The notes below the pieces were generated by a model, which was not told the DNA's origin, did no database searches, and saw nothing but the letters and a program-made list of their open reading frames with translations. A stretch of DNA of 64,000 nucleotides from assembly GCA_017645275.1 (NCBI GenBank), contig JAGCPH010000020.1, forward strand, positions 106,986 to 170,985. Reading direction: 5' to 3'. Below, in pieces: positions 1-64,000 of this stretch. Source of the stretch: Bacteroidales bacterium (GTDB taxonomy: Bacteria > Bacteroidota > Bacteroidia > Bacteroidales > F082). The translations under genes were made by a program, and so were the position numbers. How positions within the stretch are numbered: position 1 is the stretch's first letter; every line of letters starts with the position of its first letter.

Positions 1-66
1 TGGTCTGGGCAACTGATTATTTTTTTGTAATAATTTTGAAATTGAAAAGTTAGTTTAACTTTTTTC

Positions 67-98
67 TTGCATAATTAAAAATAATCCTATATCTTTGC
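67..98 (+). promoter_or_regulatory. Bacteroidota-type promoter of the five-gene surface operon
   Basis: A TTGC element at 67-70 and a TATCTTTGC -7 box at 90-98, about 20 bp apart, match the Bacteroidota housekeeping promoter form. Transcription would start near 104, giving a leader of about 265 nt before the subtilase start codon. That is unusually long for this window, where leaders are typically 10-20 nt. Confidence 0.75.
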
Positions 99-104
99 AG
101 TCGC

Positions 105-320
105 ATTGTAATACAAAGTATCATGTAGAAAGCAACACAGACATATAAAAAATAGCGTTTGTAGCTATTCCTTGACGCTCAAATTTCCACAAGTCTTTAC
201 GACAAAACCAATCAAGGAGGAGTTCACAAACGCCGTATTCGTTTACGGCGTGGAACGACTTGTTAGATTGGTGGGCGTGGAAACCCGAGCGTCAGGCAAG
301 TCGGTCTCCACGCCTTTTTT
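105..320 (+). promoter_or_regulatory. Structured leader RNA (candidate cis-regulatory RNA or sRNA)
   Basis: This non-coding stretch has several perfect complementary segments: 155-162 with 226-233, 169-175 with 212-218, 231-236 with 245-250, 173-180 with 287-294, and a split helix 247-254/257-262 with 297-302/307-314. The last ends at a T-run, 315-320. Some pairings share bases (169-175 and 173-180; 245-250 and 247-254), so alternative folds are possible, as expected of an attenuator or riboswitch. The downstream operon encodes T9SS cargo and peptidases. It could instead be a free-standing sRNA ending at the terminator. I do not recognise the family with confidence; a covariance-model search would decide. 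Confidence 0.6.
247..320 (+). terminator. Intrinsic terminator at the end of the leader
   Basis: GGCGTGGA plus GACTTG (247-262) pairs with CAAGTC plus TCCACGCC (297-314), followed by six T (315-320). It lies 49 bp before the start codon of the first operon gene, so it would stop transcription before the operon unless the 5' part of the leader forms a competing structure. Confidence 0.65.
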
Positions 321-368
321 ATGTGGTTTTTCAAATAATAAATTTATCAATGGTTAACTAATTACAAT

Positions 369-3300
369 ATGAAAAAACTCTTTATCCTTACAATCATGGC
401 TTTGACAGGCATGGTATGCTTAGCCCAAAGCAACAACAACGAAGACGAGGTGGTGAAGATTGACTGGTACAACCAGCACGCCACCAAAGAGGGCGAACTT
501 ATTGTGAAGTTTGCTGACAACACAACATTACAACTGCAGAACGACAACCGCGGCATGCTTCAAACTACTGGTATGCAAAAGGTTGACGCATTGCTGCAAC
601 AATATCCTGTGGCAAGAGCCGAGCGTCTCTGTCCGAACGATAACCCTAACCGTGAACTTAAAGTATCAAAATCATACAATGGTCCAGATGTGGTGGAGCG
701 TGACCTCAGCCGCCTCTGCCGTTTCGTGATGGAAGACCAGATGCAGACATACCAGATGATTGAAGCATTGAATGAGCTCGACGAAGTCGAGTTCGCTGAA
801 CCAAACTACATGGCGTTTGCTCTAGGCGGCACTAATGCCCTTAACGCCCTTAATGGCCTTAACGCCCCTAAGGCCGCCGCTCCAGCACCAGCTGACGGCG
901 ACCCTAAACCAGGCTCCTACCACAATACTTGGGCCTACACTCATTCGCCATTGTATTCACTCCAATGGGGCATAAGCGCTGTTCACCTCCCGGAACTCTG
1001 GGCTGCCGACCAAAACAACAACAATGAGCGTGCTATTATAGCTATCCTCGATACTGGCGTTGACATCGAACACCCTGATCTCGCAGCCAATATATGGACC
1101 AACCCTGGCGAGACAAACAACGGATACGATGACGACAACAATGGCTTTGCCGACGATATCCACGGATGGGATTTTGTTAATCATACAGGCGATATGCACG
1201 ACTGGAACAGCCACGGCACACACTGCGCAGGTATAGCAGCCGCTGTTGGTGATAACGGTGTCGGAATTACAGGCGCCAATCCGAAAGCATACATTATGCC
1301 GATTGCTGTTTTACAAAGCAACGGAACTGGCGATATAGCCACCATTATCCAAGGTATTAACTATGCTAAGAATAATGGTGCCAATGTGTTGAATATGAGC
1401 TTCGGTAGCTACAGTTACTCAATAGCTTTAGAACAAGCACTCGGACAAGCATACCAGAATGCAGTATTGGTGGCTGCTGCTGGTAATGATGGGATAAGCA
1501 TGAGACTTCCTGGTTGTACGGAACCTAATGCTGATATGTTTCCAGCAGCATTAACATTCGTTTTTGGTGTAGAAGCAACACAACAGGTTTATGGGCAATG
1601 TGGCTATACAACTTGTTGGACCAATTTCGACTGCGATGGTCCTTCATATTCTCAGTATGACGAGGAACAACTTTACAATTACGAACTGCAAGCACCTGGC
1701 GCAATAATTTACAGCACTGTGCCTAATGGTTATTACAAAGCATATAGTGGAACTTCAATGGCTTGTCCTTTGGTGGCTGGCGGTATTTCAGCTTTGCTTC
1801 ATGCCAAGCCATACGCTTCGCAAGAAATGTTATGGGGTGATTTGATTAACACAGCAGGCAATCATGTTAACTTCAAGGCTTGCTACGATGCTGGCGATGC
1901 TCCTGCACAATTGAATTTCGTTTGCATGGAATTAAACGATACAATTGCGGGCGATGGCGACTATCGTCCTGATGCAGGTGAGACAATTTACATGTATCCT
2001 ACACTCCGCAGCACATGGGGAGCCACCGACAACATTATGATGTGGCTAACTGTTGATGAATATGAAGATCCTAATATTGTTACATTCTTAGATGAAAACC
2101 ATGTAGCTTTCGGACAAAGCATTTCTGCTTATGCAAAGAGCAAATCAGCTAATCCATTAAGATTTACTATAAATCCTGAATGTGCCGATGGAAGATATAT
2201 AAATATGGTTCTTCACTTAACAGCTAATCCAACACAATACCAACTAAATGTGCATTTTACAATACAAGTGGAAAATGGAGTTGAGCTTTCTGGTATGATT
2301 ACTGATACGGTTACTCTCTATCCTGATAAGCATTATATTGTGACAAGTAATTTGGCATTGACTGAGACGGGCTATTTGATAATAAAACCAGGAACTACAT
2401 TGAAATTAAAGGACAATGTTAGTATATCAAATTCCGGACGAATATATGCAGTTGGAACCCCAGATAGTTTAATTAATTTTACCAAAACTGATTTAGGGAG
2501 TCAATGGGGACGTATGAGGTTAAATTATCAAGATACTATCGGTTATGCAATAATTCAATACATGAATGGTGAGATATCCTCTGGTTATAAACAAAATGGT
2601 TATATAGATGTTAACGGTGTTAGTTTGTATAATTATCAATTGGCTCTTATTCATAATTCAATTATTAGAGATAATACTATGTATTGTCATTATGGCAATA
2701 TTCCTGTTATCTCAAATTCCAATTTGAACTATAATATAGGAGCGCCTGAACCGTTTTTTTATGGTTCTTTAGGTGGGTATTATTATTTTAACACACAATT
2801 TGTTGATGCTCCTAACTATTATCAAAACAATAATGTTACTAAAAATGTTTTTAAAAGACCTAATACTGAAGAGTTGAAAAATATTAGTTTTGAAAGAGAT
2901 GATTCTTATTGGCTTAATAGGGTTTTTATGCCTTTAATACATTCAAATTGGTTTAGTAATAATAATATAGAGCTGTCTATATATACTGACTCTCCGGGAG
3001 AATTAACTATTTATTCAGGTTTTTATTTGGGTAGTGCTCGTGAAGATATTGTTCGTAGACATATTTATGATTTTGATACTCCAAACTCAACTACTTTTGG
3101 TCGCTTCAATTTAGATAATATGGCAACTCAACCAGTATCTGAAGCCCACGGCATTGTTTGGAAAGTTGTCGTCAACGGCTATGATGCTCAGGATGAGTTC
3201 GAACAGTTGCCTCCATTAGGTTGTGGTACTCATGAATTTAAAGTGTATTTCAATCGTCCGATGGATAAATCGGTTACACCATTTATTTCAATTGGAGTTC

Positions 3301-4655
3301 GTCCTCCATATACACAGCACGCTATTTCTGAAAATGGTTCATGGAATGAAGAAGGTACAATTTACACGGCATATCTTACCATTAATGGTTCCACCGCAAC
3401 AGACGGATTAAATAGGATTTATGTTGCAAACGCACAAGACGACGAACATTTTGAAATTCCTATTGAGGATTTCCGTTTCAATGTGCAGGTGGCTTCAGCA
3501 GGCTCGTTGAGTAATGAGTTTATGGCCACTCCAGGTCTCGGCAAAGTGGATTTGGAATGGAATAACAACGAGGGAGATTTTGAGGATTATCTTGGTTATA
3601 ATATGTACAGATATCGTTATGACAGTGTACTTATTGCAGGTCATTATGATAACAACTGGAATTGGATAGAACCATATAAAGAATGGATGGCCACAGATTC
3701 AATCCAGCTTAATACTTCGTTGGTACAAGATACTTTATTTACAGATTACGATGTAATTCCAGGCCAGCGTTACTACTATTATTATAAGGTGATGCGTACA
3801 AACCTTACTGAGAGCGACGCTTCATTAACAGTAACAACAGTGCCGCTCACTGCAACAAAAGGCGATGCCAACGGCAGTATGGCGGTAGATGTGGCCGACG
3901 TGGTAACTATAGTTTCATACCTCACTAACGGCAATCCGCAACCATTCATCTTCGATGCAGCCGATGTCAACTCAGACGGCAATATCGACATTTTGGACAT
4001 TGTGGCGGTAATCAACATCATCACCAGCAGGGGAGAGATTCCAGGAAAAGACCCTGTGGCAACAGCATATTACAGCTTAGACAACGGTGTTTTGTTTGTC
4101 GATACTCCAGTGGAGCTTGGCGGCGTACAGTTTGTGTTTGAAAATATTGATAGTCAGTCAATTGAAACATTGCAGTCGTTAAATGGCTTTGAAAATGTGA
4201 AAGTTGATGTAAGCAACGGCTCAATGTTCTTGGCCTACAGTATGAGCGGCAATAAACTTCCAGCAGGCAAACATGCATTGCTACGCATAGGTGATGGCAC
4301 AATAGCATCAGTAGCATTGTCGGATGTAACAGGCCACAACGTGTTGGCAATAGAATCGGGCGCAGGTGTTGAGGAAAACGAGACATTGTTTATGTCACAG
4401 CCATATCCGAATCCCTTCAACGGCACGCTTACAATACCGTATATCATTGGTAATGAAAGTGTTGCAAACGTATCGTTTACCATCTTTAACATCGTAGGCC
4501 AGACAGTCGACCACATCAATCTCGGCACACAGAGCCGTGGCGAATATACCTACGAGTGGACTCCAAACAACGGCATGGCAGCAGGTATTTATACCGTGCT
4601 CATGGAGGTTAACGGTCGTAATGTTCAACATTCTAAAGTGGTTTACGTAAAATGA
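369..4655 (+). CDS. Subtilisin-like serine protease with dockerin and T9SS sorting domain
   Basis: Secreted S8 (subtilase) endopeptidase of 1428 residues. A signal peptide ends near LAQS. A propeptide-like region (about 25-150) leads into the catalytic domain with the full triad: Asp228 (in LDTGVD), His282 (in HGTHCAG) and Ser463 (in GTSMACP). A long middle region of no recognised family follows (about 520-1150). At about 1164-1225 is a type I-like dockerin with two calcium loops, DANGSMAVDVAD and DVNSDGNIDILD. Next come a cohesin-like beta stretch and a C-terminal T9SS type A domain (from about 1345, starting YPNPFNGT). The stop overlaps the start of the next gene (ATGA), which points to translational coupling. 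Codons 145-175 hold a low-complexity ALN-repeat insertion, and bases about 2050-3130 are clearly more AT-rich than the flanks. Confidence 0.93.
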   Translation: MKKLFILTIMALTGMVCLAQSNNNEDEVVKIDWYNQHATKEGELIVKFADNTTLQLQNDNRGMLQTTGMQKVDALLQQYPVARAERLCPNDNPNRELKVSKSYNGPDVVERDLSRLCRFVMEDQMQTYQMIEALNELDEVEFAEPNYMAFALGGTNALNALNGLNAPKAAAPAPADGDPKPGSYHNTWAYTHSPLYSLQWGISAVHLPELWAADQNNNNERAIIAILDTGVDIEHPDLAANIWTNPGETNNGYDDDNNGFADDIHGWDFVNHTGDMHDWNSHGTHCAGIAAAVGDNGVGITGANPKAYIMPIAVLQSNGTGDIATIIQGINYAKNNGANVLNMSFGSYSYSIALEQALGQAYQNAVLVAAAGNDGISMRLPGCTEPNADMFPAALTFVFGVEATQQVYGQCGYTTCWTNFDCDGPSYSQYDEEQLYNYELQAPGAIIYSTVPNGYYKAYSGTSMACPLVAGGISALLHAKPYASQEMLWGDLINTAGNHVNFKACYDAGDAPAQLNFVCMELNDTIAGDGDYRPDAGETIYMYPTLRSTWGATDNIMMWLTVDEYEDPNIVTFLDENHVAFGQSISAYAKSKSANPLRFTINPECADGRYINMVLHLTANPTQYQLNVHFTIQVENGVELSGMITDTVTLYPDKHYIVTSNLALTETGYLIIKPGTTLKLKDNVSISNSGRIYAVGTPDSLINFTKTDLGSQWGRMRLNYQDTIGYAIIQYMNGEISSGYKQNGYIDVNGVSLYNYQLALIHNSIIRDNTMYCHYGNIPVISNSNLNYNIGAPEPFFYGSLGGYYYFNTQFVDAPNYYQNNNVTKNVFKRPNTEELKNISFERDDSYWLNRVFMPLIHSNWFSNNNIELSIYTDSPGELTIYSGFYLGSAREDIVRRHIYDFDTPNSTTFGRFNLDNMATQPVSEAHGIVWKVVVNGYDAQDEFEQLPPLGCGTHEFKVYFNRPMDKSVTPFISIGVRPPYTQHAISENGSWNEEGTIYTAYLTINGSTATDGLNRIYVANAQDDEHFEIPIEDFRFNVQVASAGSLSNEFMATPGLGKVDLEWNNNEGDFEDYLGYNMYRYRYDSVLIAGHYDNNWNWIEPYKEWMATDSIQLNTSLVQDTLFTDYDVIPGQRYYYYYKVMRTNLTESDASLTVTTVPLTATKGDANGSMAVDVADVVTIVSYLTNGNPQPFIFDAADVNSDGNIDILDIVAVINIITSRGEIPGKDPVATAYYSLDNGVLFVDTPVELGGVQFVFENIDSQSIETLQSLNGFENVKVDVSNGSMFLAYSMSGNKLPAGKHALLRIGDGTIASVALSDVTGHNVLAIESGAGVEENETLFMSQPYPNPFNGTLTIPYIIGNESVANVSFTIFNIVGQTVDHINLGTQSRGEYTYEWTPNNGMAAGIYTVLMEVNGRNVQHSKVVYVK
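833..880 (+). repeat. In-frame iterated TTAA(C/T)GCC repeat inside the subtilase
   Basis: Short units of TTAACGCC and TTAATGGC type are reiterated here and encode an Ala-Leu-Asn-rich linker between propeptide and catalytic domain. The 12-mer TAATGCCCTTAA is shared with the large palindrome at 28991-29050, suggesting that a mobile or expanding palindromic sequence entered the coding region. Confidence 0.55.
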
Positions 4656-7600
4656 GAAACATATTATTAACAATAATAATGCTGCTTGCCACGTTGTCGG
4701 TCAAGGCCGATAACGTGGTTGCGGTGTCATCGGCGAGCGGTCACCCAGGCGACGAGCTCACGTTGCAGCTCTCGCTAAGCAACACCGATGCGGTGGTGGC
4801 ATTACAAACGGAGATTCCGCTTGGCGACAACCTCACTTACGTCGCCAATTCGGTGGAGCTCAACGCCGACCGCATCACCGACCACAGCGTCACAGCAGCA
4901 GTGGTGGGCGGAAACCTCCGTATTTTCGCCTACTCATTGAGCCTTACGCCATTTGTTGGCAATGAAGGCACCCTTCTGAGTTTCACTTTGAAACTGAAAA
5001 ACGAACCCGGTGACAATACTATAGACGCTACAGCCTCTAAACTCTCTAATGCTTCTGGCGAAGCCTTAAGTTTCACAGCAAACAATGGTGTTGTCACAAT
5101 TTTATCGCCAAAGATTCAAATCAATACTGGCACCATCAACTACGGTCATGTGCCTATTTGGAGTGAATACAACGGAACAGCGCAAGTAACGAATGTCGGC
5201 AATGAGCCGCTTACGTTAACTGAAATGAGTTTCAGTGATGCGGTTTTCAGCTGTCCATCATTTGCCGAAACCACGATACAAGCTGGTCAAAGCGCGAGTT
5301 TTACAATAAAATTCGCCCCGATAGTGAAAGGTGCTGTTAATGCGACAGCGACTATCGTTTCAAACTCAATTTCCGGCAATGGCGTAATTAGCCTTGTGGC
5401 TGACCCGTTTGCGGTCAATGAGGTACATATTGAGAACACCAGCGGCTATTGCGACAGCATTGTCAATGTGCCTTTGAGAGTCAATAATATGGAGCAACTC
5501 ATTGGTTTCCAATTGGATATGAAGATGCCGACGGCTCTGGAGTATGTCGGCTTTGAATTGAGTTCAAGAAAAACCGACCATGTTTGCACAGGCGTTGTGT
5601 ATAACGATACATTGCGTGTGATGGCATATTCGCCTACAGGCTCAGCATTTACTGGCGATGACGGTATTGTGGCATATATCAAGGTGCGTCTGCATGGTCT
5701 TTACGGTTATTATTATCTCAACCCATTCAAGTCGGTGCTTGCCGATGCGGTGGGCGAGAACGTGCTTTCTGAGAAATATCAAGGCTATGTCAACATCAGA
5801 AGCCCGAGAATTAGCGGAAATTCATCGCTCGACATGGGTAATTCTTCGGTAACAGAGACGGTGACAAAAGAATATGTCGTTACCAATAATGGCAATGCCC
5901 AGATGCGTATCGACAATGTGGTGTTCGACCAGCAGGACTGGGCTGTGGCTGAGACATTCCCGCTAACGGTGGAGCAGTACTCCAACACCACTTTGCATGT
6001 GAGCTACAGCCGTGAGCTGAAGGGCGATTTCACCGCTACGATGAAGATTTACAGCAACGACCCGCAGGACGGCTTGAAAAACGTGGCATTGAGCGGTCAT
6101 CGATACGAGCCTAACAGTCTCTCAATTGAAGCCGACCCGTTCATTTTGGACGAGGGCGACATCGCTGTGGCAATCTCCATGGACAACTATACCGACATCG
6201 TGGCTCTGCAAGCCGATTTCGTGTATCCATATCAAGATTATTCGGTTGCCCAATCCGATTTTGAGTTGGCTGAACGTATTGAAAACCATACGCTTTACGC
6301 AGTGGCCACCAACGATTCCACTTATCGTGTTATGGTCTTCTCGATGCAAAACGCCGAAGTTGAAGGCAATGATGGCGTAGTTTTGAACGTCACCATGCAT
6401 CCAATCGGCGAGCCAGAGGACAAAAATTACCTTGTCTCGGCTAAAAACATAGTGTTGAGTGGCCATTCAGGAGCCAATGAGCTATCGGGAAAGGATGTTT
6501 CAACAAGTTACAGACTTACTACAACACATTCTGAATCAATGGTTGCAGGCTGGAACTGGTATTCGACATACATTGAGCAGGACGATATCGACGGACTCAC
6601 CATGCTTGAAAATTCACTGGGAAATGATGGTTTATACATCAAATCACAAACCTCATCAGTGCAAAACTACTACCCATCAATACAATATAACTATTGGTAT
6701 GGTTCTCTGTCAGTGCTACAGAATGAGAGTAGCTATATGATAAAAGTGTCGGATAATTGCGAAGCTGAGATTTCAGGTAAACCTAGTAAATCTCAAGATC
6801 ATCCAATAACTTTAAATCATAATTGGAACTGGATAGGATATCCTGTGGGTACTTCACAGACGGTAGGGGCTGCCATGTCGGGCTTTACACCTTCGGCCAA
6901 CGATGTCATAAAGAGACAGAACGCGTCGTCGACATATTATGTTGGTTACGGCTGGTTCCCGGAATTCACTATGACGCCGGGTGTGGGATATTATTACAAG
7001 TCGACGGCCAATGAAGCTAAGACACTTACGTTTTCCAATAGTGGCAGTAATGCTAAATTAGATGACGAGTTGACATATTGGACCAGTAATTGTCATGCTT
7101 ATGCAAATAATCTTACTATTATTGCGTCTGTGACTTGTGGATTCGTGGATGTTTCGTCTGATGGCTATGAACTAGGTGCGTTTGTGAATGGTGAATGTCG
7201 AGGTAGTGTTAGACTTGAATACTTCAAACCATTGAACAAATATTATGCTGTTCTTACAGTAAGTGGAGAAGAAAGTGACAATATTACTTTTGGTATTGTA
7301 AACAGGAACACGGAAACTGAGAACTTCAATTGCTGGCAGAGCGTCACATTCACTGCAGATGCAGTGATTGGAACACTTGATAATCCAATGCAAATAGATT
7401 TCTTGACCACCAACGGTATCATATCAGATATGTCTGTGTACCCCAATCCTATTGGTCGCAATCAAGAGTTTTCGGTTACTATACCGGATTGGGAAAAAGC
7501 ATCTAATATGCTGATAACAAATGCTTTGGGCGAAGTTGTATGTGAAAAATCGGTTGCTGGGACAGTGTACAAAGGATTGAATACGTCAGGAGTGTATCTC

Positions 7601-7657
7601 GTGAGAGTTATATGCGAATCAGGCAATGTTTATTTTAACAAATTGATAGTAAAATAA
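4652..7657 (+). CDS. Scaffold-like T9SS protein with three cohesin-like domains
   Basis: Secreted 1001-residue protein; signal peptide about 1-19. Three related beta-sandwich repeats (about 20-150, 255-380, 489-610) share a pattern like that of cohesin domains: an opening SGHPGDELT-type segment, VVALQTEI-like strand, LRIFAYS-like strand and GNEGTLLSF-like strand. Between them sit two choice-of-anchor/HYDIN-like Ig domains (about 152-250, 383-485). Residues 629-795 are a GWNWYSTYIEQ module also found in the next gene, and about 810-917 hold a GAFVNGECRG domain. A T9SS sorting domain closes the protein (about 926-1001). Cohesins bind dockerins, and the gene just upstream carries one, so a surface scaffold role is a reasonable inference. 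The cohesin call is by eye and the binding partner is unproven. Confidence 0.75.
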   Translation: MRNILLTIIMLLATLSVKADNVVAVSSASGHPGDELTLQLSLSNTDAVVALQTEIPLGDNLTYVANSVELNADRITDHSVTAAVVGGNLRIFAYSLSLTPFVGNEGTLLSFTLKLKNEPGDNTIDATASKLSNASGEALSFTANNGVVTILSPKIQINTGTINYGHVPIWSEYNGTAQVTNVGNEPLTLTEMSFSDAVFSCPSFAETTIQAGQSASFTIKFAPIVKGAVNATATIVSNSISGNGVISLVADPFAVNEVHIENTSGYCDSIVNVPLRVNNMEQLIGFQLDMKMPTALEYVGFELSSRKTDHVCTGVVYNDTLRVMAYSPTGSAFTGDDGIVAYIKVRLHGLYGYYYLNPFKSVLADAVGENVLSEKYQGYVNIRSPRISGNSSLDMGNSSVTETVTKEYVVTNNGNAQMRIDNVVFDQQDWAVAETFPLTVEQYSNTTLHVSYSRELKGDFTATMKIYSNDPQDGLKNVALSGHRYEPNSLSIEADPFILDEGDIAVAISMDNYTDIVALQADFVYPYQDYSVAQSDFELAERIENHTLYAVATNDSTYRVMVFSMQNAEVEGNDGVVLNVTMHPIGEPEDKNYLVSAKNIVLSGHSGANELSGKDVSTSYRLTTTHSESMVAGWNWYSTYIEQDDIDGLTMLENSLGNDGLYIKSQTSSVQNYYPSIQYNYWYGSLSVLQNESSYMIKVSDNCEAEISGKPSKSQDHPITLNHNWNWIGYPVGTSQTVGAAMSGFTPSANDVIKRQNASSTYYVGYGWFPEFTMTPGVGYYYKSTANEAKTLTFSNSGSNAKLDDELTYWTSNCHAYANNLTIIASVTCGFVDVSSDGYELGAFVNGECRGSVRLEYFKPLNKYYAVLTVSGEESDNITFGIVNRNTETENFNCWQSVTFTADAVIGTLDNPMQIDFLTTNGIISDMSVYPNPIGRNQEFSVTIPDWEKASNMLITNALGEVVCEKSVAGTVYKGLNTSGVYLVRVICESGNVYFNKLIVK
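6821..7026 (+). repeat. Near-identical 206-bp coding repeat, copy 1
   Basis: By hand comparison this segment matches 11929-12134 in the neighbouring gene with roughly a dozen mismatches in 206 bases, including a run of about 50 identical bases near the end. Flanking parts of the shared module are less similar at DNA level. This suggests recent gene conversion or domain shuffling. Confidence 0.8.
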
Positions 7658-7665
7658 TTAATAAT

Positions 7666-10600
7666 ATGAGAAAAGCTTATGTAATTCTGATGGCATTGTT
7701 GCTGTCGATTAGCGTCACAACTTTGGCAAATCCAGTTGATGTTAACATTGCCCAAAGTGTCGGTGCCAAATTTTTGACTGCCAATACTAAAGTGCAACTC
7801 AGAGGCAACGACCTACAACTTGCAAAGACATATAGTATTAACAGAGGCGATGCTGCGTTTTACATTTTCAACGCGCCAAATGGTTTCGTGATTGTTTCGG
7901 CTGATGACTGTGCATATCCTATCTTGGGATACTCAGACAACGGTCGCCAGTTTGATATCAACAACATCCCGATTCAGCTTCAGGATGTCTTGCAAGAATA
8001 TCAGGATCAAATCCAATATGCTGTTGAGAACAACCTTGTTGCCGACGAAAAGACCGCTGAGCAATGGCGCATGGTGAAAGCTACCGGCAAACTCAGTAAC
8101 AACAGAGACAACACCCAAGTCGGTCCACTTTTGACAACCACTTGGGACCAGGGACAGTATTACAATGCGATGTGCCCGGAAGATGAAAACGGCCCTGATG
8201 GACATTGTGTAACTGGCTGTGTGGCTACGGCAATGGCGCAGATTATAAAGTATTGGGGGTATCCGGAACAGGGTAGAGGTAGTCATAGCTACAATGTTTC
8301 CGGGGCAGATCCGGGAAGTTTTAATGGTAATGTTAATACAACGGGATACGGAACTTTATATGTTGATTTCGAAAATGCTACATACGACTATAATAACATG
8401 CCTAATGTATTAAACGATGAAAGCACCCAAGAAGAGATTGATGCTGTCGCTCAACTGATGTACCATTGTGGAGTCGCGGTAAATATGATGTATAGTGCAG
8501 GTGAAAGCGGAGCTCAAGAAGAGGATGTGCGTTGCGCTTTAATTAGTTATTTTGGCTATATTCAATCATTGGGCTATGCTCAAAGGCAAATGTACTCTGA
8601 TGGTGAATGGGCGGATACTTTAAGAGCAAATATTAATAGGGGGGAACCCGTGCTATATTGTGGAAGAAGTATATTTGCTGCTCATGCCTTTGTTTTGGAC
8701 GGCTACAATCAAGATGATTTTTATCATTTCAATTTTGGTTGGGGTGGTGATGGAGATGGTTGGTTTCAGACATCTGCAATATATCCATCGTTTAGTTTCA
8801 ATGAATGGCAATCTGCAATTATGGGTATTCGTCCAAATGGCGATTCACATAATATTATTTGCCAAAAACAAATGGGTTTTCAAAATATTGACAACTTTAT
8901 GGTATCAGAGCCTGTTCATCTGTATACGATGAGGGCAGGCAGTGAGTATAAAGCTGTTAATGAGATGCGGGGGGTTGGAATTGATCTAAATCTTGTACCC
9001 GAGAATAGTTCGGGACAATTGGTACTCGATGTACTTGATTTTGGCATGGAACAATCGGTTGTTATTTATGATGGTGTTAACAAGGATTCGCTTGTGCGTG
9101 TTATTGAAACTCGACACCTTGATGATTATACTACGGTGACATATCATACGTGGTTATATGATGGCCTGCCATCTGACACAGTTTTCCAAAATATGGCTGG
9201 TACGGATTTTTCACCAATAGTATCTACACGTCACGGTTTTACAGTAGTGGTATATAGTTACGGTGGTATGCCTGAAAGCTTCCATTTACAGGTGAGAAAT
9301 TCTACAGATATTAATCCGAACACTCCATGTATAGATAATATATATTGGACAGATATAGTGACATCAGAACCTGATGGCTATTTATTAGATGGTGATACCA
9401 TTAGGATATCTTCTGCAGAGGGATTGGCGTGGTTGTCTCATTGTATAGACTATATTCAGTATTCTCAATTAGTAATTTCTATAGAAAATGATATAGATTT
9501 AGGCGGATACCTTTGGATGCCCATAAGTTTATGGGGTGGAAATGTAAACGGTAATGGTCATGTGATTCAAAACATGGTAGTCAGTGCTTCAAGCAATGGA
9601 GGTTTGTTTTCATTATTAGGTTATTCAGACATTTCAGATTTAGGAATGATAAACGCTAAGGTTAATTCGGTAAATGCTGCAGGCACCATTGCGGGATATG
9701 TAAGTAATTGCAAAATAGAGAATTGCTATTCAATACAACATATAGTTAATTCAGGAAATAGTCAGGGCGGCGGTTTGATAGGTAGTGCAAACTATGGGAC
9801 TCAAATAAACAATTGTTATGCTTATGGCAATGTTTGTGCGCAGTTTGGATGTGGTGGCCTGGTCGGCTATTTAAGCAATTCTGAGGTAAATAACTGCGTG
9901 ACTCAATTAGGTGAGATTTTTAACTGGTTTTCGCTATATGGATGGACAGGTCTTATTACAGAGGAGGTACATGGTGGTACTTTCTCAAACTGCTTTTCTG
10001 ATATCAGTATTGCTAAACGTAGTTGGACCTCTCAAGGCCCAGAATACGATTATATGGCCAAACGAGCTTATTTTCTAGGAAATGTTTATAATGTTGATGC
10101 CATCGAGAATCTTGCTGCATTTAACATCTTTAATGACCCGACAGGAACACTTATTGCTGATACAGCGGTAAACTATACATTTGATGATCATATGGATGTG
10201 ATCACAGCCTTAAATAATAAGGTGGCAGAGTACAATTCACCAAATCTAAGGACTTGGGTTAGAGATGAAGTGACCCATATGCCGGTGTTTAGTGACTTTT
10301 ATGAAGTTACTTGTCCAAATGTTAGCAATATTACAGCCGAGAACATCCCATACAATGGTAGTTTTGCGGTTGCTTTGTCATGGCAGGAAAATGGCGATGC
10401 TGAAGAATGGCAAGTTAAATACAATATTAAAAACGCACCGGAAGAAGATGCTGTTATTATTACTACAAACACAACGCAAAACACACTTGAAGGACTATCG
10501 TTGGGCAATGAATATAGCTTCTATGTGAGACCTATTTGTGGTGAAGAAACCATCGGCTGGGGACGACCATTAAATTTTGTGGTTGACAAGATGCTATGGA

Positions 10601-12762
10601 TAGATGCGGTAACCTATTGTCCGGCAGGATATAGCGAAGACAGCAATGGCAACGTGACAATATCCTCGCCTGAAGGCTTGGCTTGGCTCGCCAAAATGGG
10701 TTTTGATTACCGACAAGATACAGTTTTCATAATTAGCGACCTTGATATGGGCGCCTACAAATGGACTCCGATATGCCGTTATAATTTCCAAGCCACAATC
10801 GAAGGCAATAATCATACAATATCAAATCTCTATTGTAAAGAAGATATAAGGGACGACAATTCTAGATACATTGGGCTTATCGGTCAGGCAAGAAACGCAT
10901 CACTTAAAAATATTATTATCGAAAACGGCTCATTTGAGGGCAATGCTTATGTGGGTAGCTTGTTTGGCGTGGCTTTTGAATCAACTGTTGTTAATTGTCA
11001 TGCGGTAAATGTTGTGGCCAAAGGAACATGGACTGTAGGAGGATTAGGTGGAATTGTCAGTTCCGATGGTGGTGCTTGTATAACATATAATTGTTCGGCT
11101 ACGGGAGAGATTTATGGCGACCAGGCTGCTGGAGGATTGCTGGGTGGTCATTCTTATGCTGGAATAATGACCAACTGTTATTCAAATTGTGATGTCAGAC
11201 CTTTTGGTTATGGTAATATCTATGAAGGTAGAGGCGGATTGTGCGGCTCGGCTTGCGGAAACATATACAATTGCTATAGTACAGGAACTGTTTTGGGGCA
11301 CGAACTAGACTACGTGAATTCCGTTGGCTCTTTTATGGGATATTTTAATTATGGCGAGCTGAAAAATATTTATGCCACACAATTGGAAGATTATTCTTTT
11401 ATTGGAAAAGCGGAATACGATTATATCATATCTGATACCGCATCATTATCAAATGCTGGCATTATGAATAATGAAATAACCATCGCTGAGACCTCCTACA
11501 CCGACTTGTTGGACGCCCTCAATGCCTGGGTTGACGCCAACAACACCAACGACGAGTACCTGCACTGGGTGGCCGACACCAACAACGAGAACGACGGCTT
11601 CCCGATGCTGGAAAGGCTGCCCGCTACGACAGCACAGATATCAAGCCTCACCACTGGCTGGAACTGGTGGAGCACCTATATCGAACAGGAAGGAGCAAGT
11701 GGCCTTACGGAATTGGAGAGCTCACTTGGCAACGACGGTCTGTATATCAAGACGCAGACCATGTCGGTGCAGAACTACTATCCGTCATTGAACTATAATT
11801 ACTGGTATGGTTCCCTGTCAAGTATACAAAACACGAGCGGATATATGATAAAAATGTCTGCCGACAAAACCATAGCACTTATGGGCACACCGGCCGATCC
11901 CGCAGACCATCCGATAACATTGCAGCCTAATTGGAACTGGATAGGATATCCAGTAGGCACTGCACAGACGGTAGGGGCAGCCATGTCGGGCTTTACACCT
12001 TCGGCAAACGATGTCATAAAGAGACAGAACGCTTCGTCGACATATTATGCCGGTTACGGCTGGTTCCCGGAATTCACTATGACACCGGGTGTGGGATATT
12101 ATTACAAGTCGACGGCCAATGAAGCTAAGACACTGACATTCACCGAAAGCAGAGGCATAACACCAGAAACCGACCAGTACGAGAGGTATTGGGCCAACGA
12201 TGTCCATGCCTATGCCGACAATATGACGGTGATAGCGACGGTGGCTGTAAACGGTGAGGAAATATATGAGGGGAACATCGAATTGGGGGCTTTCGTAAAT
12301 GGCGAGAACCGAGGCAGCGTGAAACTGGAATACTTCGAGCCACTCGACAGATACTTTGCTGTACTTACAGTCAATGCAGATGAAGGAGAGCAAATCACAT
12401 TCGGTATCGTAAACAGAAACACCAATGAGGAAAACTTTAACTGCAGTCAGAGCATCACATTCACGAGAAATGCTGTCGTGGGTATTCTTGATAATCCGAT
12501 AACTCTTGATTTTACTGGAAATGGTTTTACTTCCACAATAACTATGTATCCCAACCCAGTAAAAAAGAACGAGACAATAACATTGGATGTTCAACGCAAC
12601 ACGATAATCACAGAGATTGTTGTCACCGATATGTTGGGCAAAGTGATTGCAAGAGAGTGTGGCGACATACGCAATCTCAGCGGAATCTCGGAAGCGGGAG
12701 TATATAATATTCAAATACTAACAGATTCGGGAAATATAAACAAATTAATAATAGTACAATAA
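7666..12762 (+). CDS. C10 family (streptopain-like) cysteine peptidase, multidomain, T9SS
   Basis: Secreted cysteine peptidase of 1698 residues, related to streptopain and interpain. The signal peptide is followed by a Spi/propeptide inhibitor region (about 20-130: GFVIVSADD, PILGYSDNG). The catalytic Cys185 lies in VTGCVATAMAQI and His340 in AHAFVLDGY, and GWGGDGDGW follows. Downstream are a first GLUG-type beta repeat block (about 560-830), a fibronectin III-like domain (about 885-970), a second GLUG block (about 990-1300), the GWNWWSTYIEQ module and GAFVNGENRG domain shared with the previous gene, and a T9SS sorting domain (about 1620-1698, starting near YPNPV). It starts 8 bp after the preceding stop. 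Composition changes abruptly near 11485 from AT-rich to GC-rich. Both catalytic residues are present, so it is probably active. Confidence 0.92.
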   Translation: MRKAYVILMALLLSISVTTLANPVDVNIAQSVGAKFLTANTKVQLRGNDLQLAKTYSINRGDAAFYIFNAPNGFVIVSADDCAYPILGYSDNGRQFDINNIPIQLQDVLQEYQDQIQYAVENNLVADEKTAEQWRMVKATGKLSNNRDNTQVGPLLTTTWDQGQYYNAMCPEDENGPDGHCVTGCVATAMAQIIKYWGYPEQGRGSHSYNVSGADPGSFNGNVNTTGYGTLYVDFENATYDYNNMPNVLNDESTQEEIDAVAQLMYHCGVAVNMMYSAGESGAQEEDVRCALISYFGYIQSLGYAQRQMYSDGEWADTLRANINRGEPVLYCGRSIFAAHAFVLDGYNQDDFYHFNFGWGGDGDGWFQTSAIYPSFSFNEWQSAIMGIRPNGDSHNIICQKQMGFQNIDNFMVSEPVHLYTMRAGSEYKAVNEMRGVGIDLNLVPENSSGQLVLDVLDFGMEQSVVIYDGVNKDSLVRVIETRHLDDYTTVTYHTWLYDGLPSDTVFQNMAGTDFSPIVSTRHGFTVVVYSYGGMPESFHLQVRNSTDINPNTPCIDNIYWTDIVTSEPDGYLLDGDTIRISSAEGLAWLSHCIDYIQYSQLVISIENDIDLGGYLWMPISLWGGNVNGNGHVIQNMVVSASSNGGLFSLLGYSDISDLGMINAKVNSVNAAGTIAGYVSNCKIENCYSIQHIVNSGNSQGGGLIGSANYGTQINNCYAYGNVCAQFGCGGLVGYLSNSEVNNCVTQLGEIFNWFSLYGWTGLITEEVHGGTFSNCFSDISIAKRSWTSQGPEYDYMAKRAYFLGNVYNVDAIENLAAFNIFNDPTGTLIADTAVNYTFDDHMDVITALNNKVAEYNSPNLRTWVRDEVTHMPVFSDFYEVTCPNVSNITAENIPYNGSFAVALSWQENGDAEEWQVKYNIKNAPEEDAVIITTNTTQNTLEGLSLGNEYSFYVRPICGEETIGWGRPLNFVVDKMLWIDAVTYCPAGYSEDSNGNVTISSPEGLAWLAKMGFDYRQDTVFIISDLDMGAYKWTPICRYNFQATIEGNNHTISNLYCKEDIRDDNSRYIGLIGQARNASLKNIIIENGSFEGNAYVGSLFGVAFESTVVNCHAVNVVAKGTWTVGGLGGIVSSDGGACITYNCSATGEIYGDQAAGGLLGGHSYAGIMTNCYSNCDVRPFGYGNIYEGRGGLCGSACGNIYNCYSTGTVLGHELDYVNSVGSFMGYFNYGELKNIYATQLEDYSFIGKAEYDYIISDTASLSNAGIMNNEITIAETSYTDLLDALNAWVDANNTNDEYLHWVADTNNENDGFPMLERLPATTAQISSLTTGWNWWSTYIEQEGASGLTELESSLGNDGLYIKTQTMSVQNYYPSLNYNYWYGSLSSIQNTSGYMIKMSADKTIALMGTPADPADHPITLQPNWNWIGYPVGTAQTVGAAMSGFTPSANDVIKRQNASSTYYAGYGWFPEFTMTPGVGYYYKSTANEAKTLTFTESRGITPETDQYERYWANDVHAYADNMTVIATVAVNGEEIYEGNIELGAFVNGENRGSVKLEYFEPLDRYFAVLTVNADEGEQITFGIVNRNTNEENFNCSQSITFTRNAVVGILDNPITLDFTGNGFTSTITMYPNPVKKNETITLDVQRNTIITEIVVTDMLGKVIARECGDIRNLSGISEAGVYNIQILTDSGNINKLIIVQ
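11929..12134 (+). repeat. Near-identical 206-bp coding repeat, copy 2
   Basis: Partner of 6821-7026 at a constant offset of 5108 bp. It encodes the NWNWIGYPVGT to EAKTLTF part of the shared module. Confidence 0.8.
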
Positions 12763-12769
12763 ATTATTT

Positions 12770-14638
12770 ATGAAAAAATCATTAATTTTATCATTTTGCT
12801 TGGCGTTGTTCGGTATAACAAGCGCCCAGCATTGGACTCCGATTACTGGTACAGAGTACAATATGACAGTAAACGGGCAAATCTACATTGACGATGTTTT
12901 GCAAACATCGACGACACTGGAAATAGCGGCGTTTTGTGGCGATGAATGCCGCTCAATTGGCCTGTGTCAGCAATTCTTTCTTCCTACGCAAGAGTTTATT
13001 ATTGGCAATCTCACAATTGTCAGTAATGTAATTAGCGGTGAGACTATAACATTTAGGATTTATGATCATAGCACTGACCAAGAACTTGAGCTGAATTGCA
13101 CCAATAATATCACATTTCAACATAATGGTGAAATGGGTAGCATGGGTAATTGGTTCCATTTTGCATTTACCACACCTGTAACTCCGCCAACCACCAACAC
13201 CGGCTCCGGGGACTGGAATGACCCTACAATTTGGGGTGGCACAGAGCCCACGGCAACAGCCAATGTGCAGATTAGCACTGGTGATGTCACAATTGGCGAC
13301 AACGGAGCAGTGGAAGTGACAGTGGCAAGCCTTAATATAGCTTCAGAAGCAACCCTCACAATCGAATCGGGATCAACCCTTATTGTTACAGGTGATATGG
13401 TCAGCGGTAGTGAAGAAAGTCTTGTCATCAAAGACGGTGCACAAGTCATCAACGAGTCGGCCAATGTAAAGGCTACAGCTGAAAAAGATATTACCGCATA
13501 CACAGCCAAAGACACCGACGGATGGTATCTGATCTCGTCATCAGTCAATGAAATGGCTATCGCAGGCAGCGATTTCATTACAGAAACATACGATTTGTAC
13601 CGTTACAATGAGGCTTTGCCTGGCTGGGAGAACTATCGCAACCATTACAATACCGATTTCATGATTTTTGAAAACGGAAGAGGCTATCTTTATGCCAACA
13701 GCAATACGTTTTCACCAGACTTTAAAGGCATGTTGAACTATGACGACGTGACAATTAATGTAACTTACACCGATAGCAAAGACGGTCTGAAAGGTGTCAA
13801 CATAATCGGAAACCCATTCCCACATGTGATTTATAAAGGTAACGGCGGCGCTATCGACAATGCAAATCTTGCGTCGGGCTATTATTCGTTGTCATTTAAA
13901 GGAGCGTGGCAAGCTTGCACTTATGACGACCCAATTCAGCCAGGACAGGGAATTCTTGTGAGAACATCAACGAGCACCAATCTTGTCATAGAAAAGACAA
14001 ATGCTGTGGCAACAGCCGAATCAAGCACATCAAAAGACATTGTAGGCCGTATGAAACTCATGGTTGTTGGCAGCAACAGCGATGATCGCGCTTTCGCTTA
14101 TTTCAGCGAAGGCATAGGTCTAGAGAAAGTGGGAAATATCTCTGAATCGTTGCCAACATTGAGCATTCGAAACAACGGTACAGACTATGCTATTGCACAT
14201 GTTGGCGAGCAATGCGAGGAGATGGATGTTATTTTCAATAACTCAAGAAATGATGATTTTACCATCGAAATTGAGCTGAAAGACATTGATTTTGAATATC
14301 TACACCTTATTGATAACGCCACTGGCAATGATATCGACCTGCTGATTGAACCGAGTTACACATTCCATGCCACAGGTAATGAGATTGATAACCGTTTTAA
14401 AATCATTTTTAGGGAGATAGCAGGCATCGATGAAAACTACGAAAACACGCAGTTCGCTTACATTGCTGGTGACAACCTTATCGTCAGAGGAGAAGGGCCG
14501 CTTCAAATCTTCGACATAGCAGGGCGAATGATTGATACCCATGAATTATCAGGCGTGGAAACTGTTCGTAAACCGTCTCAAACTGGCATGTACATTTTGA
14601 AATTAAATGGTCAAACCCAAAAAATTGTTGTAAGATGA
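12770..14638 (+). CDS. T9SS-exported protein of unknown function
   Basis: 622 residues with signal peptide (cleavage near SAQH). Residues about 20-125 form a domain (LEIAAFCGDECRSIG) resembling the GAFVNGECRG domain of the two preceding genes. A central region after about 150 has a parallel-beta character (repeating VEVTVASLNI, ATLTIESGSTLIVTG), as in many surface adhesins. The last 80 residues are a sorting domain (LQIFDIAGRMID, GMYILKLNGQ) lacking the usual YPNP start but otherwise typical. It begins 7 bp after the C10 gene and its stop overlaps the next start (ATGA), so it belongs to the same operon. A binding or structural surface protein is likely; no enzyme motif is visible. Confidence 0.85.
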   Translation: MKKSLILSFCLALFGITSAQHWTPITGTEYNMTVNGQIYIDDVLQTSTTLEIAAFCGDECRSIGLCQQFFLPTQEFIIGNLTIVSNVISGETITFRIYDHSTDQELELNCTNNITFQHNGEMGSMGNWFHFAFTTPVTPPTTNTGSGDWNDPTIWGGTEPTATANVQISTGDVTIGDNGAVEVTVASLNIASEATLTIESGSTLIVTGDMVSGSEESLVIKDGAQVINESANVKATAEKDITAYTAKDTDGWYLISSSVNEMAIAGSDFITETYDLYRYNEALPGWENYRNHYNTDFMIFENGRGYLYANSNTFSPDFKGMLNYDDVTINVTYTDSKDGLKGVNIIGNPFPHVIYKGNGGAIDNANLASGYYSLSFKGAWQACTYDDPIQPGQGILVRTSTSTNLVIEKTNAVATAESSTSKDIVGRMKLMVVGSNSDDRAFAYFSEGIGLEKVGNISESLPTLSIRNNGTDYAIAHVGEQCEEMDVIFNNSRNDDFTIEIELKDIDFEYLHLIDNATGNDIDLLIEPSYTFHATGNEIDNRFKIIFREIAGIDENYENTQFAYIAGDNLIVRGEGPLQIFDIAGRMIDTHELSGVETVRKPSQTGMYILKLNGQTQKIVVR

Positions 14639-14886
14639 AAAAGATATTATTGATAACTGCATTTTTGACATTCGGTTTGTGCTCATATGCACAAAGCAAT
14701 CGTAACGACAATTTTTTCAATACTTTTGAAGATGTTGGCAATGGTCTCGACAAACCGATAAATGAGAATCCAATAATGCCTGGTGGTCATGGAAATGGTG
14801 GAGACATTAACTTGCCACTTGGCACTGGTCTGTTAATCCTCACTGCTCTCGGTGGCGGATATGCAATAACCCGCAGGAAGCAATAA
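14635..14886 (+). CDS. Short secreted protein with C-terminal Gly-rich membrane segment and basic tail
   Basis: 83 residues: signal peptide (cleavage near SYAQS), a polar Asn/Gly-rich middle, then PLGTGLLILTALGGGYAI followed by TRRKQ. This tripartite end (short Pro/Gly motif, hydrophobic helix, basic residues) resembles C-terminal sorting signals of the kind recognised by exosortases or rhombosortases. Small Bacteroidota proteins with similar tails exist, but I cannot name the family with certainty. The gene is translationally coupled to the T9SS gene before it and is the last of the operon. It may be a small anchored partner of the exported complex. Confidence 0.75.
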   Translation: MKKILLITAFLTFGLCSYAQSNRNDNFFNTFEDVGNGLDKPINENPIMPGGHGNGGDINLPLGTGLLILTALGGGYAITRRKQ

Positions 14887-14913
14887 AATAAGTATTATTC
14901 ATGAAAATTCAGC

Positions 14914-14953
14914 ACCACCTCCCAGTAAATGATTTCAAACCCCGGGAGGTGGT
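14914..14953 (+). terminator. Hairpin ending the five-gene operon
   Basis: ACCACCTCCC (14914-14923) and its exact complement GGGAGGTGGT (14944-14953) form a 10-bp stem with a 20-nt loop, starting 27 bp after the last stop codon. A weak T-rich stretch (ACTTTATTTG) follows. Confidence 0.65.
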
Positions 14954-15067
14954 ACTTTATTTGAAAATATCGTTTCTTCATTTGATTTGTTAAATTTTTT
15001 TAACAATAAGTATCAAAATTCTGAAATTTATGTTAAAAAATGTTAAAAATGACTTTTTTAATCAAAA

Positions 15068-15104
15068 TTTGAACCACCCGTAATAAATTTAGTTGTAATT
15101 TTGC
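15068..15104 (+). promoter_or_regulatory. Promoter of the DUF5618 gene
   Basis: A TAATTTTGC -7 box at 15096-15104 has a TTTG element at 15068-15071. It gives a leader of about 25 nt. The rest of the AT-rich gap 14954-15095 shows no recognisable feature. Confidence 0.6.
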
Positions 15105-15134
15105 AATGAATTTTGAATCTTAAATCTTCGCATT

Positions 15135-15533
15135 ATGAAAAGAAAAGACCCTATTGCCGAAGCGAGACGATATGTTGAAAATGCGCGTAAGACATTGAAC
15201 GAGAATGGTGAACTTGATGTTGAAACAAAATTATATCAAGACGAAAAGTATGTGCGTGCTGCAGGTAACTATCTGTGGCTAGGAGTGCTCATGGCTCTCG
15301 ACGCAGTTTTTAATGTGCGCACCGACCGTCGGAAAAGGGTAAATATAAATGACTATCTGGAAGCCGTTGGCAAACGTGACAAGAAATTGTTGTCTTATGT
15401 TAATGCCGGTTATGAGACCATGCATCTTTCAATGAATTATGACGGTAATCATGCCAAAGGCGTCAGTGACGACGGTTTCCGTATCGCAAACACGATAATA
15501 GACCGTTGTGAAATGATGTTGCCAACAAATTGA
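15135..15533 (+). CDS. DUF5618 family protein
   Basis: Cytoplasmic helical protein of 132 residues with no signal peptide. The start MKRKDPIAEARRYVENAR and the GNYLWLGVLMALDAV helix match the small Bacteroidota family DUF5618 as I remember it; its function is unknown. The pattern of amphipathic helices around a conserved Tyr/Trp pair suggests an HEPN-like fold, but I see no RxxxxH motif (RIANTIIDR is nearest), so RNase activity cannot be claimed. It is monocistronic and faces the convergent dgt gene, with only 7 bp between the two stops. Confidence 0.7.
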   Translation: MKRKDPIAEARRYVENARKTLNENGELDVETKLYQDEKYVRAAGNYLWLGVLMALDAVFNVRTDRRKRVNINDYLEAVGKRDKKLLSYVNAGYETMHLSMNYDGNHAKGVSDDGFRIANTIIDRCEMMLPTN

Positions 15534-15540
15534 GGGTAAA

Positions 15541-16863
15541 TCACTCAATCCCCCTCAAATCCTTGTACAGCTGCACGGCGTATAAATCAGTCATATTTGA
15601 GATGTAATCCAAGACGACTTGTATCTTCGAATACAGGTCGGTCTTCTCGGTCTTGAACTGGTCGGGGATGATCGACATCAAGCGCTTGTGATAGCCGCTG
15701 TCGGGATGCAAAACAGCGTCGATAAACTCGTTCATCAACGAGCCAATGATATTGTAACCGCGTACTTCAATCTTTACTACAGATGGATGCTTGTAAATGT
15801 TTGGTACTGAGAAACTTCTGCAACCTTCCAAAGCGTCGTTTTCGTGCTTTGGCAGATGTGCTATCAGGCTGCCTTTGAACGTGCCAGCCATGATGTCGTC
15901 GTAGTTCTCGACGAACACCTTCGAGACGCAATCCACCAGTTTGTTGATGACGGTGGCACGCAAAAACGCCATGCGCTCATTAGCATCAGTGACGGTGCGA
16001 AACACATGGTCACGTCGCTCGAAAAACCAAGCCTCGTCCTTGTTCGCTTCATCGAAAAACGCCATGAAATGCTTCTCGATGTCGACGGTCTGAATGATGC
16101 CGCGCTTGTGGGCGTCTTCCATGTCCAGAATCAGGTAGCAGATGTCGTCGGCGGCTTCCATCATATATGACAAAGGATGACGGGCATAAATCGGCTTCTC
16201 GCTGTCGAGACGAGGTATTCCGCAGCCCTCCATGACCTTCTCAAACTGCTCGATCTCGCTGTTGAAGACGTTGTATTTCTTGCGGTCGCCCTTGCCAAAC
16301 GAAGGGTAGGGGTATTTTATCAAAGTCGCCAACGAGGCGTAGGTGAGCGACAAGCCGCCCTCACGACGACCCGCAAATTGATGCGTGAGCTGACGGAAAG
16401 CGTTGGCATTACCTTCGAATGATATCAAGTCAGTCCATTGATTTTCAGGGATTTGGCTCTGCAACTTAAGACCTTCGCCGAACTTGAAATAGCTGCTCAT
16501 GGTCTCCTCGCCGGAATGTCCGAAAGGAGGGTTGCCGAGGTCGTGAGCCAGACAAGCTGTCGAAACGATGGTATCGATGTCGTAAATCACGTCATGGAAA
16601 CTGGTACCGTATTTGTCGATGAGGAACTTCGACACTTTGCGTGCTATCGAACGACCCACGCTTGCCACTTCGAGACTGTGTGTCAATCGGTTATGCACGA
16701 GCTTCGCGCCTGGCAAAGCAAACACCTGCGTCTTGTTCTGCAGACGATGAAAGATATTTGAGAAGATTATGCGGTCATAATCTCTCTGAAACTCGTTTCT
16801 GATGTCGGCCACACTCTGTGCGCGAGCCTCACGTTTCGGTGATAGTAACGTCTCCCAATTCAT
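15541..16863 (-). CDS. dgt: Deoxyguanosinetriphosphate triphosphohydrolase-like protein
   Basis: HD-superfamily dNTPase of 440 residues that would hydrolyse dGTP (or other dNTPs) to the nucleoside and triphosphate, controlling the dNTP pool. The HD metal site is visible: His in NRLTHSLEVASVGR, then CLAHDLGNPPFGHSGE. I place the start at the ATG at 16863 (MNWETLLSPKREARA); the reading frame continues upstream only to a TTG. The length fits the long Dgt type common in Bacteroidota. The 5' flank is a degenerate CTCTAAACT repeat instead of a clear promoter. Confidence 0.92.
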   Translation of the reverse strand: MNWETLLSPKREARAQSVADIRNEFQRDYDRIIFSNIFHRLQNKTQVFALPGAKLVHNRLTHSLEVASVGRSIARKVSKFLIDKYGTSFHDVIYDIDTIVSTACLAHDLGNPPFGHSGEETMSSYFKFGEGLKLQSQIPENQWTDLISFEGNANAFRQLTHQFAGRREGGLSLTYASLATLIKYPYPSFGKGDRKKYNVFNSEIEQFEKVMEGCGIPRLDSEKPIYARHPLSYMMEAADDICYLILDMEDAHKRGIIQTVDIEKHFMAFFDEANKDEAWFFERRDHVFRTVTDANERMAFLRATVINKLVDCVSKVFVENYDDIMAGTFKGSLIAHLPKHENDALEGCRSFSVPNIYKHPSVVKIEVRGYNIIGSLMNEFIDAVLHPDSGYHKRLMSIIPDQFKTEKTDLYSKIQVVLDYISNMTDLYAVQLYKDLRGIE

Positions 16864-16869
16864 ACTCAA

Positions 16870-16945
16870 CAATACACTTTAAACTATAAACTTTAAAACT
16901 TTACAACTACTCTAAACTCTAAACTCTACACTCTAAACTCTCAAC
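16870..16945. repeat. Degenerate tandem CTCTAAACT-type repeat between dgt and tsaD
   Basis: The short gap is filled with variants of CTCTAAACT and CTTTAAACT, several in tandem. It shows no open reading frame. It may reflect slippage, or a sequence involved in ending tsaD transcription. Confidence 0.6.
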
Positions 16946-16946
16946 C

Positions 16947-17969
16947 TCATCGCGTAGCGGTTCTAGCATAAGGCGTCATGTCCTGACTGCCAAATTCTCC
17001 TCTTTGATATTTCAGATATCCAGCCACTCCAATCATTGCGGCGTTGTCGGTGCTGAACTTGAACTTCGGGATGAACACCTCCCAGTGATATTTCTTTCCG
17101 GCAGCTCTCAAAGCGTCCTGAAGCCCAGTGTTTGCTGACACTCCGCCTGCAATAGCCACCTGTCTTATTCCCGTGTCTTTCGCCGCCTTGATGAGCTTCT
17201 TCATGAGCGTGTCGATGATGTCTTTCTGTATCGAAGCGCACAGGTCGGCCTTGTTTTCCTCGATGAAATTCTCGTTTTCCTTAAGTTTGTCGCGCAAGAA
17301 ATACAAGAAACTCGTTTTCAGTCCGCTGAAACTGTAGTCATATCCGGGGATATGCGGCTTGCTGAACTGGAACGCGTCAGGGTTGCCTTCTTTTGCTAAC
17401 TTATTGATTATAGGGCCTCCCGGATAGCCAAGTCCCATGATTTTTGCCGTCTTGTCAAATGCCTCACCGGCAGCGTCGTCGATAGTCTTACCCAGAATCT
17501 CCATGTCGAAATAGTCGTTTACCTTCATGATCTGGGTGTGACCGCCCGACACCGTCAGACAGAGGAACGGAAACTGCGGAACTGGCGTAGGATTGTCGGG
17601 TTCCTGGGCAAAAAGCGCCAGCACATGGCCGTTGGTGTGATTAATTTCAATCATCGGGATGTCCATAGCGAGCGCGAAAGCCTTTGAAAATGAAGTACCT
17701 ACGAGCAACGAACCTAAAAGTCCCGGGCCACGTGTAAAAGATATTGCACTTATTTGATTTTTTTGTATATTTGCTTGCTTAATTGCGGCATCAACCACAG
17801 GTATGATATTCTGTTGGTGTGCACGCGATGCGAGCTCGGGGATGACGCCTCCGTACTGGCGGTGAACCTCTTGATTAGCAATGACATTCGACAAGACTGT
17901 CGTGCCTCTGAGGACTGCCGCCGACGTGTCGTCACACGATGATTCGATGGCTAAAATGTATTCGTTCAT
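16947..17969 (-). CDS. tsaD: tRNA N6-adenosine threonylcarbamoyltransferase TsaD
   Basis: Universal enzyme of the t6A modification at position 37 of ANN-decoding tRNAs; it transfers threonylcarbamoyl from TC-AMP. Motifs: start MNEYILAIESSCDDTS, metal-binding His pair in HTNGHVLA, nucleotide-binding SGGHTQI, GGPIINKLA, and AIAGGVSANTGL. The start is set at 17969, nine codons inside the longest frame. A TACTTTTGC -7 box on this strand (17985-17993) lies within the longer version, and the shorter start matches the family. It is divergent from the tamB-like gene with an 11-bp gap, so its promoter overlaps that gene's first codons. Confidence 0.96.
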   Translation of the reverse strand: MNEYILAIESSCDDTSAAVLRGTTVLSNVIANQEVHRQYGGVIPELASRAHQQNIIPVVDAAIKQANIQKNQISAISFTRGPGLLGSLLVGTSFSKAFALAMDIPMIEINHTNGHVLALFAQEPDNPTPVPQFPFLCLTVSGGHTQIMKVNDYFDMEILGKTIDDAAGEAFDKTAKIMGLGYPGGPIINKLAKEGNPDAFQFSKPHIPGYDYSFSGLKTSFLYFLRDKLKENENFIEENKADLCASIQKDIIDTLMKKLIKAAKDTGIRQVAIAGGVSANTGLQDALRAAGKKYHWEVFIPKFKFSTDNAAMIGVAGYLKYQRGEFGSQDMTPYARTATR

Positions 17970-17980
17970 AGCATAAAATA

Positions 17981-20900
17981 ATGCGCAAAAGTACAAAAAA
18001 TAACATAATACACGGCATTTTAATTATCTTTGTGATATTTTTTGCCATTATCGCCAGCGTCACGGCGGCCTTGCGTGACGTGACGGTGCAGTGTATGATT
18101 GCGCGTTCAGTGGCTACCGAGCTGTCAAAACGTCTCAACGCCGACGTCCGTATCAAGACTTTCTATATCACCAACGACGGCACCATTTGCGTCGAAAACG
18201 TGCATGCCAACGACCTTTATGGCTATCCTCTGTTTAAAATCGGGCAGCTTAACGCAAAGATAAGTCTATCGTTCGACTCCGATGTGCTGAGGTTTAAAAA
18301 CATCTACATTAAAGATGTTTTGGGAAGAATCGTGAAATATGAAGGCGACCAGAAACTCAACGCTACAGAGCTCTTCGCACAGCTGAAATCGGGAGGAGGC
18401 AATGACCACGACACAGAAACGAATTTTCATCTGACAGTCGATAAGTTGCAGGTCGACAATTGCCATGTGGTGTATTGGAACCAAAACAAAGACCATCCAG
18501 GACGTAAGAGCATGGACTATGCACATATCGACATCGACAGCATTTACGGCACTTTCAGCAAACTGGAGATGTTCAATGACACTATCATGGGCATGGTGCA
18601 CACGCTCAGGGGCAAGGACCGTTGCGGACTGGTGCTTAAAGATGGCAGCGGCGACGTGCTGTTCTGCGAGAAAAGTCTCACCGTCGACAGCCTCAAACTC
18701 AGCACAGGTGAGTCACATGTCGACCTCGATTTGCGTTTCGACTACAACAGCTCCAGCGCATACTACGAATTTGTCGATTCGGTATATATGACAAGCAATA
18801 TCAGAGAATCCACGCTTTTGCTCAGCGACCTGAGGTATTTTTCCTGGGTGCTGAAGAAAATGCCCGACAAACTGGTGTTTACCTGCGATTACAAAGGCAC
18901 AGTCAGCGATTTTACGGTCAGCGACCTGGATTTGTATTATGGCGACAACACCCACATGATGGGCAACGTCATGATGGAAGGCCTGCCTGAGTTCGAAGAG
19001 ACTTATATCGATGTGTCAATCGACAAACTCGAGACATCGTATGACGACATCGTCAGCGTGACAATACCGTCAGAATCGGTAACAGTGCCATTGCCGGAAA
19101 TGCTCGCGGGACTGGGCGACATCATCACTTTCGGAACATTCCAGGGATACCCGAACAATTTTACAACATCATTCATATTAAACTCCGAGTTGGGTGACAT
19201 AAAAACGGACGCCAGAATGCGAATCGACGACGACTCGGAATATGACTTCATTATCGAAGGCAACGATATAAAAATCAATAAAATACTTAATACTAACGAC
19301 CTCACCGACCTGACGTTTGAACTTGACCTGAGAGGTAAGGGCTTTGACGTGGCCCAAACAGATTTTAATTCGGTTTTGAAGATTAACTCATTGACATTCA
19401 GAGGAAATGAGTTTAACGACATCCAGATTTACAGCGATTTCGAAAAGAGACATCTCGACACAAAAGCCATCATAAGCCACCGGTATCTTGGCGCTTACCT
19501 GCAATCGGGGCTCGATTTCGACCACGAGATTCCAGAGTTTTACCTAAACGGATTTGTTAAAGACGCCGACTTGGTGAATCTACATCTCTCTGATTTTGAT
19601 ACGATTATGCTGCTGTCGTCGTCCATCGACCTCACTATGAGCGGCAACGATATCGACAATATTCTTGGAAATCTTGTCATCAAAAACACCAGTTATTACA
19701 ACGGATCCAATTACAATATGCGCAATTTTGCCGCCAATATCGTTGAAAATGAAGGTGTTAAAGACATCACCATTGACTGCGACTTCTTCAACTTTGACGG
19801 CTCGGGAATCATCTGTTTTAAAGAGATTGCAGATGTTTTGAAGAAAAACGTGATACATTATTTCGACATCCCTTCGTGGCATAATGTTATCAACAAAGAA
19901 TACAACACGCAGGAGTTCTCGTTTGGCCTGACTTTGAAGGACACACGCCCGTTGATGAAGCTGTTTATCCCTGAGCTTTATGTGGCAAGCGGCACGGAGA
20001 TCACAGCTTCGTACACAAACCTCCACCAATATCACTCTTCAAGCATTGAGTCTCCCGAAATAGTGTACAACGGAGTGAAATTCAAGAATTTGGACATCAG
20101 AAATGACGCAAAATACAGCGTTTATGAATCGACGTTGAGGCTGGAAGACATCATTTTGCGCGACACTATGGCCAACGATCCTAATCCTATCAGCCTTGAG
20201 AATGTGCTCATTAAAGCAAAATGCGCCAACGACACGCTTAATGTAAACCTGAAATGGAACGACGACGACACCAACGACCATAACATGGCGTTTATCAAAT
20301 CGTTTTTCACAAGAAATGCTGATGAAGACGGCGTTTTATATGTCAAAGCCGACACTATCATGGTTTACGACTCCATCTGGCAAATCAACGACGATTGCAG
20401 CATAGTTTTCGACGATAACCGCATAGAAATCAACAGTTTGATGATGCATACCAAGTCGCAGTCGATGGCGTTGAACGGCTATTTCCCGAAAACAGACGCC
20501 GACACGCTGAATATGGTCTTCAACAACGTCAACGTATCGAATTTCGACTTTGTCACCAAAGGCTATAACCTTGATTTTGATGGAGTTATCGACGGTCATG
20601 TGTGTGTCTCGGGCTTGAACGACAATCTGGTTTTCTTCTCGAGTCTGGAGGTGGGCAATATGTCCATCAACAAACAGGAAGTCGGCGAAGTGTCATTGGG
20701 CACATCCTGGGTCGACAAGCTCAAGGCTGTTTATGTCAGCTCGGATATATATAAAATCGATGCAAACGACGATAAAGTCAAATCGTTCGACCTGAGAGGC
20801 TATTATTATACTCAAAAGAAGACCAACAATCTCGATTTCGACTTGAATTTCAACAAGTTCAATATGGCTACTGTGTCACCGTTCCTAAGTTCGGTGGTGA

Positions 20901-22471
20901 GCAGGATGACGGGCTCTGCCAGCGGCGATATTGACATCAAAGGTTCGGTCGAAGAGCCTGTAATCACTGGTAGAATGGCGATGGCCAACGCCGGATGTCT
21001 GGTCAATTTCACAAATGTGTATTACACGTTCAACGATGTGATCCGTCTGACTCGCGACAAGTTCCTGTTCCATAATCTTGTGATGCGCGACACCCTCGGC
21101 CATGAAGCGGTCGTGAATGGCTATATCGGCCATGATCATCTGAGAGATTTCACTTTCGATATCCGTCTCAAATGCGATGATTTTCTGGCACTTAACATAC
21201 CGGCCGACAAGGCGATGGGTTTCTATGGCACCGCTGTCACCGACGGCACGGTGTTGATACAAGGTCCGGCAAACCATATCTCAATGAACATCGAAGCAGA
21301 GACAAAACGAGGTACTGAGATCAACATCCCGCTGACGAGCACTAGCGACATGGACAACGACTTCATCGTCTTCGTCAACAAACAGGCTGAATCCGACACC
21401 ATCGTGGATGAATATGTTAATAAATTCACCAAGAAAGACAGTGGGTTTACGATGAGTCTGAAGACCAAGGTGACATCCGATGCCGATGTTAATATATATC
21501 TTCCGATGAACATGGGCAGCATCAGCTCAAAAGGTGGCGGCAACATCAATATCGGCTTGACACCCAATGACTTCAACCTACGCGGCGACTACCTTATCGA
21601 AAGCGGTAACTTCGTCTTTACCCTCGAGATGATGAAACGTACGTTCACTTTGAAAAGAGGCGGCACCATCCGCTGGACTGGTGACCCCGCCGATGCTGAC
21701 ATTGACGTGGTGGGCGTGTACCGCACAAAGACTTCGCTCACGTCGCTTGGCCCGGATTTCGTCGACTCGACATCAGTGAGCAACAATATCAACGTGGACT
21801 GTATAATACGTCTGTCGGACAAGCTCATGAACCCTACGCTGACGTTCGGCATAGATATACCTAATGCCACCGACGACGTGAAAAGCATGGTTTACTACGT
21901 CGTTGATACCACCAACCAGTCGGTGATGGCACAACAGGTATTTTCGCTCATGATCCTCGGCTCGTTTGCCAACACAGGCACCGCCGACTTCGCGCATATG
22001 GGTGCTAACGCTGGATATAAAGTCGTTACAAACCAGTTGAGTAGCTGGCTGTCGCAGATATCAAAAGACTTCGACATAGGTATCAAATACACCCCGAACG
22101 ACAAACTCACCAACGAGGAGTTGGAAGTGGCCCTGTCGACACAGCTATTCGACGACCGACTGATTATCGAAGGCAACTTCGGCGTGATACGAGGCGATAA
22201 CGTCAACACAAGCAACGCAAACAACCTCGTGGGCGACGTCGACATCACATATCGTATCACCAAACGATTGAGTGTCAAGGCTTATAACCACACTAACATC
22301 AAGAGCAATTACTATCTGTATTCGTTCGAGAATTATTCCGATTTCACACAAGGAGTCGGTATCTCTTACTCGCAAAGCTTTGATAGTTTAAGGGAAATAT
22401 TCGCTATACACAGGAAGAACAAGTCTAAGAAACAAAAAAAGAAGTCAGATGACAAGCCTGAATCAAAATAA
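17981..22471 (+). CDS. TamB-like translocation/assembly protein (DUF490 C-terminus)
   Basis: 1496-residue envelope protein: one N-terminal membrane anchor (about 8-30, GILIIFVIFFAIIASV), then a very long repetitive beta-rich region as in AsmA/TamB bridge proteins, and a C-terminal TamB domain (about 1050-1430). The latter includes GRMAMANAGCLVNFTNVYY and GDYLIESGNFVFTLEMM. Such proteins form a groove between inner and outer membrane and work in lipid transport or outer-membrane protein assembly. A tsaD-tamB divergent pair is common in Bacteroidota. A Lys-rich tail (about 1477-1496) ends the protein. The stop lies 23 bp inside the next gene. Confidence 0.88.
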   Translation: MRKSTKNNIIHGILIIFVIFFAIIASVTAALRDVTVQCMIARSVATELSKRLNADVRIKTFYITNDGTICVENVHANDLYGYPLFKIGQLNAKISLSFDSDVLRFKNIYIKDVLGRIVKYEGDQKLNATELFAQLKSGGGNDHDTETNFHLTVDKLQVDNCHVVYWNQNKDHPGRKSMDYAHIDIDSIYGTFSKLEMFNDTIMGMVHTLRGKDRCGLVLKDGSGDVLFCEKSLTVDSLKLSTGESHVDLDLRFDYNSSSAYYEFVDSVYMTSNIRESTLLLSDLRYFSWVLKKMPDKLVFTCDYKGTVSDFTVSDLDLYYGDNTHMMGNVMMEGLPEFEETYIDVSIDKLETSYDDIVSVTIPSESVTVPLPEMLAGLGDIITFGTFQGYPNNFTTSFILNSELGDIKTDARMRIDDDSEYDFIIEGNDIKINKILNTNDLTDLTFELDLRGKGFDVAQTDFNSVLKINSLTFRGNEFNDIQIYSDFEKRHLDTKAIISHRYLGAYLQSGLDFDHEIPEFYLNGFVKDADLVNLHLSDFDTIMLLSSSIDLTMSGNDIDNILGNLVIKNTSYYNGSNYNMRNFAANIVENEGVKDITIDCDFFNFDGSGIICFKEIADVLKKNVIHYFDIPSWHNVINKEYNTQEFSFGLTLKDTRPLMKLFIPELYVASGTEITASYTNLHQYHSSSIESPEIVYNGVKFKNLDIRNDAKYSVYESTLRLEDIILRDTMANDPNPISLENVLIKAKCANDTLNVNLKWNDDDTNDHNMAFIKSFFTRNADEDGVLYVKADTIMVYDSIWQINDDCSIVFDDNRIEINSLMMHTKSQSMALNGYFPKTDADTLNMVFNNVNVSNFDFVTKGYNLDFDGVIDGHVCVSGLNDNLVFFSSLEVGNMSINKQEVGEVSLGTSWVDKLKAVYVSSDIYKIDANDDKVKSFDLRGYYYTQKKTNNLDFDLNFNKFNMATVSPFLSSVVSRMTGSASGDIDIKGSVEEPVITGRMAMANAGCLVNFTNVYYTFNDVIRLTRDKFLFHNLVMRDTLGHEAVVNGYIGHDHLRDFTFDIRLKCDDFLALNIPADKAMGFYGTAVTDGTVLIQGPANHISMNIEAETKRGTEINIPLTSTSDMDNDFIVFVNKQAESDTIVDEYVNKFTKKDSGFTMSLKTKVTSDADVNIYLPMNMGSISSKGGGNINIGLTPNDFNLRGDYLIESGNFVFTLEMMKRTFTLKRGGTIRWTGDPADADIDVVGVYRTKTSLTSLGPDFVDSTSVSNNINVDCIIRLSDKLMNPTLTFGIDIPNATDDVKSMVYYVVDTTNQSVMAQQVFSLMILGSFANTGTADFAHMGANAGYKVVTNQLSSWLSQISKDFDIGIKYTPNDKLTNEELEVALSTQLFDDRLIIEGNFGVIRGDNVNTSNANNLVGDVDITYRITKRLSVKAYNHTNIKSNYYLYSFENYSDFTQGVGISYSQSFDSLREIFAIHRKNKSKKQKKKSDDKPESK

Positions 22472-25400
22472 CAAGCCGTTCAAGATTTACAAAGCATCGG
22501 CTGGCTCGGGCAAGACCTTCACAATAGTGAAGGAATATCTGACTTTGTGCTTGGGCGACAATGCCGACGCTTACCGCGAAATCTTAGCTGTGACATTCAC
22601 CAATAAGGCGGCTAACGAGATGAAAGCCAAGATCTTACGCTTCCTTCTAGGAATAAGTGAGGGTTCGTCGAAAGGCGATATAAGGCAGATGAGAAGCTAT
22701 CTCATTTCAGCGCTTGGCATAGAGGAGAGAGAGCTTATCAGGAGGGCTAAGCAGCTGTATATCAAGATATTGCACAACTACAGCGACATGGCTGTGTGCA
22801 CCATCGACAGCTTCGTGCAACGTCTTTCACGCAGTTTTGCCAAAGAACTCGATCTACCCGGGCAATATTCAGTGATTCTTGATAACGACGACCTCATCGA
22901 CGAGATAATACAGCGACTTTCCGACGAGATTGGAAAGGATCAGTTTATCACCAAGATTTTGTCAGAATTTGTCGAATTCAACCTTTCGGAAGAGACCTCA
23001 TGGAATGTCAAAAAGCTAATTGGCGAGTTCATCGAAAAACTCCTTTCGGAAGACGCTTACCGTAAAGGTAACTATAAGAATTTCATCGACTTAGATGAAG
23101 AAAAATATAAAACGATAAAGAAATACGTCCATTCGGAAAACGAGAAGACCAAAGAGTCTTTATCGCTGATTATCAAAAATATAGAAGCAGAAGAGAACCG
23201 ATTGGGAATTACCAACCAGGATTACAACGGGAAAGCGAAAACAGGTCTGCCGTCGGTGAAAAAGAAGATGCAGGAAGGCAAAAGCAGCGTCACGACAGCC
23301 ACTATTGAGAAGATTTTAAGCGGCGAAAAGAACTGGAACGACGCTAAAAGTTTGGTTTCTGACAACTCTATTGTTTCGGTTTATTCCAACGCGATTGAAA
23401 AATATAAATCGCTGTATTCCAAGAAGTTAATCTTCGAGACAATTGAAAAAGACCTGTATCTGTACGTTCTGCGCAACCATGTTTTCGAGCTGATTCGTGA
23501 ATATATCGCTGAGACCTCGCAAGTGCATATCTCGGAGTTCAACAAGCGCATCTCCGACATCTTGGGCGACTGCTCAGTGCCTTTCATTTATGAGAGGATA
23601 GGCGAGAGGTACCGCCATTATTTCATCGATGAGTTTCAGGACACCTCGGTGCTGCAGTGGCAGAATTTCCTGCCGTTGATGGAGAACAGTCTGTCGTTCG
23701 GCAATATGAACATGATTGTGGGCGACGCCAAGCAGTCGATTTACCGTTTCCGCAGCGGTGAAGTCGAGCAAATCATCAATCTGCCAAAGATTTACAAACG
23801 TCCGGAAGGGGAGTTCGGCCTGCGATGCGAAGAACAGTTTGTCAGTTCGGCACAAAAAATGACGCTGGGAACGAATTTCCGCTCGTCGAAAAATGTGATA
23901 AAATTCAACAACACGTTCTTCCGTTATGCTGGTCGGCTATTGAAATCTTGCGACGTATACAACGACGCCGAGCAGGTTTATGACCCGCAAAAACCCGATG
24001 GATTTGTCTCTGTCGAGGTGTTTCACGGCGAGATGAAGACCGCCGAATACAAGGAAAAGGTTAAAGCCTCTATGTTAAAGCAAATTCTAGCTTTGCACAA
24101 ACAAGGAGTTGATTATAAAGATATTACAATTTTAGTTCGTTCCAATAGCGACGGCACCGACATCGCCGATTATCTGGTTGCGAACGGCATTGAGGTTCTG
24201 TCTGCCGAATCGGTGTTGTTGCAGTCGTCCGACAAGGTTCAACTGATTGTCAACACACTGAAATTGATGGTCGACGACAAGAACCCGGTCACGAAATTGG
24301 CGATTGATTATTTCGCTTGTGGAGACGCACGGCCGTGCGTCTCAACGAATGATTACGCATCATACAACATTTACGACACCTGCGTCCAGATCTGCAAATC
24401 CAACAATTTCAACATTCTGGAAGACGTGTTCCTGCAATATTTCATGAACATGGTTCACGAATGGCAGTCACGCCACAGTGCAGGAATAAGCGATTTTCTT
24501 GAGTTTTGGGAAAAGAAAAAGAGTAAACTGGCGGTCCAGATCACCGGCGACCTCGACTGCGTCAACATCATGACCATCCACAAGGCGAAGGGACTGGAGT
24601 TCAAGGTTGTGATATACCCGTACGCCGATACAAACCTTAAATCGAGCTTCACGCAAAGCGAGATATGGATTCAATGCGCTGATAATCAATACACTAAAGA
24701 TATTCCATATCTTGACGCATTTCTGCTGAAGCTGTCTAAAGAGAAGCTAACAGGTACCATTTTCGAGAAGCTGGTCGAGACCGAAAACAACAAGACGATG
24801 CTCGACAACCTCGACATAATGTACGTGGCGATGACGCGTGCCAAAAACATGCTTTTCGTCTACACAAACGACAAGAAACCATCAGAAAAATCTGACAATA
24901 GCTACAATCTCTTCACCGATTTCTTTGAAGACAGCCTTCTTGATATCCAGCATAAAAAAAATCCGTCAGACGATGCAGCATTTGACGATTTTTTCGTTCA
25001 TAATAATGAGTTCGGCATCGTGGAAGGCGAGGAGCAGACATCGTTTAACTATGGTAATTTCGATGCTACATTGTTGAATATCAAGGAGAAAGACACGAAA
25101 GACGACGAGGTGAAGATTTTGGAACTGAAAGAAGGCGAACAGGCTTCGACAACATTGAATTGGTTTGACAAGCTGCAAGTTGACGCCGACCCGACGATGA
25201 TTTGGGCGGAGAAAGGTTCGTTCATGCCGGAGGAATGGGGTTCGCTGGTGCATCAGATACTCTCAAAGATAAAGACCATTGACGATGCTGAGAGAGCTTT
25301 ACGACCGTACGTCAACGATGGCACTATCGATGAGGAACAGGCTGCCAAACTGCTTGACACCTTCCGCAAAGTGACTGATATTCCTGAGCTTGAGCCAGCG

Positions 25401-25670
25401 TTCTCGGCCGATGCCATTGTGAAAAACGAGATGGATATCCATACCTACGATGGCCGAATCATCAGGCCTGACAGGTATGCTGAGACACCAAACGGCACAA
25501 TTTTGATTGATTACAAGACAGGAAAGGCGCATGAGGAATATTTCAACCAGCTTCAGGATTACACCGCAGCACTGATGCAAATGAATGGTAATCAATCGAT
25601 TAAGGCGTATCTAGTGTATCTTGGCGATGAGATAAAACTGGTAGAAGTTAAGATGGACAGACTATTTTAA
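22449..25670 (+). CDS. UvrD/RecB-type helicase-nuclease (AddA-like)
   Basis: 1073 residues. SF1 helicase motifs: Walker A ASAGSGKTF (16-24), Walker B FIDEFQDTS (about 392), MTIHKAKGLEFK (about 706) and YVAMTRAKN (about 790). A PD-(D/E)XK nuclease domain follows: GSLVHQIL (about 930), ILIDYKTGK (about 1018) and the QLQDYTAAL helix. The role is probably end resection in double-strand break repair, as in AddAB/RecBCD. AddB-like partners are often adjacent in Bacteroidota but none is present here; the next gene is an unrelated protease. The start overlaps the tamB-like gene by 23 bp, so the two are coupled. Confidence 0.9.
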   Translation: MTSLNQNNKPFKIYKASAGSGKTFTIVKEYLTLCLGDNADAYREILAVTFTNKAANEMKAKILRFLLGISEGSSKGDIRQMRSYLISALGIEERELIRRAKQLYIKILHNYSDMAVCTIDSFVQRLSRSFAKELDLPGQYSVILDNDDLIDEIIQRLSDEIGKDQFITKILSEFVEFNLSEETSWNVKKLIGEFIEKLLSEDAYRKGNYKNFIDLDEEKYKTIKKYVHSENEKTKESLSLIIKNIEAEENRLGITNQDYNGKAKTGLPSVKKKMQEGKSSVTTATIEKILSGEKNWNDAKSLVSDNSIVSVYSNAIEKYKSLYSKKLIFETIEKDLYLYVLRNHVFELIREYIAETSQVHISEFNKRISDILGDCSVPFIYERIGERYRHYFIDEFQDTSVLQWQNFLPLMENSLSFGNMNMIVGDAKQSIYRFRSGEVEQIINLPKIYKRPEGEFGLRCEEQFVSSAQKMTLGTNFRSSKNVIKFNNTFFRYAGRLLKSCDVYNDAEQVYDPQKPDGFVSVEVFHGEMKTAEYKEKVKASMLKQILALHKQGVDYKDITILVRSNSDGTDIADYLVANGIEVLSAESVLLQSSDKVQLIVNTLKLMVDDKNPVTKLAIDYFACGDARPCVSTNDYASYNIYDTCVQICKSNNFNILEDVFLQYFMNMVHEWQSRHSAGISDFLEFWEKKKSKLAVQITGDLDCVNIMTIHKAKGLEFKVVIYPYADTNLKSSFTQSEIWIQCADNQYTKDIPYLDAFLLKLSKEKLTGTIFEKLVETENNKTMLDNLDIMYVAMTRAKNMLFVYTNDKKPSEKSDNSYNLFTDFFEDSLLDIQHKKNPSDDAAFDDFFVHNNEFGIVEGEEQTSFNYGNFDATLLNIKEKDTKDDEVKILELKEGEQASTTLNWFDKLQVDADPTMIWAEKGSFMPEEWGSLVHQILSKIKTIDDAERALRPYVNDGTIDEEQAAKLLDTFRKVTDIPELEPAFSADAIVKNEMDIHTYDGRIIRPDRYAETPNGTILIDYKTGKAHEEYFNQLQDYTAALMQMNGNQSIKAYLVYLGDEIKLVEVKMDRLF

Positions 25671-25682
25671 AATTTAAATACT

Positions 25683-28600
25683 ATGAAAAGAAACTTATTG
25701 ATTTTCAGCATGTTGCTTGCACTTGGCACCATGTCGCTGCAAGCACAGAACGAGGCTAAGATGCTGCGTTTCCCGGCAATACACGGAAACCAGGTCGTCT
25801 TCAGCTATGCCGGTGACCTCTACACCGTTGACGTCAACGGCGGCGTAGCTCGCCAATTGACCAACGACCCTGACGGATTCGAGATCTTCGCACGGTTCTC
25901 GCCCGATGGCAAAAACATCGCCTTCACAGGCCAGTACGACGGCAACACCGAAGTCTACGTGATGCCATCAGAAGGTGGTGAGCCTCAACGTGTTACATAC
26001 ACCGCAACGCTCGACCGCGACGACCTCTCAGATCGTATGGGTCCAAACAACATCGTCATGACATGGCGCGACAACGAGAACATCGTCTACCGCTCACGCC
26101 GTATCACATGGGACGACTTTGTGGGACAGCTTTTCGTGGCCAACATCAACGGCGGACTCGGCGAACAGCTCCCATTTGAAGAAGGCGGCTGGATAACCTA
26201 TTCCCCTGACGGACAGAAGATTGCGTTCAACCGCGTGATGCGTGAGTTCCGCACCTGGAAATACTATCGTGGCGGTATGGCCGACGATGTCTGGATCTTC
26301 GATTTCAACACAAAAGAGTTGACAAACATCACCAACAACGTGGCTCAGGATATCTTCCCGATGTGGGCTGGCGATAAGATTTATTTCTGCTCCGACCGCG
26401 ACAGAACGATGAATATCTTCTGCTATGACCTGAAAACAAAGGCGATTACGAAGGTCACAAACTATACATATTACGATGTGAAATATCCTTCGTTGGGCGA
26501 CAACGACATCGTTTATGAAAACGGCGGCGAGCTGTTCCGCTTGAGCCTGAAAGACAACTCGATTCACCCGATTCCAGTACAGATTATAGGCGACGGCATC
26601 TCATCGAGAACAAAATATGTGGATGCATCCAAGTTCATAACCTCTGGCGACGTGTCTCCAGATGGCAAACGTATTGTTTTGGGCGCTCGTGGTGATGTGT
26701 GGACATTGCCTGTAGAGTCAGGAATTACCCGTAATCTCACAAAGTCTGACGGTGTTCACGACCGTAGCGTGGCTTGGTCGCCTGACGGTGAATATATCGC
26801 TTACATCTCAGATAGAACTGGCAACGATGAGCTTTACATTCAGAAACAAGACGGCAAAGAAGAGGCTATACAACTCACTGATCCTAAATCGGTTTCGGAG
26901 ACTTACAAATACCAGCCTTCATGGTCGCCAGACAGCAAGAAAATCACCTGGTACGACAAGATGAACCGCCTCATGATGATTGACGTCGCCTCGAAGAAGG
27001 TGACTGAGGTCGCAAAGAGCCAGGATGGCGAGATGAGAGATTTCACATGGTCGCCCGACAGCAAATGGATAGCATATAGCGACAATAACATGTCGGAGTT
27101 CAGCAGAATTTTTATCTATAACGTTGATACTCAGAAGGCTGAACCTGTCACCGACACCTGGTTCAACTCATCGAATCCTACATTCGACAAGAACGGGAAG
27201 TATCTGTATTTCACCTCAGAACGCGATTTCAACCCGACCTACAGCAGCGTGGAGTGGAACTATGCTTATCGCGAGATGAGCCGCATCTATATGATTACAT
27301 TGCAGAAAGACACACCGTCGCCATTCCTTACGAAAAACGACGAAGTGACAATTGATAAAGGCGAAGCAAAAGAAGAAAAACCTGAGAAATCTGGCAAGGG
27401 TAAAGACAAGAAAAAAGACTCTAAAAAAGAAGAAGAAAAGTCGATAAAGATTGATTTTGAAGGCATTATGAGCCGTATCATTCCGCTGCCAGACCTAAAT
27501 ACAGCTTATTATTACGACCTCAATGCAGTTGAAAACGGCCTTTATTACATGACTTGGGGCAATCGTGGAGGCGGCTTGTATTATTATGATTTAGAAGAGA
27601 AAGAGGCGACCAGAATCGGTGACTTCAACGATTATTATCTGACTCCTGACGGCAAGAAGATGGTCGTCAGAAAACGTTGGAATATAGCGGTTATCAACGC
27701 TCCAAAACGTGAGGTGAAAGGCATCGACGAGCCTATAGACCTCTCCAACATGAAGAAATGGGTCAACCTGCATGAGGAATGGGCTCAGATTTACACCGAG
27801 GCATGGCGCCAGATGCGTGATTTCTTCTATGCACCCAACATGCATGGCAACGACTGGCCGGCAATTCACGACAAATATGCCGTTTTGATTCCGTATTGTG
27901 GCGACCGTAACGATGTCAACTACCTTATCGGCGAGATGATTGGCGAATTGAACATCGGTCATGCTTACACCGGCGGCGGCGACCGCGTCGAGACACCACG
28001 TCTCAAACTCGGCCTGCTCGGTGCCGAACTTGAGCGCGATGGCAGTGGTTATTACAAAATCAATAAGATTTTGAAAGGGGAGAGCTGGAACGACGCGACA
28101 ATCTCACCTTTGACGGAAATAGGCGTAAATGCTAATGAAGGCGACTTCATTGTGGCTGTCGACGGCGTCTCCACAAAAGACATGAACAATATATATGAGG
28201 CTTTGGTTGACAAGGCTGGCAAGGCTGTGGTGTTGAGTCTGAACAGCAAAGCATCAGAAAGCGGCGCACGCGACGTGGTGGTGACACCAATAGCAAGCGA
28301 AAATTCGCTTTATTACTATAACATGGTGCAAAACAACATCGAGAAAGTCAGCAAGGCTACCAACGGTCAGGTGGGTTACATCCACATCCCGGATATGGGC
28401 CCTGAGGGTTTGAACGAGTTTGTGAAATATTTCTATCCGCAGCTCACCAAGAAAGCTTTGATAATTGACGACCGTGGCAATGGCGGCGGCAACGTCTCTC
28501 CGATGATTATCGAGCGTTTGCGCCGTGAGGCATCCATGTGGACTGTGACACGTAACGGCAACGCAGCCGAAATCAAGCCTAACCAGATGATAAACGGACC

Positions 28601-28970
28601 AAAGGTGTTGTTATTCAACAAATACTCGGCATCCGACGGTGACTTGTTCCCATGGCAGTTCAAACATTATAAACTCGGTACCACCATCGGCACACGTTCA
28701 TGGGGTGGCGTTGTGGGCATTCGTGGCAGCTTGCCATTCATTGACGGTGGTACGTTGAACCGTCCAGAGTTCGCGCCATTCGACCAGAACGGCAACTGGA
28801 TCATCGAAGGACACGGCGTTGACCCTGACATCGTCATCGACAACAACCCATATGACGAGTTCAATGGCATTGATGCCCAATTGGACAAGGCCATCGAGGT
28901 TATTTTGGAACAGATGAAAGATTGGCCGGAGGCACCGGCAATTCCGGAATGGCCGGATAAGACACATTAA
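25683..28970 (+). CDS. Tricorn-like S41 family peptidase
   Basis: 1095 residues with a signal peptide (MKRNLLIFSMLLALG to LQAQ), so periplasmic or surface, unlike the cytosolic archaeal Tricorn protease. The N-terminal two thirds are beta-propeller repeats (FSPDGKNIAF, WSPDGEYIAY, WSPDSKWIAY). A Lys/Glu-rich linker lies at about 562-592. Then come a PDZ-like domain (about 780-860, GDFIVAVDGVSTKDMN) and an S41 domain with IDDRGNGGGN and the nucleophile Ser984 in SASDGDLF. It probably degrades peptides to small fragments. It starts 12 bp after the helicase gene and is the last gene of that run. Confidence 0.92.
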   Translation: MKRNLLIFSMLLALGTMSLQAQNEAKMLRFPAIHGNQVVFSYAGDLYTVDVNGGVARQLTNDPDGFEIFARFSPDGKNIAFTGQYDGNTEVYVMPSEGGEPQRVTYTATLDRDDLSDRMGPNNIVMTWRDNENIVYRSRRITWDDFVGQLFVANINGGLGEQLPFEEGGWITYSPDGQKIAFNRVMREFRTWKYYRGGMADDVWIFDFNTKELTNITNNVAQDIFPMWAGDKIYFCSDRDRTMNIFCYDLKTKAITKVTNYTYYDVKYPSLGDNDIVYENGGELFRLSLKDNSIHPIPVQIIGDGISSRTKYVDASKFITSGDVSPDGKRIVLGARGDVWTLPVESGITRNLTKSDGVHDRSVAWSPDGEYIAYISDRTGNDELYIQKQDGKEEAIQLTDPKSVSETYKYQPSWSPDSKKITWYDKMNRLMMIDVASKKVTEVAKSQDGEMRDFTWSPDSKWIAYSDNNMSEFSRIFIYNVDTQKAEPVTDTWFNSSNPTFDKNGKYLYFTSERDFNPTYSSVEWNYAYREMSRIYMITLQKDTPSPFLTKNDEVTIDKGEAKEEKPEKSGKGKDKKKDSKKEEEKSIKIDFEGIMSRIIPLPDLNTAYYYDLNAVENGLYYMTWGNRGGGLYYYDLEEKEATRIGDFNDYYLTPDGKKMVVRKRWNIAVINAPKREVKGIDEPIDLSNMKKWVNLHEEWAQIYTEAWRQMRDFFYAPNMHGNDWPAIHDKYAVLIPYCGDRNDVNYLIGEMIGELNIGHAYTGGGDRVETPRLKLGLLGAELERDGSGYYKINKILKGESWNDATISPLTEIGVNANEGDFIVAVDGVSTKDMNNIYEALVDKAGKAVVLSLNSKASESGARDVVVTPIASENSLYYYNMVQNNIEKVSKATNGQVGYIHIPDMGPEGLNEFVKYFYPQLTKKALIIDDRGNGGGNVSPMIIERLRREASMWTVTRNGNAAEIKPNQMINGPKVLLFNKYSASDGDLFPWQFKHYKLGTTIGTRSWGGVVGIRGSLPFIDGGTLNRPEFAPFDQNGNWIIEGHGVDPDIVIDNNPYDEFNGIDAQLDKAIEVILEQMKDWPEAPAIPEWPDKTH

Positions 28971-28990
28971 TAGTGTAAAAGTAATTAATG

Positions 28991-29050
28991 CGGCGCTGCT
29001 TTAAGGGCGTTAATGCCATTAATGGCGTTAATGCCCTTAAAGCAGCGCCG
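28991..29050. terminator. 60-bp near-perfect palindrome between convergent genes
   Basis: Two 30-base arms (28991-29020 and 29021-29050) are complementary except at two positions, both of which would be G-U pairs in RNA. With no loop spacer it forms a very long hairpin on either strand, between the convergent Tricorn-like gene and the BspA operon. It probably stops transcription from both sides. Its TTAATGGCGTTAATGCCC units resemble the repeat inside the subtilase gene. Confidence 0.75.
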
Positions 29051-29061
29051 TAATTTTATTC

Positions 29062-32000
29062 TCAATTTTTAATAATCTTTACAATTTGATTATTGATATT
29101 TACAAAATACATTCCATCCGGCAAGTTTTCTATGTTAATCTGTTGATTATCAGATGAAATAATTCCTTTTAAAATTGTTTTTCCAAAGATGTCGGATATT
29201 GTGTAATGTGTTGGCTGTTTGACGTTAATCAATATGAAATCATAGGCAGGATTAGGATAAACTGCGCAACTTAAATCATCGTTAGGCTCTGGTTTTTCGG
29301 TGTGATGCTCTTCGTAAATTTCGTCACAATCCACATCTCCAAACTGGATAATTGCCTCACCGTCAACCCAATAGCAGCGCATGCCGTCAACGCGATAATT
29401 TCTGTCTTTCTGAAGCAATCTCTCGGGGAAGAAACTTCTGGTGTGCCCGATGCCGCAAATTATTTGTCCACTGAAGATGTCTTGTTCATCGCTTACGGTC
29501 ATTATTCGATAGACGTTACCATTGTATTCGGTGTAGCTAACCGCATCTACATACATCGTAATACTTTGATTGCCAACGCTAATAGTCCATTCGTCGCCGA
29601 CATTGGCATAGAAATTATAAAGCGTGGTGTAGCTTCCTGTGAGCTTGTCCCACCAATAGACAATGCCGTTGTCGCTGTAAACGTATTCATGAGTCTTTAC
29701 AACGTTTAATCCTTTGTCATACAATGTGTTACTCTTAACAATGACTTTCGGTCTGGATGTCCCGATGGTGGTGTCGGCAGCACATTCAAGATACTGGTAA
29801 GTGACGCTACCGTTTTCGTTGGTGATTTCATAATACCATTCGTCGCCGATAAGTGGATAGTTGTCCTCATAATTCGTAATAATTGGCAAACCGCCATTGA
29901 CATCTTCAATCCAAACGCACTCGTGGTTTGCACCGGCATTCAGTGCCTTTACCATATCATTGGTGCCGTATTGTCCGATGGTGAGCAGCCAATAAGGTGG
30001 ATAATCGCCGCGATGAAAAGCCGAAGAGCCAGGCAAATCAGGCGAATCGGGATTTCCGCAGGCAGGGATGTCGTCGTCATCGAGCCAATAGCAGTTCAAG
30101 TCGTAAGTATTTTCATATTCATATCCGGCAATATTTCCGCGATAGACCTGAATATTGGAGGCCAACAGCGCCGAAGGGATGTAAATGTCACCAGTGTTGT
30201 AAACATTTTCTATTGATTGACCACCTGTGCCGACTATTCCGCCTGCCCAGACGCTTTCCAAACTTTCATCAAGAGTTTTTATTTCAACTATTACGTCGCC
30301 ACGATTGTAGCTGTTTGTTATATAGTTTTGAAAACCGCCGCTAAGTCCGCCAATGTGCAACTCTGTTGCTGGCGAAGCTTTTACCGTGCCTTTGTTCACG
30401 CATCGTGTGATGGTGTTAGCATGCTTGCCGGAGATTCCACCTGCTGCACTTACGCTGTCGCCCACGACATCGCCGTTGTTGACACAATCATAAATATCCA
30501 CCAAAATATTCTGATACCCCATCGTTCCCATAATGCCGCCACACACAGAGCCTTTGCCAAAAATAGTTCCGTTATTTGTGCATTGCCTGATTTCAATGTC
30601 GTTGCAAAGTCCGACAATGCCGCCGATGGTGTTGCCATAACCAGATGCATAGTTCTGACAATTCAACAACATGCCATTACTGAACTGAGCCACGATACCT
30701 CCGGCATTGTAATCACCGCCGTCGAAAACACCAGTCTCGTTGTTAATACAATTTTGAACGATACAATTGTCAACACGACCGACAATACCACCGGATTTTC
30801 CTCCGTATGTCCTGCCGAAATTCTGGCAATTTGTGATAAGAGATTGTATCGCCATGCCAGCTATTCCGCCTGAACAGTTTTGTGCAATGATATTACCTTT
30901 ATTAATACATGATTCTATTTTAAAATCACCGCTTTCAACAGAAATAGCGCTAACGATGCCAGCGCCATCATAAATGCTGTCCAATCTGGCTTCATTTACA
31001 CAATCTTTAATGTAAAATGTGTCGTCGGCATTAACAGTATAAGTCCCCACAATACCTCCGGCGGTTTGGCTATATTCGATATGACTGTTGGTAACTGTAC
31101 AATTTTCAATAATTGTGTTTTGTGCCGATCCCACGAGTGCTCCTGTTACTACACCGTTTTTAATGTAAGCGTTTTCAATATGCACATTCTTGATTGTGGC
31201 ATTATCGGTGCAGCCGAACAGACCTGAAACCATGTTTTGCCCTGGATTTTCTATGTTTAATCCAAATATTTTATGGTTGTTTCCATCGAAAACACCTCTA
31301 AAATACCGTGGTGAATTCACATTGATATCATAATCACCGATTGTTCTCCAATCATATTCGCGATCGTTAAATAAGAATATGTCGTTTGTAAGAATATAGT
31401 GCGCAAAATCACATCCCTCGTATGTCATCCACGCCAACAAAGCCAACTGCTCCGAATTGGCAATCTGATAAGGGTTTTCTGGCGAACCGTTGCCACCCGC
31501 ATAATTAAGCCAGTATGAACCGCTCCATGTTTCAACAAATGTGTCGAAATATTGATTCCATTCTGAATTTCTATAAACAGATAGACGTCCGAAAGGGACT
31601 ATCAGCTTTGAACAATCCATGTTTTCAAACGGACGGTCTCCAATAGTAGGCGGTACTCCAGCCATGCAAATGATATAGGAGAAACCGGTACAGTCCCAGA
31701 AAGCGTAAGAACCTATTGATGTCACGGAACTAGGAATTATCAATAACCCATTAAATGAACAACCTCCAAAAGCAGCTTCACCTATTGTGGTTACACTTTC
31801 ACCCAAAGTAAGATAGCCGTCTAAACTGGTGTTGCTAAATGCGTGTTCGCCAATGTAAGTGACGGCATCAGGGATGGTTATGTCACCATGCAGTCTCTGA
31901 CAGAAGTCAAAAGCACAATCACCGATGCTGGTAATGGTATTGGGAAGGGTCAATGGGCCGTCCAGAAAGGCACAATTGTAAAAGGCCCGATATCCAATCG

Positions 32001-32205
32001 CTGTAACTGTATAATCTTGATTTTCATAGGTCACCGACTCAGGGATGTCAAGCTCTCCCATCGCACTAAGGCCGTCGATATGACCAGTGACAGTCACAGT
32101 TACGCTGTCGTCGTTGATGGTATAAAATAATTTGCCGACATGAAAATCCTGGGCGTTAAGGGTTATTGAACAAAAAATCGCAGCTAAAAGAAGAAGCTTT
32201 TTCAT
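29062..32205 (-). CDS. BspA-like LRR / GLUG surface protein with T9SS domain
   Basis: 1047 residues; signal peptide cleaved near LNAQ. Residues about 25-215 are BspA-type LRR_5 repeats (VTAIGYRAFYNC, TSIGDCAFDFC). About 235-750 are GLUG-type beta-helix repeats (GGIVGLCNDIEIRQCTNNG). About 780-965 form a beta domain (VTYQYLECAAD, VYWWDKLTGSYTTLYNF, GGHxRSFFPE-like segment) shared with the 513-residue protein in this operon. A T9SS sorting domain (from about 975, YPNPAYDFI) ends it. Such proteins act as adhesins or extracellular matrix binders. Last gene of the minus-strand operon, 17 bp after its neighbour and just before the large palindrome. Confidence 0.9.
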   Translation of the reverse strand: MKKLLLLAAIFCSITLNAQDFHVGKLFYTINDDSVTVTVTGHIDGLSAMGELDIPESVTYENQDYTVTAIGYRAFYNCAFLDGPLTLPNTITSIGDCAFDFCQRLHGDITIPDAVTYIGEHAFSNTSLDGYLTLGESVTTIGEAAFGGCSFNGLLIIPSSVTSIGSYAFWDCTGFSYIICMAGVPPTIGDRPFENMDCSKLIVPFGRLSVYRNSEWNQYFDTFVETWSGSYWLNYAGGNGSPENPYQIANSEQLALLAWMTYEGCDFAHYILTNDIFLFNDREYDWRTIGDYDINVNSPRYFRGVFDGNNHKIFGLNIENPGQNMVSGLFGCTDNATIKNVHIENAYIKNGVVTGALVGSAQNTIIENCTVTNSHIEYSQTAGGIVGTYTVNADDTFYIKDCVNEARLDSIYDGAGIVSAISVESGDFKIESCINKGNIIAQNCSGGIAGMAIQSLITNCQNFGRTYGGKSGGIVGRVDNCIVQNCINNETGVFDGGDYNAGGIVAQFSNGMLLNCQNYASGYGNTIGGIVGLCNDIEIRQCTNNGTIFGKGSVCGGIMGTMGYQNILVDIYDCVNNGDVVGDSVSAAGGISGKHANTITRCVNKGTVKASPATELHIGGLSGGFQNYITNSYNRGDVIVEIKTLDESLESVWAGGIVGTGGQSIENVYNTGDIYIPSALLASNIQVYRGNIAGYEYENTYDLNCYWLDDDDIPACGNPDSPDLPGSSAFHRGDYPPYWLLTIGQYGTNDMVKALNAGANHECVWIEDVNGGLPIITNYEDNYPLIGDEWYYEITNENGSVTYQYLECAADTTIGTSRPKVIVKSNTLYDKGLNVVKTHEYVYSDNGIVYWWDKLTGSYTTLYNFYANVGDEWTISVGNQSITMYVDAVSYTEYNGNVYRIMTVSDEQDIFSGQIICGIGHTRSFFPERLLQKDRNYRVDGMRCYWVDGEAIIQFGDVDCDEIYEEHHTEKPEPNDDLSCAVYPNPAYDFILINVKQPTHYTISDIFGKTILKGIISSDNQQINIENLPDGMYFVNINNQIVKIIKN

Positions 32206-32222
32206 GATAAACAGTTTAATTT

Positions 32223-33065
32223 TTATTTGAAATCACAAACCAGACGGACACACAATCCGCAATGACGTGGGCCATCAATACTGATATTCCCTCCATCTTC
32301 ACCAACGAAGGAGTACAATGCGAAGTCGTCATAATAAGGTGTTGATGTCCAATAGCAGCCGTAAACATTGACGCTTTGTATTAGATTCCCGAATCGGAAA
32401 CCGCCGGCGGGAAGGAAGACAGCGTCATGCGGTTCGAGGCTGTTTTTCCATTCCAATTTCGAGATTGCGTTCAAAGCAAAATCGCCACCGGTTGTATTTG
32501 TATTGTTGAGAATGAAATAGTCGCTTGTCCAGTCGTCGGGAAGCAATATCACGCCGTTAATGCCGTCGATTGTGGCTTTTGCGAATCGCAGACCGCTGTT
32601 TGTAGTTCTCTGTTTGAACAGATATGTCCATTCTGGACCTGTCATTGTGCGCCAGCTGCTGCCCGCACCATTGGAAATGGTGTTGTCGCCCCACTCTGAA
32701 TATGTATGGTAATCAGAGTCGCCAAAACTGAACAACGTGGGATTGTTACCAGTGCCCCAGCCGAACATATCAATCCAGCCGTTGTATTCATCGGAGATAT
32801 TGGAATTGTCGAAACCTATTGTATCCCATTGGTTTTCAGCGAAACGCCAAACATTAGTGGATGCGCGGTATTGCAGATTTCCTTTCGAAAAATAAACCTT
32901 CGTCGAGTCGCTTACAGAAAACAATCCGTTAATCGTTCCTGTAGGATGCGACGGCTGCGGCTGGTTTCCGCCCGACGATTTCTTGCAACCGAATGTGATT
33001 AAGAGAATCGCAAATAAAAATAATACTGCTATTTTATTAAAGCTTGTGTAAATATTATTATTCAT
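32223..33065 (-). CDS. Lipoprotein with FISUMP / C-lectin-like domain
   Basis: 280 residues; signal peptide with lipobox ending LITFGC then KKSSGG. The main domain opens with LFSVSDSTKVYFSKGNLQY and holds WDMFGWGTG-like and WRTMTGPEWTYLF segments, closing with GCYWTSTPY and GLCVRLVC. This is the pattern of Fibrobacter/Bacteroidota paralogous surface domains with a formylglycine-enzyme/C-type-lectin-like fold, so ligand binding is likely. The N-terminal signal region is almost identical at DNA level to that of the gene ending at 36506. Third gene from the end of the operon's seven-member string would be its BspA neighbour; this one is second from the end. Confidence 0.8.
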   Translation of the reverse strand: MNNNIYTSFNKIAVLFLFAILLITFGCKKSSGGNQPQPSHPTGTINGLFSVSDSTKVYFSKGNLQYRASTNVWRFAENQWDTIGFDNSNISDEYNGWIDMFGWGTGNNPTLFSFGDSDYHTYSEWGDNTISNGAGSSWRTMTGPEWTYLFKQRTTNSGLRFAKATIDGINGVILLPDDWTSDYFILNNTNTTGGDFALNAISKLEWKNSLEPHDAVFLPAGGFRFGNLIQSVNVYGCYWTSTPYYDDFALYSFVGEDGGNISIDGPRHCGLCVRLVCDFK

Positions 33066-33123
33066 AAGATTAATATTTTAATTAGTTTAGAGATTTCTCC
33101 ACTTCGCTTCGGTCGATATGACG
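33021..33123 (-). repeat. Duplicated gene-junction segment, copy 1
   Basis: 33021-33103 matches 36462-36544 with only two mismatches in 83 bases by eye. It covers a lipoprotein signal region, the intergenic gap and the 3' end of the upstream BspA gene. A dispersed element (GAGATTTCTCCACTTCG...GTCGATATGAC type) continues to 33123. Confidence 0.8.
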
Positions 33124-34023
33124 GGAGGAGGTGTCGCAGTCTTCGACAATATTTTCAAAATACAGAATCCAAGGCGAATGCTCGTATTGATAGCTGCAAT
33201 TGCATGGTACTGTAAGAGTTGTATATGTGTTATATGGGAACACATCGCCTCTTAGCGTCGGCGCCTCGGTGGCAAGTGAAACGACTCCCGACAGCTTTTT
33301 GCAATTCGAGAAAGCCGCCAATCCGATATAGGTGACCGATTCGGGGATTTCCAAATAACTGGTAAAACCATAGCAGTAATCAAATGCAAAGTCGCCTATT
33401 ACAGTGACAGACTTGGGGATGTATAAAGTTCCCATCAGCTGGTCACAAAAAGCAAAAGCTCCTTCGTTGATGGTCGTGAGATTTCTGGAAATATGCAATG
33501 TCCCGTTTAAACTAAAACATGAGTTGAAAGCATTGTTACCCAAAAATGTGACGGAATCAGGGATATATAATGAACCTGTTATATTATGGCAACCGGAAAA
33601 TGCATTCTCGCCAATGTAGGTGAGAGAGCTTGGCAAATTCAAACTGCCAGTTAAGCCGCAGCCATAGAATGCATAATCACCTATTTTTATAATTGTATTT
33701 GGAAGGTTCAGTGAGCCTAATTCCTGCCAGCAATTGCCAAAAGCACCATCGCCGATGACAGTCACGGTGTATTCTTTGCCGTCATGTGACACCGTTTCCG
33801 GGATGTTCACGTCTCCAGACAGGTATTGTAAATCAATACATTCGGTTAAAGTGGCCGAAACGCCGTCGTCGTTTACCTGATAAACATAGTTGTCAATAGT
33901 AAATTCAATCGGGGCTGGCGGTGTGGATGGCTCGTTGTTAGCCGGTGTTTTTTTCTTGCAACCTGAACAAAATATTGATAAGGCAAGAATTAAAATTGAT
34001 AGTGTGGCAAATGTCTTTCTCAT
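33082..34023 (-). CDS. BspA-like leucine-rich repeat lipoprotein
   Basis: 313 residues; lipobox ending FCSGC then KKKTPAN. After a short Pro-rich linker and a FTIDNYVYQVNDDGVSATLT opening, about eight LRR_5 repeats follow (VTVIGDGAFGNC, IKIGDYAFYGC, TYIGENAFSGC). The LRR block ends in a TEAPTLRGDVFPY cap. The last ~15 residues (HIDRSEVEKSLN) are encoded by a dispersed repeat, so the natural C-terminus may have been replaced. It is a close paralogue of the gene at 36528-37472. A surface-exposed binding protein is inferred. Confidence 0.88.
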   Translation of the reverse strand: MRKTFATLSILILALSIFCSGCKKKTPANNEPSTPPAPIEFTIDNYVYQVNDDGVSATLTECIDLQYLSGDVNIPETVSHDGKEYTVTVIGDGAFGNCWQELGSLNLPNTIIKIGDYAFYGCGLTGSLNLPSSLTYIGENAFSGCHNITGSLYIPDSVTFLGNNAFNSCFSLNGTLHISRNLTTINEGAFAFCDQLMGTLYIPKSVTVIGDFAFDYCYGFTSYLEIPESVTYIGLAAFSNCKKLSGVVSLATEAPTLRGDVFPYNTYTTLTVPCNCSYQYEHSPWILYFENIVEDCDTSSRHIDRSEVEKSLN

Positions 34024-34032
34024 ATCTAAATA

Positions 34033-35574
34033 TTATCTTGTTTTTATAATCTTTACAGTCTCATCACCAATTTTGATAAAATACATTCCGTTTTCCAAAT
34101 TTCCAAGGTTAATCTGTTGATTATCAGACGAAATCAAACCATTCATGACGGTTTGTCCGCAAATATTTGTGATAGTGTATTCTATCCCATGTGTGGACGC
34201 TGAACGCCACGTCCCTACAATTGTGATTATCCCATTTGTCGGATTTGGATAGACCTCAAATTCGTTGTTGTCAGCTTGTTCTTCGACGCCCAGATGGTGA
34301 TTGTCATAGATATAGTCGCAATCGATGTCGCCTTCCTTATAGCGAAGAACGCCGTCGTTCCAGAAACAACGCAATCCGTTGACATCATAATTATAATGTC
34401 TTTTCAGCATTTTTTCAGGGAAGAAACTTGTCAGATGGCCTACCATGCATACTATTGTGCCACTGAAAATGTCGTCATAATCGCTGATTTGCATAGTCTT
34501 GTAAATATGCCCGTTGTATTCGGTGGTACCAACCATATCGACATGAACAACAATTGAGTTGTCACCGGCTTTTATTTCCCAATAGTCACCTATTTGCGCA
34601 CCGAAATCGTACAAGACTGTGAATTCCTCAAGGGTCTTGTTCCACCAGTAAATCTTATTGTTTTCACAATAAATATAGTCATTAGTATCTTCAATGATAT
34701 TCACTTTTTTATCTTGGATTATAGTGTCAGATTCATACGACAGGTACTGATATGCTACGCTGCCAGAGCCATCGGCGATTTCGTAGTACCATTCAGGTAC
34801 TTCAGAGCCAAAACCATTACAGTCCTCATGGATTGTTGTGAAATGCTCACTCCAATAGCTGTGCTCGTAAGCTGATGTGCATCCGCACGGCACCGTGATT
34901 GTTGTACAATTGAATAAATTAAATGTATTATACTCAACATCAGGAGCTGTTTCTGGCAGTGCAATCACTTCTGTGATACCATTACAATATCCGAATGCAT
35001 TCGATTCAATCCTTGCGACCGATTTTCCGATTACCAACTCTCCGCTGAAACCATAGCATTCGCCAAATGCCCCTTTCCCTATAAAATTGACTGAGTCGGG
35101 GATGATTAATGGACCCGTAAAATTACAAAGATAAAATGCACAATCACCAATGTGTGTTAATGCTTTCGGAAGGTTTAAAGGTCCTGTCAGGCTATCGCAT
35201 CTGCCAAACACATAATTTTCAATATATGCAAGTGATTCAGGAAGAACCAGATTGCCGTCGAAACCTGTACACCACATGAAGGCGCTTTCGCCAATCCGAC
35301 TTACAGACTGTGGAATTACTAATGAACCTGTCAAACCTGAACATCCCCAAAACGCCTCTTCCCCAATAGTGGTGACCGAATAATCATAGTCATCGTAAGT
35401 CACTGTTTCAGGTATGTTCAGTTCTCCGGAAATACCATTGACATGACCGGTTAAAGTCACAGAAACACCGTCCTCGTTGATTGAATAACGCAGGTCGCCG
35501 ACAGTGAAAGTTTGTGCGGTTATTGTCGATATTCCCAAGATTATCATAACTATTATTAGAAAAAATCTTTTCAT
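34033..35574 (-). CDS. BspA-like LRR protein with T9SS sorting domain
   Basis: 513 residues; signal peptide cleaved near ITAQ. LRR_5 repeats cover about 20-250 (VTTIGEEAFWGC, SRIGESAFMWC, THIGDCAFYLC). About 260-430 hold the beta domain also found in the 1047-residue protein of this operon (VAYQYLSYESD, IYWWNKTLEEFTVLYDF, LTSFFPEKML). A sorting domain follows (YPNPTNGIITI to the C-terminus). It may be a shortened version of the larger protein, lacking the GLUG block. Gaps to both neighbours are 9 and 20 bp. Confidence 0.9.
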   Translation of the reverse strand: MKRFFLIIVMIILGISTITAQTFTVGDLRYSINEDGVSVTLTGHVNGISGELNIPETVTYDDYDYSVTTIGEEAFWGCSGLTGSLVIPQSVSRIGESAFMWCTGFDGNLVLPESLAYIENYVFGRCDSLTGPLNLPKALTHIGDCAFYLCNFTGPLIIPDSVNFIGKGAFGECYGFSGELVIGKSVARIESNAFGYCNGITEVIALPETAPDVEYNTFNLFNCTTITVPCGCTSAYEHSYWSEHFTTIHEDCNGFGSEVPEWYYEIADGSGSVAYQYLSYESDTIIQDKKVNIIEDTNDYIYCENNKIYWWNKTLEEFTVLYDFGAQIGDYWEIKAGDNSIVVHVDMVGTTEYNGHIYKTMQISDYDDIFSGTIVCMVGHLTSFFPEKMLKRHYNYDVNGLRCFWNDGVLRYKEGDIDCDYIYDNHHLGVEEQADNNEFEVYPNPTNGIITIVGTWRSASTHGIEYTITNICGQTVMNGLISSDNQQINLGNLENGMYFIKIGDETVKIIKTR

Positions 35575-35594
35575 ATTATTAGATGTTATTTTTA

Positions 35595-36506
35595 TCAGAA
35601 AGGTTCAACAATCCAGTTGGCGGGAATCTTGTTTGTGCCAAATTGCTGTGGCAACGCCCGCGGACAGTAAAACGTGCCGTATTCAGAAGTCTGATCGAGC
35701 CAGTATAGTGTCGCTCCATTATACCAGTCGGTAAAATAAACCTTTATGCCGCACAAGTTGCTGCAACACGAGAACATCAGCTTATAACAGCCTTCGGCCA
35801 AAGATGTGGCGGGCAAAGTCGGGACTGAAGCAAGTTGTGAACATCCGAAAAACATACGTTCGTAGCAGTATTTAGCCAGATTTGTCGCTGGCAAAGCTGG
35901 GGCTGTTTTAAGCTTCGAACAACCTTCAAACATATTGGAATAACAGTATTCTCCCATTTTTGTGGCAGGAAGCTCTGGCGTTGATGTTATGTAAGTGTCG
36001 ATAAAAAGCCCCGCAAAACAATTTTTAGGCAATTGCTTGTCCCTGAAAACCGTGTCAATCAATGACATAATATTGCCGCTTACAGCTGTTTCCTTGTAAT
36101 TTGTTCTGAATCGCACACCCACGCCAAGATAATGGTTGTTTTCATCATATAATTCTAGATTCGGACTAAGTCCTTGTGGGTTATGGCCTCTGAAATATAC
36201 CTTGTCGCCTTCATGCGCCAAAACCGCAATCGTATAATTAGGTATAAACCTGTTCCAAACGACATTGTCATAACTATACTCGAAATATAATATTGTATCA
36301 TAGCCAAACCTTGCGTCCATTTCTATTGCAATGCGGCTGTCTTCGGCAGTAAAACAAAGCGGATCAGTGATTAAAACGCCAGGCTCTTCAGGAACACTTC
36401 CCGAATCATTGTCAATTTTTTGTTTCTTGCAAGCTGTAATCAAGAGAAATGCCAACAAAAATAATACTGCTATTTTAATAAAGCTTGTGAAAATATTATT
36501 ATTCAT
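35595..36506 (-). CDS. Surface lipoprotein with Cys-rich LPAT repeat block
   Basis: 303 residues; lipobox ending FLLITAC then KKQK. Residues about 40-140 form an all-beta region of unknown family. About 160-260 hold four repeats of the form LPAT-(K/N/S)-(M/L)-(G/A)-x-x-CY-x-x-MF-x-(G/C)-CS, a degenerate BspA-like LRR seen in gut Bacteroidota surface proteins. The signal region is nearly identical in DNA to the lipoprotein at 32223-33065, although the mature parts are unrelated: the exported portion was swapped behind a copied signal. Confidence 0.8.
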   Translation of the reverse strand: MNNNIFTSFIKIAVLFLLAFLLITACKKQKIDNDSGSVPEEPGVLITDPLCFTAEDSRIAIEMDARFGYDTILYFEYSYDNVVWNRFIPNYTIAVLAHEGDKVYFRGHNPQGLSPNLELYDENNHYLGVGVRFRTNYKETAVSGNIMSLIDTVFRDKQLPKNCFAGLFIDTYITSTPELPATKMGEYCYSNMFEGCSKLKTAPALPATNLAKYCYERMFFGCSQLASVPTLPATSLAEGCYKLMFSCCSNLCGIKVYFTDWYNGATLYWLDQTSEYGTFYCPRALPQQFGTNKIPANWIVEPF

Positions 36507-36568
36507 AAGATTAATATTTTAATTAGTTTAGAGATTTCTCCACTCCGCTTCGCTTCGGTCGAAATGAC
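36462..36568 (-). repeat. Duplicated gene-junction segment, copy 2
   Basis: Counterpart of 33021-33123 (offset 3441 bp). The dispersed element part (36532-36568) is slightly longer here and encodes the DRSEAEWRNL-type C-terminus of the next gene. Confidence 0.8.
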
Positions 36569-37472
36569 GCGCGGTGTCGCAATCTTCTTCAATTGTTTCA
36601 AAGTACAGAATCCAAGGTGAATGCTCGTATTGATAGCCACTATTGCATGGTACTGTGAGAGTTGTGTACTTTTCGTATGGAAATACATCATCTCTTAATG
36701 TCGGCGGCTCAGTAGCATGGGATATGACTTCTGTAAACTGTGTGCAATCATAAAATGCCAATTCTCCGATATAGGTGACCGCTTCAGGGAACTCCAGATT
36801 ACCTGCAAAACCAGTACAACTCTCAAAAGCGCGATCACCAATTTTTGTGACGGTTTCCGGGATGTGCAATGGCCCTGTCAGGCTACAACAATACTCAAAC
36901 ACACCATCATTGATGGCGGTGATATTACTTGGAATGTGTAATGTGCCTTCAAAACTATAACAAGAGTTGAAAGCATTATCACCTAAAAATGTAACGGAAT
37001 CAGGGATATATAGCGAACCAGAAAAATAATAGTTAGCTGAGAATGCGCACTCGCCGATGTAGGTGAGAGAACTTGGCAGATTCAAATTGCCGGTGAAACC
37101 ACAGGCGTGGAAAGCCCAGTCGCCGATTTTGGTAATCGTATTCGGAAGGGTCAGTGTGCCTATTTCTGTCCAGGCCATGTCAAAATTAAAAGCATAGTCG
37201 CCGATGACAGTCACAGTGTATTCTTTGCCGTCATACGAAACCGTTTCCGGGATGTTTACGTCTCCCGACAAATATTGCAACTCAATACATTCTGTTAAAG
37301 TTACAGAAACGCTGTCGCTGTTAACCTGATAAACATAGTTGTCAATGGTGAACTCTATTGGAGCCGGCGGAGTCTGCGGCTCGTCATTCACAGGGGATTT
37401 TTTCTTGCAACCGGCAATGGTTATCAATGATAACGATAGAATAACGGTTAAAAATTTTGTGATGTTTTTCAT
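36528..37472 (-). CDS. BspA-like leucine-rich repeat lipoprotein (paralogue)
   Basis: 314 residues; lipobox ending LITIAGC then KKKSPVN. It shares the FTIDNYVYQVNSDSVSVTLT opening and LRR_5 ladder (VTVIGDYAFNFD, TKIGDWAFHAC, TYIGECAFSAN) with the protein at 33082-34023. Its C-terminus (ARHFDRSEAEWRNL) is again repeat-encoded. First surface gene after the regulator, 11 bp downstream of it. Tandem duplication followed by divergence is the simplest origin. Confidence 0.88.
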   Translation of the reverse strand: MKNITKFLTVILSLSLITIAGCKKKSPVNDEPQTPPAPIEFTIDNYVYQVNSDSVSVTLTECIELQYLSGDVNIPETVSYDGKEYTVTVIGDYAFNFDMAWTEIGTLTLPNTITKIGDWAFHACGFTGNLNLPSSLTYIGECAFSANYYFSGSLYIPDSVTFLGDNAFNSCYSFEGTLHIPSNITAINDGVFEYCCSLTGPLHIPETVTKIGDRAFESCTGFAGNLEFPEAVTYIGELAFYDCTQFTEVISHATEPPTLRDDVFPYEKYTTLTVPCNSGYQYEHSPWILYFETIEEDCDTARHFDRSEAEWRNL

Positions 37473-37483
37473 ATAATTAAATT

Positions 37484-38842
37484 TTAAATTTCTTCAAGTA
37501 TTTCTTCAAAACTTCGTGTATCTTCATTTCCTCCCATTTTCTCCTGCTTGATTCTCGATTTTCTCCTTGCATAAGAGTTCGTCTGCTGGTTCAGCAAAAT
37601 CGCAATCACCTGGTTGTTGAATCCCAATCTTGTCAGCGAGCAAATGTGTAAGTCTTCTTTTGTCAACGAAGGATATTTTTCTATAAGTCTTTTGTTGAAG
37701 TCATTGTAAATCAGGTTGATAAGATTCATAAAATCATCCCACGAGTCATCGTCGAGCTGGAAATCCAAGGTGCTTGCCGTTATCTGTTCCGTCAGGGCGA
37801 GGGCAGTGACGTAGACCTTGTTTTTCTTTAACGCAGCCTCAAACTGGTTCTTGGTCTTCTCTGATTCTATCTGAGCTCTCAAAGCTCTTTGACGGAGCAG
37901 AAGTATCATGATAATCAACGCAATAGCGAGCAATCCGAGTGCTCCGAAAAGATAACCCAGCCTCACTTTCTGCTTTTCTTTCAACGCACTTTCCTGTATC
38001 TTGAGGTCGTTCTCGCTCTTGATGCGCTGCATCTCCTCGCTTCTGTGCTCATGGTCGGCCTCAATCATGTTTTCATTGTAAAGCTCATGATATTCAAGGG
38101 CTTGCTGGTAGTCGCCATTCAGCTGGCTTATCAGATAAAGCGCATCATACGCCGACATCCTTGCGCCAGCCTTGTCACTCTTGGCCGCTTCTTCAAGATG
38201 CTTTATTGCGTTTTCGTCATCTTCAAGATAATAATAGGCGACACCAAGCAGCAGGTGGCACTGGTCGTGGTCTGCGCCACCCGCAAGTGCCTGGTTTACA
38301 AAGGTTATGACTTTGTCAAAATTCTCATTTGTCATGTAGATATCTCTCGATAAATCCAGATATAAATCTGCAATGAAAGCATTGTCTTTCAATGATTTTG
38401 CAATTATCAGAGCCTCATTATAATAATACTCGGCATCGTCGAGATTGTTCAGCGAAGCGGCGGCTCGACCTGCGTTCCGATACGCCTTCATCAGGTTTTC
38501 CGATTTTCCGAGCTCCAGGAAAAGGGCAGAGGCATCGAGATGAAGCTCCAAAGCCTCCTCGAAAAGTCCCTGCAGCCAATAAATCTCACCAAGACGATCT
38601 TCGGTCTCTGCTTTTAGTTCCTTGGTCTCAACATCGTCGGCATCGCAGCGGTCGATAGCCACGAGTGCCGCTCCAAAAGCCTTGGCTGCCTCCTCGTTTT
38701 GCTTTGCCTCGCGCAGCTCCACACCTTTATTATATAAAGCACGCGCCTCGTCATGATGCGATACCTGTCTGCAAGCGACAAGTGCCGTCATCAAAACGAG
38801 GAGCGCGATTGTGATATATCTTTTAAATGGTCGCATTGTCAT
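37484..38842 (-). CDS. Membrane-tethered TPR protein with C-terminal helix-turn-helix-like region
   Basis: About 452 residues. N-terminal signal/lipobox-like segment (ALLVLMTALVAC), tetratricopeptide repeats (about 25-270), one transmembrane helix (about 295-320, LGLLAIALIIMILLL), a coiled region, then KYPSLTKEDLHICSLTRLGF...VIAILLN...RKSRIKQEK. This tail matches the putative DNA-binding end of Bacteroidota TPR regulators. The TPR part would sense a periplasmic cue and the tail would act on DNA in the cytoplasm. The start is an ATG at 38842 (38836 also possible); an in-frame TTG lies at 38857. First gene of the surface-protein operon, so autoregulation is plausible. Confidence 0.8.
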   Translation of the reverse strand: MTMRPFKRYITIALLVLMTALVACRQVSHHDEARALYNKGVELREAKQNEEAAKAFGAALVAIDRCDADDVETKELKAETEDRLGEIYWLQGLFEEALELHLDASALFLELGKSENLMKAYRNAGRAAASLNNLDDAEYYYNEALIIAKSLKDNAFIADLYLDLSRDIYMTNENFDKVITFVNQALAGGADHDQCHLLLGVAYYYLEDDENAIKHLEEAAKSDKAGARMSAYDALYLISQLNGDYQQALEYHELYNENMIEADHEHRSEEMQRIKSENDLKIQESALKEKQKVRLGYLFGALGLLAIALIIMILLLRQRALRAQIESEKTKNQFEAALKKNKVYVTALALTEQITASTLDFQLDDDSWDDFMNLINLIYNDFNKRLIEKYPSLTKEDLHICSLTRLGFNNQVIAILLNQQTNSYARRKSRIKQEKMGGNEDTRSFEEILEEI

Positions 38843-38858
38843 TTTTATTGTTGACAAT

Positions 38859-38867
38859 GCAAAGATA
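38859..38867 (-). promoter_or_regulatory. -7 box for the regulator and surface operon
   Basis: TATCTTTGC on the minus strand, about 17 bp upstream of the chosen ATG. Direct repeats GATAGACAAA lie further upstream (38914-38999). Confidence 0.65.
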
Positions 38868-38913
38868 TAACAAAATTTTTTATGAAAAACAAATTGTCAA
38901 GCCCAAAACACCC

Positions 38914-38999
38914 TTTGTCTATCTTTTGTCTATCATCAAAATTTTTAAAACATTGATAATCAACGATGTAAAAAGTTGCTTGTCTATCGTTTGTCTATC
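38914..38999. repeat. Four direct repeats of TTTGTCTATC (candidate operator)
   Basis: TTTGTCTATC occurs at 38914-38923, 38925-38934 and 38990-38999, with CTTGTCTATC at 38979-38988. Copies are in two pairs, each spaced 11 bp (about one helical turn), and the pairs are 65 bp apart. They lie between the nitroreductase stop and the regulator promoter; the last copy overlaps the nitroreductase stop codon. Confidence 0.65.
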
Positions 39000-39612
39000 A
39001 CTTGATCCAATAAATATAGTTGTCTTTACGTGGTCTTGCCGTCGGATAGTCGCCTTTAACGTATCCCAAAATGCAGTTGCCGACGCCGACATATTTAGTG
39101 TCGTCGATGCCGAGGTCGCGCAAAATGGCTTTGCCTTCTTCGGTCTCGAACACTTCTTTTGCCCTGTGAATCCAGCATGAGCCGAGTCCATTGGCATGTG
39201 CGGCGTTCAAAAGGTTGCCCATCACCAGCGAGCCGTCTTCCTTCCAAGTGAATGCGGCTGTTGTGTCGGCGAGTACCACCAGCACCACTGGAGCTCCGTA
39301 GAACGGATCCATGTCATTGTCTTTGCCGAACACGGCGGCGTTGAGCTTGCTCAGCCTGTCGCGCACCTCACGGTTGGTCACCGCGATGATGATAGGGGCC
39401 TGTTTGTTCATTCCTGTCGGGGCGTAGGTTCCCGCCACGCAGATCTCTTCAATAACCTCCATAGGAGGCACCTCGTCGGTGTAGCTGCGCACGCTACGGC
39501 GCGTCAGCAGGTCTTCCATTGTAGTATTCATTGTCGTTTCTGTTGATTTCTCTGTCTTGCAGCAGCCACCCAACACGAGCGCCGCAGCGATGATAAGTAA
39601 TAATTTTTTCAT
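38998..39612 (-). CDS. Nitroreductase-family lipoprotein
   Basis: 204 residues. A lipoprotein signal (LLLIIAAALVLGGC then CKTEKS) precedes a nitroreductase fold: TRRSVRSYTDEVPP (FMN-binding Arg cluster), AGTYAPTGMNKQAP, MGNLLNAAHANGLGSCWIH and GNCILGYVKGD. Such enzymes use FMN and NAD(P)H to reduce nitro compounds, quinones or flavins. Export to the periplasm or outer membrane is odd because the cofactors are cytoplasmic, though similar lipoproteins seem recurrent in Bacteroidales. It is monocistronic, with its own promoter. Confidence 0.88.
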   Translation of the reverse strand: MKKLLLIIAAALVLGGCCKTEKSTETTMNTTMEDLLTRRSVRSYTDEVPPMEVIEEICVAGTYAPTGMNKQAPIIIAVTNREVRDRLSKLNAAVFGKDNDMDPFYGAPVVLVVLADTTAAFTWKEDGSLVMGNLLNAAHANGLGSCWIHRAKEVFETEEGKAILRDLGIDDTKYVGVGNCILGYVKGDYPTARPRKDNYIYWIK

Positions 39613-39632
39613 TTTTTATAAGATTTTAGACC

Positions 39633-39641
39633 ACAAAGATA
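39633..39641 (-). promoter_or_regulatory. -7 box of the nitroreductase gene
   Basis: TATCTTTGT on the minus strand, 20 bp upstream of the start codon. Confidence 0.55.
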
Positions 39642-39713
39642 CAAAATTTATTAAAAAGTTGAAATTTTTTTTGCCAATAGCCAACAGCCAACGGCTAAGA
39701 GCCGAAAATTTCG

Positions 39714-39722
39714 TAATTTTGC
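39714..39722 (+). promoter_or_regulatory. -7 box of the symporter-HAD operon
   Basis: TAATTTTGC, 18 bp before the ATG at 39741. It favours that ATG over an in-frame TTG at 39732. Confidence 0.6.
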
Positions 39723-39740
39723 ATCGTTTTTTTGAAAAAT

Positions 39741-41219
39741 ATGTCAATATCGATTTATCATATTTTAGGCCTCATTCTCGCAGTCGCCCTCATAGAAACC
39801 GTTGGCATACTCTCTGTCAGAAAGGTAAAAAACGCCAACGACTTCAACACTGGAGGCGGTCGTGCCGGCACATGGGTGGTGGCTGGAGCCATCATCGGCA
39901 CTCTGGTGGGAGGACAGTCGACGGTGGGAACGGCGCAATTGGCCTTTAGCTTCGGCATCTCCGCATGGTGGTTCACCCTCGGAATGGCTCTTGGATGTGT
40001 GGCACTTGCAATAGGTTACGTCGTGCCTCTCCGACATAGCGGCAGCACCACATTGCTCGAGATAGTGCGCAAGGAATATGGCCGCAAAGCCGAGATGACA
40101 GGCTCAGTTTTATGCTCTTTGGGCATGTTTATCAGCATCATAGCGCAGGTTCTCTCAGCCGCCGCCTTGCTGATGACATTGTTCAACATCCCATTTTGGG
40201 TGTCGGCTGTCATCTCCGCAATAATCATGACACTTTACGTGGTCTTCGGCGGACTCTGGAGCGCGGGCATCGGCGGCGTGGTCAAAATCATACTACTTTG
40301 TCTGTCGGCACTGGCTGCAGGAGTGATAGTATTGGTGCTCTCAAAAGGCTATACAGGCCTCATCGACTCAATAAAAGGAATCTTATTACACACTGATATT
40401 CAATTAGTTGACGGATTGAATACCGTCGGCGATGTCAATGCGAAATACCAAAACATCTTCGCGCGTGGCATCTCAAAAGACGCTGGCTCATGCCTGTCGG
40501 TGATCCTTGGAGTGCTCTCGACCCAGACCTACGCCCAGGCCATCTGGTCGGGCAGATCCGACAGCGTGGCACGTCGTGGTGCTATGATTTCAGCCCTCAT
40601 CTCAATACCAATCGGCTTTGCCTGCGTGATGGTGGGCATGTATATGCGAGCTCATTACATCACCATCGAGGAGCTTAACGCATTGAATATCATTGGTAAA
40701 GACATCCCCGAAGACATCGGCATCATGACGAGCTCAGCCCAAGCATTCCCAATGTTTGTCACCAACCACATGCCTAAGTTCATCGGTGGACTGGTGCTCG
40801 GCACCTTGTTGATAACCATCATCATCGGTGGCTCTGGACTCACCCTCGGAGCGTCGACAATTCTGGTAAAAGACGTGTTCAAGCCGAAAAACAATCTCGC
40901 TGTGAGTCGTCTCACCATCGTCGGCATCCAAATATTGGCATTTGTCGTAGCATCTTCATTCTCAGGACGTTACATCAACGACCTCGGCTTCCTCTCGATG
41001 GGTTTGCGCACCACAGCGACATTCGTGCCGCTCACCTTGGCACTGTTTTTCCCTGGCCGTTTCAAGCCGAAATGGGTGTTTTTCTCAATAATTTTTGGCA
41101 CAGCATGCCTCATTTTCGGAGAATTCGTATCTTTGCCCGTCGATTCGATATATGTCGGATTGCTCGGCTCAATACTATGTTGCTTATTAGGTTTGAAAAA
41201 TGATAAAATCAGGAATTAA
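39741..41219 (+). CDS. Sodium:solute symporter family protein
   Basis: 492 residues with about 13 hydrophobic segments. It shows the SSS (LeuT-fold) pattern: FNTGGGRAGTWVVAGAIIGTLVGGQSTVGTAQ in TM2 region (shown here only in part as GTLVGGQSTVGTA), SGSTTLLEIVRKEYGRKA after TM3, and STQTYAQAIWSGRSD near TM7. The substrate cannot be read from sequence; transporters of this branch carry sugars, organic acids or amino acids with Na+. The stop overlaps the HAD gene by 20 bp, so the two are coupled. Confidence 0.9.
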   Translation: MSISIYHILGLILAVALIETVGILSVRKVKNANDFNTGGGRAGTWVVAGAIIGTLVGGQSTVGTAQLAFSFGISAWWFTLGMALGCVALAIGYVVPLRHSGSTTLLEIVRKEYGRKAEMTGSVLCSLGMFISIIAQVLSAAALLMTLFNIPFWVSAVISAIIMTLYVVFGGLWSAGIGGVVKIILLCLSALAAGVIVLVLSKGYTGLIDSIKGILLHTDIQLVDGLNTVGDVNAKYQNIFARGISKDAGSCLSVILGVLSTQTYAQAIWSGRSDSVARRGAMISALISIPIGFACVMVGMYMRAHYITIEELNALNIIGKDIPEDIGIMTSSAQAFPMFVTNHMPKFIGGLVLGTLLITIIIGGSGLTLGASTILVKDVFKPKNNLAVSRLTIVGIQILAFVVASSFSGRYINDLGFLSMGLRTTATFVPLTLALFFPGRFKPKWVFFSIIFGTACLIFGEFVSLPVDSIYVGLLGSILCCLLGLKNDKIRN

Positions 41220-41814
41220 AAACATCATCTTCGACTTCGGCGGCGTGCTCGTCGACTGGAACCCGCATTACCTCTTCGATAAGTATTTCAACGACATCGA
41301 AGAGTCGAACTATTTCATCGCAAACGTCTGCAATAGCGAGTGGAATGCCGAGATGGACGGCGGAAAACCGTTCGAACAGGCGGTGAAAGAACGCAGCGCA
41401 ATGTTCCCGAAATACGCCGAGCCGCTCAAGTTGTACCAGACCAACTGGATGGACACGATGGGAGAGGAGATTCCTGGCATGTACGACCTTATCAAGTCAT
41501 TGAAAGAGAATGGTTTTCCTGTCATCTACGGCCTCACAAACTGGTCTGCCGAAACATTCCCGACAGTGCAGAAAAAATATCGCATCTTCAGCCTCATCGA
41601 CAACATCGTGGTATCCGGCGAAGTCAAGCAGCTGAAGCCGAATCCTGAGATTTTTCACACTTTATTGAATAAATACAACCTGAAAGCAGAAGAGTCGCTC
41701 TTCATCGACGACAACCTCAAAAATGTGGAAGGCGCAAAAGCAGTAGGTATCAATGCGATACGCTTCGAAAACGTCACAAAACTTAAAGAGGATTTAAAAA
41801 CTATTCTTGGTTGA
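41200..41814 (+). CDS. HAD family hydrolase (HAD-IA, phosphatase)
   Basis: 204 residues with all four HAD motifs: nucleophile DFGGVLVDW, motif II YGLTNWS, the motif III Lys in KQLKPNPEIF, and motif IV FIDDNLKNVEGA. The alpha-helical cap between motifs I and II marks subclass I. Probably a small-molecule phosphatase; the coupling with the symporter suggests a substrate related to the transported compound, but that is only inference. Confidence 0.92.
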   Translation: MIKSGIKNIIFDFGGVLVDWNPHYLFDKYFNDIEESNYFIANVCNSEWNAEMDGGKPFEQAVKERSAMFPKYAEPLKLYQTNWMDTMGEEIPGMYDLIKSLKENGFPVIYGLTNWSAETFPTVQKKYRIFSLIDNIVVSGEVKQLKPNPEIFHTLLNKYNLKAEESLFIDDNLKNVEGAKAVGINAIRFENVTKLKEDLKTILG

Positions 41815-41861
41815 CGTCATTTCGACTGAAGCGTAATGTAATGGAGTGAAATGGAGAAATC
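41815..41861 (+). repeat. Dispersed repeat element (reverse orientation copy)
   Basis: GTCATTTCGACTGAAGCG ... GGAGTGAAATGGAGAAATC is the reverse complement form of the element at 33091-33123 and 36532-36568. It starts right after the HAD stop codon. Confidence 0.7.
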
Positions 41862-41896
41862 ACCGCCCAACAATTGTTAACGTCATAATCAAATAC

Positions 41897-41973
41897 CGGT
41901 GATTTATTCACCAGAGGTGAATGCTTTCGCATAGCTCAGGTCTCGACTTCGCTTTGCTACGCTCGAAATGACG
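41897..41973 (-). repeat. Dispersed repeat and hairpin overlapping the miaA 3' end
   Basis: A TCTCGACTTCGC...GCTCGAAATGAC element (41941-41973) runs into ATTCACCAGAGGTGAAT, a 7-bp hairpin. The miaA reading frame ends inside it, so the last ~20 residues of MiaA are repeat-encoded. The hairpin may act as a terminator. Confidence 0.65.
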
Positions 41974-42881
41974 TTGGTTTCTATTTGTTTCTTGATGTAA
42001 GTTATAATATCTTCGGTCTGCTCAATCGTAAACCACTTATAATCACCATTTTTTCGCAGCCACGTCATTTGCCGCTTTGCATATTGCCGAGTGCTGATTT
42101 TAATCTGCTCAACAGCCTGTTCCAAAGTGCATTTACCGTCGAGGTAATCGAACAATTCTTTGTAACCTACTGTGTTTAAAGAGTTTAGATGACGTTTTGG
42201 ATACATCGACTTTACCTCATCAAGTAAACCTTGCTCCATCATCATATCAACGCGCTTGTTGATTCTCTCAATGAGTTTGTCTCTGTCCCAAAGGATCGCC
42301 AATTTTATGATGTCAAAATCGCGTTCCGCAACGTTTTTCTGCCTGAAAGTGGAGTAGGGCTTCCCGGTTTGATAAAACACCTCCAAAGCACGCTGCAAAC
42401 GTCGTGGATTTTGCTTGTCGACAATCTGAAAATACTCCGGGTCAACCTTCTCAACCTCGCTTTGCAACGCCTCGATGCCGCCTTCCTCATACATCTTCTG
42501 GACCATCACCCTGATCTCGTCCGTGACATCCGGAATGGCATCCAGTCCATTGCACACAGCATCGATAAAAAGCCCCGAGCCACCAGTCATGATGGTGATA
42601 TTTTTAGTCTTAAAGTATTGCTTTAAAAAGTCTAATACATCTCTTTCATAATCAGCAACATCGTATTTGTCTTCAATGCTCATATTATGAACAAAATGAT
42701 GCTTCACTTGTGCCAGCTCATCAGCTGTAGGAGCGGCTGTTCCAATCGACAATTCTTTGTAAAACTGACGGCTGTCGGCGGATATGATTTCAACATCAAA
42801 AGCCTTCGCAAGCTTTATCGCGGTCGCCGTCTTACCCGACGCTGTCGGCCCAGCTAGTACTATAAGGTATTTCTTTGCCAT
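41904..42881 (-). CDS. miaA: tRNA dimethylallyltransferase MiaA
   Basis: 325 residues. Transfers dimethylallyl from DMAPP to A37 of UNN-reading tRNAs. P-loop GPTASGKTATA near the N-terminus, then SADSRQFYKELSIGTAAP, MTGGSGLFIDAV, QNPRRLQRALEV and TRQYAKRQMTWLRK. Length is slightly above the family norm because the C-terminus (SSVAKRSRDLSYAKAFTSGE) is encoded by a dispersed repeat. The start overlaps the cca stop by 1 bp. Last gene of clpC-cca-miaA. Confidence 0.96.
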   Translation of the reverse strand: MAKKYLIVLAGPTASGKTATAIKLAKAFDVEIISADSRQFYKELSIGTAAPTADELAQVKHHFVHNMSIEDKYDVADYERDVLDFLKQYFKTKNITIMTGGSGLFIDAVCNGLDAIPDVTDEIRVMVQKMYEEGGIEALQSEVEKVDPEYFQIVDKQNPRRLQRALEVFYQTGKPYSTFRQKNVAERDFDIIKLAILWDRDKLIERINKRVDMMMEQGLLDEVKSMYPKRHLNSLNTVGYKELFDYLDGKCTLEQAVEQIKISTRQYAKRQMTWLRKNGDYKWFTIEQTEDIITYIKKQIETNVISSVAKRSRDLSYAKAFTSGE

Positions 42882-44350
42882 TATCGTTTCTCAGGCACTG
42901 GTCCGTTTGACTTCACTTCGACAGGCTCAGTCACTTCTTTCACGACTTTCAAGCCAAGTTTCGAGCCTTCTTCTTTCATAAACTGGTATGCTTCTGCGAA
43001 ATTGTTTCCGATGATGCCGTCCAAAATGGCCTCACGGATGGCTGTCTTGATCACTCCGACCTCGCGACTCTCAGGAATACCGAATGTTTCCATGATGACG
43101 ATGCCGTCGACAGGTGGCTGCCAGTTGCGCAAGTGGTCTTTCGCCTCAATCTCTTTCAATTTCTGGCGAACAATCTGGAAATTATTATGGAAGCGAGCTT
43201 TTTTCTCCTCGTTTTTCGAGGTGATGTCGGCATCGCAAAGTGTCATCAGATCGTCAATGTCATTGCCTGCGTCGAAAAGCAAACGCCTTACTGCTGAATC
43301 AGTTACGATGTCTTGAGCCAAGACGATAGGGCGGAGGTGGAGGTAAACTAGCTTCTCCACATATTTCATCTTCTCGTTCAGCGGAAGCTTGAAATTGGCG
43401 AAAATCTTAGGCACCATCTTCGCTCCTTTCACCTCGTGGCCGTGGAATGTCCAGCCGGCCTCTTTCTCGAAACGCTTGGTCTGTGGCTTGGCGATATCGT
43501 GAAGCACCGCAGCCCATCTAAGCCACAGGTCACCACCGCTATTTGCCACATTATCAAGCACTTCCAAGGTGTGATAGAAGTTGTCTTTATGACCTTTTCC
43601 CTCTTGAATATCGACGCCTTTCAACGCTGCCATCTGTGGGAAGATGATTGGCAGCAAACCGCTCTTGTCGAGCAGCTTGAAACCTATACTCGGCACGTCA
43701 GACATGATGATTTTGTTCATCTCCTCTGTCACGCGCTCCATCGATATTATCTTGATTCTCTGTGCGTTACGTCTTATGGCCTCAAACGACTCAGCCTCTA
43801 TCATGAAATGCAGTTGTGTCGCAAACCTGATGGCCCGCATCATGCGCAACGGGTCGTCAGAATAGGTGATGTCGGGATCTAATGGCGTCCTGATGATTCT
43901 GTCGTGTAAATCCTGAACACCGTTGAATGGGTCGACCAATTCACCAAAGTCGTTTTCATTCAATGAGATAGCCATTGCGTTTATGGTGAAGTCACGGCGG
44001 TTCTGGTCGTCTTCCAAGGTGCCGTTCTCGCACGTTGGCTTGCGGCTGTCAGCGGTATACGACTCTTTCCTGGCGCCCACAAACTCAATCTCATGGCCTG
44101 CCACGTTGATCATAGCGGTGCCGAAACGACCGTAATATTTCACGTGTTTCTTGCCTGGTAGCAAAGAGGCGGTCTTCTTTGCCAACTCAATGCCGCTGCC
44201 AACCGTAACCACATCAATATCATTCGATTGGCGTTGCAATAACAGGTCACGGACATAGCCGCCCACTATGTATGAATCGTATCCCAATTCACGCGATGCG
44301 GCGGTTATAACCTTGAAAAATTTATTATCGATCTTATCTTTCAGATTCAT
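42881..44350 (-). CDS. cca: CCA tRNA nucleotidyltransferase with HD domain
   Basis: 489 residues. Adds or repairs the 3' CCA end of tRNAs. Nucleotidyltransferase motif VGGYVRDLLL with the metal-binding NDIDVV pair, ARKESY and RRDFTINAMA segments, PLRMMRAIRFA, and an HD domain (AAVLHDIAKPQ). The extreme C-terminus (VTEPVEVKSNGP) comes from a second dispersed repeat (42904-42935). It overlaps clpC by 4 bp. A poly(A) polymerase activity cannot be excluded from sequence. Confidence 0.93.
   Translation of the reverse strand: MNLKDKIDNKFFKVITAASRELGYDSYIVGGYVRDLLLQRQSNDIDVVTVGSGIELAKKTASLLPGKKHVKYYGRFGTAMINVAGHEIEFVGARKESYTADSRKPTCENGTLEDDQNRRDFTINAMAISLNENDFGELVDPFNGVQDLHDRIIRTPLDPDITYSDDPLRMMRAIRFATQLHFMIEAESFEAIRRNAQRIKIISMERVTEEMNKIIMSDVPSIGFKLLDKSGLLPIIFPQMAALKGVDIQEGKGHKDNFYHTLEVLDNVANSGGDLWLRWAAVLHDIAKPQTKRFEKEAGWTFHGHEVKGAKMVPKIFANFKLPLNEKMKYVEKLVYLHLRPIVLAQDIVTDSAVRRLLFDAGNDIDDLMTLCDADITSKNEEKKARFHNNFQIVRQKLKEIEAKDHLRNWQPPVDGIVIMETFGIPESREVGVIKTAIREAILDGIIGNNFAEAYQFMKEEGSKLGLKVVKEVTEPVEVKSNGPVPEKR
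42904..42935 (-). repeat. Dispersed repeat of the CTTCGACAGGCTCAG type in the cca 3' end
   Basis: The segment with CACTTCGACAGGCTCAGTCA is a common Bacteroidota short repeat and here supplies the C-terminal codons of cca. Confidence 0.55.
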
Positions 44351-46902
44351 TTATCTATTGTTTGTACAGACGTGCCATGGCGCGTCTCTACATTCATATC
44401 TTTCTTTTCTTCGTTATAATCTATAACGATTTTCGCACCTATTTCAAGATTATTCTTGATAATCTCCTCGGCCAGCACATCTTCCACATATTTCTGGATG
44501 GCGCGCTTCAGCGGACGTGCCCCGTATTGCTCGTCCCAGCCTTTCTCTGCAATGAAATTGCGTGCTTTTTCTGTCAATTCCAGCTCGTAACCCATCTCTT
44601 TGGTGCGCTCGAACACGTTCTTCAGCTCGATGTTGATGATCTTGTTGATGCTTTCCTTGTTCAACGAGTCAAACATAACCACCTCGTCGATTCTGTTAAG
44701 GAATTCAGGCGCAAAGGTGCGTTTTAACGCGTTTTCGATGATGGCGCGACTATCGGTGTCTTTTGAATCTTTCTTCGCCTGTGTGCCAAATCCCACACCC
44801 TGACCGAAATCTTTCAGCTGACGTGAGCCGATGTTCGATGTCATGATGATGATGGTGTTCTTGAAATCGACCTTTCTGCCAAGAGAATCAGTGAGTTGAC
44901 CGTCATCCAAGACCTGTAGCAAAAGATGGAACACATCCGGATGTGCTTTCTCGATCTCGTCCAAGAGAACGATAGAGTAGGGCTTACGGCGCACTTTCTC
45001 GGTCAGCTGGCCACCTTCTTCATAACCGACATATCCTGGAGGCGCTCCCACAAGACGTGAAACCGCGAATTTCTCCATATATTCACTCATGTCGATACGT
45101 ATCAAAGCATCTTCAGAATCAAAGAGATACTTCGCCAAGACCTTTGCCAGATATGTCTTTCCGACGCCAGTAGGACCGAGGAAAATGAAGCTTCCAATCG
45201 GTCTGTTCGGGTCTTTCAAGCCCGCTCTGTTACGTCTGATGGCCTTCACCACGTTCTTTATCGCCTCATCCTGACCGATGACGGTGCCTGCGAGCTCTGT
45301 CTCCATGCTCATAAGGCGGTCACCCTCGTTTTGTGCGATACGCTGCACCGGCACGCCAGTCATCATGGCCACGACCTCAGCGACGTTCTGCTCGGTCACG
45401 GTCTCACGATGTTCTGTTGTCTCTTTATCCCAGTCTTTCTTGGCGTTTTCAAGTTTCTCAACCAATGTCTTCTCCTCGTCACGATATTTGCCTGCATCCT
45501 CAAAACGCTGCTCTTTGATGGCGATTTTCTTCTGCTGTTTCACCTCTTCAACAGCGTGCTCCAGCTCAGTAATCTCCGCAGGAACATGGATGTTTCCGAT
45601 ATGCACTCTCGCGCCGGCCTCATCCATAGCGTCGATGGCCTTGTCGGGCAGGTGACGGTCGGAGATATAGCGGTTTGTGAGTTTTACGCAAGCCTCAATA
45701 GCTTCCGGCGAATATCTCACCAGATGATGGTCTTCATAGCGACCTTTAATATTATTCAGGATCTGAACAGTCTCCTCTGGACTCGTCGGCTCCACCAGTA
45801 TTTTCTGGAAACGACGTTCCAATGCGCCGTCTTTCTCGATGTACTGGCGATACTCGTCTAATGTGGTCGCGCCTATGCACTGTAGCACTCCGCGTGCCAA
45901 TGCAGGCTTTAACATGTTAGAAGCGTCGAGTGAGCCGTTGGCATTGCCCGCACCCACAATATTGTGGATCTCATCGATGAAGATGATGATATCTGGGTTT
46001 TTCTCGAGCTCGTTCATGATGCCTTTCATGCGTTCCTCAAACTGGCCTCTATACTTCGTTCCGGCGACCACTGAGCCCATGTCGAGCACGATGACACGTT
46101 TGTTGAACAATGTGCGCGAGACCTTATGTTCCACTATACGTTGTGCCAAGCCCTCAACAATCGCTGACTTTCCAACGCCTGGCTCGCCAATGAGTATCGG
46201 GTTGTTTTTTTTGCGGCGGCTGAGAATCTGAGCTATACGTTCGAGCTCTGTCTCACGTCCTACGATAGGGTCGAGGCGGCCTTCCTCAGCAGCTTTCGTC
46301 AAATCACGGCCAAAGCTGTCGAGAACAGGTGTTGCCGACTTCGCGTTTTTCTTATTCTGTTGATTGTCAGTGGTTTTAGTAGGAGTCTCGTCTTCCTCAT
46401 CCTCATCCATAAACATATTTTTAGGCTCCTGAACAACATCTTCATTAGCGCTTTTTGCAGGATAATTTGGTGTCAATTTCTCCACTTCCTTCTTGTATTT
46501 ATTAAACGTAATCCCCTCATATTCAAGACGTTGCGACACAATATTGTTATCGTCATGCAAAACTGCAAGCATCAGATGCTCTGACGCCACCTGCTCGCTG
46601 TTGAAGTCTTTGGCCACGATATAGGTGAACTTCAGCGCGCGCTCGGCCTGTTTGGTTAGCGGCATGTTGCTGGTGCTGCCCATGATGATACTGTTAGTCT
46701 TAATCGAAGACTCCAGTTTTTGTCTAAACGCCTCAATATCAAGCTCCAGATTCCTCAAAATCTGTACCGCATTGCTGTCTTTGTCGTCGACGATACCAAG
46801 GAAAATGTGCTCCAAACCGACGTAGGGATTGCCCATTTTCACAGCCTCGTCGCGACTGTAAAGCATTATATCTTGAACCCTTTGCGAAAACTTCTGATCC
46901 AT
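44347..46902 (-). CDS. clpC: ATP-dependent Clp protease ATP-binding subunit ClpC
   Basis: 851-residue AAA+ unfoldase. N-domain with two Clp-N repeats (about 1-145), a charged linker (about 150-180), first AAA domain with Walker [14 protein letters not shown] and Walker B FIDEIHN, a UVR/middle segment ([13 protein letters not shown]), second AAA domain with [13 protein letters not shown] and [12 protein letters not shown], and the C-terminal small domain. It feeds substrates to ClpP. Length and UVR motif distinguish it from ClpB and ClpA. Promoter TATTTTTGC at 46922-46930. Confidence 0.96.
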
Positions 46903-46921
46903 ATTCTTAAAATTTCAAACT

Positions 46922-46930
46922 GCAAAAATA
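46922..46930 (-). promoter_or_regulatory. -7 box of the clpC-cca-miaA operon
   Basis: TATTTTTGC on the minus strand, 20 bp upstream of the clpC start. Confidence 0.65.
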
Positions 46931-47039
46931 CAAATAATATTCCTTGTCGCAGCCATTTTGGCACGATTTTTGTTAAAAACACTGTAAAAAATGTTTAAAA
47001 AATAATAAAGAAAATTGTTTCCAATTCAAAAAAATTCCG

Positions 47040-47048
47040 TATTTTTGT
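47040..47048 (+). promoter_or_regulatory. -7 box of gyrA
   Basis: TATTTTTGT in the divergent clpC/gyrA intergenic region, about 40 bp before the gyrA start. The rest of 46931-47039 is AT-rich with no further feature seen. Confidence 0.55.
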
Positions 47049-47087
47049 CAACTAATTTTTGGATTTTAAAAATTAAAGAAAAGATAA

Positions 47088-49652
47088 ATGGAAGAACAGT
47101 TTGAAGGTGAAAGAATAGTCCCGATTGGCATTGAGGACCACATGAAAACGAGTTATATCGACTACTCGATGTCGGTTATCGTTGCACGTGCTCTGCCTGA
47201 TGTGAGAGACGGTTTGAAACCTGTTCACCGCCGTATCCTTTACGGTATGATGGACATGGGCGTTTTGTCGAATCGTCCTTATAAGAAATCAGCGAAGGTC
47301 GTCGGTGAAGTTTTAGGAAAGTATCACCCGCATGGTGACTCGTCAGTGTATGACGCCATGGTGCGTCTGGCCCAGGACTGGAGCATGCGTTATCCTCTCA
47401 TCGACGGTCAGGGTAACTTCGGTTCCATGGACGCCGACCCGCCAGCGGCAATGCGTTACACCGAGGCACGTCTGAGGAAGATAGCCGAAGAGATGCTTGC
47501 CGACCTCGACAAGGACACTGTCGATTTTATGAATAACTACGATGATTCTGAGCAGGAGCCTACCGTACTGCCGTCACTCATCCCGAACCTTCTGGTCAAC
47601 GGAGCAAGCGGTATCGCAGTGGGTATGGCTACCAATATGCCGCCTCACAACCTCAGCGAGGTGGTCGACGGAATCATTGCCTACATTGACAATAACGACA
47701 TCACAGTCAGCGAGTTGATGGAATATATCAAGGCTCCTGACTTCCCGACAGGCGGTATTATCTACGGCTATGAGGGCGTGAAAGACGCTTTCGAAACAGG
47801 CCGCGGACGTATCGTTTTGCGCGCAAACACTACTATAGAAGAGCATAACGGCCACGAAAGAATCATCGCCACGTCAGTGCCTTACCAAACAAACAAGGCT
47901 GACATGATCAAGCGTACCGCCGATCTCATCTCTGAGAAGAAACTCGACGGCATCGCCGACATTCGCGATGAATCGGACCGTAACGGTCTCCGCATAGTGT
48001 ACGAACTGAAACGTGACGCCGTGTCTAGCGTGGTGCTGAACAAGTTGTTCCAGATGACCGGCTTGCAGAGCTCATTCAGCGTGAACAACGTGTGCCTGGT
48101 GAACGGTCGTCCTTACACATTGAATCTCAAACAGTTGATTCAATACTACGTGGAGCACCGTCATCAGTGCGTGGTGCGCAGAACCCAGCACGATCTGCGT
48201 GAAGCCGAGAAACGCGCCCATATCTTGGAAGGTCTGGCACGCGCCATCGACATCGTCGACCAGATCATCGCCACAATCCGTGCTTGCAAGGGCGGCTCAC
48301 AGGAAGCAAAACAGGCCTTGATGGACCAGTACGGCTTCGACGACCCGCAGGCAGCAGCAATCGTGGCTTATCGTTTAGGTCAGTTGGCAGGCCTCGAGAT
48401 CAAGAAAATCATGGATGAACTCGAAGAGCTCCACAAACTTATCGCTCATCTCAAGGAAGTGCTCGCAAGTCCTGCAATGCAGTTTGACATCATCAAGAAA
48501 GAATTGCTATACGTCAAGGAGAAATACGGTGATGAACGTAAGAGCACTATCGAGCGCACAGCCGAAGACTTCAAGATGGAAGATATCATCGCCGACGACG
48601 CTGTGGTGGTGACGATTTCACACCTTAATTATATTAAGCGCACCAACCTGACGGAATACCGCCGCCAGAGCAGGGGAGGCAAGGGCTCGAAAGGCTCCGA
48701 CGCACGCGACGAAGACTTCATCGAACAGATCTTCGTGGCAACGAACCATAACTACATGCTGTTCTTTACAGAGAAAGGCAAGTGCTACTGGCTCCGCGTG
48801 TTCGAGATCCCTGAAGGCACCAAGGCAAGCAAGGGTAGGGCTATCCAGAACCTTATCCACCTCGACCCGGACGACAACGTCAAAGCATACATCAACTTGA
48901 CTAACATGAGCCCTGAATATGTTGAGAATCATTATCTTACACTCATCACAAAGAAGGGTATCATCAAGAAGACCACGCTCGAGGCTTACTCACGTCCACG
49001 CGCAACAGGTATCATCGCATTGGGCATCCGCGAAGGCGACGAGCTGCTCGAAGCCAAGATGACCAGCGGCAACAGCGAGATTTTGATCGCGTTGAAGTCG
49101 GGTAGGGCCATCAGATTCCCAGAGTCGACAGTACGTCCGATGGGTAGAACAGCATCAGGTGTACGCGCCATTACAGTGGATGACGAGAACGATGAAGTTG
49201 TCGGCATGATTTGCATCGATGACCCGCAGACCAACGTGCTCGTGGTTTCCGAAAAGGGCTACGGAAAACGTTCCGACCTCGAGGAATACCGCATCACAAA
49301 CCGTGGCGGAAAGGGTGTCAAGACCATGAACATAACAGATAAGACCGGACAGCTGGTCGCTATCAAAGATGTGGTCGACGGCGATGACCTCATGATCATC
49401 AACAAGTCAGGAATCCTTATCCGTATAGCCGTTGATACTCTGAGAGTTATGGGTCGTGCAACTCAAGGCGTGCGTCTCATCAACCTCCGCGACAACGACG
49501 AGATTGCTGCTGTGACAAAAGTCAAGGCAGAAGACATCGAAGAAGAGGAAGATTTTGATGAAAATGCCGAAAACACTGAGAATCAGGAGGGTGCAGACAA
49601 TAATGAAGGCAACGACAACGTTATAAATGAAGACAACAAACAAGAAGTTTAA
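47088..49652 (+). CDS. gyrA: DNA gyrase subunit A
   Basis: 854-residue subunit of the type II topoisomerase that breaks and rejoins DNA. N-terminal breakage-reunion domain with catalytic Tyr124 in AMRYTEARL, quinolone region [12 protein letters not shown], and six C-terminal beta-pinwheel blades with the GyrA box [10 protein letters not shown]. Ser85 and Asp89 stand at the positions equivalent to E. coli Ser83 and Asp87, i.e. the susceptible type. An acidic C-terminal tail ([12 protein letters not shown]...) follows. Presence of the GyrA box and its length argue for gyrA over parC. Confidence 0.96.
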
Positions 49653-49670
49653 CATTAAAAATTGAATAAA

Positions 49671-50915
49671 ATGAAGAAATTATTGTTAGTATTAGCATTG
49701 GCACTTGCTGGCCAATTCGCTTTTGCTCAAAACGTACAGGTTCAGAACGCTTTCAACGATCAGAAAGCAGCTCAGCAGTACATCGACCAGGCTGATGTTT
49801 ACAAATCACAGAAAAAGGACGAGAAGGCTGCAAAACAGATGCAGAATGCAAAGCTTATGCTGCAGAAGGCAAAAACAGCTATCGACGCCGCATCAACACA
49901 TGAAGCTACAATGAATCAGGGCAAGACATGGCACTATTATGCAGTTATTTACTACAAAATCAGTGCTTATCCTGAGTTCAACGACATCGATCCAGAGGCT
50001 TGCGAAAAGACATTAGCAGCATTGGATAAGCTCAAAACCGTTGATAATGATTACTTTAAGAGAAATGCCAGCGAGTTGCAGCAGTATGCTATCAACATCG
50101 GACTTCGTTACTATGACCTTGGCGCCAACAGCTACAACGAAGGCGATTATGAGAATGCATATATCAACTTCAAGAAATCATACGAAGCATCAGCAAATCT
50201 TGGCGGAAACGACACCAGCGCATTGCTCAGCGCAGCACTCAGCGCAATGAAGGTCGGAAAATACGACGAAAGTGTTGTCATGTTCAACAAATTGCTCGAA
50301 AGCGGCGTTGACGAAGCTTCAGTTTACCAGAACCTCGCAGCAGCATACCGCGGAGCAGGCGACAACGACAAGATGCTTGAGACCATCATGATTGCAAGAG
50401 CTAAATATCCTGAGGATGAGAACGTTATGAACGAAATGATCAACTCTTATCTGACACTACACAGAGAAGATGAAATCATCGACCAGATCCTCGAGATGGC
50501 ACAGAAGAACACCGAGCAGCCGGCATATTATTTCATCCTTGGAACAATCTACGGCAACCGTGAATCAAAGCTTTATGACGTGGAGAAAGCTCTTGAATAT
50601 TACAATCTGGCAATCTCAGAGAACGAAGCATATGCCGACGCATATTACAATGCTGGTGCTTTGTTGATTGATAAGGCTTCAGAAATCTATCAGGCAGCTA
50701 ACGATAAAGATCCAAGCGAATATGCTAACTTCAACAAATATCTTGAAGCTACTGACGCTATGGCAGTAGAGGCTAAGACATACGATGAGAGAGCATTGCC
50801 ATACGTGGAGAAGACCTACGAACTTCTTCCAGACGATCCAGCTGTAAAACTCGCTCTTAGAGGTATTTACACACGTCTTAAAATGAATGACAAGGCAGCA
50901 GCTCTTGGTGAATAA
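49671..50915 (+). CDS. Secreted tetratricopeptide repeat protein
   Basis: 414 residues; signal peptide MKKLLLVLALALAGQFAFAQ. The rest is helical with TPR units (YDLGANSYNEGDYENAYINF, YDESVVMFNKLLESGVDEAS, ADAYYNAGALLIDKASEIY). A periplasmic or outer-membrane-associated scaffold is likely. I start it at the ATG at 49671, which begins the signal peptide cleanly; an in-frame TTG lies 9 bp upstream. It follows gyrA by 18 bp and ends before a clear terminator. Confidence 0.88.
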   Translation: MKKLLLVLALALAGQFAFAQNVQVQNAFNDQKAAQQYIDQADVYKSQKKDEKAAKQMQNAKLMLQKAKTAIDAASTHEATMNQGKTWHYYAVIYYKISAYPEFNDIDPEACEKTLAALDKLKTVDNDYFKRNASELQQYAINIGLRYYDLGANSYNEGDYENAYINFKKSYEASANLGGNDTSALLSAALSAMKVGKYDESVVMFNKLLESGVDEASVYQNLAAAYRGAGDNDKMLETIMIARAKYPEDENVMNEMINSYLTLHREDEIIDQILEMAQKNTEQPAYYFILGTIYGNRESKLYDVEKALEYYNLAISENEAYADAYYNAGALLIDKASEIYQAANDKDPSEYANFNKYLEATDAMAVEAKTYDERALPYVEKTYELLPDDPAVKLALRGIYTRLKMNDKAAALGE

Positions 50916-50923
50916 CAACAATT

Positions 50924-50951
50924 GTGGAGGAGATAATTCCTCCACTTTTTT
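50924..50951 (+). terminator. Rho-independent terminator after the TPR gene
   Basis: GTGGAGGA (50924-50931), loop GATAAT, TCCTCCAC (50938-50945), then six T. The stem is perfect and begins 9 bp after the stop codon. Confidence 0.85.
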
Positions 50952-51074
50952 CAAAGATACTATTTAACATAATGTATATTATTTTCCAAATGGGATTTTG
51001 CAAAAATAATAATCTTTTTAGAATTGATGCAGATTTTTGAACTTTGTGTTAAAAATTGTTAAAATTGAAAATCA

Positions 51075-51098
51075 TTGCAAAAAATGTGTTACTTTTGC
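51075..51098 (+). promoter_or_regulatory. Promoter of the DUF3127 gene
   Basis: TTG at 51075-51077 and TACTTTTGC at 51090-51098; leader of about 20 nt. The preceding gap 50952-51074 is AT-rich with no other feature. Confidence 0.6.
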
Positions 51099-51123
51099 AG
51101 TTAGAAAATAATTTGAAATAGAT

Positions 51124-51522
51124 ATGGAAATCATTGGAAAAGTTGTACAGTTAGGTACTTTGATTGAGGGAAACTCACCGCGCGGACCGTGGAAAAAACA
51201 GGAATTGATTATCGAAACACTCGAACAGTTTCCGAAAAAAGTTTGTCTGATGTGCTGGGGCGACCGCGTCAACGACGCAAACAGCTTCTTTGTCGGCCAG
51301 ACTATCAAGGCGCAGATTCGTATCGAATCACGCGAATTTAATGGAAAATGGTACACCGATGTCACGGCATTCCGCCTTGAACTCGACCAGCCTGTAGCAC
51401 AGCAGCCTGTGGGACAAATGCCACAGCAGCCAAATCAGATGCAGCAACAGCCCTTGCCACCAATGCCACCGATGAATGACGAGTATTTCGCGTCAGACAA
51501 TGGTGACGATCTGCCGTTCTAA
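51124..51522 (+). CDS. DUF3127 protein, OB-fold-like with SSB-type acidic tip
   Basis: 132 residues. The N-terminal ~85 residues match DUF3127 (MEIIGKVVQL, PWKKQELIIETLEQFPKKVC, REFNGKWYTDVTAFRLE), a family thought to adopt a single-stranded-DNA-binding-like OB fold. A Gln/Pro/Met-rich linker (about 90-118) leads to the tail GDDLPF. The flexible linker plus DDLPF-like end is the hallmark by which SSB recruits repair proteins, suggesting a second, SSB-like nucleic-acid-binding protein. Role unproven. Monocistronic. Confidence 0.85.
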   Translation: MEIIGKVVQLGTLIEGNSPRGPWKKQELIIETLEQFPKKVCLMCWGDRVNDANSFFVGQTIKAQIRIESREFNGKWYTDVTAFRLELDQPVAQQPVGQMPQQPNQMQQQPLPPMPPMNDEYFASDNGDDLPF

Positions 51523-51537
51523 GATTCTGTAAATCAA

Positions 51538-52626
51538 CTATTTAGATACTGTTATGACCTGACCGGTGTTTGGGTTGAACAGTATCTTGTTGTTTTTGGT
51601 GGAAACCAGTCTTATCTCTCCGAACTGACTGATAGACAACGTCCTGGTTGCGATTACATCGTTGCCCAATGTGACTTTTACGTTTGTCAGTGCCGGTATT
51701 CTGTAGAAAATCTTGTTGGTTTGTCCCGATTCCAAGATATCATTGCCTAAGGCATTGATGTTTGCTGAAGCATTTTTAGTGTCGAACTGCATCTTTATTG
51801 TCTCGCCGCCTTCAATTTTTCCAACCCAGACATTGCCGTTAGCCTGGCTCTTATCAGGTGTTACATAATAACACACCTTGTATGTACTCTTTACAGTTTT
51901 ACCCTTAAACAAGCTAATATATTCATTTTCAATAGCTTTCATATTGTCAACCATATATGTCATGGTGTTGCCGAAGTTCACTTCCTGTACACCTGAAACT
52001 AGGTCAAACTGCGCGGTCCTTATCTTTTCAATGTTTTCAAGAGCCACTTTTGCCTTGTCTTCTTTGGTCATCCTTTTCGGAGCTTTCTTGCTACTACCCT
52101 CTTCTTCATCGTCTTCGTCATCATCCTCATCTTCTTGAATATCAAGGATTTCGATGAATGAAACAGGTGCAGATTCTCTATATTCCATATCATTGTAATC
52201 CAATGTTTTTCTACACAAGGACTGGTCTTCAGGAAGATTTTCGTAACCGACAGCCCTGATAATTCCATCTTGATCTATTATGAAATTCGGGATCGGCTCT
52301 TTACTCTTTTCATCAAATTCGACAAAAAACACCACATTGGGGTCTATTTCGCTACCTAATTGAATATCAATGCCTTTTACATCAATTTCGGTCTTGTTTT
52401 CTTTGATATGATCGTTAACTCCAAGCAATTCTGAGGCAAATTCGGCATATGGTCCGATATAATAATTTGTTTCTTCGACTGTAAGTTCGAGCTTTATCAC
52501 ATTGCGCGGCAGATAATAAAATATGCCTTCATTTTGTGACTGGGCATTCTTTGCCGCTGTTGTAACATATTGAGCATCAAGTGATAATGATGCGAATAAT
52601 GCGATGATTAAACAGAGTTTTTTCAT
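51538..52626 (-). CDS. DUF4831 family protein
   Basis: 362 residues; signal peptide cleaved near LDAQ. Features GIFYYLPRNVIKLELTVEETNYYIGPYAEFA, which I give only as its first part GIFYYLPRNVIKLELTVEE, matching DUF4831, a Bacteroidota-specific secreted family of unknown function. An acidic/low-complexity insert (about 168-185, DEDDDEDDEEEG) interrupts it. The stop lies against DUF3127's; the start overlaps the symporter stop by 4 bp, so it is translated with that transporter. Confidence 0.82.
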   Translation of the reverse strand: MKKLCLIIALFASLSLDAQYVTTAAKNAQSQNEGIFYYLPRNVIKLELTVEETNYYIGPYAEFASELLGVNDHIKENKTEIDVKGIDIQLGSEIDPNVVFFVEFDEKSKEPIPNFIIDQDGIIRAVGYENLPEDQSLCRKTLDYNDMEYRESAPVSFIEILDIQEDEDDDEDDEEEGSSKKAPKRMTKEDKAKVALENIEKIRTAQFDLVSGVQEVNFGNTMTYMVDNMKAIENEYISLFKGKTVKSTYKVCYYVTPDKSQANGNVWVGKIEGGETIKMQFDTKNASANINALGNDILESGQTNKIFYRIPALTNVKVTLGNDVIATRTLSISQFGEIRLVSTKNNKILFNPNTGQVITVSK

Positions 52627-54104
52627 ATTTCAGATGTTTTTATATCATGTTTTGAAAATACCATCAAAGCTATAAATGTGATTAACCCATTGATTATCAA
52701 TATTTCAAAGCCAAATTGATAACCATTGAACAGTTGGGTTGAATACATATTTAATAAATAACTCAAAATTGGCGACGCTATAGCGATGTAAGGAACCATT
52801 TTGTCTATTGGACGGCGATTTTTCACGAAAAGTCCGAATGAATAAAGGCCAAGCAGCGGTCCGTAGGTGTATCCGGCAATGGCAAACACTTTATTGATTA
52901 AGGATTCGGTGTGGAACGGACGGAACGCTATGATTACCAACAGATAAAGCGCAGCAAAGATGATGTGGATATGCTTTCTTTTCTTCGCTTTTGCTTCTTC
53001 AGAAATGTCGTTGCGGTTGCCAAAATCGAGAAAATTATAGCAGAACGTGGTCGTGAGGGCTGTCAGAGTGCCATCAGCTGAAGAATAGCCTGCAGCCACG
53101 AGGCCTATCACGAAGACAACGCTCGTTAACTTACTGAAACTGAATGCGATAGATGGGAATATTTTATCATTGACCACTACTCCACTGTCGTTTGTCGGCA
53201 GCTGGAAACCTGTTTGCTGTGCGTAATAGATCAGCGAGGCGCCGAGACATAGGAAAACCATGTTCACAAAGATGAACAGAATGCTCGAAGTCATCACGTT
53301 TTTCTGGGCGTCGCGGAGACTCTTGCAGGTCATGTTTTTCTGCATCATATCCTGGTCGAGGCCAGTCATGACGATGGTGATGAATGCACCGCTTATTATC
53401 TGTTTCAGCCAGAATTTACTGTGGTTAGGGTCAGTCTCGAAGAGTTTCGTATAGCCTTGTTCCGACGAGGCTTTCAGCATGTCTGGTATAGAGATGTTGA
53501 GCTCTTTTAAAATGCACACAACGGTAATAATCGCAGCCAAAAGCAAGAATGTGGTCTGTAGAGTGTCGGTCCAGACCACCGTTTTGATGCCGCCTTTGAA
53601 TGTGTAAATCAATATCAAGACGATAAATATGACAGCTGGGACCCAGAAAGGAACGCCCCAAGCCTTAAACACAAACTCGTATAACACAAAGACAACCAGA
53701 TACATACGCAGAGCCGAGCCAAGTAATCGCGACAAGATAAAGAACGCTGCGCCGGTCTTCTCGGAGTGTTTTCCGATGCGCATGTTGAGGTAGGAATATA
53801 TCGATGTCAGGTTAAGTTTGTAATACAAAGGCAGCAAAAACAACGCTATCAACGCATAACCGATGATATAACCAAGCACAATGCCAAAATACGTGAACTG
53901 GTTGGTGTAAACGTCGCCAGGCACCGACATAAAAGTGACACCCGAAAGCGATGCTCCGATCATGCCGTAAGCCACTACAAACCATGGTGATTTGCGATTT
54001 CCGGTGAAAAAAGTAGCGTTGTCTGACTTCCGCGACGTGAAGTGCGCGATAACCAGAATAAGTATTGTGTAAACAATAAAAACAGTTAATATCAACGCCG
54101 ACAT
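52623..54104 (-). CDS. Sodium:solute symporter family protein
   Basis: 493 residues, about 13 hydrophobic segments. SSS signatures: RKSDNATFFTGNRKSPWFVVAYGMIGASLSG (in part GNRKSPWFVVAYGMIGASL) near TM1-2, SIYSYLNMRIGKHSEKTGAA after TM3, TGLDQDMMQKNMTCKS near TM7, and AAGYSSADGTLTALTT near TM8-9. The pattern resembles sialic-acid or sugar symporters of Bacteroidota, but the substrate is not certain. It is coupled to DUF4831 by an ATGA overlap. Confidence 0.88.
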   Translation of the reverse strand: MSALILTVFIVYTILILVIAHFTSRKSDNATFFTGNRKSPWFVVAYGMIGASLSGVTFMSVPGDVYTNQFTYFGIVLGYIIGYALIALFLLPLYYKLNLTSIYSYLNMRIGKHSEKTGAAFFILSRLLGSALRMYLVVFVLYEFVFKAWGVPFWVPAVIFIVLILIYTFKGGIKTVVWTDTLQTTFLLLAAIITVVCILKELNISIPDMLKASSEQGYTKLFETDPNHSKFWLKQIISGAFITIVMTGLDQDMMQKNMTCKSLRDAQKNVMTSSILFIFVNMVFLCLGASLIYYAQQTGFQLPTNDSGVVVNDKIFPSIAFSFSKLTSVVFVIGLVAAGYSSADGTLTALTTTFCYNFLDFGNRNDISEEAKAKKRKHIHIIFAALYLLVIIAFRPFHTESLINKVFAIAGYTYGPLLGLYSFGLFVKNRRPIDKMVPYIAIASPILSYLLNMYSTQLFNGYQFGFEILIINGLITFIALMVFSKHDIKTSEI

Positions 54105-54147
54105 AAAATATTGAATATTATTATGTTAAAATATGTTATCTAAAATA

Positions 54148-54687
54148 TTACTTTAATATCTTTGCAAAGTCAAAAAGCGTGTTATATTTCGCATCCGGCT
54201 TGATTTTTACAGGCTCGTTGCCGACCAAAACAGTGTACATACCGCAGTTTTTGCCGAACTCAAGGTCGGAGTTCATATCGCCCACCATGATAGATTTCTC
54301 GAGGTCAATTTCTGGGAAATCGTGCTGTGCCATGTAGGCCATGCGCGGACTCGGTTTGCGGAAGTTGTCGGGGTCGGATTTGAGTTGAGGGCAGACGTAA
54401 ATCTTGTCGACTCTCCCCTTTTGACTTGCTATCTCTTGCAGCATGTAGTCGTGCACATGTTCGACATCGGACATGGTCATGAGGCCTTTGCCCACACCTT
54501 GTTGGTTGCTCACGATGATGACGCGACCAAATTTTTGTGCAAATATCTTGAATGCCTCCAACACTCCTGGAATAAATTGGAACTCATTGATATTTTTGAC
54601 ATAATCATCCACAAGGCGGGTGTTGATGACACCGTCGCGGTCGAGGAACAAGGTCCATGATTTGTCGATGATGCGGTTCCAGTCCAT
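54148..54687 (-). CDS. gmhB: D-glycero-D-manno-heptose-1,7-bisphosphate 7-phosphatase-like (GmhB)
   Basis: 179 residues from the ATG at 54687 (MDWNRIIDKSW), 2 bp after the gmhA stop. HAD-IIIA phosphatase of the ADP-heptose pathway: nucleophile FLDRDGVINTR, IIVSNQQGVGKG, RKPSPRMA and IMVGDMNSDLEF. The zinc loop that in typical GmhB holds several Cys/His residues is reduced to a single Cys (VCPQLKSDPDNFRKP), so zinc binding is doubtful. Histidinol phosphatase activity is an alternative, but the gmhA neighbour favours heptose synthesis. Confidence 0.85.
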   Translation of the reverse strand: MDWNRIIDKSWTLFLDRDGVINTRLVDDYVKNINEFQFIPGVLEAFKIFAQKFGRVIIVSNQQGVGKGLMTMSDVEHVHDYMLQEIASQKGRVDKIYVCPQLKSDPDNFRKPSPRMAYMAQHDFPEIDLEKSIMVGDMNSDLEFGKNCGMYTVLVGNEPVKIKPDAKYNTLFDFAKILK

Positions 54688-54689
54688 GA

Positions 54690-55265
54690 TTAGCGCGGGA
54701 ATATTGTTGCTTCGATGATTTCGCAGATGACATGACCGATCATGATGTGCGATTCCTGGATTCGTGGAGTGCATGTGGAAGGCACATTTATTAATATATC
54801 GCAGCATTCGGCCATTTTGCCGCCCTTCTCCCCTGTCATCCCTATGGTTTTCACGCCTATCTCTTTTGCTACCTCGATGGCTTTCAATATGTTAGCCGAG
54901 TTACCCGAGGTACTTATCCCGATGAGCACGTCGCCATTTTTGGCGGAAGCCTGAAGCATACGCGCGTAAATCATGTCGTATGAATAGTCGTTTGCCACAG
55001 CGGTGAGATAGCTTGTATTCACATGCAGAGCCTCGGCATTGAGTGGAGGACGGTCGTAGTAGAAACGTCCGCTGAGCTCGGCTGCGAGGTGTTGCGCATC
55101 AGCAGCACTGCCTCCATTGCCGCAGAAATGAATCTTTCCGCCGTTTTTCAGACTTTCGACACACATCGTAGCGGCATCGTTGATTCGTTTGACAAGAGCT
55201 TTATCGTTGAGAATCAACTGCTTGGCATCAATAGAATCTTTTATGATTTTTTCGATCGAAATCAT
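54690..55265 (-). CDS. gmhA: Phosphoheptose isomerase GmhA
   Basis: 191-residue SIS-domain isomerase that converts sedoheptulose 7-phosphate into D-glycero-D-manno-heptose 7-phosphate, first step of heptose synthesis for LPS or S-layer glycans. Motifs: FCGNGGSAADAQHLAAEL, GRFYYDRPPL, GISTSGNSANILKA, GMTGEKGGKMAE and a C-terminal EIIEATIF helix. Its promoter is a TATCTTTGC box at 55281-55289. gmhB follows directly. Confidence 0.95.
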   Translation of the reverse strand: MISIEKIIKDSIDAKQLILNDKALVKRINDAATMCVESLKNGGKIHFCGNGGSAADAQHLAAELSGRFYYDRPPLNAEALHVNTSYLTAVANDYSYDMIYARMLQASAKNGDVLIGISTSGNSANILKAIEVAKEIGVKTIGMTGEKGGKMAECCDILINVPSTCTPRIQESHIMIGHVICEIIEATIFPR

Positions 55266-55280
55266 ATCTTAATATTTTTT

Positions 55281-55289
55281 GCAAAGATA
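55281..55289 (-). promoter_or_regulatory. -7 box of gmhA-gmhB
   Basis: TATCTTTGC on the minus strand, 16 bp before the gmhA start. Confidence 0.7.
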
Positions 55290-55312
55290 ATAAAAAAATA
55301 AATGAGAATACA

Positions 55313-55436
55313 TTTTTAATGTCATTCTCGAAATACTCACAGTACCCTGTGGTAGGTCGTATTTCTGCAAATGACATTAAAAATTCGTATTTCTGTAAAT
55401 GGCATTAAATAAAAAAATCGTATTTTTGCAGCAAAT
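55313..55436. repeat. Repeated TCGTATTTCTG(C/T)AAATG units and hairpin in a divergent promoter region
   Basis: Units TCGTATTTCTGCAAATGACATTAAA (55357-55381; listed here in two parts as TCGTATTTCTGCAAATG and ACATTAAA) and its variant at 55385-55409 lie 28 bp apart. A third, shorter copy (55418-55436) contains the -7 box TATTTTTGC at 55421-55429. An inverted copy (55313-55336) pairs with 55358-55383 around a 21-nt loop. The set lies between gmhA and the DUF486 gene. Confidence 0.75.
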
Positions 55437-55445
55437 TTTAAAAAT

Positions 55446-55814
55446 ATGAGAGGCGTTTATACAGTATTGCTTTTGATTGTTTCGAACATCTTTATGACAT
55501 TTGCATGGTACGGCAATTTGAAGTTGTCGGATATGGGAATTATCAAGGATTGGCCATTGATTCTCATCATCTTAGCGAGTTGGGGCGTTGCGTTGTTTGA
55601 ATATACCGCCATGGTTCCGGCAAACCGGATCGGTTCGGAAGTCAACGGAGGACCGTTTAGTTTGGTTGAATTGAAAGTGATTCAGGAGGTTGTCAGCCTC
55701 ATCGTTTTCATGATAATCAGCATAAAAGTGTTCAAAATGGGTGAATTTCACTGGAATCATCTGGTGGGCTTCGGTTTTTTGGTGCTCGCAGTTTATTTTA
55801 TTTTCAAAAAATAA
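55446..55814 (+). CDS. DMT-like small membrane protein (DUF486)
   Basis: 122 residues with four hydrophobic helices and no signal peptide: VLLLIVSNIFMTFAWYG, WPLILIILASWGVALFEY, VVSLIVFMIISIKVF and LVGFGFLVLAVYFIF. The motif AWYGNLK and the EYTAMVPANRIG loop match DUF486, a half-size relative of drug/metabolite transporters. It may work as a dimer; substrate unknown. Its promoter lies within the repeat array upstream. Confidence 0.88.
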   Translation: MRGVYTVLLLIVSNIFMTFAWYGNLKLSDMGIIKDWPLILIILASWGVALFEYTAMVPANRIGSEVNGGPFSLVELKVIQEVVSLIVFMIISIKVFKMGEFHWNHLVGFGFLVLAVYFIFKK

Positions 55815-55847
55815 CGAAAAAAAGTTGCCATTATTTGAAATTATTGT

Positions 55848-55856
55848 TACCTTTGC
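55848..55856 (+). promoter_or_regulatory. -7 box of the acidic protein gene
   Basis: TACCTTTGC with TTTG at 55834-55837; leader of about 18 nt. Confidence 0.6.
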
Positions 55857-55880
55857 AGTAGTAATTTAAAAATTAGGATT

Positions 55881-56291
55881 ATGCAGTTTTACGACGTTGA
55901 TTCGATTTTCACTTTTGGAAAATATGAGGGTGAGACTTTGGCTGAAGTCTTTGAGAAAGACCCGAAATACATAAAATATTGCCAGGACAACATTGACGAA
56001 TTCTATATCTCCCCTGAGGTTTTGAAGGAGTTGCGTTCCACTTCGCGTGACAATAAGCTGTTGACTGCCAATCTCGACGAGATGTCGGATGAGGAGCTTG
56101 CCGAGTTTATGCATGACATGAACGACATCGACGAGTTTGACGAGAGCAAGCTCGAGAAAGACTTCGACTGGGAAGAGAACGAAGATATGTTCGCTGAGGA
56201 TGAAGAAGACATCTTCGGCGAGGAAGAGGACGAATATTTCGATGAAGAAGGGTTCGATGAGCCGTATGACGACCCTTACGACAGATACTAA
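55881..56291 (+). CDS. Small acidic protein with exodeoxyribonuclease X C-terminal-like motif
   Basis: 136 residues, cytoplasmic. The first ~45 residues (FTFGKYEGETLAEVFEKDP then KYIKYCQDN) resemble the short FGKYKG-x-T-L-x-x-V...DP-x-Y module found at the end of ExoX-type nucleases and in stand-alone Bacteroidota proteins. The rest is strongly acidic (EDEEDIFGEEEDEYFDEEGF) and probably disordered, ending YDDPYDRY. It may be a DNA-mimic or a processivity/adaptor protein; that is conjecture. The stop overlaps by 4 bp the convergent glycosyltransferase stop. Confidence 0.7.
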   Translation: MQFYDVDSIFTFGKYEGETLAEVFEKDPKYIKYCQDNIDEFYISPEVLKELRSTSRDNKLLTANLDEMSDEELAEFMHDMNDIDEFDESKLEKDFDWEENEDMFAEDEEDIFGEEEDEYFDEEGFDEPYDDPYDRY

Positions 56292-57223
56292 ATTCTTTCG
56301 GAAATACCGTAAACCTTTGATTTTGACGACGTTGACTGCACCAGTTCCGCAAGGAATCCGGTGAGGAAGAATTGTACGCCGACGATTATGCATACCAATG
56401 CGAAATAGAACAGCGGACGGCTGGTCATTCCGTAGGCATGGAAAGCGAACTTCTTGACGACCAACACCATACCGATGATAAAACCGACCAGGAACATTAT
56501 TGAGCCGAGGCCTCCGAAGAGGTGCATCGGGCGTTTGCCGAACTTCGAGATGAACGAGATGGTAAGCAGGTCGAGGTAGCCACGCACGAAACGGCTCATT
56601 CCGAATTTCGACTCGCCGTATTTACGTTTCTGATGGTGCACCACCTTCTCTCCTATATGTGTGAAGCCAGCTGATTTGGCGATGACCGGGATGTAGCGGT
56701 GCATCTCGCCGTAGATTTCTATGCTTTTCACGACCTCGTTGCGGTAAGCCTTGAGTCCGCAGTTGAAGTCATGCAGTTTGATACCTGTCATTCGGCGTGT
56801 CGACCAGTTGTAGAACTTCGAAGGGATGTTTTTCGACATCGTGGAGTCGTAACGTTTCTTCTTCCAGCCACTTACGAGGTCGTAGCCGTCTTTTTCTATC
56901 ATGTTGTAAAGCTCTGGGATCTCGTCGGGGCTGTCCTGAAGATCGGCATCCATAGTGATTACCACGTCGCCTTGCACTATCTTAAAACCTTCGTTGAGGG
57001 CGGCTGACTTGCCGTAGTTGCGACGGAAGCGTATCCCCTTGATATTAGAGTTGTTAGCCTTCAGCTGTTGGATGCAGTGCCATGAGCCGTCGGTGCTGCC
57101 GTCGTCGACAAACACTATCTCGTAAGAATAATGATTCTCTTCCATGACGCGGCGGATCCAAGCCTCGAGTTCAGGCAACGATTCCTCTTCATTGAGCAAA
57201 GGTATGACGACAGATATATCCAT
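56288..57223 (-). CDS. Family 2 glycosyltransferase (undecaprenyl-phosphate sugar synthase-like)
   Basis: 311 residues from the ATG at 57223 (MDISVVIPLLNEEESL). GT-A domain with FVDDGSTDGSW, TMDADLQDSPDEIPE (DXD-like) and FNCGLKAY, then two C-terminal membrane helices (about 230-300). This is the dolichol-phosphate-mannose synthase/GtrB/ArnC architecture that transfers a sugar to a polyprenyl phosphate. Sugar unknown. It begins 1 bp after the DUF4199 stop. A TATCTTTGC box inside the DUF4199 3' end (57241-57249) could give it an extra promoter. Confidence 0.92.
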   Translation of the reverse strand: MDISVVIPLLNEEESLPELEAWIRRVMEENHYSYEIVFVDDGSTDGSWHCIQQLKANNSNIKGIRFRRNYGKSAALNEGFKIVQGDVVITMDADLQDSPDEIPELYNMIEKDGYDLVSGWKKKRYDSTMSKNIPSKFYNWSTRRMTGIKLHDFNCGLKAYRNEVVKSIEIYGEMHRYIPVIAKSAGFTHIGEKVVHHQKRKYGESKFGMSRFVRGYLDLLTISFISKFGKRPMHLFGGLGSIMFLVGFIIGMVLVVKKFAFHAYGMTSRPLFYFALVCIIVGVQFFLTGFLAELVQSTSSKSKVYGISERI

Positions 57224-57224
57224 T

Positions 57225-57692
57225 TCAAACTTTTTTATGTGCAAAGATAGCAATAATTAATGAATAGACGAATGACAATATGACATTTATTATCAACATC
57301 GACAAGGCGGTGGCAAGTGGCGAGAAGAGCTCGCGCATCATGTGTCCGTTTTCGTAAAGTCCCATCCTACTCTCCATTCCGAGACAGGAATAAACAGCCA
57401 AAATTACGCCAGAAAACACAATTGAGCCGATAATTCCTATCAAAAAACTCATCAAAAACGCTTTGCAGTATGAGAATTTGCTCCACACGAATTTGTTTTT
57501 AAAGTAAGCGAGTGTGATGCTTTGCCAGACGAACGGAATGAGGTATATTATAGAGAAAAGGTATGACGATTCGACGTAAAGGCGTTCGTAAAAGACGATG
57601 TAAACCAGTGATAATACGACACTTAACAACAATCCCGATATGACTGTTGTTAGCCAGTACTGGCGGCCTGTATATGTCGGTTCGATTATCAT
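57225..57692 (-). CDS. DUF4199 membrane protein
   Basis: 155 residues with four hydrophobic helices (LTTVISGLLLSVVLSLVYIV, LFSIIYLIPFVWQSI, FLMSFLIGIIGSIVFSGVIL, LSMLIINVILSFVYSLIIAI). Topology and the adjacent GT2 gene fit DUF4199, which commonly neighbours such transferases. I place the start at the ATG at 57692; a GTG lies at 57701. Either is within 14 bp of the SRP RNA 3' end, so it probably depends on read-through from the RNA promoter. Confidence 0.82.
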   Translation of the reverse strand: MIIEPTYTGRQYWLTTVISGLLLSVVLSLVYIVFYERLYVESSYLFSIIYLIPFVWQSITLAYFKNKFVWSKFSYCKAFLMSFLIGIIGSIVFSGVILAVYSCLGMESRMGLYENGHMMRELFSPLATALSMLIINVILSFVYSLIIAIFAHKKV

Positions 57693-57705
57693 TACAGACA
57701 CAAAA

Positions 57706-57801
57706 GGGTAAGCTACTTATATCGCACCGCTCAACCATCTACCCTTGCTGCCTTCCGACCCTGGGGGAGTTTGACAGGAGCTGGTCGTATAAGACTTACC
57801 C
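57706..57801 (-). ncRNA. ffs: Signal recognition particle RNA (small bacterial type)
   Basis: The minus strand contains the conserved domain IV core AGGGTCGGAAGGCAGCAAGG, with the GGAA tetraloop and asymmetric loop that bind Ffh. The ends GGGTAAG (57795-57801) and CTTACCC (57706-57712) pair to close the hairpin, giving about 96 nt. Four T directly follow. It guides membrane and secreted proteins co-translationally to the Sec/YidC machinery. Ends are inferred from pairing. Confidence 0.93.
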
Positions 57802-57804
57802 GCT

Positions 57805-57813
57805 GCAAAAATA
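57805..57813 (-). promoter_or_regulatory. -7 box of the SRP RNA
   Basis: TATTTTTGC on the minus strand, ending 4 bp before the paired 5' end of the RNA. Confidence 0.75.
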
Positions 57814-57853
57814 CTAAATTTTTTAATTTGGCAAATAAATTACGGAAAAATTT

Positions 57854-58666
57854 TTACCTGAACGGGAAGCAGTCACCTTTCGAGCCCTTTGATTTGCCAG
57901 AACCTTTTGAACTTTTATTGTTGGTGCTCTTCGAAGGTTTTGCCCCAATCCGCTCAAATCCGAGGCTGAGATTGATTTCCAAGCCTACCGAATGACGTTT
58001 GCCCTGACTGTTGTAGGCATGTATATTGGTTGGTGTGGCCGTCTCGTTGGTTTCCGAAGGCGAGAATGTGTTGATGAATCCATAACTCAACGCTGCATCA
58101 ACCTTTAATACCAATATCCAGTTGGTGAGATTAACATTTTTCCTCACTCCTAATCCACCAAGAATTCCAATATTTAAACGGTTGATATTTGAATCACTGA
58201 TACCTACCGAAACATCCGAAATAGGCAATCCCGGCTGTGTCAATGATATGTTTCCACCAAAGGCATAACCGAAATCAGGAGCGACATACAGATATGGGCT
58301 AAAGTCTTTATTGCCAATCATATACCAGGTAAATGGCAAACGCAAAGAAGCATAATGGGCTTTCAGCTTATAATTGACATTGTATTTGTTTTCATAAACA
58401 TACGAAGTAGCCCCTCCCCTTTGCTGATAGTCTATTTCAACAGCCATAGACACTGTTTTGTAAAGTTTGAACTCATAAAACAATCCGACAGTTGGGCCCA
58501 CCATCATATCGTGCGGCAATTCTTTCAGGTTTTTGTCCGAATAGTATAATCTCGGGAAATTGGCACCGACTTTAACACCCCAGAAATTCTTGTCATTGAT
58601 ATTCTGGGCAGTCAATTCACCTATTGCAATAATCAATAATATGAAAACTATAACTCTCTTATACAT
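57854..58666 (-). CDS. PorT-family outer-membrane beta-barrel protein
   Basis: 270 residues; signal peptide cleaved near LTAQ. Alternating amphipathic strands (FWGVKVGANFPRLYY, FSPYLYVAPDFGYAFGG, NWILVLKVDAALSYGF, RHSVGLEINLSLGFERIG) form an 8-10-strand barrel of the outer-membrane PorT-like/OmpA-like type (PF13568 class). The tail is Lys/Ser-rich (STNNKSSKGSGKSKGSKGD). The start overlaps the upstream lipoprotein gene by 19 bp, so it is third in that operon. General barrel family; being the T9SS component PorT itself is not supported. Confidence 0.82.
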   Translation of the reverse strand: MYKRVIVFILLIIAIGELTAQNINDKNFWGVKVGANFPRLYYSDKNLKELPHDMMVGPTVGLFYEFKLYKTVSMAVEIDYQQRGGATSYVYENKYNVNYKLKAHYASLRLPFTWYMIGNKDFSPYLYVAPDFGYAFGGNISLTQPGLPISDVSVGISDSNINRLNIGILGGLGVRKNVNLTNWILVLKVDAALSYGFINTFSPSETNETATPTNIHAYNSQGKRHSVGLEINLSLGFERIGAKPSKSTNNKSSKGSGKSKGSKGDCFPFR

Positions 58667-59316
58667 GACGGTTCATGATATTGATTATCAAAAAAATCGG
58701 TATTCTCGGCAAGTCCGTCGCCGTCCTTGTAGATGTTATACCATCCAGGGAAAAATGACACGACAAACGGATTCGTGCCGCCTTCAACACCTGTAATTAT
58801 ATCGCCCAACCTCAGGCTACGAATTCCGGCATCGGTCTTTTCTCCTGTAATGAAAACATTTCTGATGATGGTTTGCGGAATATTAACTTGATGCATATCA
58901 ATCCTTTGGGTAAAGTACAGAGTGAAATTCTGATTGTCACCTGTTATATATGCTGTATCCGTAACCGTTAAAAAATGCGAAAACATCTCAACCTTTGCAA
59001 CCCTATTATGTTGGTCAGAAACCCTAAAATACACCTCATGTTCGTGTGGTGCAGGCCAAAAATTCGTATAACAGAATTCGTAAGGGTTAATCTTATAAGC
59101 GCCTTCTATATTTGGAGGGATATAACCTTCCTGTGTCGTGTCGATATTCACCATCGCCACATATTTTGTGAACAACGAGTCTGGAATCATCTCCCTATAA
59201 GGTCTCACATACACCTCCTTGCCCAACAGTATTATCGTATCTCCTGCTGAATCCTTTTTCTGGCAACCGACCAGAAACATAGTGGTAAATAATATTAACA
59301 CACAGAATCGTTTCAT
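58648..59316 (-). CDS. Lipoprotein of unknown family
   Basis: 222 residues from the ATG at 59316; lipobox ending FLVGC then QKKDSAG. All-beta sequence with a VYVRPYREMIPDSLFTKYV segment and a C-terminal FFPGWYNIYKDGDGLAENTD part. I do not recognise the family. It sits between a T9SS cargo gene (1 bp gap) and a barrel gene (19-bp overlap), so it may be an anchor or accessory lipoprotein of that unit. Confidence 0.72.
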   Translation of the reverse strand: MKRFCVLILFTTMFLVGCQKKDSAGDTIILLGKEVYVRPYREMIPDSLFTKYVAMVNIDTTQEGYIPPNIEGAYKINPYEFCYTNFWPAPHEHEVYFRVSDQHNRVAKVEMFSHFLTVTDTAYITGDNQNFTLYFTQRIDMHQVNIPQTIIRNVFITGEKTDAGIRSLRLGDIITGVEGGTNPFVVSFFPGWYNIYKDGDGLAENTDFFDNQYHEPSCIREL

Positions 59317-59317
59317 T

Positions 59318-62023
59318 TTAGAAGATTTTTGATAATACCACTTTTTTGACAACGCGGCCTTGCAATGTGCTGATTTCGACAAAATACAGACCTCGAGGCA
59401 GCTCTTCAACATCCATGACAGCCATGCCGGTTTGTGCGCAGTCCAACATTTTGACAGTTTGTCCAGAACAGTTGAACAGCCTTACATTTGTAAGCATGTC
59501 GGCTTGAATCATCAAGGATGACTTGGCCGGATTGGGATATACAACAATGCTTGACTCGTTGAATTCGTCGACACCGATATGGAAAGCATGCAACTCCAAT
59601 GAGTTGTCGTTGGCACATCCTTCGCCGCAATCTACATGGGCGGTCAACGTGGCATCACCCAAGGTGGTTACTAACAACTGACACCAGTATCTATTGTTTG
59701 TCGGTATGATAACCCAATCATGATTTGAGCATTCCCAACTTATATCACAAGTTTCCAATTCCAATGAGTCGGCTATACAGAATCTGTAAATGCCGGTCCA
59801 TAAGTCAGTGGCGACACCCAAATTGGTTAACCCATGTATCTCAAATTCAAGTGAGTCTATAACCGTCAGATTTAGGGCAATAATGCTGTCACAGCTGTCT
59901 TCGTTTTCCACGATATGGTAATAAACGCCCGATTCATCATATGGTGTACCATACCAAACGTATTCTCTGCAAGCTCTCTTATTAATATATAAGGTATCTG
60001 ATGGACCTATTATATTCGACATATCAAAAAAGCCCAAATTGTTAACGGTATCGCATTCCATCTGGTGGCCGCCATATTGGGCGATGCCCGAACCCGTGCA
60101 GTTGAGCGCAATCACTATACGGCTCAAATCATGTAAGCCGCACAAATAGTTTTCGTCAAAAACAAAAGACTCTGTGGCTTGTCTGCCTTTAGGCAAAGGA
60201 TTTGACGCCGTATGTACCTCCATTATCTCACCACCATATTGGTTTTTGAATGCGGTAATGCTATATCCAGCTTCCAGGTCAACGTCACCCTCATTACTGT
60301 AATAAATTCTCAAAACCATGTTGTTCATCGAGATATCATTAAGCGAAGCGTCGGCTGCGGCATAAACCGGACGGCCATATTGGTCGAGCGTCGTGGTTTG
60401 TTGCAGGAAGTTGTTAAATGGACGACGCACCACTCCATCAGGGTCAGTGAACGACATTGAGTTGTCGTAATGGTGTATGGGGATGGTCAAATCATTGTTA
60501 ACATTTGTCACATTATACATATATTGGTTCCAAACCTTTCTTGTAGGAGCCCACATGGCACCATCCGACTCGATAAAATTCAACCTGTTGTTTCCAACCG
60601 AAACAAGTTCGGCAACCTCGTCATTATCGGCATCAACAATAACAGGATACTGCATAATGGTGATCTCGGTATAAGGGAATGATTCCATTATATAAACTGG
60701 TATGGTATCATTATATGTGATATGGCTTTTACCGCTGCCATTCACTATCCTTAGTCTTTGTTCGTCACAAATAATCAGTTCCAATATGCCGTCCTGATTG
60801 AAGTCGAATGCAGTGATGCTGTTTGAGTATGAATTTTCCACTACATCAATACCCCACATATAAGAAAAAGTACGTGTGTCAGGATTATATTTGTGTGCTT
60901 GGAACTTTTCGTTGGTACCAGCAGCGCCACATTGTATAAGCACCTCCAGCAAATCGTCATCGTCTATATCTCCAATCATCGGGATACTTTTTCCTGAAAA
61001 CGAAGTGTTTATGCTAAAAGGATTGCTCACAAAATCATCATGGACATCCCAAACATAGCCGTATACATAACCATTGACTTCAGCGACATTCCTCACGCTG
61101 ATAAACACATCCAAATTGCCGTCAAGATTGAAATCAGCCACCTGAACATTGCCATCTTCAACAACTCCTGTCGGCGGCGTGATGCTTTTTACCAGTGTGA
61201 TGCTGTTCGACTCACGTCCTTCCTTATTGTTGATCTCAACATCATAAATCATGTTGCCCAAAATAAGCTCAAGATCATCGTCGCCCACAACATCAGCAGC
61301 CAGTGGAGAAGACAATTTATATAATGTCTGATGTGACCAATGGCCATACGACGAGCCCGAATTCGGACTGTCAGCCTGTGCCAAAAGCACACCTGTTTCG
61401 GCATTGTAAATCTTGTCACGCACATATACTTCAGGGCTGCCGTCAGAATTAAAATCAGCAAAACTCACATTGACGGCCCATTCATAGATACCATCTTTGG
61501 TTGAACCATAATCCACATCCGACACCCAATAAGGCTCTTCAGGATTTGATGAATAGATGTCGTAAGCCCTCAATTTATAGTCGCAACATGCAACCACAAT
61601 AAGTCCTTTCCTGTTAGGAAGTTTGACAAGCCCATACGGCGCTGCGTCATCCGCCGTAACGTTTGCCGGCAAAGTGATTATCGCTTTGACATGGGTTGTA
61701 AAGCCATCGAAAACAATAAACTCATTATTATATCTATAAGGTGGGATATGGCTGTCGCCATCTTTAGTGAAACATACGATCTCAGGTACACCGTCGTCAT
61801 TCAAATCGCCAACCAAAGGAATAAGATGGTTTGAAACAATTGCGTCAGATGACCATCCGATCTTAACGTCCCAAACACTACCTTCGATACTGACAGCGCA
61901 TTCTACAGTGTCAATATTGTCTGGCAAATATGAATCACGCACTGGAAGCGTAATGCCTTGTCCAAATGCAGTAATATAACTCATCAAAATGATGACAAAA
62001 CCCAGTATAGTCCTACACCTCAT
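59318..62023 (-). CDS. FG-GAP/VCBS repeat protein with T9SS sorting domain
   Basis: 901 residues from the ATG at 62023 (signal peptide to TAFGQG). Repeated Ca-binding blade motifs of FG-GAP/integrin-alpha type: DLNDDGVPEIVCF, DFNSDGSPEVYVRD, DFNLDGNLDVFISV, DFNQDGILELIICDE. About 600-830 hold a Ser/Asp-rich beta region; the last ~80 residues are a T9SS sorting domain (VVYPNPAKSSLMI). A propeller adhesin on the surface is likely. Promoter TATTTTTGC at 62050-62058. Confidence 0.9.
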   Translation of the reverse strand: MRCRTILGFVIILMSYITAFGQGITLPVRDSYLPDNIDTVECAVSIEGSVWDVKIGWSSDAIVSNHLIPLVGDLNDDGVPEIVCFTKDGDSHIPPYRYNNEFIVFDGFTTHVKAIITLPANVTADDAAPYGLVKLPNRKGLIVVACCDYKLRAYDIYSSNPEEPYWVSDVDYGSTKDGIYEWAVNVSFADFNSDGSPEVYVRDKIYNAETGVLLAQADSPNSGSSYGHWSHQTLYKLSSPLAADVVGDDDLELILGNMIYDVEINNKEGRESNSITLVKSITPPTGVVEDGNVQVADFNLDGNLDVFISVRNVAEVNGYVYGYVWDVHDDFVSNPFSINTSFSGKSIPMIGDIDDDDLLEVLIQCGAAGTNEKFQAHKYNPDTRTFSYMWGIDVVENSYSNSITAFDFNQDGILELIICDEQRLRIVNGSGKSHITYNDTIPVYIMESFPYTEITIMQYPVIVDADNDEVAELVSVGNNRLNFIESDGAMWAPTRKVWNQYMYNVTNVNNDLTIPIHHYDNSMSFTDPDGVVRRPFNNFLQQTTTLDQYGRPVYAAADASLNDISMNNMVLRIYYSNEGDVDLEAGYSITAFKNQYGGEIMEVHTASNPLPKGRQATESFVFDENYLCGLHDLSRIVIALNCTGSGIAQYGGHQMECDTVNNLGFFDMSNIIGPSDTLYINKRACREYVWYGTPYDESGVYYHIVENEDSCDSIIALNLTVIDSLEFEIHGLTNLGVATDLWTGIYRFCIADSLELETCDISWECSNHDWVIIPTNNRYWCQLLVTTLGDATLTAHVDCGEGCANDNSLELHAFHIGVDEFNESSIVVYPNPAKSSLMIQADMLTNVRLFNCSGQTVKMLDCAQTGMAVMDVEELPRGLYFVEISTLQGRVVKKVVLSKIF

Positions 62024-62049
62024 ATGGGTATATATTAAGTTTAAAAGTG

Positions 62050-62058
62050 CAAAAATAT
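62050..62058 (-). promoter_or_regulatory. -7 box of the FG-GAP/lipoprotein/barrel operon
   Basis: TATTTTTGC on the minus strand, 26 bp before the start codon and directly after the etf terminator. Confidence 0.65.
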
Positions 62059-62060
62059 AA

Positions 62061-62098
62061 AAAAATCCCAATGGAGCAACCTCTATTGGGATTTTTTT
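62061..62098 (-). terminator. Terminator of the acd-etfBA operon
   Basis: AAAAAATCCCAAT and ATTGGGATTTTTT arms around a 12-nt segment form a stem followed on the minus strand by a run of T. It lies about 20 bp beyond the etfA stop. Confidence 0.8.
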
Positions 62099-62117
62099 TA
62101 AAAATTTGAAAAAATTC

Positions 62118-63137
62118 TTATTTTTCAACTTCTTTCTTCAGTCTCTCTGTCAACATTGGGACGATCTTGTGGAGGTCGCCTACGATGCCGAGGTCAGCGG
62201 CTGAGAAGATAGGAGCATATTTGTCCTTGTTGATGGCGATGATGAAGTCTGACTCTTCCATACCTGCGAGGTGCTGGATAGCGCCAGAGATACCGCATGC
62301 CATGTAAAGGGCTGGACGGACAGTCTTACCTGTCTGACCCACTTGGAAGCAGTGATCCATGATGCCTGCGTCGACCATGGCGCGTGATGATGACACCATG
62401 CCGCCGAGCACGTCGGCCAAAGCCTGAAGCTTGTTGAAGCCTTCCTTATCGTGGACACCACGGCCACCTGACACCAAAATCTTGGCATCGGCGATGTCGT
62501 CAGCGCACTTGCAGTTCATCTTGGTCTCGATGACTTTGACTTTGAACTTGCTGGTGTCGAACTTAGGAGCAAACATGGTGATGGTGCCTTTTCTGCCAGC
62601 CTCGCGGACGCGTTTCTGCATCACGCCAGGACGCACTGTCGACATCTGAGGACGTGTGTTAGGGCAAAGGATGGTAGCCATCAGGTTGCCGCCGAAAGCA
62701 GGACGTGTCGAACGGAACTGCTTCTCGCCTGTCTCCTCGACGATACCGATTTCAAGCTTGGTGCAGTCTGCTGTCAGACCGGTCTTCAAACGTGAAGCAA
62801 TACGTGGTGCGAGGTCACGGCCGATGGTGGTAGCGCCGTAAAGTACGATGCTTGGGCAGCCGGCTGTAATCATCTGATACACAACCTGTGAGTACTGCTC
62901 TGTCAAATAATCCTTGAGCTCTGGGCAGTCGGCGACGAGCACTTCGTCAGCACCCATCTCGATGAGGCTCTGAGCCTGGTCTTTGACATTATGACCGAGT
63001 AACATTGCCACGACTTTCTCGCCGAGAGCGTCGGCCAAGTCGCGAGCCTTACCTAAAAGTTCGTAAGCTACGGATTGAATCATACCTCCGCGCTGTTCTG
63101 CGAACACATAAACGTTTTTGTAATCTTTGATATCCAT
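62118..63137 (-). CDS. etfA: Electron transfer flavoprotein subunit alpha
   Basis: 339 residues. N-terminal ETF domain (VYVFAEQRGGMIQSVAYELLGKA) and C-terminal FAD-binding domain: SGGRGVHDKEGF, SSRAMVDAG, GQTGKTVRPALYMACGISGAIQHLAGM and SAADLGIVGDLHKIVP. It accepts electrons from acyl-CoA dehydrogenase. Gap to etfB is 10 bp. Full length and intact FAD motifs. Confidence 0.96.
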   Translation of the reverse strand: MDIKDYKNVYVFAEQRGGMIQSVAYELLGKARDLADALGEKVVAMLLGHNVKDQAQSLIEMGADEVLVADCPELKDYLTEQYSQVVYQMITAGCPSIVLYGATTIGRDLAPRIASRLKTGLTADCTKLEIGIVEETGEKQFRSTRPAFGGNLMATILCPNTRPQMSTVRPGVMQKRVREAGRKGTITMFAPKFDTSKFKVKVIETKMNCKCADDIADAKILVSGGRGVHDKEGFNKLQALADVLGGMVSSSRAMVDAGIMDHCFQVGQTGKTVRPALYMACGISGAIQHLAGMEESDFIIAINKDKYAPIFSAADLGIVGDLHKIVPMLTERLKKEVEK

Positions 63138-63147
63138 GGCTTTACTT

Positions 63148-63930
63148 TTAGATTAAATGTTTTTCTTTGAGTTTCTTAACGATGATTTCCACAGCTTCTT
63201 CTTCGCTGACTTCGAACACTTCGCCCGGAGCCTTGAGCTGTTTCGGGAATGACTGCCACACCTTTGTTGGTGAGCCTTTCAGACCGAGTTTGTTCTCGTC
63301 GACATCGAGTCTGTCGGCGCCCCAAACTTCAACTTCCTTGCTGTAAGCGTCAACGATGCCCGCCACTGTCATGTAACGTGCCTCGAATGCCGATGCGAGG
63401 ACTGTGAGGACACATTTTCCTTCGACTTCGAGAGTCTGGACGCTGTCTTCATTCTCTTTCTTCACGATGAAGTTGCCGTTCTTTTCGCGTTCAGCGTCGA
63501 TGACGTATGAAACCTGTGGTAATCCAAGGTGTTCAGCCATCTCAGGACCGACCTGTGCTGTGTCACCGTCGATAGCCTGACGGCCAGCGATGATGAGGTC
63601 ATAGTCCAGAGTCTTGATAGCGCCTGCCAATGCGTATGATGTTGCGAGGGTATCTGCGCCAGCGAACTTTCTGTCGCTCAACAAGATAGCTCTGTCAACG
63701 CCCATAGCGAAAGCTTCTCTCAGGATGAGGTCGGCTTGTGGAGGTCCCATTGTGACAACTGTAACGTTAGCGCCGTATTTGTCTTTCATACGGAGAGCGA
63801 GTTCGAGACCGCCCTTGTCGTCCGGGTTCATGATGCTCGGAACGCCTTCACGGATAAGGGTGTTCTTTACCGGATCGATTTTGATTTCGGTAGTATCAGG
63901 TACTTGCTTAATACAAACTATAATATTCAT
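63148..63930 (-). CDS. etfB: Electron transfer flavoprotein subunit beta
   Basis: 260 residues, FixA/EtfB type. VCIKQVPDTTEIKIDP at the N-terminus, MNPDDKGGLELALRMKD, and AGRQAIDGDTAQVGPEMAEHL. The last motif is the nucleotide-binding loop, found as an FAD site in electron-bifurcating ETFs. With the acyl-CoA dehydrogenase gene upstream this may be a Bcd-EtfAB bifurcating complex, which would reduce crotonyl-CoA and ferredoxin together with NADH; standard ETF is the alternative. Confidence 0.95.
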   Translation of the reverse strand: MNIIVCIKQVPDTTEIKIDPVKNTLIREGVPSIMNPDDKGGLELALRMKDKYGANVTVVTMGPPQADLILREAFAMGVDRAILLSDRKFAGADTLATSYALAGAIKTLDYDLIIAGRQAIDGDTAQVGPEMAEHLGLPQVSYVIDAEREKNGNFIVKKENEDSVQTLEVEGKCVLTVLASAFEARYMTVAGIVDAYSKEVEVWGADRLDVDENKLGLKGSPTKVWQSFPKQLKAPGEVFEVSEEEAVEIIVKKLKEKHLI

Positions 63931-63941
63931 AATCTTCCCTC

Positions 63942-64000
63942 CTATTTAAATAAATGACCAGCGATAACCATTCTCTGAACCTCTGATGTACCTTCGTAGA
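63942..64000 (-). CDS. Acyl-CoA dehydrogenase, C-terminal fragment (runs off the window)
   Basis: The last 18 codons before a TAG at 63942-63944 read YEGTSEVQRMVIAGHLFK. This is the highly conserved end of acyl-CoA dehydrogenases (YEGTSEIQR...IA). The rest lies beyond position 64000. The stop is 12 bp before the etfB start. Likely a butyryl-CoA-type dehydrogenase, since it heads the etf operon. Confidence 0.9.
   Translation of the reverse strand, partial: YEGTSEVQRMVIAGHLFK

Follow-up and report, generated by a model that had tools for sequence, protein, structure and literature searches.

The 64,000-nucleotide stretch of DNA analyzed here (hereafter, the window) comes from a Bacteroidales MAG that is 82% complete. 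Near its start lie five ORFs, all on the + strand, spaced by −4, +8, +7, and −4 bp; neighbors overlap or are ≤8 bp apart, and these coordinates bear out the five-gene operon that a sequence-only reading of this DNA had placed at 369–14886. The genes and features of the locus are as follows.

105..320, + strand: structured RNA-like noncoding leader (216 bases), with a rod-like fold, a T-run at 315-320, and a terminator-like stem
369..4655, + strand: protein 1 (1428 aa), an S8 subtilase followed by a long middle part, a dockerin, a cohesin-like module, and a T9SS type A tail
3855..4034, + strand: dockerin of protein 1 (residues 1163-1222), two F-hand-like repeats joined by a P.PF linker, from Pfam and alignments
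4047..4361, + strand: module of cohesin-like fold after the dockerin (residues about 1227-1331)
4404..4643, + strand: T9SS type A tail of protein 1
4652..7657, + strand: protein 2 (1001 aa), three cohesins with two DUF1573/ASH Ig domains set between them, followed by a stretch common with protein 3 and a T9SS tail
4703..5101, + strand: cohesin 1 (residues 18-150)
5108..5383, + strand: first DUF1573/ASH-type Ig domain (residues 153-244), from Pfam, with HYDIN and CEP192 matches
5408..5797, + strand: cohesin 2 (residues 253-382)
5807..6106, + strand: second ASH-type Ig domain (residues about 386-485), from NF012200 at 380-472 and VIA
6104..6511, + strand: cohesin 3 (residues 485-620), from HMM and profile match
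7436..7654, + strand: T9SS type A tail of protein 2 (TIGR04183, 32.4 bits)
7666..12762, + strand: protein 3 (1698 aa), a C10 (streptopain-type) peptidase with Spi propeptide and T9SS tail
12770..14638, + strand: protein 4 (622 aa), a T9SS cargo without a named domain
14635..14886, + strand: protein 5 (83 aa), with a signal-peptide-like N-terminus and, at the C-terminus, a hydrophobic stretch and a basic tail (by eye)

In protein 1, Pfam identifies a Peptidase_S8 domain (E 4.7e-45), in which the D/H/S catalytic motifs are present, and a Dockerin_1 domain (PF00404; residues 1164-1218, E 6.7e-8, 33.1 bits against a cut-off of 22.9) that also reaches the PDB dockerins 6kg9 and 2y3n_B by profile comparison. 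Inspected by eye, dockerin repeat 2 has its Asp/Asn ligands complete, and repeat 1, by eye and in alignments, carries Ser at the usual third ligand position, where Asp is the canonical residue. The stretch just before the dockerin appears FN3-like by eye alone, is without a Pfam match, and is poorly modeled. The cohesin-like module behind the dockerin is short (about 105 residues), and a cohesin HMM built for this work found it in some relatives only, not in the window.

Protein 2 matches the Pfam cohesin family (PF00963) in three stretches (E 4.3e-11, 43.6 bits, cut-off 24.1) and has no catalytic Pfam domain, i.e., it has the make-up of a multi-cohesin, non-catalytic scaffoldin. By these Pfam assignments, a dockerin-bearing subtilase does lie directly upstream of a triple-cohesin gene, as the sequence-only reading had it; that reading had also named structure prediction and comparison with PF00963 as a check on whether the repeats are cohesins, and for cohesins 1 and 2 the check (AlphaFold, structural alignment, PF00963) came out in its favor. 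Specifically, in the VIA structural alignment of the protein 2 model, cohesins ranked first, with 2jh2, 2w1n, and 2vo8 all high, and the cohesin beta-sandwich fold is present; judged by the AlphaFold model and this alignment, cohesins 1 and 2 group among dockerin-binding cohesins, and Pfam and the alignment together rule out generic Ig domains for these two. Cohesin 3 is recognized by an HMM (E 7e-34, the model being built from this set) and by a profile match to the NagJ cohesin 2jh2 (E 0.0065), though the structural alignment barely covers it; NagJ entries are the only PDB cohesins reached by sequence profile from protein 2. The domains between the cohesins are Ig domains of the ASH/HYDIN type, and to them we attribute that ciliary proteins top the list when the whole scaffold is compared by Foldseek. 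No carbohydrate-binding module is among the Pfam matches of protein 2, in which a ~300-aa stretch after cohesin 3 carries no Pfam name, and the window's scaffold has no dockerin.

The NCBIfam model of the T9SS type A tail (TIGR04183, cut-off 23 bits) scores 28.6, 32.4, 30.7, and 24.3 bits in proteins 1 to 4, the last value agreeing with the earlier call of protein 4 as a T9SS cargo. N-termini of the operon proteins are signal-peptide-like by eye, and the host encodes a T9SS component (SprA_N, E 2.1e-167). Among genus relatives, the subtilase C-termini align with the window's T9SS tail, while TIGR04183 recognizes a scaffold tail in three of the 12 scaffolds tested (those of the window, L104, and L107) and in none of the other nine, whose tails are possibly divergent or undetected. 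At L123, the subtilase has no TIGR04183 match and the scaffold ends in a dockerin.

Conservation of the first two genes was assessed in 90 genomes of the genus, with a subtilase query stripped of its dockerin and a separate triple-cohesin query. The subtilase matched over most of its length in 13 of the 90 genomes (in two pieces in G098 and G111), the triple-cohesin region matched at E <1e-160 in 13 of 90, and these are the same 13 genomes, with both genes on one contig every time; if phylogeny is ignored, random draws would give identical 13-genome sets with a probability of 6e-16. Weaker matches to the subtilase query, made through the catalytic domain (E 1.7e-31 to 5.8e-31), add two more genomes and a second place in the source genome. 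At E ≤1e-5 the cohesin query matches 32 of 90 genomes, of which the 19 beyond the shared set lie at E 3.9e-8 or weaker and match mostly through the Ig domain (through cohesin 1 in G118 and G149).

A scan of the collection keyed on one cohesin 2 motif returned 33 Bacteroidales loci from named MAGs, including Ca. Limimorpha caballi, Lentimicrobiaceae, Prevotellaceae, and Muribaculaceae, many of them titled as rumen or herbivore gut. In 32 of these 33, the scaffold has a dockerin gene no more than 2.6 kb away on its own strand (the exception, L126, starts inside the scaffold gene), and 31 of the 32 scaffold-adjacent dockerin genes carry an S8 domain, the gene at L118 being cut by the contig end. 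The dockerin gene comes first in 30 linked loci and the cohesin gene in two; the gap is ≤30 bp in 14 loci, and the 4-bp overlap of the window is kept in five. Across the 33 loci, the best segment is between 68 and 27 percent identical to the window scaffold. The loci share ancestry: L107-L109 are near-copies, and both proteins of L114 match those of L115 exactly, so the 33 are not all independent. These patterns, taken from sequence comparison, indicate that the pairing of dockerin subtilase and triple-cohesin protein is conserved beyond chance. The triple array is itself old, with each position retained, since a tree of 109 cohesins separates them almost fully by position (three changes, where the least possible is two and the shuffled mean 46.9). 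In G040, three tandem dockerin subtilases precede two multi-cohesin genes.

Exactly one dockerin was found by profile in 14 of 14 pair-bearing genomes, including nine of nine that are well assembled. Searching the genome for other dockerins had been proposed at the outset, and the search of the source MAG returned this single one; likewise, the cohesin profile finds in that genome only the three of protein 2. Two further candidates for an own-genome dockerin or cohesin, C35 (dockerin, E 0.038) and C6 (E 0.20), were rejected as partial, sub-threshold matches that the profiles of this work did not recover.

The pair is conserved and the five-gene unit is looser. Gene 3 does encode a C10 peptidase, as first read (Peptidase_C10, E 2.7e-61, plus an Spi inhibitor match in Pfam, with the C10 Cys/His motifs present and GLUG and FN3 matches below cut-off), and no dockerin match was found in it. 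As a core member of the system it is rejected for the genus: a C10 match beside the pair is found in 0 of the 13 other pair-bearing genus genomes searched (the nearest is 11.6 kb away, in G144), and the source genome holds 11 C10 matches in 11 places (e.g., C11, C52, C8), a streptopain-type expansion. A C10 peptidase with a C-terminal dockerin does occur on the pair's contig in L130 and in L125, where it belongs to the gene group that comes next downstream. A C-terminal stretch of 393 aa is common to proteins 2 and 3 and is 58% identical (window 6476-7651 vs. 11584-12753) and has no Pfam name except for the T9SS tail, which suggests exchange between the C10 gene and gene 2. Homologs of protein 4 adjoin the scaffold on its 3′ side in L104, L107, L108, L110-L113, and L132, and in L106 the homolog and the scaffold are fused; homologs of protein 5, in which no NCBIfam family was matched, follow the protein 4 gene in L104, L107, L108, L110, L112, and L132. 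Proteins 4 and 5 are better-conserved neighbors of the pair than the C10 peptidase, and the five-gene unit proposed earlier holds as the arrangement in the window, not as a conserved set.

We consider it likely that genes 1 and 2 encode a dedicated cohesin–dockerin pair, predicted to form a one-enzyme, three-socket surface protease complex. Subtilase and scaffold, with T9SS tails on both and SprA in the genome, would be exported; the subtilase dockerin would dock onto the scaffold cohesins; and up to three copies of one protease could then be carried per scaffold, at or near the cell surface, with the ASH-type Ig domains as spacers. Such a complex would probably serve to digest protein of dietary or microbial origin in the herbivore gut. 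As the sole dockerin found in the genome sits on the subtilase and the cohesins found sit only on the scaffold, the assembly would be a one-enzyme cluster and not a mixed-enzyme cellulosome. Protein 4 would be a likely accessory, and the C10 peptidase either a passenger or another protease, joining by means other than a dockerin. Several points count against this pair: six genomes have dockerins and no detectable cohesin (below), repeat 1 of the dockerin has its Ser, nine of 12 scaffolds tested show no recognized T9SS tail, and neither does the L123 subtilase. Moreover, with a T9SS tail of its own, protein 1 does not depend on a scaffold for reaching the surface, and the cohesin-like module after its dockerin could be the real partner or a competing one.

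The first of these points bears on an alternative in which the domains are real and yet not partners, the dockerin serving as a calcium-binding structural spacer ahead of the T9SS tail, and the adhesin-type Ig modules, which is what the cohesins would be, having other ligands. Among 149 genomes of the family searched for dockerins, 24 of the same genus scored above cut-off; a cohesin gene lies in the fetched neighborhood in 18 of the 24, and in the other six (G100, G107, G131, G135, G136, G139) the profile found no cohesin anywhere in the genome, so a dockerin alone is no proof of a cohesin partner. Among the orphan-dockerin proteins scanned, C25 gingipain-like peptidases occur together with a subtilase, one protein of peptidylarginine-deiminase type, one with leucine-rich repeats, and two that show little apart from the dockerin. 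Non-cellulosomal cohesins are also known, e.g., 2xdh and the C. perfringens modules in our structural list. However, a P.PF or P.PY linker between the repeats is present in 32 of 32 subtilase dockerins beside a scaffold (L104-L136) and in 0 of 10 dockerins from genomes without a cohesin. The orphans are thus of another subtype, kept for another reason or matched to an undetected partner, and together with the identical presence sets, the linkage at 32 of 33 loci, and the single dockerin per pair genome this makes the non-partner alternative unlikely. In a second set in the same genus (G083, G113, G140), a different dockerin type is carried by kelch and/or beta-helix proteins adjoining scaffolds whose cohesins form their own clade; two matched sets are what would be expected if dockerin type were tied to cohesin type.

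A further alternative concerns geometry. The subtilase's cohesin-like module might itself accept a dockerin, either a neighbor's or, where present, the scaffold's, giving reciprocal, head-to-tail chains in place of a 3:1 cluster. The scaffold ends in a dockerin of its own in nine of the 33 loci. The module is short and found by the HMM in some relatives only, and the scaffold of the window has no dockerin, and we regard chains as improbable here. A broader version is in our view doubtful: that Bacteroidales own a separate proteolytic class of cohesin–dockerin system, with a dockerin and cohesin-like tandem on the protease and cohesins (in some lineages plus a terminal dockerin) on the scaffold, in which reciprocal docking would build surface protease chains and the enzyme's T9SS signal would export the tail-less scaffolds. 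Less credible still is a scaffold acting as a chaperone or latency factor, keeping hold of the subtilase while it is exported or while it is periplasmic, with tail-less scaffolds leaving only by riding on it: the alignment of relatives' subtilase C-termini with the window's T9SS tail, where nine of 12 scaffolds tested have no recognized tail, and the 4-bp gene overlap in the window and five loci speak for it, but the window's scaffold has a clear T9SS tail, three cohesins exceed a chaperone's need, and the missing tails may be undetected or divergent.

The dedicated pair resembles several known systems in part. Like the cellulosome of Firmicutes, it joins a multi-cohesin scaffold to a dockerin enzyme, with surface display expected; unlike it, the enzyme is a subtilase, a single dockerin was found in the genome, no CBM is among the scaffold's Pfam matches, T9SS tails take the place of SLH or sortase anchors, and the host belongs to the Bacteroidota. 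A full cellulosome was rejected as a description: one dockerin, and not several dockerin enzymes, was found in the 82% complete genome, and the enzyme that carries it is an S8 peptidase, not one directed at plant cell wall polysaccharide. Non-cellulosomal cohesins of Clostridium perfringens (2jh2, 2w1n, 2vo8) are reached by sequence profile through their NagJ entries and stand high in the structural list, but reside inside glycoside hydrolases of a Gram-positive pathogen. In the gingipain–adhesin complexes of Porphyromonas gingivalis, T9SS-exported proteases form a noncovalent surface complex; there, adhesin domains hold the proteases, not cohesin–dockerin contacts.

Proteolytic cohesin–dockerin machines have been proposed in silico elsewhere. 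The report on Ca. Stygibacter (Cloacimonadota) gives a complex of S8 and C25 dockerin peptidases with a scaffoldin bearing a C-terminal attachment domain; that scaffoldin, at 3,755 aa, has CBMs and mixed GH and peptidase clients, and section 7 of the report describes no conserved, exclusive enzyme–scaffold pair (PMC8542988). The “planctosome,” proposed in freshwater Planctomycetes as a cohesin–dockerin machine for polypeptides, differs in its M12B and M14 metallopeptidases, lamin-tail anchor, and dockerin–cohesin adaptor (PMC6461901). The Limousia mucinolysome is likewise a gut cohesin–dockerin system with some dockerin peptidases, but belongs to Firmicutes and to mucin CAZymes; the same paper reports that dockerins and cohesins occur together in 4333 gut MAGs, 78 being Bacteroidetes, which is said to need investigation (PMC12997984). 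Surveys place cohesins only in Firmicutes_A bins (PMC9177762) or also in some Bacteroidetes bins (PMC6071333), place dockerins in some Bacteroidota single-cell genomes (PMC10266427), and describe a T9SS-rich rumen Bacteroidetes genome without cohesins or dockerins, which is called usual (PMC5831590). Searches of openly licensed papers yielded no description of a peptidase cohesin–dockerin pair in Bacteroidota. The initial suggestion that a T9SS-exported proteolytic complex would be distinct thus stands for the pair, undescribed in the literature searched, and yields to the in-silico Ca. Stygibacter and planctosome precedents as regards proteolysis by such complexes.

With one enzyme, one scaffold, three cohesins, and no second dockerin found in the genome, the pair is a minimal system for testing. 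If the two bind, scaffolded display extends past polysaccharide work and past Gram-positive anchors and is open to T9SS surfaces as well; if the doubtful separate-class proposal were true, no cellulosome-like machine would have preceded it in Bacteroidota. Position-specific cohesins with matched dockerin subtypes are also possible new pairs for protein engineering.

Several other arrangements came to light in these searches. Kelch and/or beta-helix dockerin–cohesin pairs lie at L066 1-14202, L075 3355-11752, and L077 584-10804, with three or four cohesins per large protein. Tandem dockerin genes occur in G100 and G136, genomes without a detectable cohesin (L085 8153-13414, L092 9600-14718); the one gene per tandem scanned with Pfam encodes a C25 gingipain-like peptidase that ends in its dockerin and matches no T9SS tail. 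In G131, which also has no cohesin found, an S8 peptidase adjoins a Porphyromonas-type peptidylarginine-deiminase-like protein, both ending in a dockerin (L090 7662-12484). ORFs of ~400 aa in other genera of the family (G019:C15, G036:C32, G046:C9) have weak cohesin and dockerin matches close together.

Upstream of the operon, the leader is related to DNA found in at least 60 of the 90 genus genomes, with at least eight matches in the genome that has most, eight candidates per genome being the most that were scored, and with many matches partial; it is 85% identical over 268 columns to DNA upstream of the subtilase in L104. The RNA fold of 105-322 has a z of −5.6, and a consensus from 17 copies (leader copies being L162-L181) predicts 46 pairs, 10 of them with two-sided compensatory change. 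Over the 17 copies, the terminator-like stem, which is followed by T's, keeps eight to 12 of 12 pairs and the rod part five or six of six. The stem shares its bases with part of the rod, so that the two pairings are mutually exclusive, a layout that is that of a terminator switch and makes the leader a candidate riboswitch, attenuator, or stand-alone RNA. Rfam 15 gave no leader match above gathering, with one match at chance level, and a terminator scan reported none in the leader, its loop limit being 8 where the leader loop is about 20. In five of 18 copies (L162, L164-L167), 39-45 bases separate the match from the next gene, whose product looks by eye like a secreted protein at its start; the other 13 have no common neighbor, four of them being without an ORF there. 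A separate noncoding RNA, the Bacteroidales small SRP RNA (RF04183, 98.6 bits), lies at 57702-57808 on the − strand of the window.
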